Source of the DNA: Lachnospiraceae bacterium
GTDB taxonomy: Bacteria > Bacillota > Clostridia > Lachnospirales > Lachnospiraceae
Length of the DNA stretch: 64,000 nt
Direction: 5' to 3'
Assembly: GCA_910575605.1 (NCBI GenBank)
Contig: CAJTEW010000004.1
Location: forward strand, 62,001 to 126,000
Within the stretch, counting starts at the first letter, position 1, and the number at the start of each line of letters is the position of its first letter. Below are positions 1 to 64,000 of the stretch, in pieces. The position numbers were made by a program, and so were the translations under genes. A model generated the notes under the pieces. It had not been told where the DNA came from. It saw nothing but the letters and a program-made list of their open reading frames with translations, and did not search any database.

Positions 1-1
1 T

Positions 2-454
2 AACCCTTATAGCAGACGGATTATGACGAATCTGTACGTGCATCAGGATTTGTATGAGATGAACTTATACCCATGTGCGTATAGTATGACCTTTAATGTG
101 ACAAAGAAGCCGGGGCACGACAGGCTCATATTGAATGGTATTTTAAATCAGCGTTCCAATGATGTGCTGACTGCGAACAGCTGGAATGTGTGCCAGTATG
201 CGGTGCTTCTTCATATGCTGGCACAGGTGTGCCACATGGAGGCGGGAGAGTTTGTGCACATGATTGCAGATGCCCACATCTATGACAGGCATGTGCCTCT
301 TGTGGAAGAACTGATAGCAAGAGAGCCGTTTCCGGCGCCAAGATTCTGGTTGAATCCGGAGGTTAAGGATTTTTATGATTTTACGCCAGAGGACGTGAAG
401 CTTATAGATTATGTGGTTCATGAGCAGATACAGAATATTCCGGTGGCGGTATAA
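2..454 (+). CDS. thyA: Thymidylate synthase, C-terminal part (partial gene)
   Basis: Thymidylate synthase makes dTMP from dUMP with methylenetetrahydrofolate in the cytoplasm. The reading frame is open to the left edge, so the gene starts outside the window; about 150 C-terminal residues are visible. The first visible codons read N-P-Y-S-R-R-I, the conserved arginine pair that contacts the nucleotide phosphate. Next come the catalytic cysteine in L-Y-P-C-A-Y, then Q-R-S-N-D-V, the helix H-M-L-A-Q, and a P-V-A-V end like the family's terminal P-V-A-I. An internal ATG at 23 is not the true start. folA follows 58 bases downstream, a common pairing because FolA recycles the dihydrofolate that ThyA produces. 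Identification is firm; only the N-terminus is missing. Confidence 0.96.
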   Translation, partial: NPYSRRIMTNLYVHQDLYEMNLYPCAYSMTFNVTKKPGHDRLILNGILNQRSNDVLTANSWNVCQYAVLLHMLAQVCHMEAGEFVHMIADAHIYDRHVPLVEELIAREPFPAPRFWLNPEVKDFYDFTPEDVKLIDYVVHEQIQNIPVAV

Positions 455-512
455 AAAATGTATGGCGGTATAATGCTTTTTGGGTATTTTGGCGGAAAGG
501 AAGAGATTAAAG

Positions 513-1010
513 ATGAATCTGATTGTGGCGGTAGATAAAAACTGGGCGATTGGGAAGGATAACCGGATGATGTGGAGCATTCCCGCGGATATGAAATTTT
601 TCCGGGAGACCACGAAAGGGAATATTGTTGTTATGGGCAGAAAGACACTAGAGAGCTTTCCACAGGGCCAGCCTCTTAAAAACAGAGTGAATATTGTGAT
701 CACGAAGAACCGTGATTACAAGGTGAAGGATGCGGTAATTGTTCACAGCATAGAAGAGGCTCTTAAAGAGGCGGAAAATTATGAAGGAGATATCTACGTG
801 ATTGGCGGTGAAAGTATTTATCGTGCTATGCTTCCTTTGTGCGATACTGCGTTTATCACGAAAATTCAACATGCTTATGACGCAGACACTTATTTTCCGA
901 ACCTGGATGAAGATGAGGAATGGAGAATGACAAAAATCAGCGAAGAACAGACATGTTTTGATCTGGAATATTATTTTACCGTATATGAGAGGGTTGTAAA
1001 AACAAAATGA
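513..1010 (+). CDS. folA: Dihydrofolate reductase
   Basis: Reduces dihydrofolate to tetrahydrofolate with NADPH. The 165-residue protein has the usual length. It opens M-N-L-I-V-A-V-D with the substrate-loop motif W-A-I-G-K-D-N, then M-M-W-S-I-P-A-D with the active-site acid, the NADPH-binding stretch V-M-G-R-K-T, and the conserved Y-V-I-G-G-E-S-I-Y. A longer frame begins at 480, but the ATG at 513 is preceded by an AAAGGAAG ribosome site about 8 bases away and matches the normal N-terminus, so I chose it. The stop overlaps the ATG of the glycosyltransferase by four bases (ATGA), which indicates translational coupling. Confidence 0.96.
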   Translation: MNLIVAVDKNWAIGKDNRMMWSIPADMKFFRETTKGNIVVMGRKTLESFPQGQPLKNRVNIVITKNRDYKVKDAVIVHSIEEALKEAENYEGDIYVIGGESIYRAMLPLCDTAFITKIQHAYDADTYFPNLDEDEEWRMTKISEEQTCFDLEYYFTVYERVVKTK

Positions 1011-2206
1011 AGATTTTAAGTATTACGGCACAGAAGCCAAACAGTACGGGAAGCGGTGTTTACCTGACCGAGCTGGTAAAGGAATATGCCGATAAAGGAT
1101 ATGAACAGGCGGTGGTTGCCGGAGTATATAAGGAAGATGCTATAGAGCTTCCAGACGGGGTATCGTTTTACCCCGTTTATTTTGGCAGTGAAGCGCTGCC
1201 GTTTCCCATTGCAGGAATGTCGGATGAGATGCCTTATTCCAGCACAAGATACTGTGATATGACAGAGGATATGGCAGAGGATTTTTTAAGGGAATTTCTT
1301 AAGGTGATTGCACATGCGGTGGAGAATCTTACGCCGGATTTGATACTGTGCCATCATCTCTACCTTTTAACGGCGGCGGTCAGGAAGCGTTTTCCAGAGT
1401 ATAGGATTTACGGGTTTTGTCATAATACGGATTTAAGGCAGATGAGGAAAACAAAGCTTAAGCGGGAGTTTATCAGAGAGCAGATAAAGCTGCTTGATTT
1501 TATTTTTGTGCCCCAGAGGGCGCAGGAGGAGTGGGTTCGGGAAATCTACCGTGCGGATGCTGAAAAGATTAAGCGTTTGGGAATGGGGTATAACAGCGCT
1601 GTATTTAAGGAATACGGGATTAAGCCGAAGGACGGCGTTATCCGTATGGTATTTGCAGGAAAGATTGCAGAGAAAAAGGGAGTCGTCAGCCTGCTTAAAT
1701 GCCTGACGCTTCTGCAATGTGAAAAAGATGCTTTAGAGCTGTATCTGGCAGGAAGTACAGGAAATATGGCAGAGTATGACAGGATACGCGCTCTTGCAGA
1801 AAAAAGTCCTTTCCCGGTGAAGTTTTTGGGAAGACTTACCCAGACGGAGCTTGCGAAAGTATATAATCAGTGCGATATTTTCGTGCTGCCTTCTTTTTTT
1901 GAAGGAATACCCCTTACTGCGATTGAGGCTCTCGCATGTGGATGCCGGGTGGTGATGACAGATCTTCCGGGAATCCGGGAGTGGCTTCTTTCGGCGGCAC
2001 CGGGAGCAGATGTCCGGTATGTAAGGCTGCCAAAGCTTAGGAATACGGACGAGCCTGTGCCAGAGGAGCTTCCGGAATTTGAAAAAAGGCTTGCAGATAC
2101 GCTTGAGGCAAGCATTAGACAGACAAAGACAAACGCTGCGGATGTAAGCGGGATATCCTGGAAAAGGATAGCAGAAGAAATTCTTAAAGAACAGGAGGTA
2201 TACAGT
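1007..2206 (+). CDS. GT4-family glycosyltransferase, in frame with ilvB and without a stop codon
   Basis: A GT-B fold glycosyltransferase of family 4 type, about 400 residues. The N-terminal half has the acceptor-side signature T-G-S-G-V-Y-L-T-E-L near residue 16. The C-terminal half has the nucleotide-sugar motif F-F-E-G-I-P-L-T-A-I-E (E-x7-E) near residue 306, preceded by V-F-A-G-K and F-L-G-R-L. The substrate cannot be told from sequence. The gene overlaps folA by four bases. Its frame has no stop: codon 396 is CAG at 2192-2194 where TAG would be expected, and the frame runs through the ribosome site of ilvB into ilvB. The product may therefore be a 973-residue fusion, with ilvB also translated separately from its own start. 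A sequencing error at that base is an alternative. Confidence 0.85.
2192..2206 (+). other. Stop-less junction between the glycosyltransferase and ilvB, with internal ribosome site
   Basis: The codons E-Q-E-V-Y-S bridge the two reading frames. AGGAGG at 2193-2198 lies exactly 8 bases before the ilvB ATG at 2207, an ideal ribosome site. Its first bases overlap the CAG codon; one base change, C to T at 2192, would create a TAG stop fused to the ribosome site (TAGGAGG), a very common arrangement in these genomes. The simplest reading is a recent loss of the stop codon, or a base-calling error. Confidence 0.7.
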
Positions 2207-3928
2207 ATGAAAAAAATCAGCGGCAACAAATTACTGGTAAAGGCGCTCAAGGAGGAAGGGGTAGATACTATTTTCGGCTATCCAGGCGCGTGCACCATTG
2301 ATATCAGCGACGAGCTGTACAAGCAGGAGTATACGAAGGTGATTCTTCCAAGACAGGAGGTTGCGCTTGTTCATGAAGCGGATGCCTATGCACGTTCGAC
2401 GGGAAAAACGGGCGTATGCCTTGTTACCAGCGGGCCGGGTGCGACGAATCTTGTGACAGGGCTTGCGACAGCATATTATGACAGTGTCCCCCTTGTTTGC
2501 TTCACAGGTCAGGTTGCCAGACATCTCATTGGAAACGATGCTTTTCAGGAGGTAGATATTGTTGGAATTACAAGAAGCATTACAAAATACGGCGTTGTTG
2601 TCAAGCGAAGAGAGGATTTAGGACGGATTGTAAAAGAGGCATTTTATATTGCCAGAAGCGGAAGGCCGGGACCGGTGCTGATTGATCTTCCCAAGGATGT
2701 GATGGCGGAGCTTGGAAGCCCGGAATATCCGACGGAAGTGAATATACGCGGCTATAAGCCAAGTAAAGGAGTGCATATCGGACAGCTGAAGCGCGCCCTC
2801 AAGATGCTTTCCAAGGCAAAGCGCCCGCTTTTTTTGGCCGGCGGCGGCGTTAATATTGCTCATGCAAATGAGGCGTTTACAAAGTTGGTAAATATAACAC
2901 AGGTTCCGGTAGTGACAACTGTCATGGGAAGGGGAGCTATTTCTACAAAGCACCCCCTTTATATCGGGAATCTGGGAATGCACGGCGCATATGCGTGTAA
3001 TATGGCGGTAAATGAATGTGATCTGTTGTTTTCTATCGGAACCAGATTTAATGACAGGATTACGGGAAAGCTTCATTCCTTTGCTCCCCATGCACAGATT
3101 GTCCATATTGATATCGATACAGCAGCGATTTCCAAAAATGTGCAGGTGGATGTGCCGATTGTGGCGGATGCAAAAGAAGCAATTGAAAAGATGCTGGAAT
3201 ATGTGGAGGAATACAATACCAGAAAGTGGATTGACCAGATTGGAAGCTGGAAGGAGGAGCATCCTCTTACCATGAAGAAGAAGCCGGTCATGACTCCCCA
3301 GGATGTTATAACTGCGATTAATGAAATGTTTGAGGAATGCATTCTTGTAACAGACGTAGGGCAGCATCAGATGTTTACCGCTCAGTTTGCAGAGATTACG
3401 GAGAAAAAGAAACTTCTTATGTCAGGGGGGCTTGGAACTATGGGGTACGGCCTGCCGGGGGCGATTGGCGCAAAGATTGGAAATCCGGACACGCCTGTTA
3501 TTTCTGTTTCCGGGGACGGTGGTATGCAGATGAATATTCAGGAGCTTGCGACGGCTGTATTAGAAGAGCTTCCGATTATTTCCTGTATTTTTAATAACAA
3601 CAATCTGGGCATGGTGCGTCAATGGCAGAAATTATTTTATGGAAAGCGCTATTCCATGACCTGCCTTCGTTCAGGAGCGGCATGCAGAGGGAAATGCGGG
3701 GAGGCAGAATGTCCCTCGTACACGCCGGATTTTGTAAAACTTGCGGAAAGTTATGGGGCGAAGGGGATCCGGGTGACAAAAAGAGAAGAGATTCAGGCGG
3801 CGTTTGAAGAAGCCAAAAAGAATACGAAGGCGCCTACAATTATCGAGTTTGAGATTGACCCGGAGGATTTGGTATATCCGATGATTCAGCCGGGAGGGAC
3901 ATTAGAGGACATGATTATTGACTGTTAA
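2207..3928 (+). CDS. ilvB: Acetolactate synthase, catalytic large subunit
   Basis: Thiamine-diphosphate enzyme that condenses pyruvate with pyruvate or 2-oxobutyrate, the first shared step of valine, leucine and isoleucine synthesis. At 573 residues it has normal length. The N-terminal TPP domain has the catalytic glutamate in R-Q-E-V-A-L-V-H-E. The middle FAD-binding domain runs from about residue 190 to 330. The C-terminal TPP domain carries the metal-binding G-D-G-G-M-Q...N-N-N-N-L-G motif. An insert at residues 486-502, just after R-Y-S-M-T, holds four cysteines (C486, C493, C497, C502); the E. coli enzyme has no such insert. ilvN follows after 17 bases. The start at 2207 is set by AGGAGG with 8-base spacing, although the frame continues upstream into the glycosyltransferase. 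Confidence 0.95.
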   Translation: MKKISGNKLLVKALKEEGVDTIFGYPGACTIDISDELYKQEYTKVILPRQEVALVHEADAYARSTGKTGVCLVTSGPGATNLVTGLATAYYDSVPLVCFTGQVARHLIGNDAFQEVDIVGITRSITKYGVVVKRREDLGRIVKEAFYIARSGRPGPVLIDLPKDVMAELGSPEYPTEVNIRGYKPSKGVHIGQLKRALKMLSKAKRPLFLAGGGVNIAHANEAFTKLVNITQVPVVTTVMGRGAISTKHPLYIGNLGMHGAYACNMAVNECDLLFSIGTRFNDRITGKLHSFAPHAQIVHIDIDTAAISKNVQVDVPIVADAKEAIEKMLEYVEEYNTRKWIDQIGSWKEEHPLTMKKKPVMTPQDVITAINEMFEECILVTDVGQHQMFTAQFAEITEKKKLLMSGGLGTMGYGLPGAIGAKIGNPDTPVISVSGDGGMQMNIQELATAVLEELPIISCIFNNNNLGMVRQWQKLFYGKRYSMTCLRSGAACRGKCGEAECPSYTPDFVKLAESYGAKGIRVTKREEIQAAFEEAKKNTKAPTIIEFEIDPEDLVYPMIQPGGTLEDMIIDC

Positions 3929-3945
3929 AGTAGGAGGAGATGTAT

Positions 3946-4452
3946 ATGAACAGCATGAAAAAGAGATGGCTATCGCTGTATGTAGAAAATCAGGACGGTG
4001 TTCTGTCAAAAATATCCGGGCTTTTTTCGGGGAAATCTTATAATATAGATAGTCTGACGGTTGGAACCACAGAGGATCCTACCATTTCCAGAATGACGAT
4101 TGCGACGGTCAGTGATGACGAGACTTTTGAGCAGATAAAAAAACAGCTTAACCGTCTGGTGGAGGTCATTAAGGTGATTGACTTTACCAATGTCTTTGTG
4201 CGTATGAAAGAAATTATGTACATTAAGGTGCAAAAATGTACGCCGGAAGATAAGGTAGAGTGTTTTCAGATTGCAGAGACCTTTAAGGCGAAGGTGATTG
4301 ATTACGGAAAAGACAGTCTGCTTCTGGAATTTGTGCAGACAGCCACGAAGAATGATGCAGTTGTGAAGCTTTTGAAGGAAGAGTTCAGGACGATTGAAGT
4401 TGTGCGTGGAGGAAGCGTTGGGATTGAATCTATCAGCATGATGGAGCGGTGA
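3946..4452 (+). CDS. ilvN: Acetolactate synthase, regulatory small subunit
   Basis: ACT-domain regulatory partner of IlvB that binds branched-chain amino acids and gives feedback control. The 168-residue protein opens with the ACT strand W-L-S-L-Y-V-E-N-Q-D-G-V-L-S-K-I-S-G-L-F, continues with Y-N-I-D-S-L-T-V-G and the D-E-T-F-E-Q-I region, and has the typical second domain from about residue 78. An ATG at 3940 abuts the ribosome site too closely; the ATG at 3946 has AGGAGG about 7 bases away, so it is preferred. It follows ilvB by 17 bases and is surely co-transcribed. The gene could equally be named ilvH. Confidence 0.94.
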   Translation: MNSMKKRWLSLYVENQDGVLSKISGLFSGKSYNIDSLTVGTTEDPTISRMTIATVSDDETFEQIKKQLNRLVEVIKVIDFTNVFVRMKEIMYIKVQKCTPEDKVECFQIAETFKAKVIDYGKDSLLLEFVQTATKNDAVVKLLKEEFRTIEVVRGGSVGIESISMMER

Positions 4453-4465
4453 GTAGATAAAAAAC

Positions 4466-4505
4466 AGAGTGCACTCTTGTATTTTGAAATGGTTCGTATT
4501 ATAAT
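4466..4505 (+). promoter_or_regulatory. Promoter of ilvE with overlapping 12-bp palindrome
   Basis: TTGTAT at 4477-4482 and TATAAT at 4500-4505 are separated by 17 bases, a good sigma-A type promoter 65 bases before ilvE. The perfect palindrome AGAGTGCACTCT at 4466-4477 touches the -35 box and could be an operator. ilvE can therefore be transcribed apart from ilvBN. Confidence 0.55.
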
Positions 4506-4570
4506 GAAGAAGAATTAATGGAAATAAGGGATGTTTTTACATTTTATTTTTGAAACGGAGGAATGGATGA

Positions 4571-5596
4571 ATGGAGAAAAAAAATATTGACTGGTCGAAT
4601 CTGGGATTCGGATACATAGAAACAGATAAGAGGTATGTGTCTAATTTTAAGGACGGGGCATGGGACGAAGGGTGCATGTCTTCCGATGCGAATGTAGTAA
4701 TTAATGAATGTGCCTGTGTGCTTCAGTATGCGCAGACCTGCTTTGAGGGGCTTAAGGCATATACGACAGCGGATGGACATATTGTGATGTTCCGGCCGGA
4801 TCTGAATGCAAAGAGGATGGCAGATACGGCGAAAAGGCTTGAGATGGCTGTATTTCCGGAAGAAAGATTTCTTGATGCGGTTCACCGGACGGTAGAGGCG
4901 AATGCTGCCTATGTGCCGCCTTATGGTTCTGGAGCAACATTGTATGTGCGGCCTTATCTTTTTGGCTCCAATGCGGTTATCGGGGTTAAACCAGCGGATG
5001 AATACCAGTTCCGCGTATTTACTACACCGGTAGGACCCTATTTTAGAGGTGGTGCGAAGCCGATTACTATCCGTGTCTGTGATTTTGACCGTGCGGCTCC
5101 ACACGGGACGGGTCATGTAAAGGCAGGGCTTAATTATGCTATGAGCCTATATGCTATTGTGGATGCCCATAAGCAGGGATATGATGAAAATATGTATCTT
5201 GACGCGGCGACAAGAACAAAGGTGGAGGAAACAGGGGGTGCGAACTTTATCTTTGTTACAAAGGATAATAAGGTAGTTACTCCTAAGTCCGATACGATTC
5301 TTCCGTCCATTACAAGACGTTCTCTTATGTATGTGGCTGAGAAATATCTTGGCCTAGAAGTAGAAGAGAGGGAAGTGCCTTTTGAGGAAGTAAAGGAGTT
5401 TGCAGAATGCGGCCTCTGCGGAACGGCAGCAGTTATCTCTCCGGTAGGAAAGGTAGTAGATCACGGGAATGAGATCTGTTTCCCAAGCGGAATGAATGAG
5501 ATGGGACCGGTAACGAAGAAGCTTTATGATACGCTTACCGGAATTCAGATGGGGCAGATAGAGGCGCCAAAAGGGTGGATTCATGTTGTCTGCTAA
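4571..5596 (+). CDS. ilvE: Branched-chain amino acid aminotransferase
   Basis: Class IV (D-fold) PLP enzyme that performs the last step of valine, leucine and isoleucine synthesis, or the first step of their breakdown. The 341-residue protein resembles the larger BCAT group. It has Q-T-C-F-E-G-L-K-A-Y near residue 57, R-P-Y-L-F-G near 120, the PLP lysine in G-H-V-K-A-G-L-N-Y-A near 179, and the cofactor region E-E-T-G-G-A-N-F-I-F near 217, ending with C-G-T-A-A-V-I-S-P-V. The start has a CGGAGGA ribosome site about 9 bases upstream. It sits 118 bases after ilvN behind its own promoter. ilvC and ilvD are not in this window. Confidence 0.95.
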   Translation: MEKKNIDWSNLGFGYIETDKRYVSNFKDGAWDEGCMSSDANVVINECACVLQYAQTCFEGLKAYTTADGHIVMFRPDLNAKRMADTAKRLEMAVFPEERFLDAVHRTVEANAAYVPPYGSGATLYVRPYLFGSNAVIGVKPADEYQFRVFTTPVGPYFRGGAKPITIRVCDFDRAAPHGTGHVKAGLNYAMSLYAIVDAHKQGYDENMYLDAATRTKVEETGGANFIFVTKDNKVVTPKSDTILPSITRRSLMYVAEKYLGLEVEEREVPFEEVKEFAECGLCGTAAVISPVGKVVDHGNEICFPSGMNEMGPVTKKLYDTLTGIQMGQIEAPKGWIHVVC

Positions 5597-5632
5597 TATA
5601 TGTCCGTCTAGGAAATCCCGTACACAGGATTT

Positions 5633-5725
5633 TTGGGCAGACTATTGCCCAATGTGGAGGCAAAATTAGGGCAGCGTAATAAATAGAGCCGGGAACCTGT
5701 TTTTTAGTTTCCCGGCTTATTATTT
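5633..5725. terminator. Bidirectional terminator between ilvE and the chemoreceptor
   Basis: A hairpin with 9-bp arms (AGCCGGGAA at 5687-5695, TTCCCGGCT at 5709-5717) is followed by a T-rich run and lies between the converging ilvE and chemoreceptor genes. A smaller 7-bp hairpin, TTGGGCA/TGCCCAA, at 5633-5652 precedes it and may help stop ilvE transcripts. Confidence 0.7.
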
Positions 5726-5727
5726 TT

Positions 5728-7701
5728 CTAATTTTCTGCAAGAGTAAACTGATCTACCAGGTGTTTTAAATTAACGGCCTCGGCAGAAAGCTCCTCACTG
5801 GCCGCCGCGCTCTCCTCAGCGGTAGCGCTGTTATTCTGCACTACTGAAGAAATCTGACTGATTCCATCGTTGACCTGCAAAACAGCTTCGGACTGTTCGC
5901 TTGATACGGTAGAAATCTGATCAATAGAGTCAATCATAGACTGGATATTTTCTACAACATCTAATAAAGCGTCAGCCGTATGCTTTGCAATCTTTGTGCC
6001 CGTCTGTACTGCTTCTGCGGAGTGTGTAATAAGCAGGGAGGTGTTCTTAGAGGCCTCTGCAGACTTGCTGGCAAGATTACGGACCTCATCTGCCACAACA
6101 GCAAAGCCTTTTCCGGCAGTACCTGCTCTGGCAGCCTCTACAGCAGCATTAAGCGCCAGGATATTGGTCTGGAATGCAATATCTTCTATGGTTTTGATAA
6201 TCTTGCTGATCTCTTCTGAACTGGAATCAATCTTTTCCATAGCCCGCATTAATTCCTGCATCTGCTGGTTGCAGACAGAGACCCCTTCACCTGCATGATG
6301 GGTCTGCTCGCGTACCTGCCGCGCACTGTCTGCAGTATCCCTGACCTGATTGGAAATCTCGCTTATCCGGGCTGCAAGCTCTTCTACGGAGCTGGCCTGC
6401 TGGACGGCACCCTGGCTTAGATTCTGGGCACTTGAAGATACCTGGTTGCTGGCGTTTGATACCTGTCCGGCAGAAGTATCGATCTGCCGAAGGATAGCAC
6501 TTAATTCTACTTTCAAGTTTCTCATGGAGTGCAGGATGCTTTGGAAATCACCGACATAGGCATCTCGGTGCTGGGACTGGATATCCAGATTCTGATTAGC
6601 CATTTCGCCCAGTAGATAACCAATATCATGAATAATTGTGGATAACCCCTCCACCAGTTCAGCGGTAGACTGCGTTAACATTCCAGTTTCATCTTTGCTT
6701 ACAACCTCTGGAACCGGAGCTTCCAGGTCACCCTCCACTAACAGGCGCATACGTTCTGCGCAGGCCTTCATTGGCCGGCTGATACTGCCTGCCAGCTTAA
6801 GAGCGACTATAATGGAAAGCAAAATAGCAAGTATCATCATCACCAGATTGATGACAATATCAAAATATGTAGTAGACAGATAATCTGACTGCGGGGCAGC
6901 AACCGCCACACTCCATCCGTCTGTGCCATTTACCGGCGCATATGCAGCAAACATACTCTTTTTGCCATTCTTATAATTTCCAAAACCATTCTTGCCCTCG
7001 CGCATGGCGGCATGGATTGACGCCAGTTCCTTCAAAGAAGAATCACCTTGTGCTTCCTTTTCAATATTTTGGACAGTGATTGTATCCAGGGTAGTATCTG
7101 CGATTGTATCACCGGAACGGTTGATCATGTATGCGCGGCTGTGCTTACTGACACAAATTGAAGAAACGATATCGTTCAGGAAGGTTTCGTGGGGAACGAA
7201 GTAAACGACTCCTTCAACATCGGACCCCTGGATTCCCTCCTTATAGATAGGAGCTGCTACCATAATAGAAAGCTCTCCTGTTACCTTACTGATCAGGGGT
7301 TCTGATACGTAGACATTGCCCTGCATTGCCTGTCTGACATATTCGCGGTCGGAATAATCTTTTCCGTCGAATATGCTGATGCCGTCAGGACCTATAATGT
7401 TTCCGCGCTGAAAATCGTGCATATTGACACGCTGGTCTATGATTGAGCGCTTTTCCTCTAATGAGACAGTCTCGTCGAGAAGCTGCGGAATGCAGCCGGT
7501 GTCCATGGCAACATTTTTGTAGGCAGTTAGTTCCTGTTCAATGCGTTCTGCCGCGAGAACTGCAGTCTCACTCATCATTTGGTCCACAGTTGAGAGGGTG
7601 CTGTTGTAGTTAAGTGTAATACTGGATGCTCCCACCACAAGCTGTGTAGCAAGGACTGTCACCATAAGACACAGGGTGATTTTTGTCCGAATGCTTTTCA
7701 T
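5728..7701 (-). CDS. Methyl-accepting chemotaxis protein with Cache sensor domain
   Basis: Transmembrane chemoreceptor of 657 residues. A first membrane helix spans about residues 7-27. It is followed by a large extracellular double-Cache type sensor to about 275, with D-Y-S-D-R-E-Y-V and P-I-Y-K motifs typical of that fold. A second membrane helix lies near 283-305, then a HAMP segment and a long cytoplasmic coiled coil. The hairpin tip that contacts CheA/CheW is clear: [15 protein letters not shown] near residue 510, then [13 protein letters not shown]. No CheR-docking pentapeptide is seen at the end. AGGAGGT precedes the ATG. No other chemotaxis gene is near, and the ligand is unknown, though Cache domains often bind amino acids or carboxylates. 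Confidence 0.93.
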
Positions 7702-7757
7702 GTTTTTTTACCTCCTAGTTTTTCATAAGTGAACTACATATAATAGCACTATGTATT

Positions 7758-7787
7758 ATTATATGAACTTGCGCTCTGGTTTGTCAA
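7758..7787 (-). promoter_or_regulatory. Promoter of the chemoreceptor gene
   Basis: On the minus strand, TTGACA (7782-7787) and TATAAT (7758-7763) are 18 bases apart, upstream of the receptor start at 7701. A dyad with arms ATAATA/TATTAT lies just downstream of the -10 box. This promoter diverges from the GntR promoter. Confidence 0.6.
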
Positions 7788-7829
7788 CTGTGTTCATGGG
7801 TGATTTTGGTAAATCGTTTTGACTAAAAC

Positions 7830-7878
7830 AAACAGTATAAAACAGTTGACAACAGTTATAAACTGTTTTATACTGTTT
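7830..7878 (+). promoter_or_regulatory. gntR promoter embedded in a five-half-site operator
   Basis: TTGACA (7846-7851) and TATACT (7869-7874) are 17 bases apart. The promoter lies inside a perfect 18-bp inverted repeat (arms 7830-7847 and 7861-7878). AACAGT-type half-sites start at 7831, 7841 and 7851 and their complements at 7861 and 7871, exactly one every 10 bases. GntR proteins of this type usually repress their own operon, so this is most likely the autoregulatory operator. Confidence 0.75.
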
Positions 7879-7897
7879 ATAACGAAGGAGGGATAGG

Positions 7898-8269
7898 ATG
7901 AAGCTGATTATCAACAATTCCTCAATGCAGCCCATATATGATCAGATTGTGACGCAGATTAAGGGCTGCATTATGCGGAGGGAATTGAAGGCGGAGGAGA
8001 TGCTTCCATCGGTCCGTGGGCTGGCAAAGGAGCTTAAGGTCAGTGCACTGACGGTAAAAAAGGCCTACGATGCTTTGGAGGAGGAGGGCTTTGTCGTTAC
8101 TGTGCATGGTAAGGGAAGCTTTGTAGCAGCCTTTAACCAGAATTTCCTGATGGAAGAGAAGAGAAAAGAAGTGGAGGCCGGTTTGGAGAGGGCTATACGC
8201 AAGGGCAGAAGCTGCGGAATGAGTGATACGGAGATTACGGAATTATTTCATATTGTGTTGGAGGACTAG
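7898..8269 (+). CDS. GntR-family regulator, YtrA type
   Basis: A short (123-residue) GntR regulator. The winged-helix domain covers about residues 10-75, with P-I-Y-D-Q-I-V-T-Q-I near the start, L-P-S-V-R-G-L-A-K-E-L-K-V-S as recognition region and G-F-V-V-T-V-H-G-K-G-S-F-V as wing. Only a small helical tail follows, as in the YtrA subfamily that pairs with ABC exporters. It is the first gene of an operon with the ATPase and permease that follow, and a strong inverted-repeat operator overlaps its promoter. A GAAGGAGGG ribosome site precedes the ATG. The inducer is unknown; relatives respond to cell-wall antibiotics. Confidence 0.93.
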   Translation: MKLIINNSSMQPIYDQIVTQIKGCIMRRELKAEEMLPSVRGLAKELKVSALTVKKAYDALEEEGFVVTVHGKGSFVAAFNQNFLMEEKRKEVEAGLERAIRKGRSCGMSDTEITELFHIVLED

Positions 8270-8273
8270 AGAA

Positions 8274-9119
8274 ATGCTTAGATTAGAAAATGTCAGAAAA
8301 CAGTATAAGGGCTTCGGCCTTGACTGTTCTCTAGAAGTAAGGGAGGGCTTTGTTACAGGGCTTGTAGGAAAGAACGGAGCGGGAAAAAGTACTACATTCA
8401 AAGCTATATTGGGATTGATTCATGTGGACAACGGCGATATTCAGGTATTTGGAAAGCATCCAAAGGAGCTTTTGCCCGGGGACAGGGAGAGAATGGGGGT
8501 CGTTCTGGCAGATTCAGGATTCAGCGGCTACCTGACAGTAAATAATCTGATTCCCATGCTTGATAGATTATATACAAAGTTTAAAAGAGAAGAATTTATA
8601 CGGAAATGCAGTGAGTTCGAGATTCCCTTGAATAAAAAGCTCAAGGAATTTTCTACTGGAATGAAGAGGAAGCTTCAGGTCATTGCCGCCATATCCCACG
8701 AGGCAGAGCTTTTGATTCTGGATGAGCCCACGGCGGGTCTTGATGTGCTGGCAAGGGATGAGCTTTTGTGCCTTCTTCGGGAATACATGGAAACAGAAGG
8801 GAGGGCAGTTCTTATAAGCTCTCATATATCCGGGGATTTAGAGGGCTTTTGTGATGATATTTACATGATTGACGACGGGAGAATTATCCTTCATGAGGAG
8901 ACAGATGTGCTCCTTAGCGATTACGGGCTTCTTAAGATGACAGATGAGCAGTACCATGCATTGGATAAGAGCTATATTCTGCGGCATAAAAAGGAGGAGT
9001 TCGGGTATAGCTGCCTGACAGACCAGAAGCAGTTTTACCAGGAAAATTATCCTGGGCTTGTAATTGAGCGTGGAAGTATTGATGAGCTGATTATGATGAT
9101 GATTCGAGGTGAAAAATAA
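8274..9119 (+). CDS. ABC transporter ATP-binding protein (exporter type)
   Basis: Nucleotide-binding subunit of 281 residues. It shows Walker A G-K-N-G-A-G-K-S-T (residues 32-40), the signature F-S-T-G-M-K-R-K-L-Q, Walker B L-L-I-L-D-E-P-T-A-G-L-D and a switch histidine in S-S-H-I-S. The signature has T in place of the usual first G (L-S-G-G becomes F-S-T-G), as is common in the BcrA/YtrB group. A frame from 8223 exists, but the ATG at 8274, just past the gntR stop and preceded by GGAGGA, gives the normal N-terminus. It overlaps the permease gene by one base. Probably exports a peptide or lipid-like compound. Confidence 0.93.
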   Translation: MLRLENVRKQYKGFGLDCSLEVREGFVTGLVGKNGAGKSTTFKAILGLIHVDNGDIQVFGKHPKELLPGDRERMGVVLADSGFSGYLTVNNLIPMLDRLYTKFKREEFIRKCSEFEIPLNKKLKEFSTGMKRKLQVIAAISHEAELLILDEPTAGLDVLARDELLCLLREYMETEGRAVLISSHISGDLEGFCDDIYMIDDGRIILHEETDVLLSDYGLLKMTDEQYHALDKSYILRHKKEEFGYSCLTDQKQFYQENYPGLVIERGSIDELIMMMIRGEK

Positions 9120-9775
9120 TGAAGGCAATGTTGATAAAGGATGTAAATCTGTTGAAAGGGCAGAAGCAGTTTTTTGGAGCTTTATTAGTTATGATCATTA
9201 TATTTTCAGGGATGCAAAGTGATCCGACCTTTTCCATTACTTATACGACTCTTATGTTTGCCATTCTGACCATGACGACGATGTCGTATGATGATTTTGA
9301 AAATGGCATGTGTTATCTGCTGACTCTTCCCGTAAGCCGCAGGGAATATGTTACTGAAAAATATGTATTCGGTGTGCTGTCGAGCCTCTGCGGGTGTACT
9401 GGCGCTTCTTTTGTGGCAGTGTCAGCGGGTTATATAAAAGGAATCGCTTATCCCTGGGAGGAATGGACGGCGACTGTCGTAAGCTGTATGCTTCTGCTGG
9501 CGCTTGTACTGGCAGTTACAACTCCGATTCAGTTAAAATTCGGATCCGAGAAGAGCAGGATGGCAGTTTTTGGAGTATTTGCCTTTGGCAGTCTGGCTGT
9601 ATTTGTTATTGTTAAGCTCTGCCAGGCCGCCGGGATTGATATGGATGAGGTGATGAAAAGTGCACTTATAGAGAACTTGACGACGACTGCCTGGGGAATC
9701 TGCATTACAGCCGCAATTGTGTTAGCAGTATCGTGGCTGATTTCGGTACGGATTCTTGAGAAGAGGGAGTTTTAA
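9119..9775 (+). CDS. ABC-2 type permease, six membrane helices
   Basis: Membrane partner of the preceding ATPase, 218 residues with six predicted helices (about residues 18-30, 38-56, 78-100, 112-132, 142-162 and 180-200). It resembles the small ABC-2 permeases found with YtrA-type regulators. M-S-Y-D-D-F-E-N-G and L-P-V-S-R-R-E-Y-V between helices 2 and 3 are hallmarks of that group. It is the last gene of the three-gene operon and is followed by a hairpin terminator. The substrate cannot be inferred. Confidence 0.88.
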   Translation: MKAMLIKDVNLLKGQKQFFGALLVMIIIFSGMQSDPTFSITYTTLMFAILTMTTMSYDDFENGMCYLLTLPVSRREYVTEKYVFGVLSSLCGCTGASFVAVSAGYIKGIAYPWEEWTATVVSCMLLLALVLAVTTPIQLKFGSEKSRMAVFGVFAFGSLAVFVIVKLCQAAGIDMDEVMKSALIENLTTTAWGICITAAIVLAVSWLISVRILEKREF

Positions 9776-9795
9776 AATAATCTTATAATAGGGGA

Positions 9796-9842
9796 CAGAG
9801 CTTCTGATGAATTATGAAGGCTCTGCCTCCTGTTCTTTTTTT
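9796..9842. terminator. Terminator between the ABC operon and tetR
   Basis: CAGAGCTTC at 9796-9804 pairs with GAAGGCTCTG at 9816-9825 (one bulge), followed by a long T run at about 9835-9842. It ends the rightward operon; the minus-strand tetR gene ends just beyond. Confidence 0.6.
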
Positions 9843-9863
9843 CAAAACTAATTATTATTGTCA

Positions 9864-10463
9864 TTAGTTTTCTCTATAGCTTCTTATGATCAACCTGACT
9901 GTACGGTATAAAAAGGGTTTATACTCTTCAAAGGGCAGTGGTTCTTTATAAAGAATAGAGTTATATGCGGTAGATCCTGCAAGCTCTACAATGGTAAAAA
10001 GCATAACATCAATGTTAGAATAGCTATAGTCATCATGCTCTACAAGTTCTAAAAATCTGTCATAAATATCGTTATTACTGTTTTCCCCTGTAATAAGGGT
10101 GGAGCGAAGGGCTCCCATCACAAGATTCTTTGAAATAAAATTCAAAAGGGGCTTATTCTCCATCAGTGCGTTAATCACATGATCAATGATGAAAATGAGC
10201 TGTTCTTCAAGTCCGTGTGTGCCGGAGGTGTAAAGAGCATCCCCGGCGGCGTCAAAAAGTTCCCGGGTCTTGTGGACCACAAGCTTGTTCTTAATATCGT
10301 ATTTATCCTTGAAATAAAGATAAAAGGTGCCTTTTGCCACGCCTGCCTTTTCCACAATATCGGAGATGGCGGTGGAGTTGATGCCTTTTGTTGTAAAAAG
10401 ATCATAGGCAGTATTAAAAAGTGCTTCCTTCTTTTTTTTCTTATTCTCATCTATTTTTCCCAT
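9864..10463 (-). CDS. TetR-family repressor of the adjacent MMPL transporter unit
   Basis: A TetR regulator of 199 residues. The DNA-binding domain is at about residues 10-57, with A-L-F-N-T-A-Y-D-L-F-T-T-K-G-I-N-S-T-A-I followed by the helix-turn-helix I-V-E-K-A-G-V-A-K-G-T-F-Y-L-Y-F. The rest is an all-helical ligand domain typical of the family. It is divergently transcribed from the MMPL transporter, and the shared intergenic region holds three copies of a 15-bp palindrome, so repression of the transporter and perhaps of itself is very likely. The ligand is unknown; a lipid or hydrophobic drug is plausible given the target gene. Confidence 0.92.
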   Translation of the reverse strand: MGKIDENKKKKKEALFNTAYDLFTTKGINSTAISDIVEKAGVAKGTFYLYFKDKYDIKNKLVVHKTRELFDAAGDALYTSGTHGLEEQLIFIIDHVINALMENKPLLNFISKNLVMGALRSTLITGENSNNDIYDRFLELVEHDDYSYSNIDVMLFTIVELAGSTAYNSILYKEPLPFEEYKPFLYRTVRLIIRSYREN

Positions 10464-10486
10464 CGTTTTTTCCTTCCTTTCCTGTC

Positions 10487-10515
10487 ATTATAACTATATT
10501 TTCCGGTCTTAGCAA
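10487..10515 (-). promoter_or_regulatory. Promoter of tetR
   Basis: On the minus strand, TTGCTA (10510-10515) and TATAAT (10487-10492) are 17 bases apart, 24 bases before the tetR start. The first TetR-type palindrome (10533-10547) lies 17 bases upstream of this -35 box. Confidence 0.6.
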
Positions 10516-10532
10516 GTTAAATAATAAAAAAA

Positions 10533-10613
10533 ATGACTAAAAGTCATAAAAAGTATTGACTAATAGTCATTTTTGATGTATAGTCTGTAATGTAAGAAAT
10601 GACTAAAAGTCAT
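10533..10613 (+). promoter_or_regulatory. Transporter promoter with three TetR-type operators
   Basis: TTGACT (10556-10561) and TATAGT (10579-10584) are 17 bases apart. The palindrome ATGACTAAAAGTCAT occurs at 10533-10547 and again at 10599-10613. A close variant with centre TAATA lies at 10556-10570 and covers the -35 box. Centres are 23 and 43 bases apart, about two and four helical turns. One copy is upstream, one in and one after the promoter, a layout expected for tight repression. Confidence 0.8.
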
Positions 10614-10636
10614 AAAATGAAAGTGAGGCAGAGAAA

Positions 10637-12748
10637 ATGGTTAATTTTGGAAAAAAGGTCGTCAAGTACCGGGTGACGATATTAATTGTCAGCGTGCTGC
10701 TTTTGATTCCGGCCGCGTGGGGGTATCTGCATACCAAAATCAATTATGATGTGCTTACCTATCTTCCGAAAGACATTGAGACAATGGAAGGACAGGACAT
10801 TATGGTGGAGGACTTCGGGATAGGCGCTTTTTCTATGTTTGTTGTAGACGGAATGGAAAATAAAGATATCGTGAAGCTGAAAAGTCAGATTGAAGCTGTA
10901 GAGCATGTGAAAAAGGTGCTCTGGTATGATTCGGTCATGGATATATCAGTGCCGGAGAATATGATTCCTGATAAATTCTATGAGGTTTTTAATTCAGATA
11001 CAGGAACTATGATGGCCGTATTCTTTGACGATACTACGTCGGCGGACGGAACTCTTGATGCAGTAAAGGAAATCAGGCATCTTGCAGATAAACAGTGTTT
11101 CCTAAGTGGCATGTCAGGCATTGTACTTGATACAAAGGAACTTTCAGAAAGAGAGACGCCAATTTATGTGCTGATTGCAGTACTTCTTTCTACCTTTGTG
11201 CTGGGGCTTACGATGGACTCCTTCCTTATACCGGTTTTGTTTCTTTTAAGTATCGGAATGGCTATTGTGTACAATCTGGGAAGCAATGTATTTATGGGAC
11301 AGATTTCCTATATTACAAAGGCGCTTGCAGCAGTACTTCAGCTTGGAGTTACGATGGATTACTCTATCTTTCTGATGCACAGCTATGAGGAGCAGCAAAG
11401 GAGATTTGAAGGAGATAAGAAGCGGGCAATGGCACATGCTATATCTCAGACCTTTTCATCTGTGATTGGAAGCTCTATTACAACAGTTGCCGGATTTATA
11501 GCGCTTTGTTTTATGAGCTTTACATTGGGGCTGGATATCGGAATCGTTATGGCTAAGGGTGTTATTTTTGGCGTGGCTGCCTGTGTAACGATTCTTCCGT
11601 CTATGATATTATGCTGTGATAAGCTGATAGAAAAGACGAAGCATAAGCCTTTGCTTCCTGACATAGAAAAGATTTCTGACAAAGTTACAAAAAATTATCT
11701 GGTGTATGCCCTTATTTTCCTTGTGCTTCTGATGCCGGCGGTATATGGAAACAATCACACAGGTGTTTACTACAAGCTGGACGATTCCCTTCCGGAGAAC
11801 CTACCGAGTATAGAGGCAAATGCAAAGCTGGATAAAGACTATAATATGAATACTACCCATGTCCTTTTGATGAAGAGTGATATATCTTATGCTGATGTCA
11901 GCCGGATGATAAAAAAGATTGAGGAGGTGGACGGAGTAAAATGGGTGCTGGGACTGAATTCGGCTGTAGGGCCCGGGGTTCCCTCAGATATGCTTCCAGA
12001 GTCAGCTGTAGGAATGCTGAAGACGGAGAATTATCAGATGGTTATGATTAACTCAGAGTATGAGGTGGCAACAGATAAGGTAAATGAACAGATTAACAGG
12101 ATAAATGAAATTACGGATCAGTATGATAAGGACGCCATGCTGGTAGGAGAGGCACCGCTTACAAAGGATCTGATTGATATTACGGATACAGACTTCTACA
12201 CTGTCAGTATTGTTTCTATCGGAATTATATTTATCATTATCCTGATTTTGTTCCGCTCTGTTACCCTTCCGGTTATTCTGGTGGGAATTATAGAATTTGC
12301 CATTTTTGTAAACATGGGAATTCCTTACTATATGGGAACAAAGCTTCCTTTTGTGGCATCTATTGTAATCGGAACCATTCAGCTTGGGGCGACAGTAGAC
12401 TATGCCATTCTTATGACTACACGGTATAAGAGAGAGAGAAGTAAGGGGGCAGGAAAATGCGAGGCCATTACAACTGCTCATAAGACATCGGCACAGTCAG
12501 TAATTGTAAGCGCTTTAAGCTTCTTTGCAGCGACTATCGGAGTGGGCTTTTACTCCAATATAGATATGATAAGCTCTTTATGTATTCTGATGGCAAGAGG
12601 CGCGGTTATCAGTATGCTTGTGGTCGTATTTGTTCTGCCGTCCATGTTTATGATATTTGACAAAGTGATTGTAAAGACAAGTAAGGATTTTCTGCCGAAG
12701 AAAGCGAAAGTCCGGAAAATAGATTTGGAAAATAAATCTGTCATATAA
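10637..12748 (+). CDS. MMPL/RND-family transporter
   Basis: Large proton-driven exporter of the MMPL branch, 703 residues. It is two repeats of one helix, a large extracytoplasmic loop and five helices: helix 1 at about 13-31, loop to about 165, helices to about 340, then helix 7 near 355, loop to about 510 and a final helix bundle to about 680. Each bundle carries G-x-T-x-D-Y motifs (Q-L-G-V-T-M-D-Y and Q-L-G-A-T-V-D-Y), matching the proton-relay Asp-Tyr pair of this family. It is under the TetR operator and is followed 43 bases later by a secreted heptad-repeat protein. Family members export lipids or hydrophobic compounds; the substrate here is not known. Confidence 0.92.
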   Translation: MVNFGKKVVKYRVTILIVSVLLLIPAAWGYLHTKINYDVLTYLPKDIETMEGQDIMVEDFGIGAFSMFVVDGMENKDIVKLKSQIEAVEHVKKVLWYDSVMDISVPENMIPDKFYEVFNSDTGTMMAVFFDDTTSADGTLDAVKEIRHLADKQCFLSGMSGIVLDTKELSERETPIYVLIAVLLSTFVLGLTMDSFLIPVLFLLSIGMAIVYNLGSNVFMGQISYITKALAAVLQLGVTMDYSIFLMHSYEEQQRRFEGDKKRAMAHAISQTFSSVIGSSITTVAGFIALCFMSFTLGLDIGIVMAKGVIFGVAACVTILPSMILCCDKLIEKTKHKPLLPDIEKISDKVTKNYLVYALIFLVLLMPAVYGNNHTGVYYKLDDSLPENLPSIEANAKLDKDYNMNTTHVLLMKSDISYADVSRMIKKIEEVDGVKWVLGLNSAVGPGVPSDMLPESAVGMLKTENYQMVMINSEYEVATDKVNEQINRINEITDQYDKDAMLVGEAPLTKDLIDITDTDFYTVSIVSIGIIFIIILILFRSVTLPVILVGIIEFAIFVNMGIPYYMGTKLPFVASIVIGTIQLGATVDYAILMTTRYKRERSKGAGKCEAITTAHKTSAQSVIVSALSFFAATIGVGFYSNIDMISSLCILMARGAVISMLVVVFVLPSMFMIFDKVIVKTSKDFLPKKAKVRKIDLENKSVI

Positions 12749-12791
12749 AAGCAGAAGTTTATATTGAAAAGTAGAAAGGAAGGAATATATT

Positions 12792-14816
12792 ATGAAAAAT
12801 CAGGTTGTAAAGAGGATGCTGGCAGGTTCTATGGCAATGATTGTAGGTGCAGGGTGTGCAGGAGCTTATGCATATCATAATGAGAATGCTGAAATTACGG
12901 TTTATGCCGAAGAGGATAAGGAGGAGTTAAAGGAAGCGGCCGAGGAGATTTTTTCAGACAGCAGTTCCAAAGAAACAGTAGAATTCTTTAAAGAGGAGGC
13001 TGTTTATGTAAAGGCGGATGCTTCAGGAAAAACAGAAAAAACGACAGTTACAGAGTGGCTTAAAAATGCGGGGAATGGAGAAGTTTCTGATAAATCAGAG
13101 CTTGAGAATATTGAAAATATTAAAGGTGAGGAGGAGTTTACAAAAGGGAATGACGGGGAACTTACCTGGAAGTCCGAGGGTGAGGACATATATTATCAGG
13201 GAACAACAGATAAGGAGCTGCCTGTAGAGGTTAAAGTTTCCTATAAGCTTGACGGGAAGGACATTAGGGCTTGGGATTTAAAGGGCAGGGACGGCAGAGT
13301 AGAGATTCGTCTGGATTACGTGAATAAGTCAAAGGAGAAAATTTCTGTAAATGGCCAGGAGACAGAAATGTATACGCCGTTTACCATGGTGACAGCGCTT
13401 ATGCTTCCCACAGAGGAATACAAAAATGTAAATGTGGATAACGGAAAAATTGTATCAGATGCAGATAAGAATATTGTGGTGGGTTTGGCATTTCCAGGGC
13501 TTAAGGAGAATCTAAAGCTTCAGGATATGGATGTGGATATACCTGAAAGCGTCACCATTACAGCGGATGTGAAAAATGCAAGTATAGGGCCGGTTATAAC
13601 GGTGGCTTCTGCAGATGTGATTGATAAGCTGGGATTTGACAAGGTAAATGATTTTGACAGCTTTGAGAAATCTATTGATGAGCTTGACAGTGCGGCCCTT
13701 AAGCTGACAGATGGTTCCAGGGAAGCAGCAGACGGCTCCCAGACACTGGCAGATGGTATTAATACATTGGACGAGAAGAGCGCAGAACTGACAGCAGGCG
13801 TAAATACACTGGCAGACGGGGTGAATGAATATACAGGAGGAGTGGGAAGCCTTGCGGATGGAAGTGCAGAGCTTCTTGAGGGCGCAGGAAGTGTCAAGAC
13901 AGGTGCACAGTTACTTAGTGCAGGAATCAGCAGCGCATATACTGGTGCCGGAAAACTCCAGAACGGCCTTATGTCAGCCGGGGAGGGTGTGTCTGAAGCT
14001 ATGACAGAGATTTCAGGAGGCCTGGGAAACCTAAGCAGTGCATTAGATAGCGCTATTGCTTCTCTTGAAGGAGGTACGGCTTCAGTAACTGCAGAAGTTA
14101 TACCTACAGCGTCAGAAGATACAATTGCTGCAAATGCTATGGCGTATGTTCCCGACGATCTGACAGAGGAGCAGGCGGCAGCGGTAAGGAATGCCATTGG
14201 GGCAGCAGTTCAAGAGGCGAATAGGAACCAGGAGGTAGTTATATCCCAGCCGGAGGTGCAGAATCAGGGAGCGCTGGCCTATCTTAATGGGGCAAAGCAG
14301 GGAATTTTGCAGATGCAGGCTTCCATGCAGGAAAAGGCACCGGCGCTTACAGAGGGATTTGCACAGCTAAACGGCGGCGCTAAGGAGCTTACAGACGGCC
14401 TTGGGAACCTTGTGGATGGAAGTGCACAGCTTGTCTTTGGCACAGAGAGCCTGACAGGAGGAGCACAGGATCTTGCGGACGGTGCAGCAGCGTTAAATGC
14501 CTCCAGCGGCCTGCTTACATTTGGTACGTCAAGGCTTCAAGAAGGAGGCATGCAGCTTGTTTTGGGAACAGGACAGCTTGCAGACGGGGCGGATGCGCTG
14601 GCAGCAGGAAATCGGACGCTGGCGGACGGAATGGCCGAATTTAAGGTGTCCGGCATTGATAAGCTTACTGAGGTATTTAACGGGGACATTAAGAACTTAA
14701 CGGCAAGGATTGACGCTATGAGCGGCCTTGGAGAAAACTATGTATCTTTTGCGGGGATTAAGGACGGTACGAAGGGAAGCACGAAGTTTATCATTGAGAC
14801 AAAAGGGGTAGAATAG
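12792..14816 (+). CDS. Secreted Leu-Gly heptad-repeat protein, partner of the MMPL transporter
   Basis: A 674-residue secreted protein. A basic start and hydrophobic stretch (about residues 8-28) form a signal peptide or N-terminal anchor. A mixed domain to about residue 290 is followed by two blocks (about 300-420 and 515-640) of x-x-x-Leu-x-x-Gly heptads such as L-A-D-G and L-T-D-G. These repeats are known from YhgE/Pip-type proteins and form long coiled hairpins. Unlike YhgE, it has no C-terminal membrane helices. It directly follows the MMPL gene in the TetR-controlled unit. I infer that it is an extracytoplasmic accessory part of the exporter. Molecular function is unproven. Confidence 0.8.
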   Translation: MKNQVVKRMLAGSMAMIVGAGCAGAYAYHNENAEITVYAEEDKEELKEAAEEIFSDSSSKETVEFFKEEAVYVKADASGKTEKTTVTEWLKNAGNGEVSDKSELENIENIKGEEEFTKGNDGELTWKSEGEDIYYQGTTDKELPVEVKVSYKLDGKDIRAWDLKGRDGRVEIRLDYVNKSKEKISVNGQETEMYTPFTMVTALMLPTEEYKNVNVDNGKIVSDADKNIVVGLAFPGLKENLKLQDMDVDIPESVTITADVKNASIGPVITVASADVIDKLGFDKVNDFDSFEKSIDELDSAALKLTDGSREAADGSQTLADGINTLDEKSAELTAGVNTLADGVNEYTGGVGSLADGSAELLEGAGSVKTGAQLLSAGISSAYTGAGKLQNGLMSAGEGVSEAMTEISGGLGNLSSALDSAIASLEGGTASVTAEVIPTASEDTIAANAMAYVPDDLTEEQAAAVRNAIGAAVQEANRNQEVVISQPEVQNQGALAYLNGAKQGILQMQASMQEKAPALTEGFAQLNGGAKELTDGLGNLVDGSAQLVFGTESLTGGAQDLADGAAALNASSGLLTFGTSRLQEGGMQLVLGTGQLADGADALAAGNRTLADGMAEFKVSGIDKLTEVFNGDIKNLTARIDAMSGLGENYVSFAGIKDGTKGSTKFIIETKGVE

Positions 14817-14838
14817 ATAAGGTTATATTTAATTGTTA

Positions 14839-14867
14839 TTGAAATAATAGTAGTGTAATGTTAAAAT
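14839..14867 (+). promoter_or_regulatory. Promoter of the methyltransferase-hslO-nadE unit
   Basis: TTGAAA (14839-14844) and TAAAAT (14862-14867) are 17 bases apart, 41 bases before the methyltransferase ATG. The three genes downstream are closely spaced (16 and 17 bases), so this probably drives all of them. Confidence 0.5.
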
Positions 14868-14908
14868 TTTAGGAAGAAACAATAAAGATATAACAAGGGG
14901 GGAAGGTC

Positions 14909-15679
14909 ATGGAGGCATATACAGGCTTTGCGGAGGTGTATGACGTATTCATGGATGATGTTCCGTACAAGGCATGGGCCGCATATCTTCGGAAACTTCT
15001 TGTCGAATATGGTATAGAAGATGGACTTGTGCTGGAGCTTGGCTGCGGCACAGGGAACCTTACAGAGTGTATGGCAGAGTACGGATATGATATGATAGGA
15101 GCGGACAGCTCCGGGGAAATGCTGGAGCTTGCCATGAGGAAAAAAGAAAAAAGCAGACAGGATATTCTCTATCTTCATCAGGATATGCGTGAGTTTGAGC
15201 TTTACGGAACGGTGCGGGCTGTGATTAGTGTCTGTGACTGCGTGAATTATATTCTGGAAGAGGAGGAACTTACAGAGGTCTTTCGTCTGGTAAATAATTA
15301 TCTGGATCCGGGGGGATTCTTTCTTTTTGATTTTAATACAGAATATAAATACCGGGAGATACTTGGGGAGCAGGTGATTGCCGAGGACCGGGAGGAAGCA
15401 AGCTTTATCTGGGACAATTATTACGATGAGGATGAGAAAATCAATCAGTATGAGCTGACGCTTTTTGTCCGGGAAGATGGAAAGCAGGGATTATATCGGA
15501 AATACCAGGAAATACATTGCCAAAAGGCTTATACACTGGAGAATGTAAGGGCATTGGTGGAGCAGTCCGGGCTTGTTTTCGTGACGGCCTATGACGCATA
15601 TACAAGGGAGCCGCCTGCAGATGACAGCGAAAGAATTTGTGTGGTGGCAAAGGAGCATGGAAAAGAGTCAGTGCTATGA
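14909..15679 (+). CDS. Class I SAM-dependent methyltransferase
   Basis: A 256-residue methyltransferase with a Rossmann-like fold. Motif I is L-V-L-E-L-G-C-G-T-G-N-L-T near residue 40, the acidic residue of motif II is in M-I-G-A-D-S-S, and the later motifs D-M-R-E-F-E-L and V-C-D-C-V-N-Y-I-L follow. The N-terminus Y-T-G-F-A-E-V-Y-D-V-F-M-D resembles Bacillus YqeM-type proteins. The methyl acceptor is unknown. A strong GGGGGGAAGG ribosome site precedes the ATG, and the stop is 16 bases from hslO. Confidence 0.88.
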   Translation: MEAYTGFAEVYDVFMDDVPYKAWAAYLRKLLVEYGIEDGLVLELGCGTGNLTECMAEYGYDMIGADSSGEMLELAMRKKEKSRQDILYLHQDMREFELYGTVRAVISVCDCVNYILEEEELTEVFRLVNNYLDPGGFFLFDFNTEYKYREILGEQVIAEDREEASFIWDNYYDEDEKINQYELTLFVREDGKQGLYRKYQEIHCQKAYTLENVRALVEQSGLVFVTAYDAYTREPPADDSERICVVAKEHGKESVL

Positions 15680-15695
15680 AAGGAACTGTGAATTT

Positions 15696-16571
15696 ATGAA
15701 GGATTATATTGTAAGAGCAACAGCGGCCAAAGGGCAGGTGAGAGCCTTTGCCGCAACAACAGGAATTCTTGTAGAGGAAGCAAGGAGGAGGCATGGGACA
15801 AGCCCGGTGGCGACGGCGGCGCTGGGACGTCTTTTGAGCGCGGGAGCCATGATGGGAAGCATGATGAAAAATGATACAGATATGCTGACATTACAGATTC
15901 GTTCCGGCGGCCCGCTTGGCGGAATTACGGTGACGGCGGACAGCCATGCAAATGTAAAGGGGTATGTGCTGAACCCGGAAGTGGTTCTGCCGCCGAAAAA
16001 TGGGAAGCTTGACGTAGGTACCGCCGTGGGCGTGGGGCTTTTGCAGGTCATTAAAGATATGGGGCTTAAAGAGCCCTACTCCGGGCAGACCGTACTTGTA
16101 AGCAGCGAGATTGCGGAGGATTTGACTTATTATTTTGCAAATTCAGAGCAGGTGCCGTCTTCGGTAGGTTTAGGTGTTCTGATGGAGAAGGATAACACAG
16201 TAAAATGTGCAGGTGGATTTATTATTCAGCTTATGCCCTTTGCAGAGGAAAAAATGATAAGCCAATTAGAAGAAAATTTGAAAAATGTAACCTCAGTTAC
16301 GTCACTTCTTGATAAAGGCTATACGCCGGAGCAGCTTTTAGATGCCCTTCTTGGGAATCTTGGATTGGAGATTACAGATACGGTTGATACCAGATTTTAC
16401 TGTAATTGCTCAAAGGAGAGAGTGGAGCAGGCTGTAGTCAGCATCGGCAGGAAGGACATTCAGGAAATGATTGAAGAGGGGAAGGATATTGAGGTGAAAT
16501 GTCATTTCTGCAATACGGCTTATCAGTATACTATTGAAGATTTAAAGCGTATTATAAAAAGAAGCAGGTAA
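15696..16571 (+). CDS. hslO: Redox-regulated chaperone Hsp33
   Basis: Hsp33 is a holdase activated by oxidative stress together with unfolding. The N-terminal domain begins M-K-D-Y-I-V-R-A-T-A-A-K-G-Q-V-R-A-F, has G-R-L-L-S-A and the loop I-R-S-G-G-P-L-G-G. The zinc redox switch at the C-terminus is intact: C-N-C and, about 30 residues later, C-H-F-C. The length of 291 residues is normal. An upstream in-frame start at 15591 would overlap the methyltransferase and add non-family sequence, so the ATG at 15696, with AAAGGA upstream, is preferred. Confidence 0.95.
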   Translation: MKDYIVRATAAKGQVRAFAATTGILVEEARRRHGTSPVATAALGRLLSAGAMMGSMMKNDTDMLTLQIRSGGPLGGITVTADSHANVKGYVLNPEVVLPPKNGKLDVGTAVGVGLLQVIKDMGLKEPYSGQTVLVSSEIAEDLTYYFANSEQVPSSVGLGVLMEKDNTVKCAGGFIIQLMPFAEEKMISQLEENLKNVTSVTSLLDKGYTPEQLLDALLGNLGLEITDTVDTRFYCNCSKERVEQAVVSIGRKDIQEMIEEGKDIEVKCHFCNTAYQYTIEDLKRIIKRSR

Positions 16572-16588
16572 GGAAGGCGGAGACAGAG

Positions 16589-18499
16589 ATGAAGCATGGA
16601 TTTGTAAAGGCAGCGGCCGTGACGCCGGATATCCGGGTGGCAGACGTAAGCTATAATACGGAACAGATATGCAGAAAAATTGATGAGACTACAGAAAAAG
16701 GTGCAAAAATCGTAGTATTTCCGGAACTGTGTATAACGGGATATACATGCGGAGATCTATTTACCCAGGAGCTCCTTCTTTCGAAGGCAAGAGAGGCGCT
16801 TCATGTAATCGCAAAGCACACAGAAGAGAAGGACGGACTTTTTTTTGTAGGCGTACCGATTGCGGTGGACGGAGAGCTTTATAATGTGGCGGCGGCGCTA
16901 AACAGAGGTAGTATTCTGGGCCTTACGACAAAGAGTTTTCTTCCTAACTATGGGGAGTTTTATGAAATGCGCCAGTTTTCGCCAGGGCCTAGAGAGGCAG
17001 AGGAGCTTTTTTTTGACGGAGAATTGCTTCCTTTTGGTCCTAAGCTTCTTTTTAAGGCAAGGGAAATGGATTCATTGATAGTATCTGCAGAAATCTGTGA
17101 AGATGTATGGTCGGCAGTACCGCCAAGTATTGAGGCGGCAAGAGAGGGGGCAGTAATTATTGTAAATTGCTCCGCCAGTGACGAGACAATCGGGAAAGAG
17201 GATTATAGGAACAGCTTGATTTCGGGCCAGTCGGCAAGGCTTATCTGCGGGTATGTGTATGCCAATGCTGGGGAAGGGGAATCTACCACAGATCTTGTGT
17301 TTGGGGGCCATAACCTGATTGCCGAAAACGGAACTGTGCTGGCAGAAGGAAAACGGTTTGAGAACGGAGTTATTTACTCAGAGATTGATATACAGAGGCT
17401 GAACAGTGAGCGCAGAAGGAATACTACCTTTCAGGGGGCAAAGGAACACAGGCTTAAAAGGATTCCATTCTCCATTAAGATAGAAGAGACGGTACTTACG
17501 CGAAAATTTTCTTCCCGGCCTTTTGTGCCAAAGCTGGAAGAAGAGCGGGAGAGACGGTGCGAGGAGATACTTACTATCCAGGCAATGGGGCTTAAGAAAC
17601 GTCTTGCTCATACAGGAGCAAAGAGCGCTGTCGTAGGTATTTCCGGAGGACTGGATTCCACCCTTGCACTCCTTGTAACGGCAAAAGCCTTTGATATGCT
17701 TGGACTTGAAAGAAAAAGGATTACGGCGGTTACCATGCCCTGCTTTGGAACAACTGACAGAACCTATCAGAATGCCTGCAGAATGTCTGTAAGTCTTGGG
17801 GCTGATCTTAGAGAGGTTCCTATCACAGAGGCGGTACTCACCCATTTTAAGGATATCGGACATGACCCAAAGGATCACAGTGTTACCTATGAAAATGCTC
17901 AGGCGAGAGAGCGGACACAGGTACTGATGGATATCGCAAACCAGACGAAGGGACTGGTAATCGGAACCGGGGATATGTCAGAGCTGGCTCTTGGGTGGGC
18001 AACCTATAACGGGGATCACATGTCTATGTATGGGGTAAATGCCTCTGTTCCCAAAACACTTGTAAGGCATCTGGTTCACTATTATGCGGATACCTGCGGG
18101 GACGAAGAACTTAAGGAAGTTTTGTATGATGTGCTTGATACGCCGGTAAGCCCAGAGCTGCTTCCGCCGAAGGACGGAGAGATTGCCCAGAAAACGGAGG
18201 ATCTTGTAGGACCATATGAGCTGCATGATTTTTATCTCTATTATATGCTGCGTTTTGGATTTTCGCCGGAAAAGATATACCGGCTTTCACGGCTTGCCTT
18301 TGAGGGAGAATATGAGGATGAGGTGATCTATAAGTGGCTTCGGACATTTTACGGGAGATTTTTCGGCCAGCAGTTTAAACGCTCCTGCCTGCCGGACGGA
18401 CCGAAGGTGGGGACCGTGGCACTTTCGCCGAGAGGAGACTGGAGGATGCCAAGCGATGCATGCGGGGCATTGTGGATGAAGGAGATAGAGAAATTGTAG
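16589..18499 (+). CDS. nadE: Glutamine-dependent NAD synthetase
   Basis: Catalyses the last step of NAD synthesis, amidating nicotinic acid adenine dinucleotide with ammonia drawn from glutamine. It is the long two-domain form, 636 residues. The N-terminal nitrilase-like amidase (about 1-275) has its Glu-Lys-Cys triad in F-P-E-L-C, T-T-K-S-F-L-P-N-Y and A-E-I-C-E-D. The C-terminal synthetase domain (about 320-620) has the ATP-binding loop G-I-S-G-G-L-D-S-T near residue 350 and the G-T-G-D-M-S-E-L-A-L-G motif. It starts 17 bases after hslO and is followed by a terminator. Confidence 0.96.
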   Translation: MKHGFVKAAAVTPDIRVADVSYNTEQICRKIDETTEKGAKIVVFPELCITGYTCGDLFTQELLLSKAREALHVIAKHTEEKDGLFFVGVPIAVDGELYNVAAALNRGSILGLTTKSFLPNYGEFYEMRQFSPGPREAEELFFDGELLPFGPKLLFKAREMDSLIVSAEICEDVWSAVPPSIEAAREGAVIIVNCSASDETIGKEDYRNSLISGQSARLICGYVYANAGEGESTTDLVFGGHNLIAENGTVLAEGKRFENGVIYSEIDIQRLNSERRRNTTFQGAKEHRLKRIPFSIKIEETVLTRKFSSRPFVPKLEEERERRCEEILTIQAMGLKKRLAHTGAKSAVVGISGGLDSTLALLVTAKAFDMLGLERKRITAVTMPCFGTTDRTYQNACRMSVSLGADLREVPITEAVLTHFKDIGHDPKDHSVTYENAQARERTQVLMDIANQTKGLVIGTGDMSELALGWATYNGDHMSMYGVNASVPKTLVRHLVHYYADTCGDEELKEVLYDVLDTPVSPELLPPKDGEIAQKTEDLVGPYELHDFYLYYMLRFGFSPEKIYRLSRLAFEGEYEDEVIYKWLRTFYGRFFGQQFKRSCLPDGPKVGTVALSPRGDWRMPSDACGALWMKEIEKL

Positions 18500-18509
18500 A
18501 ACTTCAATA

Positions 18510-18566
18510 AAATAACCGGATATAGTCTGACAGAGATTCCTCTAATGACATAATCCGGCTATTTTA
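18510..18566. terminator. Bidirectional terminator between nadE and the S1-domain gene
   Basis: Arms of 12 bases (AAATAACCGGAT at 18510-18521, ATCCGGCTATTT at 18553-18564, one wobble) flank a 31-base loop. T-rich sequence follows on the plus strand, and the A-rich left arm serves the same role for minus-strand transcripts of the S1-domain gene. Confidence 0.6.
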
Positions 18567-18583
18567 TATTGATTTGAAAGAAT

Positions 18584-19282
18584 TTACAGTTTAATATTCT
18601 TAAACAGATCTCCAAGGCTTGTTCCAATCCGTTCAGACTTTGGAATCTCTACCTTTTCTACAGGCTCTTCGCGAACTTCCTCGAGAGCTTTCATGCTGAG
18701 GCTGATCTTGCCATCCTTTACCCCGATAATTTTAACAGATACTTCATCTCCAACTTTAAGTACATCCTTTGGAGCTTTGATGCGCTTCTGGCTTATCTGG
18801 GATACGTGTACCAGACCGGAAAGTCCGTCGCTTAAACGAACAAACGCGCCATAGTTTTGGAGTGTCTCCACAGTACCTGTGGCTACGCTTCCGACTTTTA
18901 CATTTGCAATCTTTTCGGCCAGCGCTTTTCTTTCCTTGTCCTTGAGAATCTCCCGGGCAGACAAAACGAGACGTCCATTAGCCTGATCTACGTCGATAAC
19001 TTGAACTTCAATATCCTTAAGAAGATAGGCTTCAAGATCCTCAATGTAGGATAAGGACAGCTTGGAGGCTGGAATAAAGCCACGGAGACCTTCTACCATA
19101 GCGATTGCGCCGCCGTTTACAATACCTTCAACCTTAACTGGGAGAATAGTTTTCTTTTCCATGTAGTCTTTTACTACGTTCCACGGATTAGCGTCATCAA
19201 AATGTTCCTCTAAATCTGCCATTGTCATTTCTTCAGCAGATGCTTCTGCTTTTGTTTCTTCTTGTAATAATTCTTCACTCAT
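18584..19282 (-). CDS. S1 RNA-binding domain protein (short ribosomal S1-like)
   Basis: A 232-residue protein with two S1 domains, at about residues 47-113 and 130-200. The first has G-I-V-N-G-G-A-I-A-M-V-E-G-L-R-G-F-I-P-A-S and the second G-T-V-E-T-L-Q-N-Y-G-A-F-V-R-L-S-D-G-L-S-G-L-V-H-V-S, the better RNA-binding match. An acidic N-terminus precedes them and a short basic tail ends L-G-D-L-F-K-N-I-K-L. Firmicutes often carry such short S1-like proteins instead of the six-domain E. coli form. It probably binds mRNA or ribosomes, but whether it is a true ribosomal protein is uncertain. Confidence 0.88.
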   Translation of the reverse strand: MSEELLQEETKAEASAEEMTMADLEEHFDDANPWNVVKDYMEKKTILPVKVEGIVNGGAIAMVEGLRGFIPASKLSLSYIEDLEAYLLKDIEVQVIDVDQANGRLVLSAREILKDKERKALAEKIANVKVGSVATGTVETLQNYGAFVRLSDGLSGLVHVSQISQKRIKAPKDVLKVGDEVSVKIIGVKDGKISLSMKALEEVREEPVEKVEIPKSERIGTSLGDLFKNIKL

Positions 19283-19325
19283 TGCAATTCCCTTCCTGAA
19301 TCCTTAGACTTGTACATACGAGGAC

Positions 19326-19354
19326 AGTATATCACAAAATTTCCTGTTATTCAA
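19326..19354 (-). promoter_or_regulatory. Promoter of the S1-domain gene
   Basis: On the minus strand, TTGAAT (19349-19354) and TATACT (19326-19331) are 17 bases apart, about 44 bases before the start codon. Confidence 0.5.
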
Positions 19355-19445
19355 AGAAAATATGGACATTTTCTGAAATTAAGGTTGACGTACGTATAAA
19401 AAAATGGCAATCTAATTTTAAATAATCTTTATATGAGGTGAAAAT

Positions 19446-21092
19446 ATGGGAAAAAAGACTGGAAAAGTATATGTAGTCGGTCATAAGAATCCGGACACGG
19501 ATTCTATCTGCTCGGCAATCGCTTATGCGGCGCTTAAAGCTAAAATAACAGGAAATGAATACGAAGCAAGAAGAGCCGGGCAGATTAATGAGGAAACGGC
19601 TTATGTTCTGAAGCGTTTTAAAATGGACGCTCCAGCGCTTCTTTCGAATGTGAAACTCCAGGTAAAAGACATAGATATACATAAAATTGAGGGGGTTGAT
19701 CCCAATATTTCTATTAAAGATACTTGGGCGAAGATGAAGGAGAATCAGGTAAAGACAATCCCTGTTGTAAAGGACGGGGAGCTGGAAGGAGTTATTTCTA
19801 CAGGGGATATTGCGAAATCTTACATGGATGTCCATGACAACCACATTCTGGCAGAGGCGAAAACCCAGTATAAAAATATTCTGGAAACGCTTAAGGGAAC
19901 TATGCTTGTTGGTAATGAGCACGGGCAGTTTACCAAAGGGAAGGTGACTATTGGCGCTTCAAATGCGCAGCTTATGGAGGAATTTATTGACAAAGATGAT
20001 CTGGTAATTGTGGGAAACCGTTATGAGGCCCAGGCATGTGCTGTGGATATTGATGCAAGCTGTCTGGTGGTGTGCCATGACGCACAGGTGCCAGACGAAC
20101 TACTTAAGAAGGCAGAGGAGCAGAGCATGGTGGTTATACGTACGCCTTATGATACCTTTACGGCTGTGCGGCTGATTAATCAAAGCATTCCGGTGAAATT
20201 TTTTATGAGCAAGGGACCTCTTACGACTTTCCGGATGAGTGACTATGTAGATGATATAAAGGAAATCATGACAAAAAAGAAGTATCGTGATTTCCCAATC
20301 TTAGACAGGCACGGCAGGTTTAAGGGATTTATTTCCAGACGACGTTTTATGAATTCTAGTAAGAAAAAAGTGATTTTGGTAGACCACAATGAGAAGTCAC
20401 AGGCAGTAGACGGGATTGAAGAGGCGGATATTGTGGAGATTATTGATCATCACCGATTAGGGAACATTGAGACACTCGGTCCGGTTTTTTTCAGAAACCA
20501 GCCGGTGGGATGTACGGCAACGATTGTTTTCCAGATGTATGAGGAAGCAGACGTCAAAATTCCGAAAAAGATAGCGGGGCTTTTATGTGCAGCAATTATC
20601 TCGGATACGCTTTTATTCCGGTCACCCACCTGCACGGCCCTTGATGAGAAGGTTGCAAAGAAGCTTGCAGGTCTTGCAGAAATTAACATGGAGGAAATGG
20701 CACGGGAAATGTTTAATGCAGGAAGCAGCATGAAGGGAAAAAGCGGTGAGGAAATCTGTTTCCAGGATTTTAAGCAGTTTACAGTAAATGACACAGTATT
20801 TGGCGTGGGACAGATTAACTCTATGAATAAGGAAGAATTGGCTGAAATTAAAGAAAAGCTTACAGAGCACCTTCCGAAAGTGTTAAAAGAAAATAACCTG
20901 CAGATGATTTATTTTATGCTGACGGATATTCTGGATGAATCTACAGAGCTATTGTGCTGCGGTATGGGAGCGAGGGCAAATATTGCGGAGGCCTTTGATG
21001 TGCCGGAAAGTGCAGAGAAAATTATACTTAAGGGCGTGGTTTCCAGAAAGAAACAGCTGATTCCGGCCCTGGTTTCGACATTACAGCAATAG
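19446..21092 (+). CDS. ppaC: Manganese-dependent inorganic pyrophosphatase with CBS and DRTGG domains
   Basis: Family II pyrophosphatase that hydrolyses PPi, pulling biosynthetic reactions forward. At 548 residues it is the regulated CBS form. The DHH catalytic part is split: G-H-K-N-P-D-T-D-S-I-C at the start and I-I-D-H-H-R-L-G near residue 333. Between them are a first CBS motif (about 75-130), a DRTGG domain (about 140-250) and a second CBS motif (about 250-305). The DHHA2 domain ends with the substrate-binding S-R-K-K. Family members of this build are inhibited by AMP or ADP and activated by ATP or diadenosine polyphosphates. A GAGGTG ribosome site precedes the ATG. Confidence 0.94.
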   Translation: MGKKTGKVYVVGHKNPDTDSICSAIAYAALKAKITGNEYEARRAGQINEETAYVLKRFKMDAPALLSNVKLQVKDIDIHKIEGVDPNISIKDTWAKMKENQVKTIPVVKDGELEGVISTGDIAKSYMDVHDNHILAEAKTQYKNILETLKGTMLVGNEHGQFTKGKVTIGASNAQLMEEFIDKDDLVIVGNRYEAQACAVDIDASCLVVCHDAQVPDELLKKAEEQSMVVIRTPYDTFTAVRLINQSIPVKFFMSKGPLTTFRMSDYVDDIKEIMTKKKYRDFPILDRHGRFKGFISRRRFMNSSKKKVILVDHNEKSQAVDGIEEADIVEIIDHHRLGNIETLGPVFFRNQPVGCTATIVFQMYEEADVKIPKKIAGLLCAAIISDTLLFRSPTCTALDEKVAKKLAGLAEINMEEMAREMFNAGSSMKGKSGEEICFQDFKQFTVNDTVFGVGQINSMNKEELAEIKEKLTEHLPKVLKENNLQMIYFMLTDILDESTELLCCGMGARANIAEAFDVPESAEKIILKGVVSRKKQLIPALVSTLQQ

Positions 21093-21107
21093 GAAAGGAA
21101 AAGAGAT

Positions 21108-21671
21108 ATGGGAAAACAGATTTGGAAGCCGGGAAACATGCTGTATCCGCTTCCGGCAGTTATGGTGAGTACAGCAGATCAAAAGGGCAATGACAATATT
21201 ATTACGATAGCATGGACGGGAACAGTATGTACGAATCCGGCAATGCTGTATATTTCCGTTAGGCCGGAGAGGTATTCATATCATATGCTCCGGGAAAGCG
21301 GGGAATTTGCGGTGAATCTGACAACAAAGGAGCTTGCGCGTGCGACGGACTGGTGCGGAGTCCGTTCCGGAAAAGATTTTGATAAATGGAAGGAAACCGG
21401 ACTTACAAGAGGAAGAGCGCAGAAGCTTGAATTTGCTCCGGTAATAAAGGAAAGTCCGGTGAATCTGGAGTGTAAAGTATGCGAAGTAAAAGAACTTGGC
21501 TCGCATCATATGTTTCTTGCAGAGGTTGCAGCCGTACAGGTGGACGAGAATTATATGAAGGATAATGGAAAATTTGAATTGAATGATTCTGGGGTTATTG
21601 CATATTCCCACGGAAAATATTTTTCTCTGGGAAAAGACTTGGGAAAATTTGGGTGGAGTGTGAAAAAATAG
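21108..21671 (+). CDS. Flavin reductase-like protein (FMN-binding split barrel)
   Basis: A 187-residue protein of the flavin reductase-like family. It has P-L-P-A-V-M-V-S-T at the start of the barrel, N-I-I-T-I-A-W-T-G-T-V-C and P-A-M-L-Y-I-S-V-R-P-E-R-Y-S-Y for FMN and subunit contacts, and E-F-A-V-N-L-T-T. Many clostridial genomes have such proteins without an assigned partner; it probably binds FMN and reduces it or another acceptor. It lies 15 bases after ppaC, probably on the same transcript. Confidence 0.87.
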   Translation: MGKQIWKPGNMLYPLPAVMVSTADQKGNDNIITIAWTGTVCTNPAMLYISVRPERYSYHMLRESGEFAVNLTTKELARATDWCGVRSGKDFDKWKETGLTRGRAQKLEFAPVIKESPVNLECKVCEVKELGSHHMFLAEVAAVQVDENYMKDNGKFELNDSGVIAYSHGKYFSLGKDLGKFGWSVKK

Positions 21672-21688
21672 TCAGAATTGTATAAAAA

Positions 21689-21723
21689 AACAGGAAGTCA
21701 TATTTTTGATTTCCTGTTTTTTT
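21689..21723. terminator. Terminator after the flavin reductase gene
   Basis: A 12-bp stem (21689-21700 with 21708-21719, one G-T wobble) around a 7-base loop is followed by eight or more T residues. The A run before it lets it act for the converging MATE gene too. Confidence 0.75.
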
Positions 21724-21740
21724 ATGCAGGCAGGCCAGAC

Positions 21741-23126
21741 TCAATCGTTATCCAGCGGCTTTACCTGCAGCCGGTATATTCGTCTTAAAAGCAGTGTAGA
21801 TAATATCATGGATGCAATCTCCGCAATAGGAAAGGACCACCACACAGCAGACAGTCCGAATACCTTCGCGAATATAAAAGCTACCGGAAGCAGTACAGCG
21901 AGCTGCCTTGCGGCGGATACAATCAGACTGTAAACCCCGTTTCCAAGAGCCTGGAATACACTTCCGGCGATGATGCAGAAGCCGGCGACAGGGAAGGGGA
22001 TACTGATAATCCGAAGAGCTGGGATGCCGATATCAAGCATATGCTTTGAAGCGTCAAACAGGTTCTTAAGAAGAAATTCTGCGCCAAACTGGAAAAGCAG
22101 CAGTCCGACTGTCATAATGGATACAGAAATAAGCACGCTTAGTTTGACTGTATCTATAATCCGCTTTTTCTTCCGTGCGCCGTAGTTGTAAGCGATGATT
22201 GGCGTCATGCCGTTATTCAGTCCGAAAATAGGCATGAAAATAAAGCTTTGAAGCTTAAAATACACGCCAAATACTGCCGCTGCAGTGGAAGAGAACATGA
22301 GTAGAATCTTGTTCATTCCAAAGGTCATGACAGAGCCGATAGACTGCATGACAATAGAGGGGAGCCCGACTTTATAAATGATAAGTATGGTCTGCCTGTG
22401 AGGGCGGAAATGCTTAAGACTGATATTAATTTCTTTATTTTTTGTCTGATTAAAAAATATGGAAAGACAGACAGCGATAATCTGCCCGGTAATTGTTGCT
22501 ATGGCGGCGCCGGCAACCTCAAGCCTTGGAAAACCGAATAATCCAAAGATCATAATCGGATCCAGAATAATATTGATGATTGCTCCAAGCCCCTGAGTTA
22601 CCATATTATAGAATGTCTTTCCTGTGGACTGCAGCAGTCTTTCGAAGGTTATCTGCAGGAAGATTCCGGCACAAAAAATAGTAATAATGGACATATATTC
22701 TGTTCCATATTTCACAATGACTGGATTATCCGTCTGGAGTGAGAAAAAAAGACCGGAACCGAATCCTCCTAATACAGCAAAAATCATACAGCTTATAATA
22801 GTAAGAAAAAGGCCGTTTCTTGCAGCCCTGTTGGCGCCTTCAAAATTCTTTTCGCCCAGATTCCTTGACAGTAATGCATTGATGCCGACACCCGTACCAG
22901 AGGCAATGGAAATCATCAGCGTCTGTACCGGAAATGCAAGGGAAACCGCGGTCAGAGCGTCCTCGCTAAGCTTTGCGACAAACATGCTGTCTACAATATT
23001 ATAAAGGGCCTGCACAAGCATGGAAAGCATCATGGGCAGGGACATGGTAATCAATAGCTTGGGTACAGGCATGACGCCCATTTTATTTTCCTGCGTGGCA
23101 GCAGAGTGTTCTGTTACTTTTGTCAT
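21741..23126 (-). CDS. MATE-family efflux transporter
   Basis: Multidrug and toxin extrusion antiporter of 461 residues with about 12 membrane helices in two six-helix halves. The N-terminal half has S-L-P-M-M-L-S-M-L-V-Q-A-L-Y-N-I-V-D-S-M-F-V-A. G-T-G-V-G-I-N-A-L-L-S-R-N-L-G and the loop D-P-I-M-I-F-G-L-F-G-F-P-R-L-E-V-A-G-A-A match the NorM/DinF-like group common in clostridia. AGGAGGT precedes the start. It converges on the flavin reductase gene. Substrates cannot be inferred. Confidence 0.93.
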   Translation of the reverse strand: MTKVTEHSAATQENKMGVMPVPKLLITMSLPMMLSMLVQALYNIVDSMFVAKLSEDALTAVSLAFPVQTLMISIASGTGVGINALLSRNLGEKNFEGANRAARNGLFLTIISCMIFAVLGGFGSGLFFSLQTDNPVIVKYGTEYMSIITIFCAGIFLQITFERLLQSTGKTFYNMVTQGLGAIINIILDPIMIFGLFGFPRLEVAGAAIATITGQIIAVCLSIFFNQTKNKEINISLKHFRPHRQTILIIYKVGLPSIVMQSIGSVMTFGMNKILLMFSSTAAAVFGVYFKLQSFIFMPIFGLNNGMTPIIAYNYGARKKKRIIDTVKLSVLISVSIMTVGLLLFQFGAEFLLKNLFDASKHMLDIGIPALRIISIPFPVAGFCIIAGSVFQALGNGVYSLIVSAARQLAVLLPVAFIFAKVFGLSAVWWSFPIAEIASMILSTLLLRRIYRLQVKPLDND

Positions 23127-23164
23127 ATATGTATACCTCCTGTTGTTTTTCGAACATAAGGGCT

Positions 23165-23193
23165 ATTATAGCATGCAAATTTTGGCAATGCAA
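23165..23193 (-). promoter_or_regulatory. Promoter of the minus-strand MATE gene
   Basis: On the minus strand, TTGCAT (23188-23193) and TATAAT (23165-23170) are 17 bases apart, about 38 bases before the MATE start codon. Confidence 0.6.
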
Positions 23194-23259
23194 TATAGTA
23201 TTTAAAAGATAATGGGTGTCATATATATAGATGAAAGGAACAGGAAGGAGCCATAGAGT

Positions 23260-23991
23260 GTGAATGGACGAAGGCGTTATCATGAAATAAAAGTATTGTG
23301 TCTTATACTTGTGCTTGTAAGCTTTATATATGGAGGAACATTTAAGAACAGCAGCAATTTGGATGTAGAAAGCAGTACAGTTATAATGGAGGAAAAACAA
23401 GAAAAAGATAATAAAAAAACAGACAGAGATATAGAGGCGCCTAGAATTGCGATTACCTTTGACGACGGGCCGAGCGCTTCATATACGGGAAAGCTTTTGG
23501 ACGGTCTTAAGGAACGGGGGATTAGGGCAACCTTTTTTCTTATCGGTGAATATGCAGAAATGAACCCGGAGCTTGTAAGGAGAATCTATGAGGAGGGGCA
23601 TGTAATTGGAAACCACACCTACCATCATGTAGATATCACGCGGCTGTCGGATGAAGAGGCAGCTTATGAGATTAATGAGACGGATAAGGTGGTTTATGGA
23701 ATCACCGGAGAACATATCCGGTATGTGAGACCTCCCTTTGGAGTATGGCAGAAGGATTTAGAACTGGAAATGGAGGTTCTGCCGGTTATGTGGACGATCG
23801 ATCCTCTTGACTGGACGACGGAAAATGTAGGCGAAATTGTAAATAAGGTAGTGACGGAGGCAGAGGAAGGTGGTATTATTCTATTGCATGACTGTTACGC
23901 TTCCTCAGTGGAGGCGGCCCTTCGGATTGTAGATCTTCTTACAGAGGAAGGATATGAATTTGTAACAGTTGATGAGATGATATTGGATTAG
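23260..23991 (+). CDS. Polysaccharide deacetylase, membrane-anchored
   Basis: NodB-type deacetylase of 243 residues that removes acetyl groups from peptidoglycan or another surface glycan. A hydrophobic segment at about residues 12-25 acts as signal anchor, and a charged linker leads to the catalytic domain from about 63. The motifs are complete: I-T-F-D-D-G-P (catalytic Asp and metal Asp), N-H-T-Y-H-H (two metal histidines), R-P-P-F-G, D-P-L-D-W and I-L-L-H-D. It starts with GTG at 23260, with GGAAGGAG about 8 bases upstream. The PdaA/PdaC-like role in cell-wall modification is inferred. Confidence 0.92.
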   Translation: MNGRRRYHEIKVLCLILVLVSFIYGGTFKNSSNLDVESSTVIMEEKQEKDNKKTDRDIEAPRIAITFDDGPSASYTGKLLDGLKERGIRATFFLIGEYAEMNPELVRRIYEEGHVIGNHTYHHVDITRLSDEEAAYEINETDKVVYGITGEHIRYVRPPFGVWQKDLELEMEVLPVMWTIDPLDWTTENVGEIVNKVVTEAEEGGIILLHDCYASSVEAALRIVDLLTEEGYEFVTVDEMILD

Positions 23992-24005
23992 GGAAGATAA
24001 TAGAT

Positions 24006-24719
24006 ATGAATGAATTTTCAAGAACAGAATTACTCATAGGAAAGGAAGGACTTGAGAGACTTAAGGAGTCGAAGGTTCTTGTGTTTGGCGTTGGCGGCGT
24101 GGGTTCCCACTGTATCGAGGCTCTTGCAAGGTGCGGTGTGGGAAAGCTTGTTCTGGTGGATAATGACAAGGTTTCTCTTACGAATATTAACCGCCAGTCC
24201 ATTGCTTATCACAGCACAGTGGGACGGTTTAAGACAGAGGTCATGAAGGAGAGAATCTTGGATATTTGTCCGGAGACGAAGGTCACTACCTATGAAACTT
24301 TTGTTCTTTCGGAAAATGTAGAGGAAATATTTTCCGAAAGACCGGACTATATAATAGATGCCGTTGATACGGTGACAGCAAAGCTTGCAATTGCAGAAAA
24401 GGCACAGGAATATGGCATACCGCTTATCAGCAGTATGGGTACGGGAAATAAGCTTCATGGGGAGCTTTTTCAAATTGCCGATATTAGCGAAACAAGCGTC
24501 TGCCCTCTCTGCCGGGTGATGAGAAGGGAGCTTCGGACAAGGGGAATTAAGCGCCTGAAGGTATTGTATTCAAAGGAAAAGCCAGTGGAAACGGGCGGGC
24601 GGGATACAGGGGAGGAGAAAGGGCATAAACATTCCCTTCCAGGAAGCATATCCTTTGTGCCGCCGGTGGCAGGGCTTTTGATAGCCGGTGAAGCGCTGAG
24701 GGAATTGATTGGAGGATAA
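24006..24719 (+). CDS. tcdA: tRNA threonylcarbamoyladenosine dehydratase (E1-like)
   Basis: ThiF/E1-type ATPase of 237 residues that cyclises t6A37 of tRNAs to ct6A. Shown are the nucleotide loop F-G-V-G-G-V-G-S-H near residue 30, D-N-D-K-V-S-L-T-N-I-N-R-Q with the adenylation Asp and Arg, and C-P-L-C-R-V near residue 164. The remaining sequence up to R-R-E-L-R-T-R-G-I matches the YgdL/CsdL group rather than ThiF or MoeB. The 3' end overlaps the ribosome site of rarA, so the two genes are coupled. Confidence 0.92.
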   Translation: MNEFSRTELLIGKEGLERLKESKVLVFGVGGVGSHCIEALARCGVGKLVLVDNDKVSLTNINRQSIAYHSTVGRFKTEVMKERILDICPETKVTTYETFVLSENVEEIFSERPDYIIDAVDTVTAKLAIAEKAQEYGIPLISSMGTGNKLHGELFQIADISETSVCPLCRVMRRELRTRGIKRLKVLYSKEKPVETGGRDTGEEKGHKHSLPGSISFVPPVAGLLIAGEALRELIGG

Positions 24720-24723
24720 AAGA

Positions 24724-26043
24724 ATGGATTTGTTCGAATATGCGAGAGAAAAAAATATGGATAGGGAGGCGCCGCTTGCCGCAAGGCTGCGTCCGTCAAC
24801 CCTTGAAGAGGTTGTGGGACAGCAGCATATTATCGGGAAGGACAAGCTTCTTTACCGTGCCATTAAGGCGGATAAGCTTGGCTCTATTATCTTCTATGGA
24901 CCTCCGGGTACGGGAAAGACGACGCTTGCCAAGGTGATTGCCCATACGACCAGCGCCTTATTTACCCAGATGAATGCTACGACGGCGGGGAAAAAGGACA
25001 TGGAAGAGGTGGTGAAAAAGGCAAAGGATACTCTTGGAATGTACCAGAAAAAAACGATTCTTTTTGTGGATGAGATTCATAGGTTTAATAAGGGGCAGCA
25101 GGATTATCTGCTTCCTTTTGTGGAGGACGGTACGATCACCCTCATTGGCGCAACAACGGAAAACCCGTATTTTGAGGTGAACAGCGCGCTTCTATCCCGT
25201 TCCAGTATTTTTGAGCTTTATCCTCTCAAAAAGGAGGATATCAAGATTCTTATCCGCCGGGCGGTATATGATGTGGAAAAGGGAATGGGAAGCTATGGGG
25301 CGGTTATAGATGAGGATGCGCTTGATTTTCTTGCCGATATTTCCGGAGGAGACGCAAGAAATGCGTTAAAGGCAGTAGAGCTTGGGATTCTCACGACAGA
25401 TAGGAGTGAGGATGGGAAGATCCATATTACGCTTGAGACTGCTTCTGAATGTACCCAGAAAAGGGTGGTGCGTTATGATAAGACGGGGGATAATCATTAT
25501 GATACGACTTCTGCGTTTATTAAGAGCATGAGAGGCTCCGACCCGGACGCGGCGGTATACTATCTTGCAAAAATGCTCTATGCAGGCGAGGATATTAAGT
25601 TTATTGCAAGGCGGATTATGATCTGCGCGTCGGAGGATGTGGGAAATGCAGATCCTATGGCGCTTACGGTGGCAGTGTCGGCGGCCCAGGCTGTGGAGAG
25701 AATCGGGATGCCGGAGGCACAGATTATTTTGTCTCAGGCAGTGCTTTATGTGGCGTCAGCTCCAAAGAGTAATTCAGCGGTAAATGCTGTCAGCATGGCA
25801 ATGGAAAATGTGAAAAAATACAAGACAACTGTTCCACCTCATCTTCAGGATGCCCATTATAAAGGCTCAAAAAATCTGGGACACGGCGTAGGATACAAAT
25901 ATGCACACAACTATCCCAACCATTATGTGGAGCAGCAGTATATGCCAAAGGAGATAGAAGGAACGGTTTTTTATGAGCCTGGAGATAATGGGAAAGAGAG
26001 AGAAATCAAAGAGTGGCTCTCCTTTATCAGGAAAGAATGCTGA
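24724..26043 (+). CDS. rarA: Replication-associated recombination AAA+ ATPase RarA
   Basis: RarA (MgsA, Mgs1/WRNIP1 family) acts at stalled replication forks. The 439-residue protein has the usual N-terminus [13 protein letters not shown], Walker [10 protein letters not shown], Walker [15 protein letters not shown] and sensor 1 [10 protein letters not shown]. The C-terminal tetramer domain has P-K-S-N-S-A-V-N-A and [16 protein letters not shown] at 24709 is possible, but the ATG at 24724, 8 bases after GGAGG, is clearly better. Confidence 0.96.
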
Positions 26044-26145
26044 GCATGGCAGTCAGGTATGACAGAAGAAGCAGTGTGTCTTACTTGTATGAAAAAACAT
26101 TTAAAATAGGATTTCTGGTAATTTGGATATTTTTACTAAAAACGA

Positions 26146-26216
26146 TTGCATTTTTGTAAGAAATATAGTATACTCATATACAGTTTAGAATCTATACCAT
26201 AAAAGAACCTTATACC
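26146..26216 (+). promoter_or_regulatory. C-S lyase gene promoter with two operator-like repeats
   Basis: TTGCAT (26146-26151) and TATACT (26169-26174) are 17 bases apart. The 18-base element TTTAGAATCTATACCATA lies at 26184-26201, just after the expected transcription start. A degenerate copy, AAGAACCTTATACC, follows at 26203-26216. The same element, 16 of 18 bases, recurs in reverse at the transporter promoter near 28217, so both are probably bound by the MarR protein encoded between them. Confidence 0.7.
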
Positions 26217-26244
26217 TAATAAAATTTTAGAGGAGAAAAACGAT

Positions 26245-27459
26245 ATGAAATATGATTTTACTTCGATTATTGACCGCCGCGGTAAAGATGCAATGGCGGT
26301 GGATGCTGTAGGGCAGACTATGGGGCAGTTTACGATTCCGGGGCCGAAGGAGGGATTTGATGCAATTCCTATGTGGGTTGCAGATATGAATTTTCCTACA
26401 GTACCTACGATTCCAGAAGCTATTAGGAACAGGGCAGACCATGCTTTGTATGGATATTTTGCTCCGTCAAAGGAATATCTTGACTCCATTATCAAATGGC
26501 AGGAAAACCGCAACGGCGTGACAGGTCTTGAAAAGGAAGCAATCGGGTATGAAAACGGCGTTTTGGGAGGAGTAATGTCGGCGCTTGCGTGTCTGGCGGC
26601 ATCTGGAGATGCAGTGCTCGTGCATAGTCCAACCTATATTGGTTTTACTGCGAGTCTTACAAATGGGGGATATAAGATTGTACATAGTCCTCTTAAGCAG
26701 GATGAAGAAGGAATCTGGCGTATGGATTATGAAGATATGGACGCAAAGCTTAAGAAAGAAAATATTCATGTGGCAATATTCTGCAGTCCGCATAATCCAT
26801 GCGGACGTGTATGGGAACGTTGGGAGATAGAGAAGGCAATGGAAATTTATAGGGCTAATGACTGCTATGTAATTTCAGATGAGATCTGGTCTGATATTAT
26901 TTTAGACGGACATAAGCATATTCCTACTCAGTCAGTGAGTGAGGATGCAAGAAATCGTACAATGGCGTTCTATGCTCCGAGCAAAACCTTCAATCTGGCA
27001 GGTCTGGTAGGAAGCTATCATATTATTTATAATAAATATCTGCGGGACAGGGTAACCGCTATGAGCAGTAAATGTCATTATAATAATATGAATGTAATAT
27101 CCATGCATGCACTGATTGGTGCGTATAAGCCGGAGGGATATGAATGGGTAGACGAGTTATGTGGGGTAATCAGTGAAAACGTAGATTATGCATGCAGCTA
27201 CATTAAAGATCATTTTGAAGGGGTAGAGCTTAGCAGGCCGCAGGGAACATATATGCTGTTTCTGGACTGCCAGAAATGGTGTGAGGCTCATAATAAGACA
27301 CTGGATGAGCTGCAGAAGGCAGGTACAGATGTGGGGGTTATCTGGCAGGACGGAAGAATGTTTCACGGTCCATATGCAATACGCATGAACTTGGCATTAC
27401 CCCTTAGCAGGGTAAAAGAAGCGTTTTGCAGACTTGACAAATATGTATTTAATGCATAA
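26245..27459 (+). CDS. PatB/MalY-type PLP aminotransferase or C-S beta-lyase
   Basis: Fold-type I PLP enzyme of 404 residues, closest in look to PatB/MalY, which cleave the C-S bond of cystathionine, cysteine and S-conjugates. Landmarks are M-W-V-A-D-M-N-F near residue 43, Y-G-Y-F for substrate stacking, S-P-H-N-P-C-G-R-V-W near 183, the cofactor Asp in V-I-S-D-E-I-W, the PLP lysine in A-P-S-K-T-F-N-L-A-G-L near 250, and the carboxylate-binding Arg in I-R-M-N-L-A. The start has GAGGAG upstream. It is followed by a strong terminator, then a MarR gene, a transporter pair and a dipeptidase that share its operator. C-S lyase is more likely than plain aminotransferase, but the substrate is unproven. 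Confidence 0.88.
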   Translation: MKYDFTSIIDRRGKDAMAVDAVGQTMGQFTIPGPKEGFDAIPMWVADMNFPTVPTIPEAIRNRADHALYGYFAPSKEYLDSIIKWQENRNGVTGLEKEAIGYENGVLGGVMSALACLAASGDAVLVHSPTYIGFTASLTNGGYKIVHSPLKQDEEGIWRMDYEDMDAKLKKENIHVAIFCSPHNPCGRVWERWEIEKAMEIYRANDCYVISDEIWSDIILDGHKHIPTQSVSEDARNRTMAFYAPSKTFNLAGLVGSYHIIYNKYLRDRVTAMSSKCHYNNMNVISMHALIGAYKPEGYEWVDELCGVISENVDYACSYIKDHFEGVELSRPQGTYMLFLDCQKWCEAHNKTLDELQKAGTDVGVIWQDGRMFHGPYAIRMNLALPLSRVKEAFCRLDKYVFNA

Positions 27460-27473
27460 AAATATCTAAAGAG

Positions 27474-27515
27474 GTGTAAGGCTTTCGGATATTCCGAAGG
27501 TTTTACACTTTTTTT
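27474..27515 (+). terminator. Terminator after the C-S lyase gene
   Basis: A 16-bp stem (27474-27489 with 27493-27508, two wobble pairs) with a 3-base loop is followed by seven T residues. It separates the lyase transcript from the MarR gene. Confidence 0.85.
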
Positions 27516-27580
27516 GTGGATGTTGACAAAAAAATAGAAATATGGGATAGTAAATATAATATATTTGGGGAGGGATTATT

Positions 27581-28039
27581 GTGAAAAGCATTAAATATAC
27601 GCCATATGAAATGTCAACAATTATTGAGAGGATGAATGCCCTTAATACGATAACGGCAGCGAAAGACTATGGAACAGGGGAAAGCATGCATACAGTGGAG
27701 GTGCATATTTTAAGCTGGATTGCTGCAAATCCAGGTATATCTCCGATTCAGGTAGCAGTCGACTGGAATCGTACAAAAGGTGCTGTATCACAGATTATAA
27801 AGAAACTGGAGGAAAAAGGACTGCTTGTCAGGGACAAAGAAGACGGCAGGAAGAGTATCCGTTTGTATGTTACGGAAAAAGGTGCTACGCTTGACAGGGC
27901 GCACAGGGCATATGATACAAGGAATTATGAGGGGTTTTTAAAGCTTGTAGAAAAGAAATTTTCATTAAAAGAAATTGAAAGAGGATTTGAGCTGATGGAG
28001 GAATGGATAGAGTTATCTAAGACGTGGGAACCATCTTAA
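27581..28039 (+). CDS. MarR-family transcriptional regulator
   Basis: Winged-helix regulator of 152 residues. The HTH is at about residues 50-75 (I-S-P-I-Q-V-A-V-D-W-N-R-T-K-G-A-V-S-Q-I-I-K-K-L), followed by the wing G-L-L-V-R-D-K-E-D-G-R-K-S-I-R-L-Y-V-T and a C-terminal dimer helix. The start is GTG at 27581 with GGGGAGGGA upstream. It sits alone between two terminators, inside a cluster of C-S lyase, membrane-protein pair and dipeptidase genes. The neighbouring promoters share an operator-like repeat that this protein is the obvious candidate to bind. No convincing copy of that element was seen before its own gene. Confidence 0.9.
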   Translation: MKSIKYTPYEMSTIIERMNALNTITAAKDYGTGESMHTVEVHILSWIAANPGISPIQVAVDWNRTKGAVSQIIKKLEEKGLLVRDKEDGRKSIRLYVTEKGATLDRAHRAYDTRNYEGFLKLVEKKFSLKEIERGFELMEEWIELSKTWEPS

Positions 28040-28096
28040 GCTTCGGTTTTTGTTATGAAAAAGACATACAATAATATAAATGATTTTGTGAGAAAT

Positions 28097-28136
28097 ATCT
28101 TCGGATCAGATATTATGATTATCCGGAGATTTTTTG
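28097..28136 (+). terminator. Terminator after marR
   Basis: ATCTTCGGAT at 28097-28106 pairs with ATCCGGAGAT at 28121-28130 (one wobble), followed by six T residues. The 235-base gap from 28040 to 28274 otherwise holds only A/T-rich sequence and the next promoter. Confidence 0.75.
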
Positions 28137-28179
28137 TTTGGCAAAATGATAGAAAATATTAATAATTTCTTAAAAAATA

Positions 28180-28234
28180 TTGACATAATAAATAAAAAAG
28201 AGTAGAATCTAAACTATAAGGTATAGGTTCTAAA
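28180..28234 (+). promoter_or_regulatory. Transporter-dipeptidase promoter with facing operator repeats
   Basis: TTGACA (28180-28185) and TAGAAT (28203-28208) are 17 bases apart. The -10 box is itself the start of a direct copy of the cluster element (28203-28218, 14 of 16 bases like the copy at 26186-26201). A reverse copy follows at 28217-28234 (16 of 18 bases). A repressor bound here would cover the -10 box and start site. Confidence 0.75.
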
Positions 28235-28274
28235 TTATGTAGTGGAAAAATAAGACAAAAGAGGAGGAAAACAA

Positions 28275-28997
28275 ATGGAAGCAATTAAAAACATGAATGG
28301 AACAGTGTGGGTTTTTGCCGCTATATTAATCGGCATGGTAATTGTACAGGCACTTTTGTTTCTAAGGCTGGCACTTAACATGAACAAGAAAACAAATGCA
28401 GTGTCAAAGGAAGAAATCAGCCAGGCAGTAAAGACAGGGGCAGTTTCTGCCATAGGACCTGCATTTTCCACACTTACAATCGCTCTTTCACTGATTGTTA
28501 TGGTTGGCTCCGGCGTGACATTTATGAGATGTGGAGTAATCGGTGCTCCAGCGTGGGAGTTGATGATGGCACAGTTTTCAGCGGGAGCAGCGGGTGTTGA
28601 ATTCGGTTCGGCAGAATTTACAGAATCAATATTTACTCTTTGCATTTTTGGAATGACTCTTGCATCGGCTCCATACTTTATCAATACTATCATTACACTG
28701 AAGCCATTAGATAAGGTGGTGGCAAAAAGTGCAGAAGCAGCACAGAAGGGAGGAGGCAGAAGCTTTGTCCCATATATGTCAAATGCAGCTATGTCCGGCC
28801 TTCTAGGATATTCTGTATTAGACTATTTTACAGCAGTTCCAAGTATTATTGCTTTTTTTGTGTCTGGTTTTGTTATGATTTTTGTATCAAATCTAGCAAA
28901 GAAGCTGAAAAATAATACATTGGGCAGCTTTTCTATGGCAATTGCCATGATAACGGCAATGATCGCCGGACAGGTACTGACTATGATAATGGGATAA
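28275..28997 (+). CDS. Small polytopic membrane protein, DUF5058-like
   Basis: A 240-residue membrane protein with five or six predicted helices: about residues 9-32, 55-85, 115-137, 175-212 and 217-240. The loop before the third helix is short and polar. From memory it resembles the family named DUF5058; I could not verify that. Conserved-looking small-residue runs (G-P-A-F-S-T-L, A-N-A-A-M-S-G-L-L-G) suggest helix packing as in a transporter. It is first in an operon with a second membrane protein and an M19 dipeptidase, under an operator shared with the C-S lyase. I infer that it is one half of a two-protein importer for the dipeptidase substrate. It has a GGAGGA ribosome site. Confidence 0.75.
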   Translation: MEAIKNMNGTVWVFAAILIGMVIVQALLFLRLALNMNKKTNAVSKEEISQAVKTGAVSAIGPAFSTLTIALSLIVMVGSGVTFMRCGVIGAPAWELMMAQFSAGAAGVEFGSAEFTESIFTLCIFGMTLASAPYFINTIITLKPLDKVVAKSAEAAQKGGGRSFVPYMSNAAMSGLLGYSVLDYFTAVPSIIAFFVSGFVMIFVSNLAKKLKNNTLGSFSMAIAMITAMIAGQVLTMIMG

Positions 28998-29012
28998 TAG
29001 GAGGAAAAATTC

Positions 29013-29765
29013 ATGAGTGAGAATAATGTAAATAGCATACAGGCAGCAGAGACAGAAGCAGCACAGAAAATATATAAGGATATTTTTATTCCCAAAGTAC
29101 ATAGAATTGGAAGATTGACAATGGCCGCGGCATTTGTATTGGCATTTCTTCCGGTAATTTATTTTGTATTTGTAAAAGGCTATATGGCGTCTGCATCAAG
29201 CTATATGAGTGTAATAGTTGCGATTTCTAGTATTGGTATTGGCATGTGGCTGACAGAGCCTTTAGCATATTGGCCGGTTTTAGGCAGTGCAGGAACGTAT
29301 ATGGGATATTTGTCTGGCAATGTAGGCGCTATGAGGTTTCCTGTTGCACTTAATCTTCAGTCTGTTATGAATGCAAATATCAATACAATGAGAGGTCAGA
29401 TTGTTACAATCGTTGGTATTGCTTCTTCTATTGTAGTAAATCTTGTTCTTTTACTGATATTTGTTCTGGGCGGTGAATGGCTTATAGGAATACTGCCGGA
29501 AGTTGTTATGGCATCCTTTGCATTTGTTATGGTTGGACTTTTAGGCTCTATGATTTTTATGCGTTTTAATGGAGAAGGCGGTATGGCAAAGAATGTGAAA
29601 GGCATGGCTCCATATTTGCTTCTTGCAGTTATATTAAAATTCGTTATTGGAAAGATACCGGCACTTAGTACATGGGGAATGGCTGTTACAGTTGGTCTAT
29701 GTATTGCGCTCGGGTATGTGCTTTATAAGAGAGACTGTAAAAAGGATGCAGAAACGGTAAAATAA
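29013..29765 (+). CDS. Second small polytopic membrane protein of unknown family
   Basis: A 250-residue protein with a hydrophilic N-terminus of about 30 residues and roughly seven hydrophobic segments: near 35-55, 62-80, 84-102, 127-150, 155-180, 193-210 and 218-238. It ends in a lysine-rich tail. I do not recognise the family. It starts 15 bases after the DUF5058-like gene, with GGAGGA upstream, and is followed 33 bases later by the dipeptidase. Two small membrane proteins next to a dipeptidase recall the E. coli yjiH-yjiG-iadA arrangement, though I see no clear sequence likeness. Probably forms one transporter with its neighbour. Confidence 0.72.
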   Translation: MSENNVNSIQAAETEAAQKIYKDIFIPKVHRIGRLTMAAAFVLAFLPVIYFVFVKGYMASASSYMSVIVAISSIGIGMWLTEPLAYWPVLGSAGTYMGYLSGNVGAMRFPVALNLQSVMNANINTMRGQIVTIVGIASSIVVNLVLLLIFVLGGEWLIGILPEVVMASFAFVMVGLLGSMIFMRFNGEGGMAKNVKGMAPYLLLAVILKFVIGKIPALSTWGMAVTVGLCIALGYVLYKRDCKKDAETVK

Positions 29766-29798
29766 AAATGATTCTGCAGAAGGAAAAGGAGAAAAGAT

Positions 29799-30782
29799 AT
29801 GCAGTTTATAGATATGCATTGTGATTCATTGATGATGCTTTTATTCAGGGACAAAGATAAAGGGAATCTCTATGATTCAAAGTTCACATCCGTTGATTTT
29901 TCCAGAATGAAAAAAGGTGGACAGATGGCACAGTTCTTTGCTGTCTTTCTTCCGCCAGAGGAAGCTTATAAAATGATGGGGGTGGCCCCGGTTCCTGAAG
30001 AAGAATATATTAAGATTTTGAGAAAATACCTTATTGATAATGTAGAAAAGCACCAGGATATAATAGGTATGGCATATAATGCAGAGGATGTTAAGAGGAA
30101 TTGCTCACAAGGCAGGATGTCAGCTGTCCTTACGATGGAGGATGGAAGAGCAGTTATGGGCAGAATGGAAAACATAAAGAGATATTATGATATGGGGTTC
30201 CGCGCAATATCTCTTACATGGAATACTCCAAACTGCTTTGGCGCTCCAAATTCTAAGGCTCCAGAGATCATGAAAGCAGGTCTTACAGAATTTGGAAAGG
30301 AGGCAGCAGCTTATATGCAGGAGTTAGGAATGCTGGTGGACGTGTCTCATCTATCTGAAGGCGGTTTTTATGATGTCGCAGATGTTTGTAAAAAACCGTT
30401 TGCAGCCACTCATTCCAACAGCATTTCCCTGTGTCCGCATCAGAGAAATCTTACAGATGCTCAAATTCGAATTCTGGGGCAGACAGGCAGTGTGACTGGA
30501 ATTAATTTCGGACCGGAATTTTTGAATGAGGATGTAGAATGTAAGGACAGTACAGCAGAGCTTATGGCAAAACATGCACGGCACATTGTTGATGTAGGCG
30601 GTATTGAATGTGTAGGGCTTGGAAGTGATTTTGACGGTATTACGGGTAATATGGAAATCAGCGACTGCTCTAAGGTACAGATACTAATAGATGCCCTTAA
30701 AAAGGTCCGGTTTTCGGAAGATGATATTGAAAAAATTTTTTATAAAAATGTGCTGAGGGTTATGCAAGATAGTATGAAATAG
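29799..30782 (+). CDS. Membrane dipeptidase-like enzyme (peptidase family M19)
   Basis: Zinc dipeptidase of the renal dipeptidase family, 327 residues. The metal ligands are visible: D-M-H-C-D-S (H-x-D) near residue 7, the bridging Glu in L-T-M-E-D-G near 112, His in V-D-V-S-H-L near 184 and in A-A-T-H-S-N near 203, and the catalytic-region Asp in G-L-G-S-D-F-D-G near 272. No signal peptide is seen, so it acts in the cytoplasm. Mammalian members cleave Cys-Gly conjugates such as leukotriene D4 and cystinyl-bis-glycine; bacterial members cleave varied dipeptides, including D-residue ones. Grouping with a C-S lyase favours a Cys-Gly type substrate here, which is an inference. Confidence 0.92.
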   Translation: MQFIDMHCDSLMMLLFRDKDKGNLYDSKFTSVDFSRMKKGGQMAQFFAVFLPPEEAYKMMGVAPVPEEEYIKILRKYLIDNVEKHQDIIGMAYNAEDVKRNCSQGRMSAVLTMEDGRAVMGRMENIKRYYDMGFRAISLTWNTPNCFGAPNSKAPEIMKAGLTEFGKEAAAYMQELGMLVDVSHLSEGGFYDVADVCKKPFAATHSNSISLCPHQRNLTDAQIRILGQTGSVTGINFGPEFLNEDVECKDSTAELMAKHARHIVDVGGIECVGLGSDFDGITGNMEISDCSKVQILIDALKKVRFSEDDIEKIFYKNVLRVMQDSMK

Positions 30783-30793
30783 GAAATGGATAG

Positions 30794-30837
30794 AAGCTGT
30801 GATCTACAGGCCGGGACTGTAGACCACAGCTTTTTTT
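30794..30837 (+). terminator. Terminator after the dipeptidase gene
   Basis: A 16-bp stem (30794-30809 with 30817-30832, one wobble) with a 7-base loop is followed by seven T residues. It cleanly ends the transporter-dipeptidase operon. Confidence 0.88.
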
Positions 30838-30858
30838 GTCAATATCCCCCAGGGAGGC

Positions 30859-30888
30859 TTGTCTATACCGCGGATGGGCAGATATAAT
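30859..30888 (+). promoter_or_regulatory. Likely promoter of the ABC importer operon
   Basis: TATAAT at 30883-30888 has a weak TTGTCT at 30859-30864, 18 bases upstream. It lies 34 bases before the substrate-binding protein gene and just after the previous operon's terminator. Confidence 0.45.
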
Positions 30889-30921
30889 AGAGCAGATTTT
30901 AATAGTCTGCGGAGGTAAGGA

Positions 30922-32532
30922 ATGAGAAAAAAAAGGAGCATTAGTATTTTTTGCTGTCTGTTTATGTTATTTTTGTCTGCATGCGGAAATTCTGGTACAA
31001 AAAACGAGAGAGCAGACAGGGAAGACAAGGATTCGATTGTCTGCTATGTGGGTCATGGCTTCTTTGAAAGTTCACTGGATCCGGTAAAAGGAGGGTTCTC
31101 CTATGGGTGGAGTTTCATCAATAACGCGCTTCTTAAGGTGCAGTCAGATTCCACGTATGCCGGTGATTTGGCAGAAAGCTATAGTATATCAGAGGACGCT
31201 CTTACATATACCTTTATTTTAAAAGAGGGAATTTCCTTTCATGACGGTTCAGAATTTACCGCAGAGGATGTGGTGTTTACCTATGAAACTGTAAAGGAGA
31301 ATCAGGGGAAGAATGAAAAGGTGGACTTAAGCAGGATGATATCCATTAAAGCGGTGGATGACAGGACAGTTAAGATTACTCTGGATGCGCCCTATTCTCC
31401 GTTTCTTGATATGACGGCGCAGCTTGGTATTGTCCCCCGGAGCGGATATGACAGCGAGAGCTTTAATGAGCTGCCGGTAGGCACAGGGGCCTGGAAGGCT
31501 GTTCAGTATGATGCGGAACAGCAGTTAATTGTTGAAGCGAATGAAAATTATTTTGATGGCGTTCCTAGTATAAAAAAGGTAACCTTTGTGAATATGGATA
31601 ATGAGGCGGCATTTTCAAACGCCCGTTCCGGACAGCTGGACGTAGTCATGGTGCAGCCCAACTATGCAAAGGAGCAGATACCGGGCATGCATGTGGAAAA
31701 GCTTGAGACGATGGATGTACGGAATATAAGCCTTCCCTGTCTGCCTTTGCGGACGGTAGAAACTCCGGATGGGAAGAAGGTAAGGGCAGGAAATAATGTG
31801 ACAGCGGACGCGGCAGTGCGGGAGGCGCTGAATATTGGAATAGATAGGAAAAATATAATTGAAAATGCTTTTAATGGCGTAGGTGTGCCCGCATATGGAT
31901 TCACAGATAACCTGGAATGGGGGAATGCACCGGAAATAACAGACTGCAGGCGTAAGGATGCAGAGGCGCTTCTTGAGACAGCTGGATGGAAGGATACAGA
32001 TGGGGACGGCATACGGGAAAAAGGTGAATTAAAGTGCTCCTTTGAGGTTTATACTCCCTCCGATGAGCAGGATCGTTACCAGCTTGCTGCGGCTCTTGCG
32101 GAGGATGCTCGGAAGCTTGGTATTGAAATCAGTGTAAAGCAGACAACATGGGATGAAATTACAAAGGCCGCTTACCAGTCAGGTGTAGTGTGGGGATTCG
32201 GGCAGTTCAGCCCCATGGTGATTCATCAGCTATTTTCTTCGGAGACATTCCTTACGGCTCAGTATTCTAATACACCGGGATATGAAAATGCACAGGCAGA
32301 TGCATTAATAAAGGAAGCAATTGAAAGCGACAGGCATGACAAGGCGGTGGAGAAGTGGAGGGAAGTGCAGGAGATTTTTGCACAGGAAAATCCATATCTT
32401 TATCTTGTTAATATAGAGCACTGTTATTTTGTAAGCGACAGGGTTGATATTTCGGTATCTACGCAGGTACCGCATCCTCATGGACATGGGATTCCCATTA
32501 TCTGTAATATGAAGGACTGGAGTCTGAAATAA
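30922..32532 (+). CDS. Nickel/peptide-type ABC transporter substrate-binding lipoprotein
   Basis: Extracellular solute-binding protein of family 5, 536 residues. The signal peptide ends in the lipobox L-S-A-C with the lipidated cysteine at residue 21. Family motifs are L-A-E-S-Y-S-I-S-E-D-A-L-T-Y-T-F near residue 76 and F-H-D-G-S-E-F-T-A-E-D-V-V-F-T-Y near 104. The C-terminal region has H-P-H-G-H-G, a histidine cluster that I associate with clostridial nickel-type members and that could contact metal. Two permeases and two ATPases follow. A His-rich metal sensor lies just after the operon, which supports metal or metal-chelate import over peptides, without proof. Confidence 0.88.
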   Translation: MRKKRSISIFCCLFMLFLSACGNSGTKNERADREDKDSIVCYVGHGFFESSLDPVKGGFSYGWSFINNALLKVQSDSTYAGDLAESYSISEDALTYTFILKEGISFHDGSEFTAEDVVFTYETVKENQGKNEKVDLSRMISIKAVDDRTVKITLDAPYSPFLDMTAQLGIVPRSGYDSESFNELPVGTGAWKAVQYDAEQQLIVEANENYFDGVPSIKKVTFVNMDNEAAFSNARSGQLDVVMVQPNYAKEQIPGMHVEKLETMDVRNISLPCLPLRTVETPDGKKVRAGNNVTADAAVREALNIGIDRKNIIENAFNGVGVPAYGFTDNLEWGNAPEITDCRRKDAEALLETAGWKDTDGDGIREKGELKCSFEVYTPSDEQDRYQLAAALAEDARKLGIEISVKQTTWDEITKAAYQSGVVWGFGQFSPMVIHQLFSSETFLTAQYSNTPGYENAQADALIKEAIESDRHDKAVEKWREVQEIFAQENPYLYLVNIEHCYFVSDRVDISVSTQVPHPHGHGIPIICNMKDWSLK

Positions 32533-32571
32533 ATATGGCAGTTAAATTTCTAAAGAGGAGGGGATGAAAAA

Positions 32572-33549
32572 ATGGCGCGCATGAAATATACGGGAAAAAC
32601 GGTGCTGCGGATGCTCACACTTTTCATCGCAGTCAGCATTTTATCTTTTCTTCTACTGGAAGCGTCTCCCGTGGACCCGATGACAGCCTATATTGGCACA
32701 GATTCGACATTTTCTGAGGAAGCAAAGGAGGAGATATTAAGGCACTGGGGGTTAAATGAGCCGCCTGTAAAGAGGTTCTTTAAATGGGCATGGAACTTTG
32801 TACATGGCGACTGGGGAGAGTCTATTACTTATAAAAAGCCGGTGAAAACAGTTATCGCAGAACGTCTTAAATATTCTCTGGCATTGATGTTTGCGGCGTG
32901 GAGCTTTTCGGGAATACTGGGATATGCTATGGGAATACTTGCGGCTGTTAGAAAAGGCAGGCTTACAGACAAGCTGATTAAGACCTTCTGCCTGGCGCTT
33001 CAGTCGGCTCCCACTTTCTGGATAGGACTTTTGTCTCTGAGCCTTTTTGCAGTACACCTTGGGTGGTTCCCCATTGGGCTTGCTGCGCCTATGGGGAAGG
33101 CGGCGGAAGAGGTTACGATCTCGGATCGTATTTACCATATGATTCTTCCGGCGTTTACTTTAAGCGTTTTAGGAATAGGAAAGATTGCATTGTATACAAG
33201 GCAGAAATTTATAGAGATTTTAAATCGGGAGTTTATTTTGTATGCAAAGGCAAAGGGGGAAAGTATGGGGCAGATTGTAATGCGTCATGGAATCCGCAAT
33301 ACACTGATGCCGGCTGTGACCGTGCAGTTTGCCTCCTTTAGCGAGCTGTTTGGCGGGATAGCGCTGGCGGAGTCTGTATTTTCTTATCCGGGAATCGGAA
33401 GCGCGCTTACGGCGGCAGGACTCGGCGGAGACGTGCCGCTGCTTCTTGGAATTGCCGTATGCAGCGCGGCATTTGTGTTTGCCGGGAATCTGACTGCAGA
33501 CATATTGTATCTGGCGCTGGAGCCTAGAGATGGCAGTTTTGTACATTAG
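32572..33549 (+). CDS. ABC importer permease, DppB/NikB type
   Basis: First inner-membrane subunit of the importer, 325 residues. It has the N-terminal helix typical of this class (about 14-32), the A-S-P-V-D-P-M-T-A-Y-I-G loop, and five more helices. The ATPase-coupling loop is R-E-F-I-L-Y-A-K-A-K-G-E-S near residue 220 and is followed by H-G-I-R-N-T-L-M-P. It begins 40 bases after the binding-protein gene, and its 3' end overlaps the next permease gene by 20 bases. Confidence 0.92.
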   Translation: MARMKYTGKTVLRMLTLFIAVSILSFLLLEASPVDPMTAYIGTDSTFSEEAKEEILRHWGLNEPPVKRFFKWAWNFVHGDWGESITYKKPVKTVIAERLKYSLALMFAAWSFSGILGYAMGILAAVRKGRLTDKLIKTFCLALQSAPTFWIGLLSLSLFAVHLGWFPIGLAAPMGKAAEEVTISDRIYHMILPAFTLSVLGIGKIALYTRQKFIEILNREFILYAKAKGESMGQIVMRHGIRNTLMPAVTVQFASFSELFGGIALAESVFSYPGIGSALTAAGLGGDVPLLLGIAVCSAAFVFAGNLTADILYLALEPRDGSFVH

Positions 33550-34405
33550 GGAGAATTTCCGGAAATGGAGTATGAAGTGGATGAAAAAGTGTAACACAAG
33601 AACAAGAGTTATGATTTATATTGGATTTGCCTCAGTTTATCTTCTTGGTATTTTCTTCTGGGGGCTTTTTATGCCGGAGAGCGGGTATGATGTAAATTAT
33701 GCGGATAAGCTGCTTCCTCCGGGGAGCGGACATCTATTCGGAACGGATTTTATGGGCAGGGATATGCTGATGCGTTCGGTTAAGGGGATATCTGTCAGTC
33801 TGCTGACTGCGGCGCTGGCTGCAGGAATAAGTTCGGTGATTGCACTTGCTTTCGGGGTGACGGCAGCAGTCTTTGGAGGCAGGCTTGACAGCTTTGTGAA
33901 CTGGTGTGTGGATCTTTTTATGGGAATCCCTCATCTAGTTTTGTTAATTCTAATTTCCTTTATGCTGGGAAGAGGGGCGAAAGGCGTTACGGCAGCGGTA
34001 GCATTTACCCATTGGCCGGAGCTTACCCGTGTGGTGCGTGCCGAGGTGATTTCGGTGCGTTCATCTCAATATGTCCGTGCTGCGTATAAAATGGGAAAAA
34101 GCCGCTTCAGCGTGGCATGGGGGCATGTGATTCCCCATGTGCTGCCGGTTTATCTTGTGGGTGTGATTCTTTTATTTCCCCATGCAGTCATGCATGAGGC
34201 GTCCATCACCTTTTTGGGTTTCGGCCTTCCAGCGGAGGAACCTGCAATCGGCGTGATCTTATCAGAATCTATGAAATATATTGCTATGGGGAAATGGTGG
34301 CTGATGCTTTTTCCGGGCCTTATGCTGCTTTTGGCGGTTATGCTGTTTGATATAATTGGAGAAAACTTAAAAAGGCTGTGGAATCCGGACAGCGGCAATG
34401 AATAG
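33530..34405 (+). CDS. ABC importer permease, DppC/NikC type
   Basis: Second permease subunit, 291 residues, with a first helix at about 27-45 and further helices from about 85. L-F-G-T-D-F-M-G-R-D is the classic DppC/NikC motif near residue 67, and the coupling loop is S-S-Q-Y-V-R-A-A-Y-K-M-G-K near 180. The ATG at 33530 has GGAG 7 bases upstream and overlaps the preceding gene; ATGs at 33572 or 33581 would also give a sensible N-terminus, so the exact start is unsure. Confidence 0.9.
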   Translation: MAVLYIRENFRKWSMKWMKKCNTRTRVMIYIGFASVYLLGIFFWGLFMPESGYDVNYADKLLPPGSGHLFGTDFMGRDMLMRSVKGISVSLLTAALAAGISSVIALAFGVTAAVFGGRLDSFVNWCVDLFMGIPHLVLLILISFMLGRGAKGVTAAVAFTHWPELTRVVRAEVISVRSSQYVRAAYKMGKSRFSVAWGHVIPHVLPVYLVGVILLFPHAVMHEASITFLGFGLPAEEPAIGVILSESMKYIAMGKWWLMLFPGLMLLLAVMLFDIIGENLKRLWNPDSGNE

Positions 34406-34420
34406 AAACAGGAGGAAGAT

Positions 34421-35365
34421 ATGGGAAATAAAATAGTTCAGGAGAAAGAAAATGTTCCGGTTCTTTCAGTGGAGGAGCTTTCTGTTTCTTTTAACATGTA
34501 TCAGAAGGGGCTTCGCAGAGAAAATCTGGAGGTGCTGCATAAATTAAGCCTGAGTATCCACGCAGGAGAAATACTTGCGGTTGCAGGTGCAAGCGGTTCG
34601 GGGAAAAGCATACTTGCTCATGCCGTTCTTGGTATTCTGCCCGGCAATGCCTCCACGAGGGGGCGGATGCTTTATAAGGGGCAGCCTCTTACAGAGAAGG
34701 AGAAAAGACGATTAAGAGGAAGGGAGATTGCGTTCATTCCCCAGTCTGTTGATTATTTAGACCCACTGATGCGTGTGGGCAGGCAGGTAATGGGGGTCCG
34801 GGGAACGAAGGAGCGCCAGAGGGAGCTCTTTGGGAAATACGGGCTGGAGGAAGGAACAGAAAAGAAATTTCCCTCTATGCTTTCCGGAGGGATGGCAAGA
34901 AGGGTGCTTATTGCTTCGGCACTTATGGAAGAGGCGAGTCTTATTGTAGCAGATGAGCCGACGCCGGGACTTTCGAAGGAACTGGCAGAGGAAACTCTTC
35001 AGAATTTTCGGGAACTGGCGGATGCAGGCTGTGCAGTTATTCTAATTACCCATGATATTGATCTGGCGTTTCGGGCAGCAGATAAAATAGCAGTGTTTTA
35101 TGCTGGTACTATTGTGGAAATTGCGCCTGCAAAGGATTTTAGAGCGGGGAAGGAAGCACTGCGCCATCCATACAGCAGGGCGTTTCTAGAAGCACTTCCT
35201 CAAAATGAGTTTCGGCCTCTTAAGGGTTTTCAGCCTTATGCTGGAAAGCTTCCAAAGGGGTGTCTGTTTGCGGAAAGGTGCAGCGAAAGAAGCGGGATGT
35301 GCATGGGAGAAATTCCTATGAGGAAGGTACGCGGCGCAGAGGTGAGGTGTGTGCATGCAAGATAA
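34421..35365 (+). CDS. ABC importer ATP-binding protein, DppD/NikD type
   Basis: First ATPase subunit, 314 residues. Walker A is G-A-S-G-S-G-K-S near residue 57, signature L-S-G-G-M-A-R-R near 145, Walker B L-I-V-A-D-E-P-T, and the switch histidine is in I-T-H-D-I. The C-terminal extension has the cysteine motif C-L-F-A-E-R-C-S-E-R-S-G-M-C with a later cysteine, typical of the oligopeptide/nickel group and often holding an iron-sulfur cluster. It overlaps the next ATPase gene by 11 bases. Confidence 0.93.
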   Translation: MGNKIVQEKENVPVLSVEELSVSFNMYQKGLRRENLEVLHKLSLSIHAGEILAVAGASGSGKSILAHAVLGILPGNASTRGRMLYKGQPLTEKEKRRLRGREIAFIPQSVDYLDPLMRVGRQVMGVRGTKERQRELFGKYGLEEGTEKKFPSMLSGGMARRVLIASALMEEASLIVADEPTPGLSKELAEETLQNFRELADAGCAVILITHDIDLAFRAADKIAVFYAGTIVEIAPAKDFRAGKEALRHPYSRAFLEALPQNEFRPLKGFQPYAGKLPKGCLFAERCSERSGMCMGEIPMRKVRGAEVRCVHAR

Positions 35366-35996
35366 GAGCAGCGAAGGACTTGCGGCAGGGAATATAAGCT
35401 TCCGGTATGGAAAGAGTGCAGACTGGATTTTAAGGGGGATAAATCTTACCGTAAAGCCGGGAGAGAGGGTTGGGTTAATAGGTCCTTCCGGATGTGGGAA
35501 GAGTACCCTTGCCAGAATTATTGCAGGGTATGAGCGGCCTTTGGAAGGAGAGGTGCTTCTTAACGGAAGTCCTTTGCCGAAAAAGGGTTACTGTCCAGTG
35601 CAGATGATATATCAGCATCCAGAGCAGGCGGTAAATCCGAGGTGGAAGATGGAGAAGATATTGTGTGAGGCATGGACGCCGGATGCAGAACTTTTAAAGG
35701 ATATGGGAATTGAAAGGGAATGGCTTAAAAGATGGCCTGCAGAGCTTTCCGGCGGCGAGCTCCAGCGTTTTTTAATTGCGCGGGTTCTGGGGCCGCAGAC
35801 AAGGTTTCTTGTCTGTGATGAAATCAGTACCATGCTGGATGTCATTACGCAGGCGCAGGTCTGGGAGATTCTTTTGAAGGCGGCAGAAAGACAGGAGCTT
35901 GGAATGCTTGTGGTGACCCATAATATGGCATTGGCAAAAAGGGTTTGTACGCGGATTGTCAGTCTGCCGGAGATCAATGGGGCAGAATATAGGTGA
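35355..35996 (+). CDS. ABC importer ATP-binding protein, DppF/NikE type
   Basis: Second ATPase subunit, 213 residues from the ATG at 35355 (a GTG at 35349 would add two residues; GAGG sits 7 bases before the ATG). Walker A G-P-S-G-C-G-K-S-T, signature L-S-G-G-E-L-Q-R-F, Walker B F-L-V-C-D-E-I-S and switch V-T-H-N-M are all present. It lacks the C-terminal cysteine extension of the long DppF form, which is usual for NikE-like proteins. It is the last gene of the five-gene operon and is followed by a terminator. Confidence 0.92.
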   Translation: MQDKSSEGLAAGNISFRYGKSADWILRGINLTVKPGERVGLIGPSGCGKSTLARIIAGYERPLEGEVLLNGSPLPKKGYCPVQMIYQHPEQAVNPRWKMEKILCEAWTPDAELLKDMGIEREWLKRWPAELSGGELQRFLIARVLGPQTRFLVCDEISTMLDVITQAQVWEILLKAAERQELGMLVVTHNMALAKRVCTRIVSLPEINGAEYR

Positions 35997-36000
35997 AAGG

Positions 36001-36028
36001 AGACGGAGTTTTGATTCCGTCTTTTTTG
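36001..36028 (+). terminator. Terminator after the ABC importer operon
   Basis: AGACGGA at 36001-36007 pairs with TCCGTCT at 36016-36022 around an 8-base loop, followed by six T residues. Confidence 0.78.
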
Positions 36029-36086
36029 TACAGGGAATATATTTGACATTCATTACCTTTTAAAAATGTTTTTGTGTTTTTAATGA

Positions 36087-36115
36087 TTGGCAAATGATAA
36101 GAAATACGTTATAAT
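36087..36115 (+). promoter_or_regulatory. Promoter of the CsoR-family gene
   Basis: TTGGCA (36087-36092) and TATAAT (36110-36115) are 17 bases apart, 40 bases before the ATG. The 160-base gap also has T-rich sequence before it; I found no clear operator for a CsoR-type protein. Confidence 0.6.
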
Positions 36116-36154
36116 ATAGTAGCCTAACTAAAGGCAGAAGGAGACAAATGGAAG

Positions 36155-36505
36155 ATGACACAACAAAGGAAGGACACGCCAAAGGAGCATCTGCATGAAC
36201 ACCCCTGTATCCATACGCATCCTCATCCACATGGACATGTACACAGCGAGGAGGAAAAGAAGGCGGTGATTAACCGGCTGTCAAAGGCAATCGGACATCT
36301 GGACGCAGTTAGGCGTATGGTGCAGAGGGACGCAGACTGCAGTGACGTGTTAATCCAGCTTGCCGCAGTGCGTTCGGCGATTAACAGTACGGGAAAGGTG
36401 GTACTGAAAAATCACTTGAATCACTGCATTGTGGAGGCAGTGGAAGAACACGATACAGAGGCAATTGAAAAATTGAATCAGGCTATAGATAAATTTATGA
36501 AATAA
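36155..36505 (+). CDS. CsoR/RcnR-family metal sensor with His-rich N-terminus
   Basis: All-helical metal-responsive repressor of 116 residues. Residues 12-30 hold nine histidines and one cysteine (H12, H14, H16, C18, H20, H22, H24, H26, H28, H30 counted on the sequence, with prolines between). The family fold follows from about residue 35 with I-N-R-L-S-K-A-I-G-H-L-D-A-V. The metal-site residues are C62, H87 and C91, with the same spacing as Cys-His-Cys in copper CsoR and nickel InrS, not Cys-His-His of RcnR. The His-rich tail suggests nickel, cobalt or zinc. It sits after a nickel/peptide-type importer, though behind its own promoter. Confidence 0.9.
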   Translation: MTQQRKDTPKEHLHEHPCIHTHPHPHGHVHSEEEKKAVINRLSKAIGHLDAVRRMVQRDADCSDVLIQLAAVRSAINSTGKVVLKNHLNHCIVEAVEEHDTEAIEKLNQAIDKFMK

Positions 36506-36547
36506 TGTATAAATAGAGAAAGAGATATGTAACAGGAGGAAATAAAG

Positions 36548-37480
36548 ATGAATGTACAAATTGAAAATGTTATGCCCCAGGGCTTTGTGTATGAAAGGGC
36601 ACAAAATGTTATTCATGGTGCAGTAAACGGAACAGCTTTTTTAATTGTTCCCGTGATGGCGGAGAATCAGTTCCGTATACAGCTTCATGCGGATATAGAA
36701 AAGAGCGGGGGGAAAGAGGACTTTCTGGAATATCTTCATGTGCTGGAGCAGAGACATCCATTTGTACAGTATGCAGGTTATAATGGAAGGAATACGGTTT
36801 CTATTAATATAGCCTCTGAGGAACAGGAGGATAAGGAGAATTTGACAATCCTTATGTCAGAGTTAGCTTCAAAATGTATGGAGTTTGGGATACATAACTG
36901 CTGCTCTAGATGTAAGAATGTTCTGCCGCTGCGGGCAGCTGCTGTAGACGGGAATCCGGTACTGCTCTGCGAGAGCTGCTTTAAGCAGGAGATTAATGGA
37001 GCAGACGGGCAGGGCATGAGAAAGGAAAATATATTTCTGGGGCTTATCGGCGCTGTTTTAGGAGCCCTGCTGGGAACAGTCTTGTGGGTGGTTATCGGTA
37101 TGGTCGGATTTATTGCCGGAATTGCCGGGTATGCTATTGTGTTCTGTGCAATGAAGGGCTATGAGATGCTTGGAAGAAAGCTTTCAAGGAAGGGAATTAT
37201 AATTTGTATTCTTCTTTCCTGTCTGATGATCGTGGGGGCGGAATATGTTTCTTTGGGTCTTGCGATTTACAAAGAGCTGGGGGATGTGTACTTTCTCTCT
37301 ATGGGAGATTCCTTTGGGCTGATTCCTGCATTTTTAGAGGAGAGCGAGGTCACCGCCGGGGTGATGAAGGATTTAATTTTTGGATATGCTCTTGCAATCT
37401 GGGCTAGTTTTTCGTCTGTAAAGGCCCGTTGGAAACAGGTGGAGCAGGAGCAGAAGCCGCATACGGTAGTTCCGTTTTAA
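36548..37480 (+). CDS. Unknown membrane protein with cysteine-pair ribbon
   Basis: I do not recognise this 310-residue protein. An N-terminal soluble region of about 115 residues is followed by a cysteine-rich patch, C-C-S-R-C and 22 residues later C-E-S-C, which looks like a small zinc ribbon. Four membrane helices come after (about residues 162-184, 188-205, 218-240 and 275-292), then a short polar tail. It starts 42 bases after the CsoR-family gene with AGGAGGA upstream, so it may share that transcript and be metal-linked. No function is assigned. Confidence 0.75.
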   Translation: MNVQIENVMPQGFVYERAQNVIHGAVNGTAFLIVPVMAENQFRIQLHADIEKSGGKEDFLEYLHVLEQRHPFVQYAGYNGRNTVSINIASEEQEDKENLTILMSELASKCMEFGIHNCCSRCKNVLPLRAAAVDGNPVLLCESCFKQEINGADGQGMRKENIFLGLIGAVLGALLGTVLWVVIGMVGFIAGIAGYAIVFCAMKGYEMLGRKLSRKGIIICILLSCLMIVGAEYVSLGLAIYKELGDVYFLSMGDSFGLIPAFLEESEVTAGVMKDLIFGYALAIWASFSSVKARWKQVEQEQKPHTVVPF

Positions 37481-37544
37481 CTTCAGAGTGATATTTATTC
37501 TATCCGGTTTATATAATAAAAAATAGTAAAGAGAGGGAACAGTA

Positions 37545-38081
37545 TTGGAAGACAACATTTTTTTGAAAAATAAAAAGGAACTTAAGCTTGCAGATTATAT
37601 GCAGGCACAGGAAAATGGCAGGGAGAATCTGGGAGCGGAGCTTCCGGTTGCCGTTTACAGGCTTTTGGAATATTCACTTAGGGAGGAGCTGGCAGAGCAG
37701 TTTGGAAAAGAGGAGCAGATCCGTCTTTTTCGAAATGCGGGTTTTCGGGCGGGAACTTATTTTGCCCGAAAGTATCTGGATTCATCTTTAGAACTGTCTG
37801 AATTTACTGCTCAGCTTCAGAGAAAGCTTGAGGAGTTTAAAATAGGCGTTCTTAGAATAGAAAAGTTTGATGAGGATACAGGAAGGGCGGTCCTTACTGT
37901 GTCTGAGGATGCGGATTGTTCAGGGCTTCCTCTTTTGGGAGAGACAGTCTGCAATTATGACGAGGGATTTCTTTCAGGAATTCTTACCTCCTATACGGGA
38001 AAAAGCTATACCGCGACAGAGGTGAACTGCTGGGCGACTGGTGACAGAGTATGCCGGTTCCGGGCAGATATAGACGAATAA
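37545..38081 (+). CDS. V4R-domain protein
   Basis: A 178-residue protein whose C-terminal half (about residues 90-175) matches the V4R (4-vinyl reductase) fold: L-P-L-L-G-E-T-V-C-N-Y-D-E-G-F-L-S-G-I-L, then V-N-C-W-A-T-G-D-R-V-C-R-F. V4R domains are small-molecule-binding modules found in signalling proteins and bacteriochlorophyll enzymes; the conserved cysteines here suggest ligand or metal binding. The start is TTG at 37545, with GAGAGGG 7 bases upstream. It is the first gene of a five-gene signalling set and is probably its sensor input, which is an inference. Confidence 0.82.
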   Translation: MEDNIFLKNKKELKLADYMQAQENGRENLGAELPVAVYRLLEYSLREELAEQFGKEEQIRLFRNAGFRAGTYFARKYLDSSLELSEFTAQLQRKLEEFKIGVLRIEKFDEDTGRAVLTVSEDADCSGLPLLGETVCNYDEGFLSGILTSYTGKSYTATEVNCWATGDRVCRFRADIDE

Positions 38082-38098
38082 GGGGGAATGGCGCAGAG

Positions 38099-39352
38099 AT
38101 GGACACAAATAAGAATTGCGAAATGTTATTTGAATACTTAAGAGGAATTCTTTATGATTCCTGGATGGAGCAGTTTGACGTCGGTGAGCTAAGTGAGCCA
38201 TATAAGGATTTAGGCCGGGGGCTTCAGTATCTGGAGAACGCAGTGAAAGAGCTGGTGCTGTATTCAGCAGAGCTTTCGAAAGGGAATCTGTCAGTAGAAT
38301 TTCCAAAGGAATATAATTTTTTGTGTGAAAATCTCAAAAATCTTCATGCGAACCTGAATCACCTGACATGGCAGGCACAGCAGGTGACAAAGGGGGATTA
38401 TTCCCAGAATGTAGCATTTTTGGGAGAGTTTTCCACTGCATTTAATGAGATGACAAGGCAGCTAAAGGAAAGAGAGGAAAAGCTTCAGGAAGAAGCGGTA
38501 AAGGCAGAGCGGCGTGCAGAGATGATCGAGGGTTACAATGAGCTTCTAGTGGAGATGCTGAGCAAGCGGAAGGAATGGCTCCTTGTTGTAGACAAAGACA
38601 GTAAGGAAATCATCTACTGTAACAAGAAAAAGCAGGTAGGAGAGGTAGACAAGTCCTTTTGCCAGACCTGTAAGCGGCGTCTTTCCTTTCAGTCCGAGCT
38701 TTTAAAATGGGACAGTAATGAACAGTACAAGGTGTGGGAGATGGAGGGTGAGCTTGACACGGCATACCGTGTTACCTCTTTCCAGATGGAATGGAAGGAG
38801 CGGTCTTCCTATGTGCATGTGGTAGTAGATATTACAGACGAGAAGCGAAATGTCCGTAACCTTACCAGCAAGGCAAACCATGATCCGCTAACAGGGATTA
38901 AAAACAGGGCCTTTTTTGAAGAATATATGGAAATCGTTCTCTGCGAAGAACTGGAGGCAACATTGTGTTACTTGAAGCTTGACGGCTTAGATTATGTAAA
39001 TGAAACACTGGGGCATCAGGAAGGTGATTCCTATATTCAGAATGTTGTGGAGATTGTCAGGAAAAATTTCCGGGGTGGCGACACCTTTGCGCGGATTGGC
39101 GGAGACGAATTCTGTGTAGTTCTTACCGGTAACATGGCAGAGCTGATGAACAGGAAGCTTGCGGAAATTCTGCGGGAGTTTAAAGAAGTGTTCTATGGAA
39201 AATATCAGTGCAGTTTCAGCTATGGTATTGTGGAAGTAAAAGGAAAGGATAATAATATGTCCTTACAGGAGATTTTAAAATGTGCAGAAGAGGTTATGCA
39301 TGAGCACATACAGAGGGAGCTGGAAAGAGACTCTAAAGCCGGCAGAGCATAA
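38099..39352 (+). CDS. Diguanylate cyclase (HAMP-like, PAS-like, GGDEF)
   Basis: A 417-residue cytoplasmic protein. A HAMP-like helical region (about 55-125) contains L-S-K-G-N-L-S-V-E and a second V-T-K-G-D-Y-S copy. A coiled coil and a PAS-like region (about 145-255) follow, the latter with F-C-Q-T-C. The GGDEF domain (about 260-405) starts N-H-D-P-L-T-G-I-K-N-R and has an intact R-I-G-G-D-E-F active site. It should make cyclic di-GMP. The in-frame ATG at 38051 lies inside the upstream gene; the ATG at 38099 gives a cleaner start, with AGGGGG about 13 bases ahead. No membrane helix is present. The receiver gene follows closely. Confidence 0.88.
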   Translation: MDTNKNCEMLFEYLRGILYDSWMEQFDVGELSEPYKDLGRGLQYLENAVKELVLYSAELSKGNLSVEFPKEYNFLCENLKNLHANLNHLTWQAQQVTKGDYSQNVAFLGEFSTAFNEMTRQLKEREEKLQEEAVKAERRAEMIEGYNELLVEMLSKRKEWLLVVDKDSKEIIYCNKKKQVGEVDKSFCQTCKRRLSFQSELLKWDSNEQYKVWEMEGELDTAYRVTSFQMEWKERSSYVHVVVDITDEKRNVRNLTSKANHDPLTGIKNRAFFEEYMEIVLCEELEATLCYLKLDGLDYVNETLGHQEGDSYIQNVVEIVRKNFRGGDTFARIGGDEFCVVLTGNMAELMNRKLAEILREFKEVFYGKYQCSFSYGIVEVKGKDNNMSLQEILKCAEEVMHEHIQRELERDSKAGRA

Positions 39353-39379
39353 AAACAGAATTTGGAAGGAGACGGTAAC

Positions 39380-39742
39380 ATGCAAAAATGTATTTTAGTA
39401 GTAGACGATGACGCGATGAATCTGAGGAGGACAAAAATTATTCTGGAGAAGCAGTACGTTGTGATCCTGGCAGAGTCAGGAGAAAAAGCCCTCGAAAAGC
39501 TTGAAAACAATAAGATTGATCTGGTTCTTCTTGATATTGAAATGCCGGGGATGAATGGCATTGAGACTTTTGAGCATATGAAAGGCCGCTATGATGATAT
39601 ACCTGTAATTTTTCTGACGGCATCAGGTTATGAAGAGGATGTAAAGAGCGCCATCAGGCTGGGAGCGGTTAATTACCTGAAAAAGCCGTTTCTCCCTCAG
39701 GAGCTTCTGAATCGGATTGCAAAGGAGTTTGAGATGAAATGA
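39380..39742 (+). CDS. Stand-alone response-regulator receiver protein
   Basis: A 120-residue protein that is only a receiver domain. The acidic pair is in L-V-V-D-D-D, the phosphorylation site is D52 in L-L-D-I-E-M-P-G-M-N-G, the switch Thr is in F-L-T-A-S, and the conserved Lys is in L-K-K-P-F. No output domain is present, so it likely shuttles phosphate or binds a partner such as the neighbouring GGDEF protein or the HPt domain of the next kinase. A TTG at 39362 is possible but the ATG at 39380 has GGAAGGAG upstream. Its stop overlaps the next start by four bases. Confidence 0.92.
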   Translation: MQKCILVVDDDAMNLRRTKIILEKQYVVILAESGEKALEKLENNKIDLVLLDIEMPGMNGIETFEHMKGRYDDIPVIFLTASGYEEDVKSAIRLGAVNYLKKPFLPQELLNRIAKEFEMK

Positions 39743-42303
39743 GAGAACAGGAGCAGACAAGTATCCATCTGCTTTTAGCGGTTACCTCCAGTACCTTTAG
39801 TATAATGCTTATTGTGCTTACGCTGGCCTTATCCTGGGAGATGTGGATTATTCCGTTGATTTTGATTGGCTGTTTTATTGTATGGTGGTTTCACATTGGA
39901 AGAGATGGCTCGGAAATGCTATATGAGAATCTGTGTGCCGGCCTCATGCTGATTGAATTTTTCTTTTTTGGGGTGCACAGGGATATTCTTTTTGATATAC
40001 CTGTTGTAGCATGTATATTGCTGCTTATTTTTTCGCTGAGGGATAGAAGGAGACTGCTGTATATGACAGGCGGTCTCTATATTCTGGAGCTTTTGTATCA
40101 TTTCTTTATTTTCCATACAATTTCCTCTCACATGAGCGTACAGGAGACAACGCGGCTTGTGCTTGGAGGTATAGTAACGGTAGGTGCGTTTTTGATTGCA
40201 AGATACCGGCTAGACAGAAGAAGAGCTGCAAGAAGGAGATATGAGACTACTCTTGCAGAGCTGGAGGCTGCAGGACGGCAGAATGCAGAGTTTTTGTCAA
40301 ATGTATCTCACGAGCTTCGGACTCCTATTAATATGGTAATCGGAATCAGCGAAGTTGCTCTTGGAAAGGATATTTCCCCGGAAATCAGGGAAGAAATGCA
40401 GTCTATTCAGATGGCAGGCAAGAGACTATCAAATCAGATTAATAACATGATTGATTACACAGAAATTGTAGAGGGTACGCTGACGGCAGAAAAGGAAGAA
40501 TATATGCCTACGTCGCTGATTAATGATGTGATTACTCTGACTGCTATACAGAACAGCAGGCGTAAGCTGGAGATGGTTTTTGATGTTGAACCTAAACTTC
40601 CTTCGGTATTAATTGGGGATGCAGAAAAAATTTCTCATGTGCTTAAAATTCTTCTGGAGAATTCTATAAAATTTACAGAAGAGGGCGGTATCTATGTGTA
40701 TGTCGGATATCGTGAGGAAGACTACGGCGTTAACCTTCTGATAGATATTTATGATACGGGTATTGGTATGACCTCATCTCAGCTTATACAGATTTGTGAT
40801 GATTTTTACCAAGCAGATTCCGGGAGCCGCCGGTTTGCAGGCGGTCTGGGCCTTGGAATACCTATAGCCCGGGGGCTTCTTCATGCGATGGGTGGATTTG
40901 TTCATTTTGACAGCAGGGGAGAGCATGGACTGGAAGCACATATTATCATTCCTCAGGGTGTGGGGAATGCCAGGCCGGGAATTGAGGTGGCGGATGTAGA
41001 TAAGATCTGTATTGCATGTTATTTCAGACCAGAGAAATACATCTGTGACGATATTAGAATATATTATGACAATATGATTCTTCATATGGTGGAGGGGCTT
41101 GGCATTGAAGGATATCAGGCTCATAATTTTGAAGGGCTTTTAAAGCTTCACCGTGAACATAAGCTGTCACATGTATTTACTGCACAGACGGAATATGAAG
41201 AGAATCCTTCCTATTATGAAGAGCTGGCAGAGACAATGCCGGTTGTAATAATTGCGGATAAGAATTTTACCTTGAAATCCAGAAATAATCTGTTGGTGCT
41301 GCGTAAACCGTTTTTTGCACTTTCTGTTGTGAATCTGTTAAACGGCGAAGCACAGAGAAATGGAGCGGAAGAAAACGGCGCTCTTTCCCACAGGCCATTT
41401 TCCTGTAAAGGGGTTCGTGCGCTTGTTGTGGATGATGAGGAGATGAATCTGGTGGTGGCCAGAGGAGTTTTAGGCAGCTACGGTATGCAGGTAGATACCT
41501 GCCTAAGCGGAAAAGCAGCGATAGATAGGTGCAGGAATATCTCATATGATATCGTATTTTTAGACCATATGATGCCTGGATTTGACGGTGTTGAGACCTT
41601 AAAGTACATTCGTGAGATGGACAATGGAGTTTATAAGGAGCTGCCGATAGTCGCATTGACGGCAAATACTATCAGCGGTGCGAGGGAAATGTTTAAGCAC
41701 GAGGGCTTTACGGAATTTATACCGAAGCCGATAGAGCGTTCTGTCCTGGAGAGAGTACTGAGGCGGGTACTGCCTGAGCAGTGTATACAATATGAAATGG
41801 AACCTGTCTTATCTAATGTGCTGGAAGAGGAATCGGTCTCATCTAGTGTGTTGGAAGAGGAGATATACATATCGCATACGGATACGACAGAAACAGGGGA
41901 AGAGTCATTCGAGGCAGATGAAGATGTATCTGAGGAATCGGATCGCTTTTCGGCGCTCTGGGAGGCCGGCATTAATGTGAAGATGGGACTGGATTACTGC
42001 TGCGGGGAAGAGGAATTTTATGACGAAATGCTGCAGATGTTCAGCTCTCAGTATGAGGAAAAGAAGAACGAGATTATTGCTTTTTATGATGCGGATAACT
42101 GGGCAGACTATGCAGTTAAGGTCCACGCTTTAAAGAGCACATCCCTTACAATTGGCGCGGAGGAACTGTCAGCATATGCAAAGGAACTGGAACTGGCGGG
42201 AAAGAGAGGGGATGTGGATTATATTAGGGAGCATCACCTTACGCTTCTTCGCATGTACGAAGAGGTTTGTGAGAGAATAGCTGAAATACAGGAGGAAATA
42301 TAG
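39739..42303 (+). CDS. Hybrid histidine kinase with degenerate receiver, receiver and HPt
   Basis: An 854-residue membrane kinase. About six helices cover residues 10-155. HisKA has its phosphorylated H191 in S-H-E-L-R-T-P-I-N. The ATPase domain (about 285-410) shows N-S-I-K-F-T, D-T-G-I-G-M and G-G-L-G-L-G-I. Residues about 425-540 look like a receiver that has lost its phospho-Asp. A true receiver follows (about 560-680, D609 in F-L-D-H-M-M-P-G). A linker with two similar V-L-E-E-E segments leads to an HPt domain with H796 in V-H-A-L-K-S-T-S. Together these allow a four-step phosphorelay in one chain. It overlaps the receiver gene by four bases. Confidence 0.93.
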   Translation: MREQEQTSIHLLLAVTSSTFSIMLIVLTLALSWEMWIIPLILIGCFIVWWFHIGRDGSEMLYENLCAGLMLIEFFFFGVHRDILFDIPVVACILLLIFSLRDRRRLLYMTGGLYILELLYHFFIFHTISSHMSVQETTRLVLGGIVTVGAFLIARYRLDRRRAARRRYETTLAELEAAGRQNAEFLSNVSHELRTPINMVIGISEVALGKDISPEIREEMQSIQMAGKRLSNQINNMIDYTEIVEGTLTAEKEEYMPTSLINDVITLTAIQNSRRKLEMVFDVEPKLPSVLIGDAEKISHVLKILLENSIKFTEEGGIYVYVGYREEDYGVNLLIDIYDTGIGMTSSQLIQICDDFYQADSGSRRFAGGLGLGIPIARGLLHAMGGFVHFDSRGEHGLEAHIIIPQGVGNARPGIEVADVDKICIACYFRPEKYICDDIRIYYDNMILHMVEGLGIEGYQAHNFEGLLKLHREHKLSHVFTAQTEYEENPSYYEELAETMPVVIIADKNFTLKSRNNLLVLRKPFFALSVVNLLNGEAQRNGAEENGALSHRPFSCKGVRALVVDDEEMNLVVARGVLGSYGMQVDTCLSGKAAIDRCRNISYDIVFLDHMMPGFDGVETLKYIREMDNGVYKELPIVALTANTISGAREMFKHEGFTEFIPKPIERSVLERVLRRVLPEQCIQYEMEPVLSNVLEEESVSSSVLEEEIYISHTDTTETGEESFEADEDVSEESDRFSALWEAGINVKMGLDYCCGEEEFYDEMLQMFSSQYEEKKNEIIAFYDADNWADYAVKVHALKSTSLTIGAEELSAYAKELELAGKRGDVDYIREHHLTLLRMYEEVCERIAEIQEEI

Positions 42304-42304
42304 T

Positions 42305-45013
42305 GTGTTAAAAAAGTGGTTTGACAAAGTTTTTGACCATAAGATCAGCCTACGGGAGCGTATGTTTCGTCTAGTTACAGGCATCAGTATGATCGCACTG
42401 GTATTTATATTGCTGATGAGCAGATATTCTATAAATTTGTATGTATTAGCGGGAAGCCTCATATACATGTTTGTAGTTTTAAACGTCAGCATCCAGAAGG
42501 ACTGTATTAATACAGGGGCAACGGCTATTGTAGTACTTTTACTGCTGCTTTTTCCAGTCAGCTTTTTTACAGCAGGAGGAGCGTATGGCGGGGCCCCCGA
42601 GTGGTTTGTGCTCTGCTTCATATATATAACCATAGCCCTGGAGGGCAGGCGTAAGGGTGTGTTTTTCCTGATTTGTATGGCGGAGACGGTTCTCTGCTAT
42701 TATATTGCCTACTATTATCCTCAGTTTGTAGTACAGAATACTGCGGCAGAGGCGCACTTTGATTCTGTGCGGTGCGTCATTCTGACAGGTGTTTTAACAA
42801 GTGTGCTCCTTTTGTTTCAAAACAATCTTTATGAGGAGGAGAATAAGCTTTCTATACAGCAGAAAAAGGAAATTGAGGAGCTTAATCAGGCGGAAAATCA
42901 CTTTTTCTCCAGTATGAGCCATGAAATCCGTACGCCGATTAATACAATTATAGGACTTAATGAGATGATTCTGCGGGAGGCTATCTCAGAGGAAGTTGCC
43001 GAGAATGCCAGGAACATTCAGGGAGCCAGCAAACTGCTGCTTACTCTCATTAATGATATTCTGGACTTGTCCAAAATTAAATCTGGAAAAATGGAGATTA
43101 TAAATGTATCCTATGAAACAGGAAAACTCTTTTCAGAGATTGTTAATATGATCTGGATTAAGGCGAAGGAGAAAGGACTGGATTTTCGGCTTAAGGTGGA
43201 TGCCTCTATTCCCAGTATGCTCTGTGGTGACGAGGTGCGCATCAAGCAGGTGCTTATTAATCTCCTTAATAATGCTGTGAAATATACAAATGAGGGTTCT
43301 ATTATCTTGTCTGCCCGGTGCGAGCGTCTGGGACTTAACAGAGTTCGCGTCTGGTATTCTGTGGAGGATACCGGACAAGGGGTGAAAAAAGAAAATATTC
43401 CTTATCTTTTTAATGCATTTCGGAGGGTGGACGAAGAAAAAAACCGTCATATTGAAGGAACCGGACTGGGGCTTAGCATCGTTCGTCAGCTGGTGGAGCT
43501 GATGGGCGGTGAGATTAGTGTGAACAGTGTGTATACGAAGGGCTCCACGTTTATTGTGACCTTAGAGCAGGACATTGTGGATGATAAAGAACTGGGAGTT
43601 TTTACATTGGATTCCCGGGTAAAAAGTCACGAGGGAGAGCAGTACAGGCAGAGCTTTGAGGCGCCGGAGGCACATCTTCTCATAGTGGATGACAATGAGA
43701 TGAATCTGATGGTTGCACAAAAGCTTCTTTCAGATACGAAGATTCAGATAGACACCGCTTTAAGCGGTGCGGAATGTCTAAAGCACACACAGCTTTTTCA
43801 TTATGACGGTATTTTGATGGATCATCTTATGCCAGAGATGGATGGTATAGAATGTTTCCATGCATTGCGCACACAGCCTGGCGGATTGTGTCAGGATGTG
43901 CCGGTTGTTGCGCTGACTGCTAACGCGGGCAGTGATAACCAGCTTCTCTACCGGAAAGAGGGCTTCAGCGGCTATCTGGCAAAACCGGTCAGCGGCGCTC
44001 TTTTAGAAGCGGCAGTTTTAAGTATTCTGCCCAAAGAGCTGGTGAACTTAAGTGAGGAGGCAAGTCAGTCGGAAATTGGGAAGGATGTATTGATATTTGA
44101 ACAGGCTCAGAGAATCTTAAATTTAGTTACAACAGACAGTGTATGTGATCTTCCTGAATCTCTTAAAAGGGAGTTTCGTATCTCGGTGTGTCCTTATTAT
44201 GTCTGTACAGATGAGGGCCGTTTTCTGGATGAGGTAGAGCTTAAAGCGGATGAGCTTCTTTTCCATATGGCGGAAGGAAAAAGCGGCGCTTCTCAGCCGC
44301 CGGATATAGAGGATTATGAAAGATTTTTTGCAGAGAAGCTCACGGAAGCTCAGAATGTGATCCATATTACGATGGCGAAGAATGTAAGCCGGGGATATAA
44401 GAACGCAGTGGAGGCTGCTAAATCTTTTGAAAATGTGACGGTGATTGATTCCGGACATTTGTCAAGCAGTATGGGTCTTTTGGTGCTGTATGCCGCTTAT
44501 ATGGCAGAGCATCATGCTTCAAAGGCAGAAATTGTGCAGACGGTGACAAAGCTTAGACGATACATTTCCTCAGCCTTTATCATCAACAGTACGCATATGA
44601 TGTGCCGTGCCGGGAAAATTCCCAAAAGGATACAGGCTGTCTGCGACGCCCTTCTGCTGCATCCGGTTCTTGAGCTGAGGAAGAGCAGGATGGTAGTGGG
44701 CAGTATGGAAATGGGTAATTTTAGCCGTGTTATTAAAAAGTATGTCCGGAAGGTACTTTTAAATGCGAGGAATATTGACCGCCGCATCCTATTTATTACT
44801 TATTCAGGCATGGATGAGAAAAGCCTTAAGTATATTCAGGAGCTGGTACAGCAGTACTGCCCCTTTGAGAGAGTTTACCTACAGAAGGCTTCTTCAGCTA
44901 TTTCAAGTAACTGTGGTCCGGGTTCATTTGGACTGTTATTTATGAAAAAAAATGAGGTGTCTATTTCCTATTCTGAGTATTCAAAATCAGATACGGCTGA
45001 TGTGGACAATTGA
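42305..45013 (+). CDS. Hybrid histidine kinase fused to a DegV-type lipid-binding domain
   Basis: A 902-residue protein with a rare domain order. About six membrane helices (residues 14-175) are followed by HisKA with H206 in S-H-E-I-R-T-P-I-N, and an ATPase domain with N-N-A-V-K-Y-T, D-T-G-Q-G-V and G-T-G-L-G-L-S. A receiver spans about 458-575 with D506 in M-D-H-L-M-P-E-M-D-G. From about 603 to 893 there is a whole DegV domain: T-T-D-S-V-C-D-L-P, then G-A-S-Q-P-P, V-I-H-I-T-M-A, V-T-V-I-D-S and a final C-G-P-G-S-F-G-L-L-F. DegV/FakB proteins bind fatty acids. The usual Thr of T-S-Q-P and His of H-T-G-P-G are Ala and Asn here. Start is GTG with AGGAGGA upstream. Confidence 0.9.
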   Translation: MLKKWFDKVFDHKISLRERMFRLVTGISMIALVFILLMSRYSINLYVLAGSLIYMFVVLNVSIQKDCINTGATAIVVLLLLLFPVSFFTAGGAYGGAPEWFVLCFIYITIALEGRRKGVFFLICMAETVLCYYIAYYYPQFVVQNTAAEAHFDSVRCVILTGVLTSVLLLFQNNLYEEENKLSIQQKKEIEELNQAENHFFSSMSHEIRTPINTIIGLNEMILREAISEEVAENARNIQGASKLLLTLINDILDLSKIKSGKMEIINVSYETGKLFSEIVNMIWIKAKEKGLDFRLKVDASIPSMLCGDEVRIKQVLINLLNNAVKYTNEGSIILSARCERLGLNRVRVWYSVEDTGQGVKKENIPYLFNAFRRVDEEKNRHIEGTGLGLSIVRQLVELMGGEISVNSVYTKGSTFIVTLEQDIVDDKELGVFTLDSRVKSHEGEQYRQSFEAPEAHLLIVDDNEMNLMVAQKLLSDTKIQIDTALSGAECLKHTQLFHYDGILMDHLMPEMDGIECFHALRTQPGGLCQDVPVVALTANAGSDNQLLYRKEGFSGYLAKPVSGALLEAAVLSILPKELVNLSEEASQSEIGKDVLIFEQAQRILNLVTTDSVCDLPESLKREFRISVCPYYVCTDEGRFLDEVELKADELLFHMAEGKSGASQPPDIEDYERFFAEKLTEAQNVIHITMAKNVSRGYKNAVEAAKSFENVTVIDSGHLSSSMGLLVLYAAYMAEHHASKAEIVQTVTKLRRYISSAFIINSTHMMCRAGKIPKRIQAVCDALLLHPVLELRKSRMVVGSMEMGNFSRVIKKYVRKVLLNARNIDRRILFITYSGMDEKSLKYIQELVQQYCPFERVYLQKASSAISSNCGPGSFGLLFMKKNEVSISYSEYSKSDTADVDN

Positions 45014-45031
45014 TTTCTTCCATAGTATAAT
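45003..45031 (+). promoter_or_regulatory. Promoter of the small gene at 45071
   Basis: TGGACA (45003-45008, overlapping the end of the kinase gene) and TATAAT (45026-45031) are 17 bases apart, 39 bases before the ATG. Confidence 0.55.
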
Positions 45032-45070
45032 CAAAATATAGAGTTTTTATATTTAGGAGGGAATATACCA

Positions 45071-45364
45071 ATGAAAGTTTACGATTCAGTAAAAAAAGAA
45101 GAGCTTGAGGTTGACGGTACAAAGGGACTGATCGACATTATGAGAAGCGGACGTCAGGTCGATCTTTATCTTAAGGAGAAGAAGTCAGACGCTGACGGCT
45201 ATATGAGCTGGGATGTGGAGCACTGGTCGAGCATTGACGTGAAGAGATTTATCCGGTGCTATTCTTTGGAAGGAAGAGTTCTTGGAGAATCTACAGGACA
45301 TAATATTTACGATTTGGAGAATGAGTTTAAACCGGAAGAGGCGGCGAAGGTAGAACTTAGCTAA
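45071..45364 (+). CDS. Small acidic protein of unknown function
   Basis: A 97-residue soluble protein that I do not recognise. It is rich in Asp, Glu and Lys, has no membrane segment or cysteine pair, and contains two tryptophans in S-W-D-V-E-H-W-S-S-I-D. AGGAGGGA precedes the ATG, a promoter lies just upstream and a hairpin terminator just downstream, so it looks like a complete single-gene unit between the kinase cassette and the heat-shock operon. Being a real gene is well supported; its role is open. Confidence 0.75.
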   Translation: MKVYDSVKKEELEVDGTKGLIDIMRSGRQVDLYLKEKKSDADGYMSWDVEHWSSIDVKRFIRCYSLEGRVLGESTGHNIYDLENEFKPEEAAKVELS

Positions 45365-45369
45365 AAAAG

Positions 45370-45404
45370 ACAGGAGGAGTTCAAGATGAGCTCCTCTGTT
45401 TTTG
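45370..45404 (+). terminator. Terminator after the small acidic protein gene
   Basis: GAGGAG at 45374-45379 pairs with CTCCTC at 45391-45396, extended by ACAG/TGT pairing with a bulge, followed by a TTTTT run. Confidence 0.6.
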
Positions 45405-45474
45405 TGCAAAATATAGTGAGGAGAAGCTTTAAAATTACATGTTAAATTATAAAATAAAAAATGTATAAACTGTG

Positions 45475-45503
45475 TTGACAAACGGGAAACGTAGTGATAA
45501 ATT
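45475..45503 (+). promoter_or_regulatory. Promoter of the hrcA-grpE-dnaK-dnaJ operon
   Basis: TTGACA (45475-45480) and TAAATT (45498-45503) are 17 bases apart, with the CIRCE operator starting about 14 bases further on. Confidence 0.7.
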
Positions 45504-45517
45504 AGTATTCGAAGATG

Positions 45518-45544
45518 TTAGCACTCAAAATTAAAGAGTGCTAA
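45518..45544 (+). promoter_or_regulatory. CIRCE operator (HrcA binding site)
   Basis: The perfect inverted repeat TTAGCACTC, nine bases, GAGTGCTAA is the classic CIRCE element. It lies between the promoter and the hrcA start, where HrcA binding blocks transcription until heat stress titrates GroEL-assisted HrcA activity. Confidence 0.98.
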
Positions 45545-45571
45545 CAGAGAAAACCGAAAAGGAGGAGGCAG

Positions 45572-46615
45572 ATGGTTTCAGAGCATGAATTAAACGAACG
45601 CAAGCTCACTATTCTTCATGCGATTATTAAGACGTACTTAGAGACTGGCGAGCCAGTAGGCTCGAGAACGATTTCCAAGTATACGGATCTTAATTTAAGC
45701 TCCGCCACAATCCGCAATGAGATGTCGGATTTAGAGGAACTGGGATACATCGTACAGCCTCATACGTCGGCAGGACGTATTCCTTCGGATAAAGGCTACC
45801 GCCTCTATGTTGATATGCTGATGGAAGAAAAAGAGCAGGAGTTAAACGAGAGAGAGGATCAGATGCTTGAGAAGGCGGATAAGATGGAGAAGCTTCTTAA
45901 GCAGGCAGCCCGGGTTCTTGCAACAAATACTAATTATGCGACGATGGTTTCTACACCTGTGAACAGTGCGAATAAATTAAAGTTTATTCAGCTTTCGATG
46001 GTAGATGAGGAGCAGATTATTGCAGTAATCGTTCTTGGAGGTAATGTTATTAAGAACAGGATTATTAATGTAGAAGAGCCCTTAAGCAATGAAAATCTGC
46101 TGAAGCTTAACATGCTTCTAAATACAACGCTTAACGGAATGTCTATTGAGGAGATTAATCTGGGATTAATTGCAAGACTTAAGGAGCAGGCGGGCATACA
46201 CAGCGAGGTGATTGGAAATGTTCTTGACGCAGTGGCGGATGTGATTCAGCTTGATGAGGATATGCAGATATATACAAGCGGGACGACGAATATTTTCAAA
46301 TATCCTGAGCTTTCGGATAAGCAGAGCGCACAGGAGATTATAAGTGCATTTGAAGAGAAGCAGCAGCTTACGGAGCTGGTGGCACAGACGCTGTCAAAAG
46401 AGGAGAACACTGGAATTCAGGTTTATATCGGAGACGAGACGCCGGTGCAGAATATGAAGGATTGCAGTGTTGTTACAGCAACGTATGAATTAGGCGACGG
46501 CATGAAGGGAACGATAGGTATTATCGGACCAAAGAGAATGGATTATGAGCATGTGTTAAAATCGATGAAACGGCTGCAAAGTGAGCTGGATCAGATGTTT
46601 CATAAGAAAGAATAA
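45572..46615 (+). CDS. hrcA: Heat-inducible transcription repressor HrcA
   Basis: Repressor of the heat-shock operon, 347 residues. The N-terminal winged helix has R-K-L-T-I-L-H-A-I-I, Y-L-E-T-G-E-P-V-G-S-R-T-I-S-K and S-S-A-T-I-R-N-E-M-S-D-L-E-E-L-G-Y-I. Then come the conserved P-H-T-S-A-G-R-I-P-S-D-K-G-Y-R and a GAF-like dimer and inducer domain. A CIRCE operator directly upstream shows autoregulation. AAGGAGGAGG precedes the ATG. Confidence 0.98.
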   Translation: MVSEHELNERKLTILHAIIKTYLETGEPVGSRTISKYTDLNLSSATIRNEMSDLEELGYIVQPHTSAGRIPSDKGYRLYVDMLMEEKEQELNEREDQMLEKADKMEKLLKQAARVLATNTNYATMVSTPVNSANKLKFIQLSMVDEEQIIAVIVLGGNVIKNRIINVEEPLSNENLLKLNMLLNTTLNGMSIEEINLGLIARLKEQAGIHSEVIGNVLDAVADVIQLDEDMQIYTSGTTNIFKYPELSDKQSAQEIISAFEEKQQLTELVAQTLSKEENTGIQVYIGDETPVQNMKDCSVVTATYELGDGMKGTIGIIGPKRMDYEHVLKSMKRLQSELDQMFHKKE

Positions 46616-46636
46616 GGAAGAAAGGTGGAATAACCC

Positions 46637-49257
<2,621 letters not shown>

Positions 49258-49273
49258 AGTAGAAGGATAAACT

Positions 49274-50473
49274 ATGGCAGAATCTAAAAGAGATTATTAT
49301 GAAGTCCTCGGCGTCGGTAAAGACGCCGACGACGCTGCGTTAAAAAAGGCATATAGACAGGTTGCCAAAAAATACCATCCTGATATGAACCCCGGAGATG
49401 TAGAGGCCGAAAAGAAATTCAAAGAGGCTTCAGAAGCTTATGCTGTCTTAAGTGACCCGGACAAACGTCGACAGTATGACCAGTTTGGCCATGCAGCATT
49501 TGAAAGCGGCGCAGGAGGAGGCGGTTTTGGCGGCTTTGACTTTGGCGGTGCAGATTTCAGTGATATTTTTGGAGATATCTTTGGAGATCTGTTTGGCGGC
49601 GGAAGAAGGAGCGGACGTGCAGGCCAAGGGCCTATGAAGGGTGCAAATATCCGTAAGAGCGTAAGAATTACTTTTGAAGAGGCAATATTTGGCTGTGAGA
49701 AAGAATTGGACGTTATTTTAAAGGATCCTTGTCCAAAGTGCGGCGGCAGTGGTGCAAAGTCTGGAACTTCCCCGGAAACCTGTCCAAAGTGCGGCGGCAA
49801 GGGCCAGGTTGTTTATACACAGCAGTCTTTCTTTGGAATGGTACAGAATGTGCAGACATGTCCGGACTGTCACGGAACAGGTAAGATTATCCGCGAAAAG
49901 TGTGCAGACTGCGGCGGAACAGGATTTGTTTCCAATAAAAAGAAGATATCGGTTTCTATTCCGGCAGGTATCGATAATGGGCAGAGTGTCCGTATTCGTG
50001 AAAAAGGTGAGCCAGGATTGAACGGCGGCCCGAGAGGCGACCTGCTTGTGGAGGTGACGGTATCCAGACATCCGATTTTCCAGCGTCAGGATATGCATAT
50101 TTTTTCAACTGTCCCGATTTCCTTTGCACAGGCGGCGCTGGGAGCAGACATTAAGATTAAAACGGTTGACGGCGAGGTTATCTATAATGTGAAGGCAGGA
50201 ACAAAGACCGATACAAAGGTACGCCTGAAAGGGAAAGGTGTTCCGTCAATCCGTAACTCCCAGGTACGGGGTGACCATTATGTTACCCTTGTGATTCAGA
50301 CACCGGAGAGGCTGAGCGCGGAGGCGAAGGAAGCCCTTCGCAGATTTGATGAGCTTTCCGGAAATACACTCCACGTAGTGTCCGGAGGGGATAATAGAAG
50401 CGGGAATGCTGGAGCAGGCGGGAAGAAGAAAAAAGGATTTATGAATAAAATGAAAGAGGCCTTTGATGATTAA
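49274..50473 (+). CDS. dnaJ: Chaperone DnaJ (Hsp40)
   Basis: Co-chaperone of DnaK, 399 residues, complete type I. The J domain has K-K-Y-H-P-D-M-N-P near residue 35. A Gly/Phe region with repeated G-D-I-F-G-D-L-F follows. Then come four C-x-x-C-x-G-x-G zinc repeats ([32 protein letters not shown]) and two C-terminal substrate domains. It starts 16 bases after dnaK and ends the operon. Confidence 0.98.
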
Positions 50474-50495
50474 GCATCAGAGGCTTCTTTATTGA

Positions 50496-50535
50496 GTTGG
50501 GGACGGGGTATTTTGAATTTTACCCCGTCCCCGAC
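50496..50535. repeat. GC-rich REP-like hairpin, possible terminator, after dnaJ
   Basis: GGGGACGGGGTA at 50499-50510 and its exact complement at 50521-50532 form a 12-bp stem, extended to 15 with one wobble pair, around a loop of T and A residues. No T run follows on either side, so it is not a classic terminator. It resembles the GGGGACGGGG-type palindromes scattered in many Firmicutes genomes and linked to REP-associated transposases. It sits between converging dnaJ and ABC genes and may end both. Confidence 0.6.
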
Positions 50536-50537
50536 AG

Positions 50538-51698
50538 CTATCCTTCTGTCTGTGCTCTGTTTTTTCGGAATACAAGAGCGGCTCCGAAAAGGGCTGCTGC
50601 AAAAAGAAGCTGTATGCCAAGTCCTGTGAAGAATTCTGTCATCTGGGCAGGAGAAAGGGATTTGTTTCCGGCCAGAAGATTGTTGGAGACCTCATACCAG
50701 TAAACAGGGAGAAAATGTGCTACGGTCAGCACGCCTTTTCCAAGAATCTCCATTGATACAAATACACCGCACAAAAAGGACATGCCAAGGGACAGTACGT
50801 TGACTACTGCGCTGATAAGCTCCTCGGATTTTAGGAGGGAGCCTGAGAAAAATGCAAGTGTCAGCGACACGATAGTAAGAACAAAGCTGTTCATTAGATA
50901 AAAGGGCAGGTTTGCATCTGTAAGAAATTGTCTTCCGTATACGAATACAGGCATAATGGTGCAGATACACCATACTGCAAATCCAACTACTGTGTACCCG
51001 AGAAAGAGCTGGGTATTTAAAGTCCGGTCAGAGACAGCAGAGCACCGCATCCGTTTCCTGACGTCAGGCTTGTTAAATTCAATCATAATATATCCCAGTG
51101 TATAACAAAGGATGGAAATAATGATATAAGGCATATATTGATACATAAAAGCATGGCCGGGCATGACTCCGCCGTGGCCGTTTTTGTCAATCATGGTGAC
51201 ATCGGGAGTCTCCTGCGAATATTCCTTTACCTTTTCGACAGCGTCAGTAAGAGAGAAACCGCCGTCAGTCATTACACGGACACTGTTTATAAAAGTGTTA
51301 ATCTGCTGGTCCACATAGAAACCGCTAGTACTGCCGGGGACCTTTGTGACAGGAAGAGTCTGGGCGCCGTGAAGGACCTTGTTTTCAAAGTCCTCAGGGA
51401 TCGTCACAATATAATAAATTTCCCTGTAAAAAAGGCGGTCCTGCAGGATGCTTTCATCATCGGGTATATCCTTGATATTATGATATACAGAAAGGTATTC
51501 TGTAAGTCCTTCTGCAAGTCTGCCGCCGTCCCGGTCTAGGACTGCAATATTAAGGCGCTCCTGTTTAAAGCTTACAGCTCCCTGGGTGCCCAGCATTTTC
51601 TGGGTTAATAGGCTGATAGCCAGAAAGATAATGATATAAAGGAAAACCATTCTAAGATTACGTTTTGTGATAGTTAAAAAGCCTTTAAATACTGTCAT
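50538..51698 (-). CDS. ABC-2 type permease (second of pair)
   Basis: Membrane subunit of 386 residues. One N-terminal helix (about 17-33) is followed by a large extracellular domain to about 175 and five more helices, ending near 376. This layout is that of NatB/YhaP/YhgE-like ABC-2 permeases. Its start overlaps the end of the preceding permease gene by 14 bases, so the two are translated together. With the other permease it would form a heterodimer served by the ATPase at 52838. The substrate is unknown. Confidence 0.87.
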   Translation of the reverse strand: MTVFKGFLTITKRNLRMVFLYIIIFLAISLLTQKMLGTQGAVSFKQERLNIAVLDRDGGRLAEGLTEYLSVYHNIKDIPDDESILQDRLFYREIYYIVTIPEDFENKVLHGAQTLPVTKVPGSTSGFYVDQQINTFINSVRVMTDGGFSLTDAVEKVKEYSQETPDVTMIDKNGHGGVMPGHAFMYQYMPYIIISILCYTLGYIMIEFNKPDVRKRMRCSAVSDRTLNTQLFLGYTVVGFAVWCICTIMPVFVYGRQFLTDANLPFYLMNSFVLTIVSLTLAFFSGSLLKSEELISAVVNVLSLGMSFLCGVFVSMEILGKGVLTVAHFLPVYWYEVSNNLLAGNKSLSPAQMTEFFTGLGIQLLFAAALFGAALVFRKNRAQTEG

Positions 51699-52824
51699 AG
51701 CTGTCCCTCCTTACACCTAAAAATGCACTAAACAGAAGCAGGATACTCATAACTGCCAGAATAAGGATACACCTTGTGAATCTTTCCATATCGTTGTAGA
51801 TTCCCAGACAGTAGAAGGCATCACTAAGTACTGCAGCGGGATTGATACGGTTGATTATGGGGCAGTGAAGCTCAATAATATTTTTCATGTTTCCGAACAT
51901 AAGGCCGGATAAAAATCCGGGAAATAGAGTAAGCATCACAGAAAATCCCATTTTCATACCCAAATCCATTTTGCTTATAGAGCCAAAGGCAAGCCCCATG
52001 CACACACCGATAATGCTTCCCATGAAATCTACAAGAAGGAGGGAAGGAATATCGTCTCCTAAGCTGATGTTAAGTATCTGTGTGACATACAGGTTTAGAA
52101 TCAGAATATTCACAAAATGAATGGTTACAAGCACCAGCATATCAATGATGACAAGCTTGAGCCTGTGGGTAGGAGTAATACTCCGTCTGGCCCCCAGGTC
52201 GGTCAAATCCGCCTGTGTATCAAAGCTTGCCCGCACGCCTAAAAAAACACCGGACAGGCAGGCATAGGCGATAAGTGCAAAGAAATACTGAACATTGGGA
52301 TTTAAGGTCTTTCCGCCCAGTGTTTCCTCATGGACAGTTTGCCGATAGCCGTCAATAGAGGCAAGGGCGGATGGAAGCTTGTCAGGATGTTCGGACAAGA
52401 TATCCTGTATCATGGCGGAATTTTGGTTAAAGCTGTCTAACGCGCTGGTTAGAATACTTTCATTTAAACCATTTTTCCCCACTGTGAGAGAAGGAGTCTC
52501 CTTTACATAATAAATGCCTGTCACCTTATCCTCATCAAGCAGTCTAAGCGCCTCGTCCTCGGAGGAAACACGGGTAATATCAAGCAGCTCTCCTTCCATG
52601 TTTTCAAGAAATGTCTCAAAGGCTTTTGAGTTTTCATTTGCAAAATCTTCTATGACAACAGCAGTTTTTATTTCATCCCACTGTGTTTCTCCAGTGGCGT
52701 CTATATTGGTGCCGAAGGAGAAATAAAACAGAGTTCCAAGTATAATTGGAAAGGCGAGAGCCCAGAACATAATAGAAAATTCCCGAATGGTCTGCAAAAA
52801 CCGGTATTTAAACAGAAACAGCAT
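51685..52824 (-). CDS. ABC-2 type permease (first of pair)
   Basis: Membrane subunit of 379 residues with the same layout as its neighbour: one helix (about 19-37), a large outer domain to about 175, then five helices. F-W-A-L-A-F-P-I-I-L-G-T-L-F-Y-F-S-F-G at the N-terminus is typical of ABC-2 exporter permeases. AGGAGGT precedes the start. The gene lies 13 bases after the ATPase gene on the minus strand. Confidence 0.9.
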   Translation of the reverse strand: MLFLFKYRFLQTIREFSIMFWALAFPIILGTLFYFSFGTNIDATGETQWDEIKTAVVIEDFANENSKAFETFLENMEGELLDITRVSSEDEALRLLDEDKVTGIYYVKETPSLTVGKNGLNESILTSALDSFNQNSAMIQDILSEHPDKLPSALASIDGYRQTVHEETLGGKTLNPNVQYFFALIAYACLSGVFLGVRASFDTQADLTDLGARRSITPTHRLKLVIIDMLVLVTIHFVNILILNLYVTQILNISLGDDIPSLLLVDFMGSIIGVCMGLAFGSISKMDLGMKMGFSVMLTLFPGFLSGLMFGNMKNIIELHCPIINRINPAAVLSDAFYCLGIYNDMERFTRCILILAVMSILLLFSAFLGVRRDSYDSI

Positions 52825-52837
52825 AAGTTTTTACCTC

Positions 52838-53767
52838 CTAGTCTCTAAGCTCTTTTCCTGTAATTTCAAGGAATACATCATTTAAGGTGGGGAGCTCTGA
52901 AAAGACCCGGCCGAAGGCAATATCGTGCTCCTGCATATAATTTAAAATGCGGACCAGATTGTGCTTTGCACTGCTTAGGCGTATTTTTAATATCTGTTCC
53001 TCATAAGAAATGTCAAATACATGGGGAAGCCTGCGGATTTGAGCTAATTTGTCTTCACTAAGTGCGACTGCTTCGATGGTAATCGTTTCTCCGGTTTTAA
53101 TCATGCTCTTTAATTCTTCGGTGGTTCCAATAGAAAGAACCTGCCCGTGGTCGATAATGGCAATGCGGGAACAGATCTGTTCCACTTCTTCCATATAGTG
53201 GGAGGTGTAGATAATGGTAGAGCCCTGCCGGTTCAGCTCAAGGATTCCCTCTAAAATTCGGTTTCGGCTCTGGGGATCCACAGCGACTGTGGGCTCATCC
53301 ATAATAATAAGCTTCGGCTTGTGAACAATGCCGCAGGCAATATTAAGTCTCCTAAGAAGTCCGCCGGACAACTTTTTAGGACGCATTTTTTTAAAGTCCT
53401 GAAGGCCGGTAAAGCGTATGGCTTCCTCTACAAGCTCACGGCGTTTTTCTTTGTCCTTTATGTAAAGGCCGCAGAAATAATCAATATTTTCCCAGACAGA
53501 CATCTGTTCAAATACAGCCACATTCTGCATGACAACGCCGATATTCTGCTTGATATCATAGCTGTCAGGGTGCATTTCTTTCCCGAAAATCGTAATTGTT
53601 CCTTTGTCATACTTAAGAAGAGATAAAAGGCAGTTGATGGCTGTTGTCTTGCCTGAGCCGTTAGGACCTAGAAGACCGAAGATTTCGCCCTCTTTAATGT
53701 CCAGGCTTAAATGGTCTAAGGCCACAAGAGTACCATATCTTTTAACTAAATTATCAATGTGAATCAT
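52838..53767 (-). CDS. ABC transporter ATP-binding protein (exporter type)
   Basis: ATPase subunit of 309 residues, first gene of the three-gene minus-strand operon. It has Walker A G-P-N-G-S-G-K-T-T, Q-loop V-V-M-Q-N-V-A-V-F, signature L-S-G-G-L-L-R-R-L, Walker B L-I-I-M-D-E-P-T and the switch His in Y-T-S-H-Y, with a C-terminal regulatory part ending N-D-V-F-L-E-I-T-G-K. A longer frame to 53833 exists, but the ATG at 53767, right after AAAGGAGGT, gives the normal M-I-H-I-D-N-L-V-K-R-Y-G start. The adjacent divergent kinase and regulator probably control it. Confidence 0.93.
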   Translation of the reverse strand: MIHIDNLVKRYGTLVALDHLSLDIKEGEIFGLLGPNGSGKTTAINCLLSLLKYDKGTITIFGKEMHPDSYDIKQNIGVVMQNVAVFEQMSVWENIDYFCGLYIKDKEKRRELVEEAIRFTGLQDFKKMRPKKLSGGLLRRLNIACGIVHKPKLIIMDEPTVAVDPQSRNRILEGILELNRQGSTIIYTSHYMEEVEQICSRIAIIDHGQVLSIGTTEELKSMIKTGETITIEAVALSEDKLAQIRRLPHVFDISYEEQILKIRLSSAKHNLVRILNYMQEHDIAFGRVFSELPTLNDVFLEITGKELRD

Positions 53768-53849
53768 AGGTGTACCTCCTTTGGGTTTCATAAAGAATGT
53801 GAAGGAATTAATGGGGGCGTCCCGCATCCTCATTTTCCCACATCCCTAC

Positions 53850-53899
53850 TTGTATTATACGGTTACTGCATATATAATGGTAGTGTCGTATGTCACTAC
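53850..53899. promoter_or_regulatory. Promoter of the kinase-regulator pair with dyad element
   Basis: TTGTAT (53850-53855) and TATAAT (53873-53878) are 17 bases apart on the plus strand, serving the sensor kinase gene. Immediately after lies a 20-base dyad at 53880-53899 with perfect 6-bp arms GTAGTG/CACTAC, a candidate site for the LuxR-type regulator. A minus-strand TATAAT lies near 53853-53860, so a divergent promoter for the ABC operon may overlap. Confidence 0.55.
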
Positions 53900-53962
53900 T
53901 GCTATATGACAAATGTAATGAATTAACCAGGAAGCTAAATTTAGGGCAGGAGAGAAGTTTGT

Positions 53963-55063
53963 ATGAAGGCAATTGCCGGTCAGGGAATTTTACTGTTATA
54001 TTCTTTTTTGACGCTGCTTCTGGTTCCGGTGGATAAGGGGCTTGTGACGGCGTTTCTTACGGCGGTGATATGCGTGTCGGCAGTAAGGCTTAAGGTACCG
54101 GAGGGGAGAGTCTGGGTTTTTATGCTTGCATTTCTGCTGATTGCCTGTTTCCTTCCAAAGCTCTTGTTTTTTAGCCCAGTGATGCTATATAGTATACTGG
54201 AATACAGAAAATATATATTGGTAATCCTGCTTGGGGGATTAGGTCTCCTTTTTCAAGGAAGGACAGAGACAGGAGTTGTGATAATTATTCTGACTGGCTG
54301 TCTGACTGCGATTTTTTTTGCATATCAGGACAGAGAGTACGAGAGGCTTTTTTTGATGTTCCAAAGGACAAGGGATGACGGGAAAGAAGTGAATCTTCTT
54401 TTGGAGGAGAGAAATAAAAGCCTTCTTAAAAAACAGGACGACGAGATTTATACGGCGAGGCTTAAGGAGAGAAACCGGATTGCAAGAGAAATACACGATC
54501 ATGTGGGGCACATGCTTTCAAGAGCCATTCTAATGACCGGCGCTATGAAGGCGGCGAATCAGGAGGAGGGCATAAGGGGACAGCTTGACCAGCTTGAGGA
54601 CACATTGAATGCAGCAATGACAAATGTTCGGGAGAGTGTTCATGATCTGCATGACGATTCGGTAAATCTAAGAGAAGCGCTTACAGGGCTTACGCAGGAA
54701 TATACCTTCTGCGAGGCGTGTCTTACATATGATATGGGATATGTACTTCCTAAGGATGTGAAGTACAGCTTTATTGCTATTGTGAAGGAAGCATTAAATA
54801 ATATTTCAAAGCACAGCAATGCCGGCAGGGTCTGGATTGTGGCAAGAGAGCATCCGGGGCTTTATCAGCTTATGATAGAGGATAATGGGACAGGTGAGGA
54901 TACGTTTAAGTATCCTGTTATGTATGAGGATAACAGAACGGAAGGCATGGGTATCCGCAATATGAGGGACAGAGTCAGTGCTTTAGGCGGAAATATTCAG
55001 ATAAAGAAGGAAAAGGGATTTCGTATTTATATTACAGTTCCTAAGAAGGAGGGAGAGCCATGA
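53963..55063 (+). CDS. Sensor histidine kinase, NarL/LiaS type
   Basis: Membrane kinase of 366 residues of the HisKA_3 class. About five membrane helices fill residues 5-120 with hardly any extracellular loop, as in intramembrane-sensing kinases. A coiled coil leads to the dimer domain with H178 in A-R-E-I-H-D-H-V-G-H, then the ATPase domain with E-A-L-N-N-I-S-K-H-S, D-N-G-T-G and G-M-G-I-R-N-M-R-D-R. It overlaps the regulator gene by four bases and is divergent from an ABC exporter, a layout common for cell-envelope or antimicrobial-peptide stress. Confidence 0.92.
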   Translation: MKAIAGQGILLLYSFLTLLLVPVDKGLVTAFLTAVICVSAVRLKVPEGRVWVFMLAFLLIACFLPKLLFFSPVMLYSILEYRKYILVILLGGLGLLFQGRTETGVVIIILTGCLTAIFFAYQDREYERLFLMFQRTRDDGKEVNLLLEERNKSLLKKQDDEIYTARLKERNRIAREIHDHVGHMLSRAILMTGAMKAANQEEGIRGQLDQLEDTLNAAMTNVRESVHDLHDDSVNLREALTGLTQEYTFCEACLTYDMGYVLPKDVKYSFIAIVKEALNNISKHSNAGRVWIVAREHPGLYQLMIEDNGTGEDTFKYPVMYEDNRTEGMGIRNMRDRVSALGGNIQIKKEKGFRIYITVPKKEGEP

Positions 55064-55680
55064 GGATTGTAATAGTGGATGATGACGTGTTTGTATCAGG
55101 AGCGCTTAAGACGATTCTTGAGACAGACGAGGAGATTACAGTTGCAGGTGTGGGCGCAGACGGAAATGATGCGGTCGTTCTTTATAAGAAGGAAAAGCCG
55201 GATGTGCTTCTCATGGATATCCGTATGAAGGAAAAGAGTGGACTGGAGGCTGCTAAAGAGATTCTTTCTTTTGACGAGAGTGCAAGGATTCTTCTGCTCA
55301 CCACATTTTCTGACGATGAATACATTGTGAAGGCGCTGAAATACGGGGTGAAGGGCTATCTTTTGAAACAGGATTATAACAGTATTCTTCCGGCACTTAA
55401 GGCTGTGCATCTGGGGCAGAGTGTGTTTGGTACGGAGATTACGGCCAGGCTTCCAGAGCTTTTGAGGGAGAAACGTGGGTTTGATTTCCGGGACAAGGGC
55501 TTAAGCGAGAAGGAGCATGAGGTAGTAAGGCTTGTGGCAGAGGGGCTTAGCAATAAGGAAATTGCCGCAGAAATGTTTTTAAGTGAAGGCACGGTGCGCA
55601 ATTATATTAGTGATATACTGGAAAAGCTGGAGCTTCGGGACAGGACGCAGCTGGCGGTGTATTATCTGACAGGAAGATAA
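55060..55680 (+). CDS. LuxR-family response regulator
   Basis: Response regulator of 206 residues. The receiver has I-V-D-D-D near the start and D53 in L-L-M-D-I-R-M-K as phosphorylation site, with the switch in L-L-T-T-F and Lys in Y-L-L-K-Q-D. The LuxR HTH at about residues 143-200 has L-S-E-K-E-H-E-V-V-R-L-V-A-E-G-L-S-N-K-E-I-A and E-G-T-V-R-N-Y-I-S-D-I-L-E-K-L. It pairs with the kinase just upstream; the divergent ABC exporter operon is the likely target. Confidence 0.94.
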   Translation: MRIVIVDDDVFVSGALKTILETDEEITVAGVGADGNDAVVLYKKEKPDVLLMDIRMKEKSGLEAAKEILSFDESARILLLTTFSDDEYIVKALKYGVKGYLLKQDYNSILPALKAVHLGQSVFGTEITARLPELLREKRGFDFRDKGLSEKEHEVVRLVAEGLSNKEIAAEMFLSEGTVRNYISDILEKLELRDRTQLAVYYLTGR

Positions 55681-55695
55681 AGGAGGTAAGAAAAA

Positions 55696-56880
55696 GTGAA
55701 AGAATTTGTACAATATATGCCGACAAAGGTAGTATTTGGAAGGGATACGGAAAAAGAGACAGGAAGGCTTGTAAAAGAGAGTGGTGCTTCCAGAGTTCTT
55801 GTTATATATGGCGGGGGAAGTGCAGTGAGGAGCGGCCTGCTTTTTAGGGTAGAGGAGTCGTTAAAGGAATATGGGATTGTTTATGAAGAGCTTTCCGGTG
55901 TAAAGCCGAACCCAGGGCTTTCTCTAGCAAGAGAAGGAGTTAAGAAGGCGTCTTCTTTTGGGGCTGATCTGATTCTCGCAGTGGGAGGCGGAAGTGTGAT
56001 TGATACAGCCAAGGCAGCAGCCTTAGGTGCGGCAAATCCGGGGACAGATATCTGGGAGTTCTGGATGGGGCGGGCGCAGACGGTTAAGGCTCTTCCAGTG
56101 GGGGTAGTGCTTACAATTCCGGCAGCAGGAAGTGAGATGAGTGATTCGGCAGTATTAACTGATGAGGATACGAAGAAAAAGGCGGGATATAACTCGGATA
56201 TTGTACGGCCAAGATTTGCAGTTTTAAATCCAGAGCTTGCCTATACTCTTCCAAAATACCAGCTTGCCTGTGGGATTGTGGATATCCTCATGCATACATT
56301 GGAGCGTTATTTCACGCCTGTGGCAGGAAATGAGCTGACGGATGAGCTGGCAGAAGGGCTGATGCGCACGGTTATAAGGAACGGAAAAAAGGCATATGAA
56401 AATCAGGAGGACTATGATGCCATGAGTGAGCTGACGTGGTGTGCAAGCCTGTCCCACAACGGACTTACAGGGCTTGGCAGGCCAAAGGATTTTGCCTGCC
56501 ATAAGCTGGGGCATGAGCTTTCTGGAAGATTTGATGAGGCTCACGGTGCGACCCTGTCAGCAGTGTGGGGAAGCTGGGCTAAGTATGTGTACCAGATGGA
56601 TTTGGACAGATTTGTCCGTTACGGGAAACAGGTATGGAATATTGAAACAGAGGATAAGGAGGAGGCTGCGCTTGCTTCCATTGAACAGACGGAGCAGTTT
56701 TTCAGGAGTCTTAATATGCCGGTGTGCCTTGGGGAATTAAGTATCGGCGTTCAGACAGAGGGAGTGCTAAAATCTCTGGCTGAGTATGCCACAAAGAAGG
56801 ATACGGTGAGACTTGGCTGTTTTAAGGAGCTTACAGCGCAGGATGCATATGAAATATATAAAGAGGCAAACCACAGATAG
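55696..56880 (+). CDS. Iron-containing alcohol dehydrogenase
   Basis: Family III metal-dependent alcohol dehydrogenase, 394 residues, like clostridial butanol dehydrogenases and YqhD. The cofactor domain has V-I-Y-G-G-G-S-A near residue 33 and A-V-G-G-G-S-V-I-D-T-A-K near 95. The metal-binding part has D-I-L-M-H-T-L-E-R-Y, C-H-K-L-G-H-E-L-S and D-E-A-H-G. Start is GTG at 55696, 10 bases after AGGAGG. The 3' end overlaps the MATE gene by 32 bases. The substrate alcohol or aldehyde is unknown. Confidence 0.93.
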   Translation: MKEFVQYMPTKVVFGRDTEKETGRLVKESGASRVLVIYGGGSAVRSGLLFRVEESLKEYGIVYEELSGVKPNPGLSLAREGVKKASSFGADLILAVGGGSVIDTAKAAALGAANPGTDIWEFWMGRAQTVKALPVGVVLTIPAAGSEMSDSAVLTDEDTKKKAGYNSDIVRPRFAVLNPELAYTLPKYQLACGIVDILMHTLERYFTPVAGNELTDELAEGLMRTVIRNGKKAYENQEDYDAMSELTWCASLSHNGLTGLGRPKDFACHKLGHELSGRFDEAHGATLSAVWGSWAKYVYQMDLDRFVRYGKQVWNIETEDKEEAALASIEQTEQFFRSLNMPVCLGELSIGVQTEGVLKSLAEYATKKDTVRLGCFKELTAQDAYEIYKEANHR

Positions 56881-58255
56881 CTTGAACATAGACTGGAAAG
56901 GCTTTTACAGAAATGTATTTGCCCTTGTAATTCCTATGGCAGTACAGAACCTGATTAATGTAGGTGTTACGGCGACAGACGTATTTATGCTTGGACGTGT
57001 GGGGGAGAAGGTGCTTTCAGGTGCCTCCCTTGCAGGGCAGATTCAGTTTATTATGATGCTTATTTTTTTCGGTATTACGGCCGGCTCGACGGTGCTTACA
57101 GCTCAGTATTGGGGAAAACGTGATACGGATACTATTGAAAAAATTCTCGGCATGGGCCTTACGGCAGGGATACTGGTAGCGGCGGTTTTTACGGTACTGG
57201 CGTTTTTTATACCAGAAACCCTGATGCGTATTTATACTTCGGATGCAGTGGTGGTTACTGAGGGGGCGAAGTATTTAAGAATTGTGGGGCTGTCCTATAT
57301 CTTTATGGCAGTTACGCAGGTCTATTTGAATATTATGCGGAGCATTGAACGGGTGGTAGTAGCGACGGTCGTCTATTTTATCTCACTGTTCGTTAACATT
57401 ATTATCAATGCGGTGTTAATTTTCGGCCTTTTTGGAGCGCCAAGACTGGAGATTGCAGGCGCGGCTATTGGGACGCTGTGCGCCCGGATTACGGAAACGG
57501 CGCTGGTACTTCTTTATGCCCGCTATAAAAATCATATTGTTAAAATAAGAATCCGCAATATGATTCATATTGACAGAATCTTATTTTTTGATTATGTGCG
57601 CTATGCCATGCCGGTTGTTCTAAATGAGATGATGTGGGGATTAGGCTCTTCATGCAACACGGCCATCATCGGACATCTTGGAAGCGAGGCAGTGGCGGCA
57701 AATTCCGTGGCGCAGGTAGCCAGGCAGCTGGCGCAGGTGGTGGTATTTGGTATTTCTAATGCAACGGCCATCTGGCTTGGGAAAACGCTTGGAGAGAAGA
57801 AAAAGGAGTATGCGAAGGCATATGCGAGGCGGTTTATTTATCTGTCGCTTCTCCTAGGTATTTTAGGAGGAGGAATGATTCTTATGTCGGGGCCTTTGGT
57901 TATCCGTGTGCTGACACTTTCTGGCAAGTCCCAGGAGTACCTTTCCTTTATGTTTTTTGTCATGTCCTATTTTGTGGTAGGGCAGGCAGTTAATACTACC
58001 CTTGTGTGCGGAGTGTTCCGCTCAGGGGGAGATACAAGGTTTGGCCTTTATATGGATGTTCTGACCATGTGGGGGTGCTCAATTTTAATCGGCGGTGTGG
58101 CGGCGTTTGTCTTTCATGCCAGCGTGCCGGTGGTCTATGCCATACTGATGAGTGATGAGATAATTAAGATTCCAATTTGTATGTGGCGGTACCGGAAATA
58201 TAAATGGTTAAATGATGTAACAAGAGAAAAGGAAGAATTGGAGGGAAGAGAATGA
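56849..58255 (+). CDS. MATE-family efflux transporter
   Basis: Antiporter of 468 residues with about 12 helices. The N-terminal part has F-A-L-V-I-P-M-A-V-Q-N-L-I-N-V-G-V-T-A-T-D-V-F-M-L-G, and the half-way loop has F-G-L-F-G-A-P-R-L-E-I-A-G-A-A-I-G-T. The C-terminal half contains L-V-C-G-V-F-R-S-G-G-D-T-R-F-G. It differs from the MATE gene at 21741 and is not a recent duplicate. Starts at 56813, 56843 and 56849 are possible; CAGGA sits before 56849. The gene overlaps the alcohol dehydrogenase and ends four bases into the next gene, suggesting one operon. Confidence 0.92.
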   Translation: MKYIKRQTTDSLNIDWKGFYRNVFALVIPMAVQNLINVGVTATDVFMLGRVGEKVLSGASLAGQIQFIMMLIFFGITAGSTVLTAQYWGKRDTDTIEKILGMGLTAGILVAAVFTVLAFFIPETLMRIYTSDAVVVTEGAKYLRIVGLSYIFMAVTQVYLNIMRSIERVVVATVVYFISLFVNIIINAVLIFGLFGAPRLEIAGAAIGTLCARITETALVLLYARYKNHIVKIRIRNMIHIDRILFFDYVRYAMPVVLNEMMWGLGSSCNTAIIGHLGSEAVAANSVAQVARQLAQVVVFGISNATAIWLGKTLGEKKKEYAKAYARRFIYLSLLLGILGGGMILMSGPLVIRVLTLSGKSQEYLSFMFFVMSYFVVGQAVNTTLVCGVFRSGGDTRFGLYMDVLTMWGCSILIGGVAAFVFHASVPVVYAILMSDEIIKIPICMWRYRKYKWLNDVTREKEELEGRE

Positions 58256-59202
58256 TTGTTCTAGGTAAAAAGGAGATTGAGGAGCTTGCAGATCTCGGGG
58301 AGATGATGGATACGATTGAGGAGGCATACCGTATTTTCGGAAGCGGCGATTTTTTTATGCCGGAGCGTCCGGTGGTGGAGCATGATAATAAGACACTTAT
58401 GTACATGCCCTGCTATACGAAGGATGTGATAGGTACAAAGATGCTGACTATTTTTCCGGAAAATGCGAAGCTTGGTCTGCCCTCTATTGATGGAGTGGTA
58501 CTGTTAAATGATGCCCGGACAGGAGCACCCCTTTCTATTCTTGACGGCCAGAGTGTTACGGCATACAGGACAGGGGCAGTGGGAGGTGTCGCCGTAAGGC
58601 ATTTGTCCAGAAAAGACTGTCATACGGTGGGAATCGTAGGAGCCGGCACCCAGGGGTTTTATCTGGCGCTGTATGCCTGTGCGGCAAGAAAGATTCATAC
58701 GGTATATGTGTATAATCACAGCAGCAGGGATTTGACAGAATATCTTGCACGTCTTGAAAAAGCTATTGATAATCTGGGGGTAAAGGTAGTACAATGTAAA
58801 TCAGTGGAGGAACTGGTAAAAAACAGTGAAATTATCTGTACCGCCACTCCTTCCGAGACACCGGTACTGCCGGAGGACAGAGAGCTTTTAGAAGGAAAGT
58901 GTATTATAGCTGTCGGCTCTTACACTCCTTCGATGCGGGAAATTCCAGATGTTATCTGGGATCTTGCAGACAAGGTATATATTGAGCTTATGTATGCCTG
59001 CGAGGAAAGCGGGGACTTGAGCCAGCCTCTTTCTGCGGGCCGTATTACAAGAGAAAGGATTGTTCTGATGAATGAGTTTCTTGCGTCTGGTGAATCGGAG
59101 GAAGAAGTTACAAAAAAGACCACCTATTTTAAATCTGTAGGGATGGGTCTTTTTGATGTGTGTATTGCACAGAAATTATTAGAAAAAGCAAAGGAGAGAT
59201 AA
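58252..59202 (+). CDS. Ornithine cyclodeaminase / mu-crystallin family protein
   Basis: NAD(P)-dependent protein of 316 residues. The N-terminal substrate part has M-P-E-R-P-V-V, G-T-K-M-L-T-I-F-P-E-N and A-Y-R-T-G-A-V-G-G-V-A. The Rossmann domain has V-G-I-V-G-A-G-T-Q-G near residue 125. Family activities include ornithine cyclodeaminase, alanine dehydrogenase, ketimine reductase and opine-type enzymes, and these cannot be told apart here. It overlaps the MATE gene by four bases and is followed three bases later by RidA, which hydrolyses reactive imines, so a ketimine or imino-acid reaction is plausible. Confidence 0.9.
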   Translation: MIVLGKKEIEELADLGEMMDTIEEAYRIFGSGDFFMPERPVVEHDNKTLMYMPCYTKDVIGTKMLTIFPENAKLGLPSIDGVVLLNDARTGAPLSILDGQSVTAYRTGAVGGVAVRHLSRKDCHTVGIVGAGTQGFYLALYACAARKIHTVYVYNHSSRDLTEYLARLEKAIDNLGVKVVQCKSVEELVKNSEIICTATPSETPVLPEDRELLEGKCIIAVGSYTPSMREIPDVIWDLADKVYIELMYACEESGDLSQPLSAGRITRERIVLMNEFLASGESEEEVTKKTTYFKSVGMGLFDVCIAQKLLEKAKER

Positions 59203-59205
59203 TTG

Positions 59206-59580
59206 ATGAAAGTAGTAGCAACAGAAAAAGCGCCAAAGGCATTAGGTCCGTATTCACAGGGATATGTACACGGCGGAGTTTTTTACTCTGCAGGACAGCT
59301 TGGAATTAATCCGGCTATTAATGACATTGAGTTTGACACGATTGAAGGACAGACAGAGCAGGCATGTAAAAATATCGGCGAGGTGCTCAAGGAGGCTGGA
59401 ACGGATTTTGACCATGTATTAAAGACCACCTGTTTCTTATCTGATATGGCGAATTTCGGTGCTTTTAACGAGGTATATGCAAAATATTTCACATCCAAGC
59501 CGGCTAGAAGCTGTTTTGCAGTAAAGGAGCTTCCGAAGGGAGCTCTCTGCGAGATAGAGGTGATTGCAGCGGTTGAGTAG
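59206..59580 (+). CDS. ridA: RidA-family imine/enamine deaminase
   Basis: RidA hydrolyses 2-aminoacrylate and other enamines or imines released by PLP enzymes. The 124-residue protein has P-K-A-L-G-P-Y-S-Q-G at the N-terminus, Y-S-A-G-Q-L-G-I-N-P, T-C-F-L-S-D-M-A-N-F, the substrate-binding Arg in P-A-R-S-C-F-A-V and E-I-E-V-I-A-A-V at the end. A TTG precedes the ATG; the ATG at 59206 has AAGGAGAG about 8 bases upstream. It is tightly linked to the ornithine cyclodeaminase homolog. Confidence 0.95.
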   Translation: MKVVATEKAPKALGPYSQGYVHGGVFYSAGQLGINPAINDIEFDTIEGQTEQACKNIGEVLKEAGTDFDHVLKTTCFLSDMANFGAFNEVYAKYFTSKPARSCFAVKELPKGALCEIEVIAAVE

Positions 59581-59621
59581 AGACCGGATAATTTACAAGA
59601 TGATTTGGAGGATTGATTGAT

Positions 59622-60452
59622 ATGGCAGAGCAGCAGAATGGCTGCAGCCCGTCAGACTGTGCGGGCTGCGCTCATGCAGACAGCTGCGGCGGCAAGCCGC
59701 AGGATTTCAGGAAACCGGCGAATGCATCGTCACATATCCGTAAGGTAATTGCGGTGGTAAGCGGTAAAGGCGGTGTCGGCAAATCTATGGTGACAGCGTC
59801 ACTTGCACGAATGATGAGGGAGCAGGGCTTTTCCGTGGGAATTATGGACGCGGATATTACGGGTCCGTCTATTCCGAAGATGTATGGGATTCATGAGAAG
59901 GCAAGAGGAACAGAGGATGCCATTCTTCCCTGTGAGGCAGAGGACGGCACAAAGATTATGTCTATTAATCTTCTTCTTGAAAATGAGTCCGACCCGGTTA
60001 TCTGGAGAGGACCAGTCATTGCCGGTGTGGTGACACAGTTCTGGACGGATGTTATATGGGGAGACTTAGATTATCTCTTTGTAGATATGCCTCCGGGAAC
60101 CGGGGATGTACCGCTTACAGTATTTCAGTCACTTCCGGTCGATGGAGTTGTTATAGTGTCTTCACCCCAGGATCTGGTAAAGATGATTGTGAAGAAGGCG
60201 TACAGCATGGCGAGGCAGATGGATATTCCGGTGCTTGGCATTGTGGAAAACTACAGCTATCTTGTGTGCCCGGACTGCGGAAAAGAGATTTCTGTATTCG
60301 GGGAAAGCCACATTGATGAGGTGGCAGAGGAGCTTGGCATTCCGGTGCTTGGAAAAATGCCTATAGATGTGAAGTTAGCCGAGGCGGTGGAACAGGAGAA
60401 ATTTTACGAAATCAGCAATGAGTACCTTGCGGAGGCAGTAAACAAATTATAA
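59622..60452 (+). CDS. Mrp/NBP35-family iron-sulfur carrier ATPase
   Basis: P-loop ATPase that carries iron-sulfur clusters, 276 residues. The N-terminus has cysteines C8, C13, C16 and C22; the last three match the C-x2-C-x5-C of NBP35-type cluster sites. The deviant Walker A is S-G-K-G-G-V-G-K-S near residue 47. Then come D-A-D-I-T-G-P-S, the D-M-P-P-G-T-G-D motif, and the bridging-cluster pair C-P-D-C near residue 213. A TTG at 59613 lies in the ribosome site; the ATG at 59622 follows TTGGAGGA by about 10 bases. A strong terminator follows. Confidence 0.94.
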   Translation: MAEQQNGCSPSDCAGCAHADSCGGKPQDFRKPANASSHIRKVIAVVSGKGGVGKSMVTASLARMMREQGFSVGIMDADITGPSIPKMYGIHEKARGTEDAILPCEAEDGTKIMSINLLLENESDPVIWRGPVIAGVVTQFWTDVIWGDLDYLFVDMPPGTGDVPLTVFQSLPVDGVVIVSSPQDLVKMIVKKAYSMARQMDIPVLGIVENYSYLVCPDCGKEISVFGESHIDEVAEELGIPVLGKMPIDVKLAEAVEQEKFYEISNEYLAEAVNKL

Positions 60453-60454
60453 AG

Positions 60455-60502
60455 ATAACCCTGCAGAAATCTATAAAATTGATTTCTGCAGGGTTATTTT
60501 TA
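60455..60502. terminator. Terminator between the Mrp gene and glgB
   Basis: A perfect 17-bp stem (60455-60471 with 60481-60497) and a 9-base loop are followed by a T-rich run. It lies between the converging Mrp and branching-enzyme genes. Confidence 0.9.
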
Positions 60503-60545
60503 TCATATTAGGAAACTTCAGGTATGTTCTTTTTTGACAGTTTTT

Positions 60546-62336
60546 TTATGAAATAAGATAATATACCCCGCTGTAAGCGCTAAGTGACACACAGGCAGTC
60601 CCATTTTCTAATATAATTGTTTCAGTCTCATAATGATTTTCCCCCGCATATTTATCCATATCACTGGCGATAAGGAGCTTTAATGTACAAGCGTTTTTCA
60701 GGGTAAAGGTATAGTTTTCCTGGACTTCATCAGAGAAGTTGAATACCGCAGCTATTCTCTGTGATCTGCCGGCACGTTCAAAGGCATAGATACAACGCTC
60801 CTCCTGATGACAGTCAATCCATTGGAAGCCTTCGTTTTCATAATCCTTTTCATAGAGTGCCGGATACCTTAAGTAAATCTGGTTTAAGTCCTTCATGAAT
60901 CGGTGGAAGGAGTCATGGAGGGGATACTTTAATATATCCCAGTCCTGCTCCCGTTTTTCATCCCATTCTCTTAACTGTCCCAGCTCATTTCCCATAAAGT
61001 TAAGCTTCTTTCCGGGATGAGCATACATATACATATAAAGCGCCCGGGCCTGGGGAAACTTATCCTCATAATCCCCATTCATTTTTTGGAAAATCGTTGC
61101 TTTTTGATGTACTGTTTCGTCATGAGAGAAGGGCAGGAGATAAGTGTCATTGTAGTAATACATCATGGAAAAAGTGAGCTTATGATAATCTCTGCTTCTG
61201 TATTCAGGCGCAGTGCAGAAAAAGTCTAACGTATCGTTCATCCATCCCATATCCCATTTATAGTCAAAGCCAAGACCGCCCTCCAGGGCAGAGCGTGTAA
61301 CACCAGGATAAGATGTGGAATCCTCGGCAGATAAAATGGCGGAGGGGTGCATATCTTTAAGTCCTCGGTTCATATCCCGGATAAAGTCCACAGCGTTATT
61401 GTTTACCCCTCTTGCGGGATCTCCCTGCCAGTAGATAATACGGCTGACTGCGTCCATACGGATGCCGTCTGCATGGTACTGCGCAAGCCAGTAATTGGCG
61501 GCGGACTTAAGAAAGCTTCGCACTTCGCCTCTTGAGTGCATGAAGTTTTTACTGCCCCATTCGCTTACACCCACATCAGAATGGGGGTATTCGTAGAGGG
61601 GAGTTCCGTCATAATCAGCAAGAGCATAGTCATCCACGGCAAAATGAACCGGAACAAAGTCTATAAGGACACCGATTTCATTCTGATGGCAGAGATCGAT
61701 AAATTCCATCAGCTCTGTGGCAGTTCCGTAGCGGGAGGTAGGGCTGAAAAATCCAGTGTTCTGATATCCCCAGGATTCGTCGCAAGGATGCTCAGAAAGA
61801 GGCATGATTTCAATATAATTGTATCCATATTCCTTTAGATAGGGGATGAGGATACGGGCAAGCTCTGTATAGGAATACCAGTCATCAGCCTTCTCTGACG
61901 GCTTCTTAAAGGAGCCGAAGTGAAGTTCGTATATATTGAGAGGGCTTCTTTTGCAGTCGGTCCGCTGTTTCATCCATTTTTCATCATGAAAGGTATAAGA
62001 TGATAAATCCCGGATAATGGAGGCGGTATTAGGGCGAAGCTCCATTCCGAAGCCATATGGGTCACAGTGGTCTGTAAAGGAGCCATTCCTCTTGTAAATG
62101 CGGTATTTGTACATCTGTCCAATCTGCGCAGTCCTGGCATAACATTCCCAGAAGTTTCCATCGTGGGTCCGGTTCATAGGCCATTCCTCCCAGTCTGAAA
62201 ATTCACCGATAAGGGAGATCTGCACTGCGGCGGGGGCAAAGGTACGGAAGGTGACGCCGCCCTCTGCTTCTGGGTGGGCGCCTAAGAAGCAGTAGGCATC
62301 GAATACTTTTCCGGTATAAAATCCATAAAAATCCAT
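60546..62336 (-). CDS. glgB: 1,4-alpha-glucan (glycogen) branching enzyme
   Basis: GH13 enzyme that makes alpha-1,6 branches in glycogen, 596 residues. An N-terminal CBM48 domain (about 20-110) has F-R-T-F-A-P-A-A and G-E-F-S-D-W. The barrel has V-L-I-D-F-V-P-V-H-F, the nucleophile Asp in G-I-R-M-D-A-V, the acid Glu in L-S-A-E-D-S-T and L-P-F-S-H-D-E-T-V-H. N-F-M-G-N-E-L-G-Q and E-W-D in the later part match branching enzymes rather than amylases. A frame to 62435 exists, but the ATG at 62336, after AGGAGGA, is right. No other glycogen gene is adjacent. Confidence 0.94.
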   Translation of the reverse strand: MDFYGFYTGKVFDAYCFLGAHPEAEGGVTFRTFAPAAVQISLIGEFSDWEEWPMNRTHDGNFWECYARTAQIGQMYKYRIYKRNGSFTDHCDPYGFGMELRPNTASIIRDLSSYTFHDEKWMKQRTDCKRSPLNIYELHFGSFKKPSEKADDWYSYTELARILIPYLKEYGYNYIEIMPLSEHPCDESWGYQNTGFFSPTSRYGTATELMEFIDLCHQNEIGVLIDFVPVHFAVDDYALADYDGTPLYEYPHSDVGVSEWGSKNFMHSRGEVRSFLKSAANYWLAQYHADGIRMDAVSRIIYWQGDPARGVNNNAVDFIRDMNRGLKDMHPSAILSAEDSTSYPGVTRSALEGGLGFDYKWDMGWMNDTLDFFCTAPEYRSRDYHKLTFSMMYYYNDTYLLPFSHDETVHQKATIFQKMNGDYEDKFPQARALYMYMYAHPGKKLNFMGNELGQLREWDEKREQDWDILKYPLHDSFHRFMKDLNQIYLRYPALYEKDYENEGFQWIDCHQEERCIYAFERAGRSQRIAAVFNFSDEVQENYTFTLKNACTLKLLIASDMDKYAGENHYETETIILENGTACVSLSAYSGVYYLIS

Positions 62337-62615
62337 TTTTGTGTCCTCCTGATAAAGTATAGAGATAATAGACAGTGGTTGTTTTATGTTATTATACAAA
62401 AAAATATTATGAGTGTACACCAACAATATAGACAAAAGGGCGGATAAACAACTTTTAAGGGGATATACTGGGGAAATGTTGAATTATAAAATATTTTAAA
62501 TATAGTATATTGATATTTATATAAAAAGATGATACTATAAAAATATCCTATATATAGAATATTTGAAAGGAGGATGGGGCATACGAGAAAGCCTAAGAAA
62601 CAGGGGGGATAAGAG
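62337..62615. promoter_or_regulatory. A/T-rich divergent control region with two related palindromes
   Basis: This 279-base gap separates glgB (minus) and the XRE-cupin gene (plus). It holds a 24-base near-perfect palindrome at 62541-62564 (arms AAATATCCTATA and TATAGAATATTT, one mismatch) and a second dyad at 62498-62518 with arms AAATAT/ATATTT. Centres are about 44 bases apart. They are good candidates for autoregulatory sites of the XRE protein. A TTGATA at 62510-62515 could be a -35 box, but no clear -10 partner was fixed. Confidence 0.5.
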
Positions 62616-63200
62616 GTGAAAGATAATAACAATGAATTTGATATTGGTACAAAGATACGTGCGCTGCGTAAAATCCGGGGCATAACATTAAAACAGATGT
62701 CTGAAGATACAGGGATGAGCTATTCCTATCTGTCGGAGCTTGAGAATAACAAGCATTCGGTTACGGTAGATAATCTTAAGAAGCTGGCAGTATATTTTGG
62801 TATTGATATGATTCATTTTCTGGAGAAAACAGAGCGGAAAAGTGTCTTAATCCGGAAGGAAGACAGGAGCAGCCTGAAGACAAAGGACGGAATGTTATTT
62901 CAGACTATACCGTCAGAGGATGTCCGGTCCATGCAGATTACATTTGTTACACTCCCGCCTGATTCTCCGGACAAACGTAAAAGAAATATACACAAACATC
63001 CGCAGGGAGAAGAGTTCATTACAGTTACCAAGGGAGAAGTAATTGTAGTGATTGAAGAGGAAAAATATTTACTTAAGGAGGGGGATTCCCTTGTGTTTCC
63101 GGCTGACAGGGAGCATATTATTTACAGCGGCGAAAAGGGAGGCGAATTTATTATTGTAGGCGCTCCGCCGTATGGACGGGAATACCTTGCACATCTCTAG
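62616..63200 (+). CDS. XRE-family regulator with cupin domain
   Basis: A 194-residue regulator. The helix-turn-helix (about 12-66) has I-R-A-L-R-K-I-R-G-I-T-L-K-Q-M-S and S-Y-S-Y-L-S-E-L-E-N-N-K. The cupin ligand domain (about 110-190) has H-K-H-P-Q-G-E-E-F-I-T-V-T-K-G and G-D-S-L-V-F-P-A-D-R-E-H. PuuR-type proteins of this build control amino-acid or polyamine use, which fits the amino-acid permease gene 33 bases downstream. Start is GTG at 62616 with a GGGGGG-type ribosome site. Confidence 0.92.
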   Translation: MKDNNNEFDIGTKIRALRKIRGITLKQMSEDTGMSYSYLSELENNKHSVTVDNLKKLAVYFGIDMIHFLEKTERKSVLIRKEDRSSLKTKDGMLFQTIPSEDVRSMQITFVTLPPDSPDKRKRNIHKHPQGEEFITVTKGEVIVVIEEEKYLLKEGDSLVFPADREHIIYSGEKGGEFIIVGAPPYGREYLAHL

Positions 63201-63233
63201 ATTTTCCGGCTGTGGACAGACTAGGAGGTTTAT

Positions 63234-64000
63234 ATGAGCAGCACTAAAAAAGGATTGTCGCCAAAAGCGTGTATTATGATGGCAATTGGCGGTATGGTAG
63301 GAAGTTCTATTTTTACTCTTTCGGGAGTTACCTATGGCATGGCAGGACCGGCCGCAATTGTTACCTGGTTTCTGGCAGGAATGATTCTTCTGCTTTACGC
63401 GTTAAATGTTGCGGAGCTTGCTACCACATTTCCGAAATCAGGAGGGGTCTATGTATATCCCCATGAGGTTCTCGGAAAGACCCAGAAGGGGAAAAATTTT
63501 GCAGGTTGGATTGCGGCGTGGTTCTGGCTTAACACTAGTATTTTTGGAACTACATTTTCCGCTATCTGTGTAAGTACATATATGGAGAGCTTTTTCCCTA
63601 TAGTTTCAGAAAGCAGGGCGCTTAGGATGCTGATTCCTCTTCTGTGGATTTTCCTCACCTGGTTTTTAAATGCCAGAAGTGCAGATGCATTTGGAAAGAT
63701 TCATAATAAAATTACTATGACACTGTTGTGTGTGCTGAGTGTTTATGTCATTCTAGGAATCATAAACGGTGACAGCATAAACATGAGACCTTTTATCTCC
63801 GGTAATATGGGATCTGCAGGCATTATTGCTGGGATTCCTCTTGCAATGCTTGGGTATGGGGCTATTATTGCAGTAGCATCCTTTGGCGGGGAGATTGAAA
63901 ATCCGAAGAAAAATATTCCTCGGATTATTGTTACGGCAATTATATGTACAGTTACTGTAAACTGCCTTATCCTGTTTTCCACCTTCCGCATGGCTCCGGT
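63234..64000 (+). CDS. APC-family amino-acid permease, N-terminal part (partial gene)
   Basis: The frame is open from the ATG at 63234 to the right edge, 255 codons. It shows the APC signature at the first helix, A-I-G-G-M-V-G-S-S-I-F-T-L-S-G, then the second helix and A-E-L-A-T-T-F-P-K-S-G-G-V-Y-V-Y, both hallmarks of amino-acid/polyamine antiporters and permeases. About seven helices are visible, and G-G-E-I-E-N-P-K-K-N-I-P-R is the usual loop motif after helix 6. AGGAGGT precedes the start by 6-8 bases. It is most likely regulated by the XRE-cupin protein just upstream. The substrate is unknown. Confidence 0.93.
   Translation, partial: MSSTKKGLSPKACIMMAIGGMVGSSIFTLSGVTYGMAGPAAIVTWFLAGMILLLYALNVAELATTFPKSGGVYVYPHEVLGKTQKGKNFAGWIAAWFWLNTSIFGTTFSAICVSTYMESFFPIVSESRALRMLIPLLWIFLTWFLNARSADAFGKIHNKITMTLLCVLSVYVILGIINGDSINMRPFISGNMGSAGIIAGIPLAMLGYGAIIAVASFGGEIENPKKNIPRIIVTAIICTVTVNCLILFSTFRMAP

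Follow-up and report, generated by a model that had tools for sequence, protein, structure and literature searches.

A hybrid histidine kinase carrying a FakB-type DegV domain in a two-kinase operon of Lachnospiraceae

The locus and the fusion gene

The window analysed here, a stretch of 64,000 nucleotides from a Lachnospiraceae bacterium, contains a packed run of genes encoding a V4R-domain protein, a GGDEF protein, a receiver, a hybrid kinase ending in an Hpt domain and a hybrid histidine kinase that continues beyond its receiver into a DegV domain. The genes and, for the last of them, the protein domains are as follows:

37545..38081, + strand: V4R-domain protein, overlapping the GGDEF gene (Pfam)
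38051..39352, + strand: GGDEF diguanylate-cyclase protein, GGDEF motif intact (Pfam, translation)
39380..39742, + strand: stand-alone CheY-like receiver (Pfam)
39739..42303, + strand: partner hybrid kinase, HisKA-HATPase-REC-Hpt, 854 aa (Pfam)
42305..45013, + strand: hybrid histidine kinase-DegV fusion, TM-HisKA-HATPase-REC-DegV, 902 aa (ORF and Pfam)
42305..42853, + strand: N-terminal membrane region of the fusion, residues 1-183, about five hydrophobic segments (hydropathy scan)
42896..43087, + strand: HisKA, phospho-acceptor H206 (Pfam, residues 198-261, 2.9e-16)
43226..43570, + strand: HATPase_c (Pfam, residues 308-422, 1.6e-26)
43679..44017, + strand: receiver (Response_reg), phospho-acceptor D506 (Pfam, residues 459-571, 8.1e-20)
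44126..44947, + strand: DegV, FakB-type fatty-acid-binding fold, residues 608-881 (Pfam, 9.4e-40)

The fusion is read in one uninterrupted frame from a GTG start, with a ribosome site (AGGAGG, 42290-42295) 9 bases 5' of the GTG, and all of its Pfam matches lie above the cut-offs. An earlier note, made from this sequence alone, had described membrane helices, HisKA, ATPase, receiver and a full DegV domain in one hybrid kinase and had proposed a domain search: Pfam matched HisKA, HATPase_c, Response_reg and DegV in that order within the single ORF, and the hydropathy scan agrees with the helices, the N-terminal 183 residues having no Pfam match. The phospho-acceptor His, the ATPase domain and the receiver Asp of a hybrid histidine kinase are all present. 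The two residues that the note had picked as phospho-acceptors, H206 and D506, are correctly placed and invariant in all 50 rows of an alignment of the window protein with 49 of the 72 full-length relatives (in which numbering starts one residue later).

A single base separates the stop codon of the partner kinase from the GTG of the fusion. For the receiver, ATG 39380 was preferred as the probable start over the listed TTG 39362, to fit orthologue lengths. The operon is flanked by a 310-aa ORF (36548-37480) with two hydrophobic segments and a 97-aa ORF (45071-45364), neither of which has a Pfam or NCBIfam match; hrcA follows (Pfam) and then, by the look of their translations, grpE, dnaK and dnaJ. 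An Rfam search over 35500-47500 gave nothing above the gathering scores.

Distribution, kinase pairing and neighbourhood

The earlier note had also called for a count of the architecture across genomes, and the architecture proved to be recurrent. A scan of GTDB contigs gave 90 confirmed loci, the best 80 of which were taken as the close set. Histidine kinase and DegV share one ORF in 78 of these 80 (five of them, L055, L066, L069, L073 and L083, being short or interrupted in draft contigs), the other two, L048 and L065, being cut by contig ends, so that two genes joined by error is an unlikely explanation. L037, among the nearest named relatives, reaches 93% over the whole protein. According to record titles, the close form is present in the named isolates Acetatifactor muris DSM 23669, Sporofaciens musculi and Schaedlerella arabinosiphila, which makes a test of the ligand practical. 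At the level of the window's family, sampled at one genome per genus, at least 36 of 200 genomes carry DegV fused to kinase or receiver parts (46 loci, L117-L127, L130-L136 and L137-L164, in 33 genomes, plus G000, G013 and G057; G174 and G163 in the family count are contig-edge fragments). In a phylum-wide sample of 398 genomes, DegV occurs with kinase parts in at least three, G000, G444 and G180, all of the same family; this count covers 29 loci checked besides the window's own and leaves out G552, of another family, with a 603-aa frame and a DegV match. A match was found in 52 plasmid records, all below 60% identity, and the neighbours of the best-matching record show a standalone DegV and no fusion.

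Variants of the design were seen as well. A close kinase paralogue, TM-HK-REC of 598 aa, is without any DegV (L226:5642-7438). In two loci (L131:5790-8378 and L132:5951-8563) DegV sits on a kinase-like protein with a GGDEF protein encoded downstream; Pfam finds HATPase and DegV in L131, with no HisKA or receiver, and the phospho-His box is not visible in either protein, which are possibly pseudo-kinases with DegV.

The fusion is strongly paired with a second kinase. An upstream histidine kinase partner was present in 73 of the 73 close loci with enough sequence, 69 found by script and four by eye (L051, L068, L086 and L109, where the HK-REC-Hpt gene lies outside the gap rule); Hpt was detected in 68 of the 69 script-found partners, and the receiver gene in 66 of 69 relatives, the exceptions being L066, L072 and L085, the last with its partner split in two ORFs. 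Further out, 39 of 47 fusion loci have a second histidine kinase in their operon, a figure lowered by several loci cut by contig ends, versus 6 of 40 other hybrid kinases, taken from the same genome set and from the top of the match list rather than at random (Fisher P 1e-10). The 47 are the 46 divergent loci named above plus the window, and some genomes give two or three.

The position of Hpt changes between the partners. In six loci (L121-L125 and L156) the fusion reads HK-REC-DegV-Hpt and the adjacent partner is HK-REC without Hpt, an absence that concerns the adjacent partner only, as L123 and L124 have a further HK-REC-Hpt gene nearby. In L126, L130, L148 and L152 Hpt is on a separate small ORF, although L126 may be a split HK-REC-Hpt gene and the Hpt ORF of L152 is cut by a contig end; Hpt placement in these divergent loci is Pfam-confirmed for L121, L125 and L130 only. 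L130:7032-13140 also has its membrane region, HK-REC-DegV part and Hpt on separate ORFs of one locus. From the pairing together with the migration of Hpt, we infer that both kinases may feed a single common relay. The recurrence of this design beside a partner kinase in related gut bacteria suggests a lipid-responsive signalling system.

Regulators near the fusions are bare receivers, REC-HD-GYP, REC-GGDEF or REC-GGDEF-GGDEF-REC-HD-GYP proteins. A c-di-GMP enzyme of any kind is found in the operon at 20/47 fusion loci vs 10/40 controls (P 0.11), a receiver-linked one at 15/47 vs 5/40 (P 0.04), and one within 5 kb at 25/47 vs 12/40 (P 0.03). This enrichment is a modest, weak signal. A c-di-GMP-specific operon was set aside as strong evidence, given that a quarter of the control operons have such neighbours. 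The module has relatives of the V4R and GGDEF genes next to it in 6 of 81 loci (the window and 5 of the 80 others): they precede it in the window, L037 and L038 and follow it in L062, L107 and L112; under the clustering limits used, they are the sole non-core genes recurring in more than five of the 81. A lipid-gene neighbourhood common to the loci was rejected, since recurrence at that level is limited to the three core genes, V4R and GGDEF, and no lipid-metabolism gene common to the neighbourhoods was found across the 81 loci.

The DegV domain and its origin

The C-terminal part of the fusion is a true member of the DegV family with a FakB fold, matching PF02645 with 137.1 bits (cut-off 27; profile positions 4-279 of 280) and NCBIfam TIGR00762 with 151.6 bits (cut-off 99.7). 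It is evolving under purifying selection, as indicated by a dN/dS of about 0.08 against both L037 and L038 (for L037, dN 0.061 and dS 0.775). DegV diverges faster than the kinase core in 42 of 44 cases and the membrane region faster than DegV in 43 of 44, so the main input could lie in the membrane region.

Residues T62, S95, R173, R205 and H270 of FakB1 correspond to S663, S695, K771, M803 and N869 in the window domain. The earlier note had the FakB Thr changed to Ala and the His to Asn. The first change is ruled out, as HMMER and MAFFT agree in placing Ser663, and not Ala662, opposite Thr62, so that the hydroxyl is kept; the second is right, and two more were found with MAFFT, R173 to K771 and R205 to M803. 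The window domain thus has neither of the arginines, 205 and 173, that mark a functional FakB. Of 124 distinct fused domains, 2 keep Arg205, described as key for FakA binding in PMC8892158, and 122 have lost it, whereas all 61 compared standalone DegVs keep it; in these counts the repeats L076 (= L075), L138 (= L083) and L200 (= L130) were counted once. The genome of the window also encodes two Dak2-domain proteins and five standalone DegVs; the five DegVs all retain Arg173 and Arg205, and in three of them the TSGRRH signature is complete. Set against the loss of Arg205 in the fusions, this makes it unlikely, as far as sequence can tell, that the window domain serves FakA. The earlier note had argued for a sensor rather than a FakA carrier: the second half of that argument holds through Arg205 and no longer through the Thr, and a sensor is not the sole reading, because DegV follows the receiver and domains in that place are usually output domains.

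His270 is replaced by Asn in 119 of the 124 domains, and the latch residue of FakB, R173, needed for catalysis, is still R in 64 of 124. All 78 distinct close domains, the window included, have Ser at sites 62 and 95 and an N-C pair at 270-271, so contacts of these hydroxyls with a ligand head remain plausible; in the divergent fusions both serine sites vary, with S95 in 23 of 46. In FakB1 the charge on the fatty acid seems to be balanced by a network in which Thr62, Ser95, Ser171 and His270 join the carboxylate (PMC8892158); of the sites of this network the window domain has S663 and S695, with N869 in place of His270. Two further proteins were noted. L128 encodes a standalone 290-aa DegV (at 7320, +) with His at docking site 205 and His270 kept; it lies outside the compared standalone set and extends Arg205 loss beyond relay DegVs. 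L129:6117-7901 encodes Dak2-FakA_M-DegV, apparently a fatty acid kinase in one chain, in which site 270 is Asn and site 205 is Phe.

In a DegV tree rooted on FakB1 (FastTree, a quick method, with long branches present; 93 rows, namely 12 of 79 close, 46 divergent plus L197, 15 of 34 and 12 of 27 standalone, five others, FakB1 and FakB2), one clade with support 100 unites the fused rows with L165, L166 and the contig fragment L048, and a single change suffices for the label. L165 (6691-7542, 283 aa) and L166 (6676-7584, 302 aa) are free-standing DegVs that also have Asn at site 270; each is translationally coupled to an HK-REC-Hpt gene, its start overlapping that gene's stop, and no second kinase was seen in their operons. 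They branch basally, outside the fused clade (98), and are likely pre-fusion forms, suggesting that recruitment came first and fusion later. A single origin of this DegV subfamily, with recruitment before fusion, is therefore likely on the tree.

A whole-protein tree of 77 rows places 27 rows in one clade (99) nested among Lachnospiraceae: all 20 Oscillospiraceae rows, one Acutalibacteraceae, one Peptostreptococcaceae and five unranked (loci within L051-L116, e.g. L088, L097, L104 and L106). Most of these 27 loci are, judging by isolate names, presumably from mouse gut. The nesting would fit one transfer of the module between orders among gut bacteria, and the presence in the clade of four named strains, Oscillibacter sp. 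1-3, Neglectibacter sp. X58, Acutalibacter sp. 1XD8-36 and Anaerotruncus colihominis JM4-15, argues against bin contamination alone.

Possible roles of the domain and known systems

The reading we favour, at a probability of about 0.47, is that a retired FakB-type carrier acts as ligand-binding regulatory domain in a two-kinase phosphorelay. The fusion and a second membrane kinase would serve a single relay, and the DegV domain of the fusion, which would no longer dock on FakA, would bind or release a long-chain acyl ligand taken up from the inner membrane leaflet; Asn in place of His270 may indicate a neutral ligand head group. The state of the ligand would change the kinase/phosphatase balance or the transfer from REC to Hpt, with phosphate passing, we infer, from H206 to D506, from there to the partner's Hpt and finally to the receiver encoded upstream. 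The output would probably be c-di-GMP, through GGDEF, in the window operon, and an HD-GYP or GGDEF response regulator in several relatives.

The fold and family of the domain, the purifying selection on it, the two-kinase pairing, the moves of Hpt and the loss of Arg205 all speak for this reading. Two observations argue most strongly for DegV acting on the kinase: in L165 and L166 an unfused DegV stands beside HK-REC-Hpt, where it can work without fusion to a REC of its own, and the domain evolves more quickly than the kinase core, as is common for input domains. Its position after REC, unusual for an input domain, weighs most heavily on the other side; further points against the favoured reading are the change of R173 to K in the window, the variation of sites 62 and 95 in divergent fusions, the faster divergence of the membrane region, the weak c-di-GMP enrichment, the finding of no lipid gene common to the neighbourhoods, the standalone L128 with Arg205 lost, and the paralogue that has no DegV.

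Effector domains directly follow REC in response regulators, and in the same way DegV might be the output, opened or closed by receiver phosphorylation so that the kinase controls capture or release of fatty acids at the membrane. The fusion is membrane-anchored, and a dynamic region of FakB1 opens for ligand exchange at membranes, according to PMC8892158. We nevertheless consider an output role unlikely, since DegV is a separate protein beside HK-REC-Hpt in L165 and L166, follows a kinase-like part with no receiver detected in L131 and L132 (Pfam for L131 only, phmmer for both), and, with FakA docking lost, would release acyl groups to no evident acceptor.

The strength of the two-kinase pairing and the loss of several ligand and docking residues of FakB could also mean that DegV is a ligand-free protein-protein adaptor or dimerisation module tying the two kinases together; we think this improbable in view of the FakB-like fold and of the serines and N-C pair held invariant across the close domains. 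To a similarly small degree we credit a sensor for another hydrophobic ligand that has no carboxylate, such as an acyl amide, an alcohol or a glyceride. The near-universal change of His270 to Asn speaks for it, as this removes a member of the seemingly charge-balancing FakB1 network (PMC8892158), but L129, presumably an enzyme, has Asn too, and thus Asn alone does not exclude fatty acids. That the domain continues to serve FakA as a FakB substrate carrier and came to sit on a kinase by accident is scarcely credible: family membership and the two Dak2-domain genes would allow it, against the near-complete loss of Arg205 and five standalone DegVs in the same genome with both arginines.

For the regulatory-domain reading a wider history can be sketched, in which Lachnospiraceae took up a FakB-type carrier a single time as receptor of a two-kinase phosphorelay, at first as a free protein and later in fused form, its ligand pocket and c-di-GMP outputs diversified, and the system spread to other orders among gut bacteria. 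We offer this scenario tentatively, as the odds are against its holding in full.

To our knowledge, little is settled about the means by which gut anaerobes perceive free fatty acids or their own acyl state. A conserved kinase that contains its own FakB-type domain gives a direct way in, as its ligand can be pulled out and identified, and it could tie lipid state to c-di-GMP in these bacteria. If the wider scenario is true, this would be a Gram-positive system reading intracellular acyl state directly into a phosphorelay and c-di-GMP. Every single domain of the fusion is already known, and domain databases may well list the architecture; in the parts of the open-licence PMC literature that were covered, we found no description of a DegV-histidine-kinase fusion.

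Compared with FakB/DegV proteins (PF02645, TIGR00762), the window domain is C-terminal on a hybrid kinase and has Met, Lys and Asn for Arg205, Arg173 and His270. The kinase shares with the BarA/TorS/ArcB type the HisKA-HATPase-REC order and intact H and D; in hybrid kinases Hpt or nothing usually follows REC, whereas here DegV follows and Hpt is on the partner. Among the best 25 of 125 listed matches, it falls below the curated cut-off of every equivalog. The resemblance to RpfC/RpfG, whose signal DSF is an unsaturated fatty acid, is one of logic only. In RpfC/RpfG a hybrid kinase signals to a receiver-HD-GYP regulator (PMC3744752), and several divergent DegV loci likewise pair HK-REC-Hpt with REC-HD-GYP; here, however, there are two kinases and a DegV domain, in Bacillota, and the window operon, with a bare receiver and a separate GGDEF protein, has no REC-HD-GYP regulator, HD-GYP being found in some divergent relatives only. 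An indirect link of the Fak system to a histidine kinase is known from S. aureus, where activity of the SaeRS two-component system requires Fak (PMC5539427). L129 likewise carries DegV on a kinase, with Asn at 270 and Arg205 lost, but with fatty-acid-kinase domains rather than a histidine kinase. DhaQ, a DhaK-like co-activator of the Dha operon, is a receptor derived from the metabolic DhaK and acts on a transcription factor, without the histidine kinase fusion of the window protein; if the favoured reading is true, the DegV domain would be a parallel case of a metabolic carrier turned receptor.
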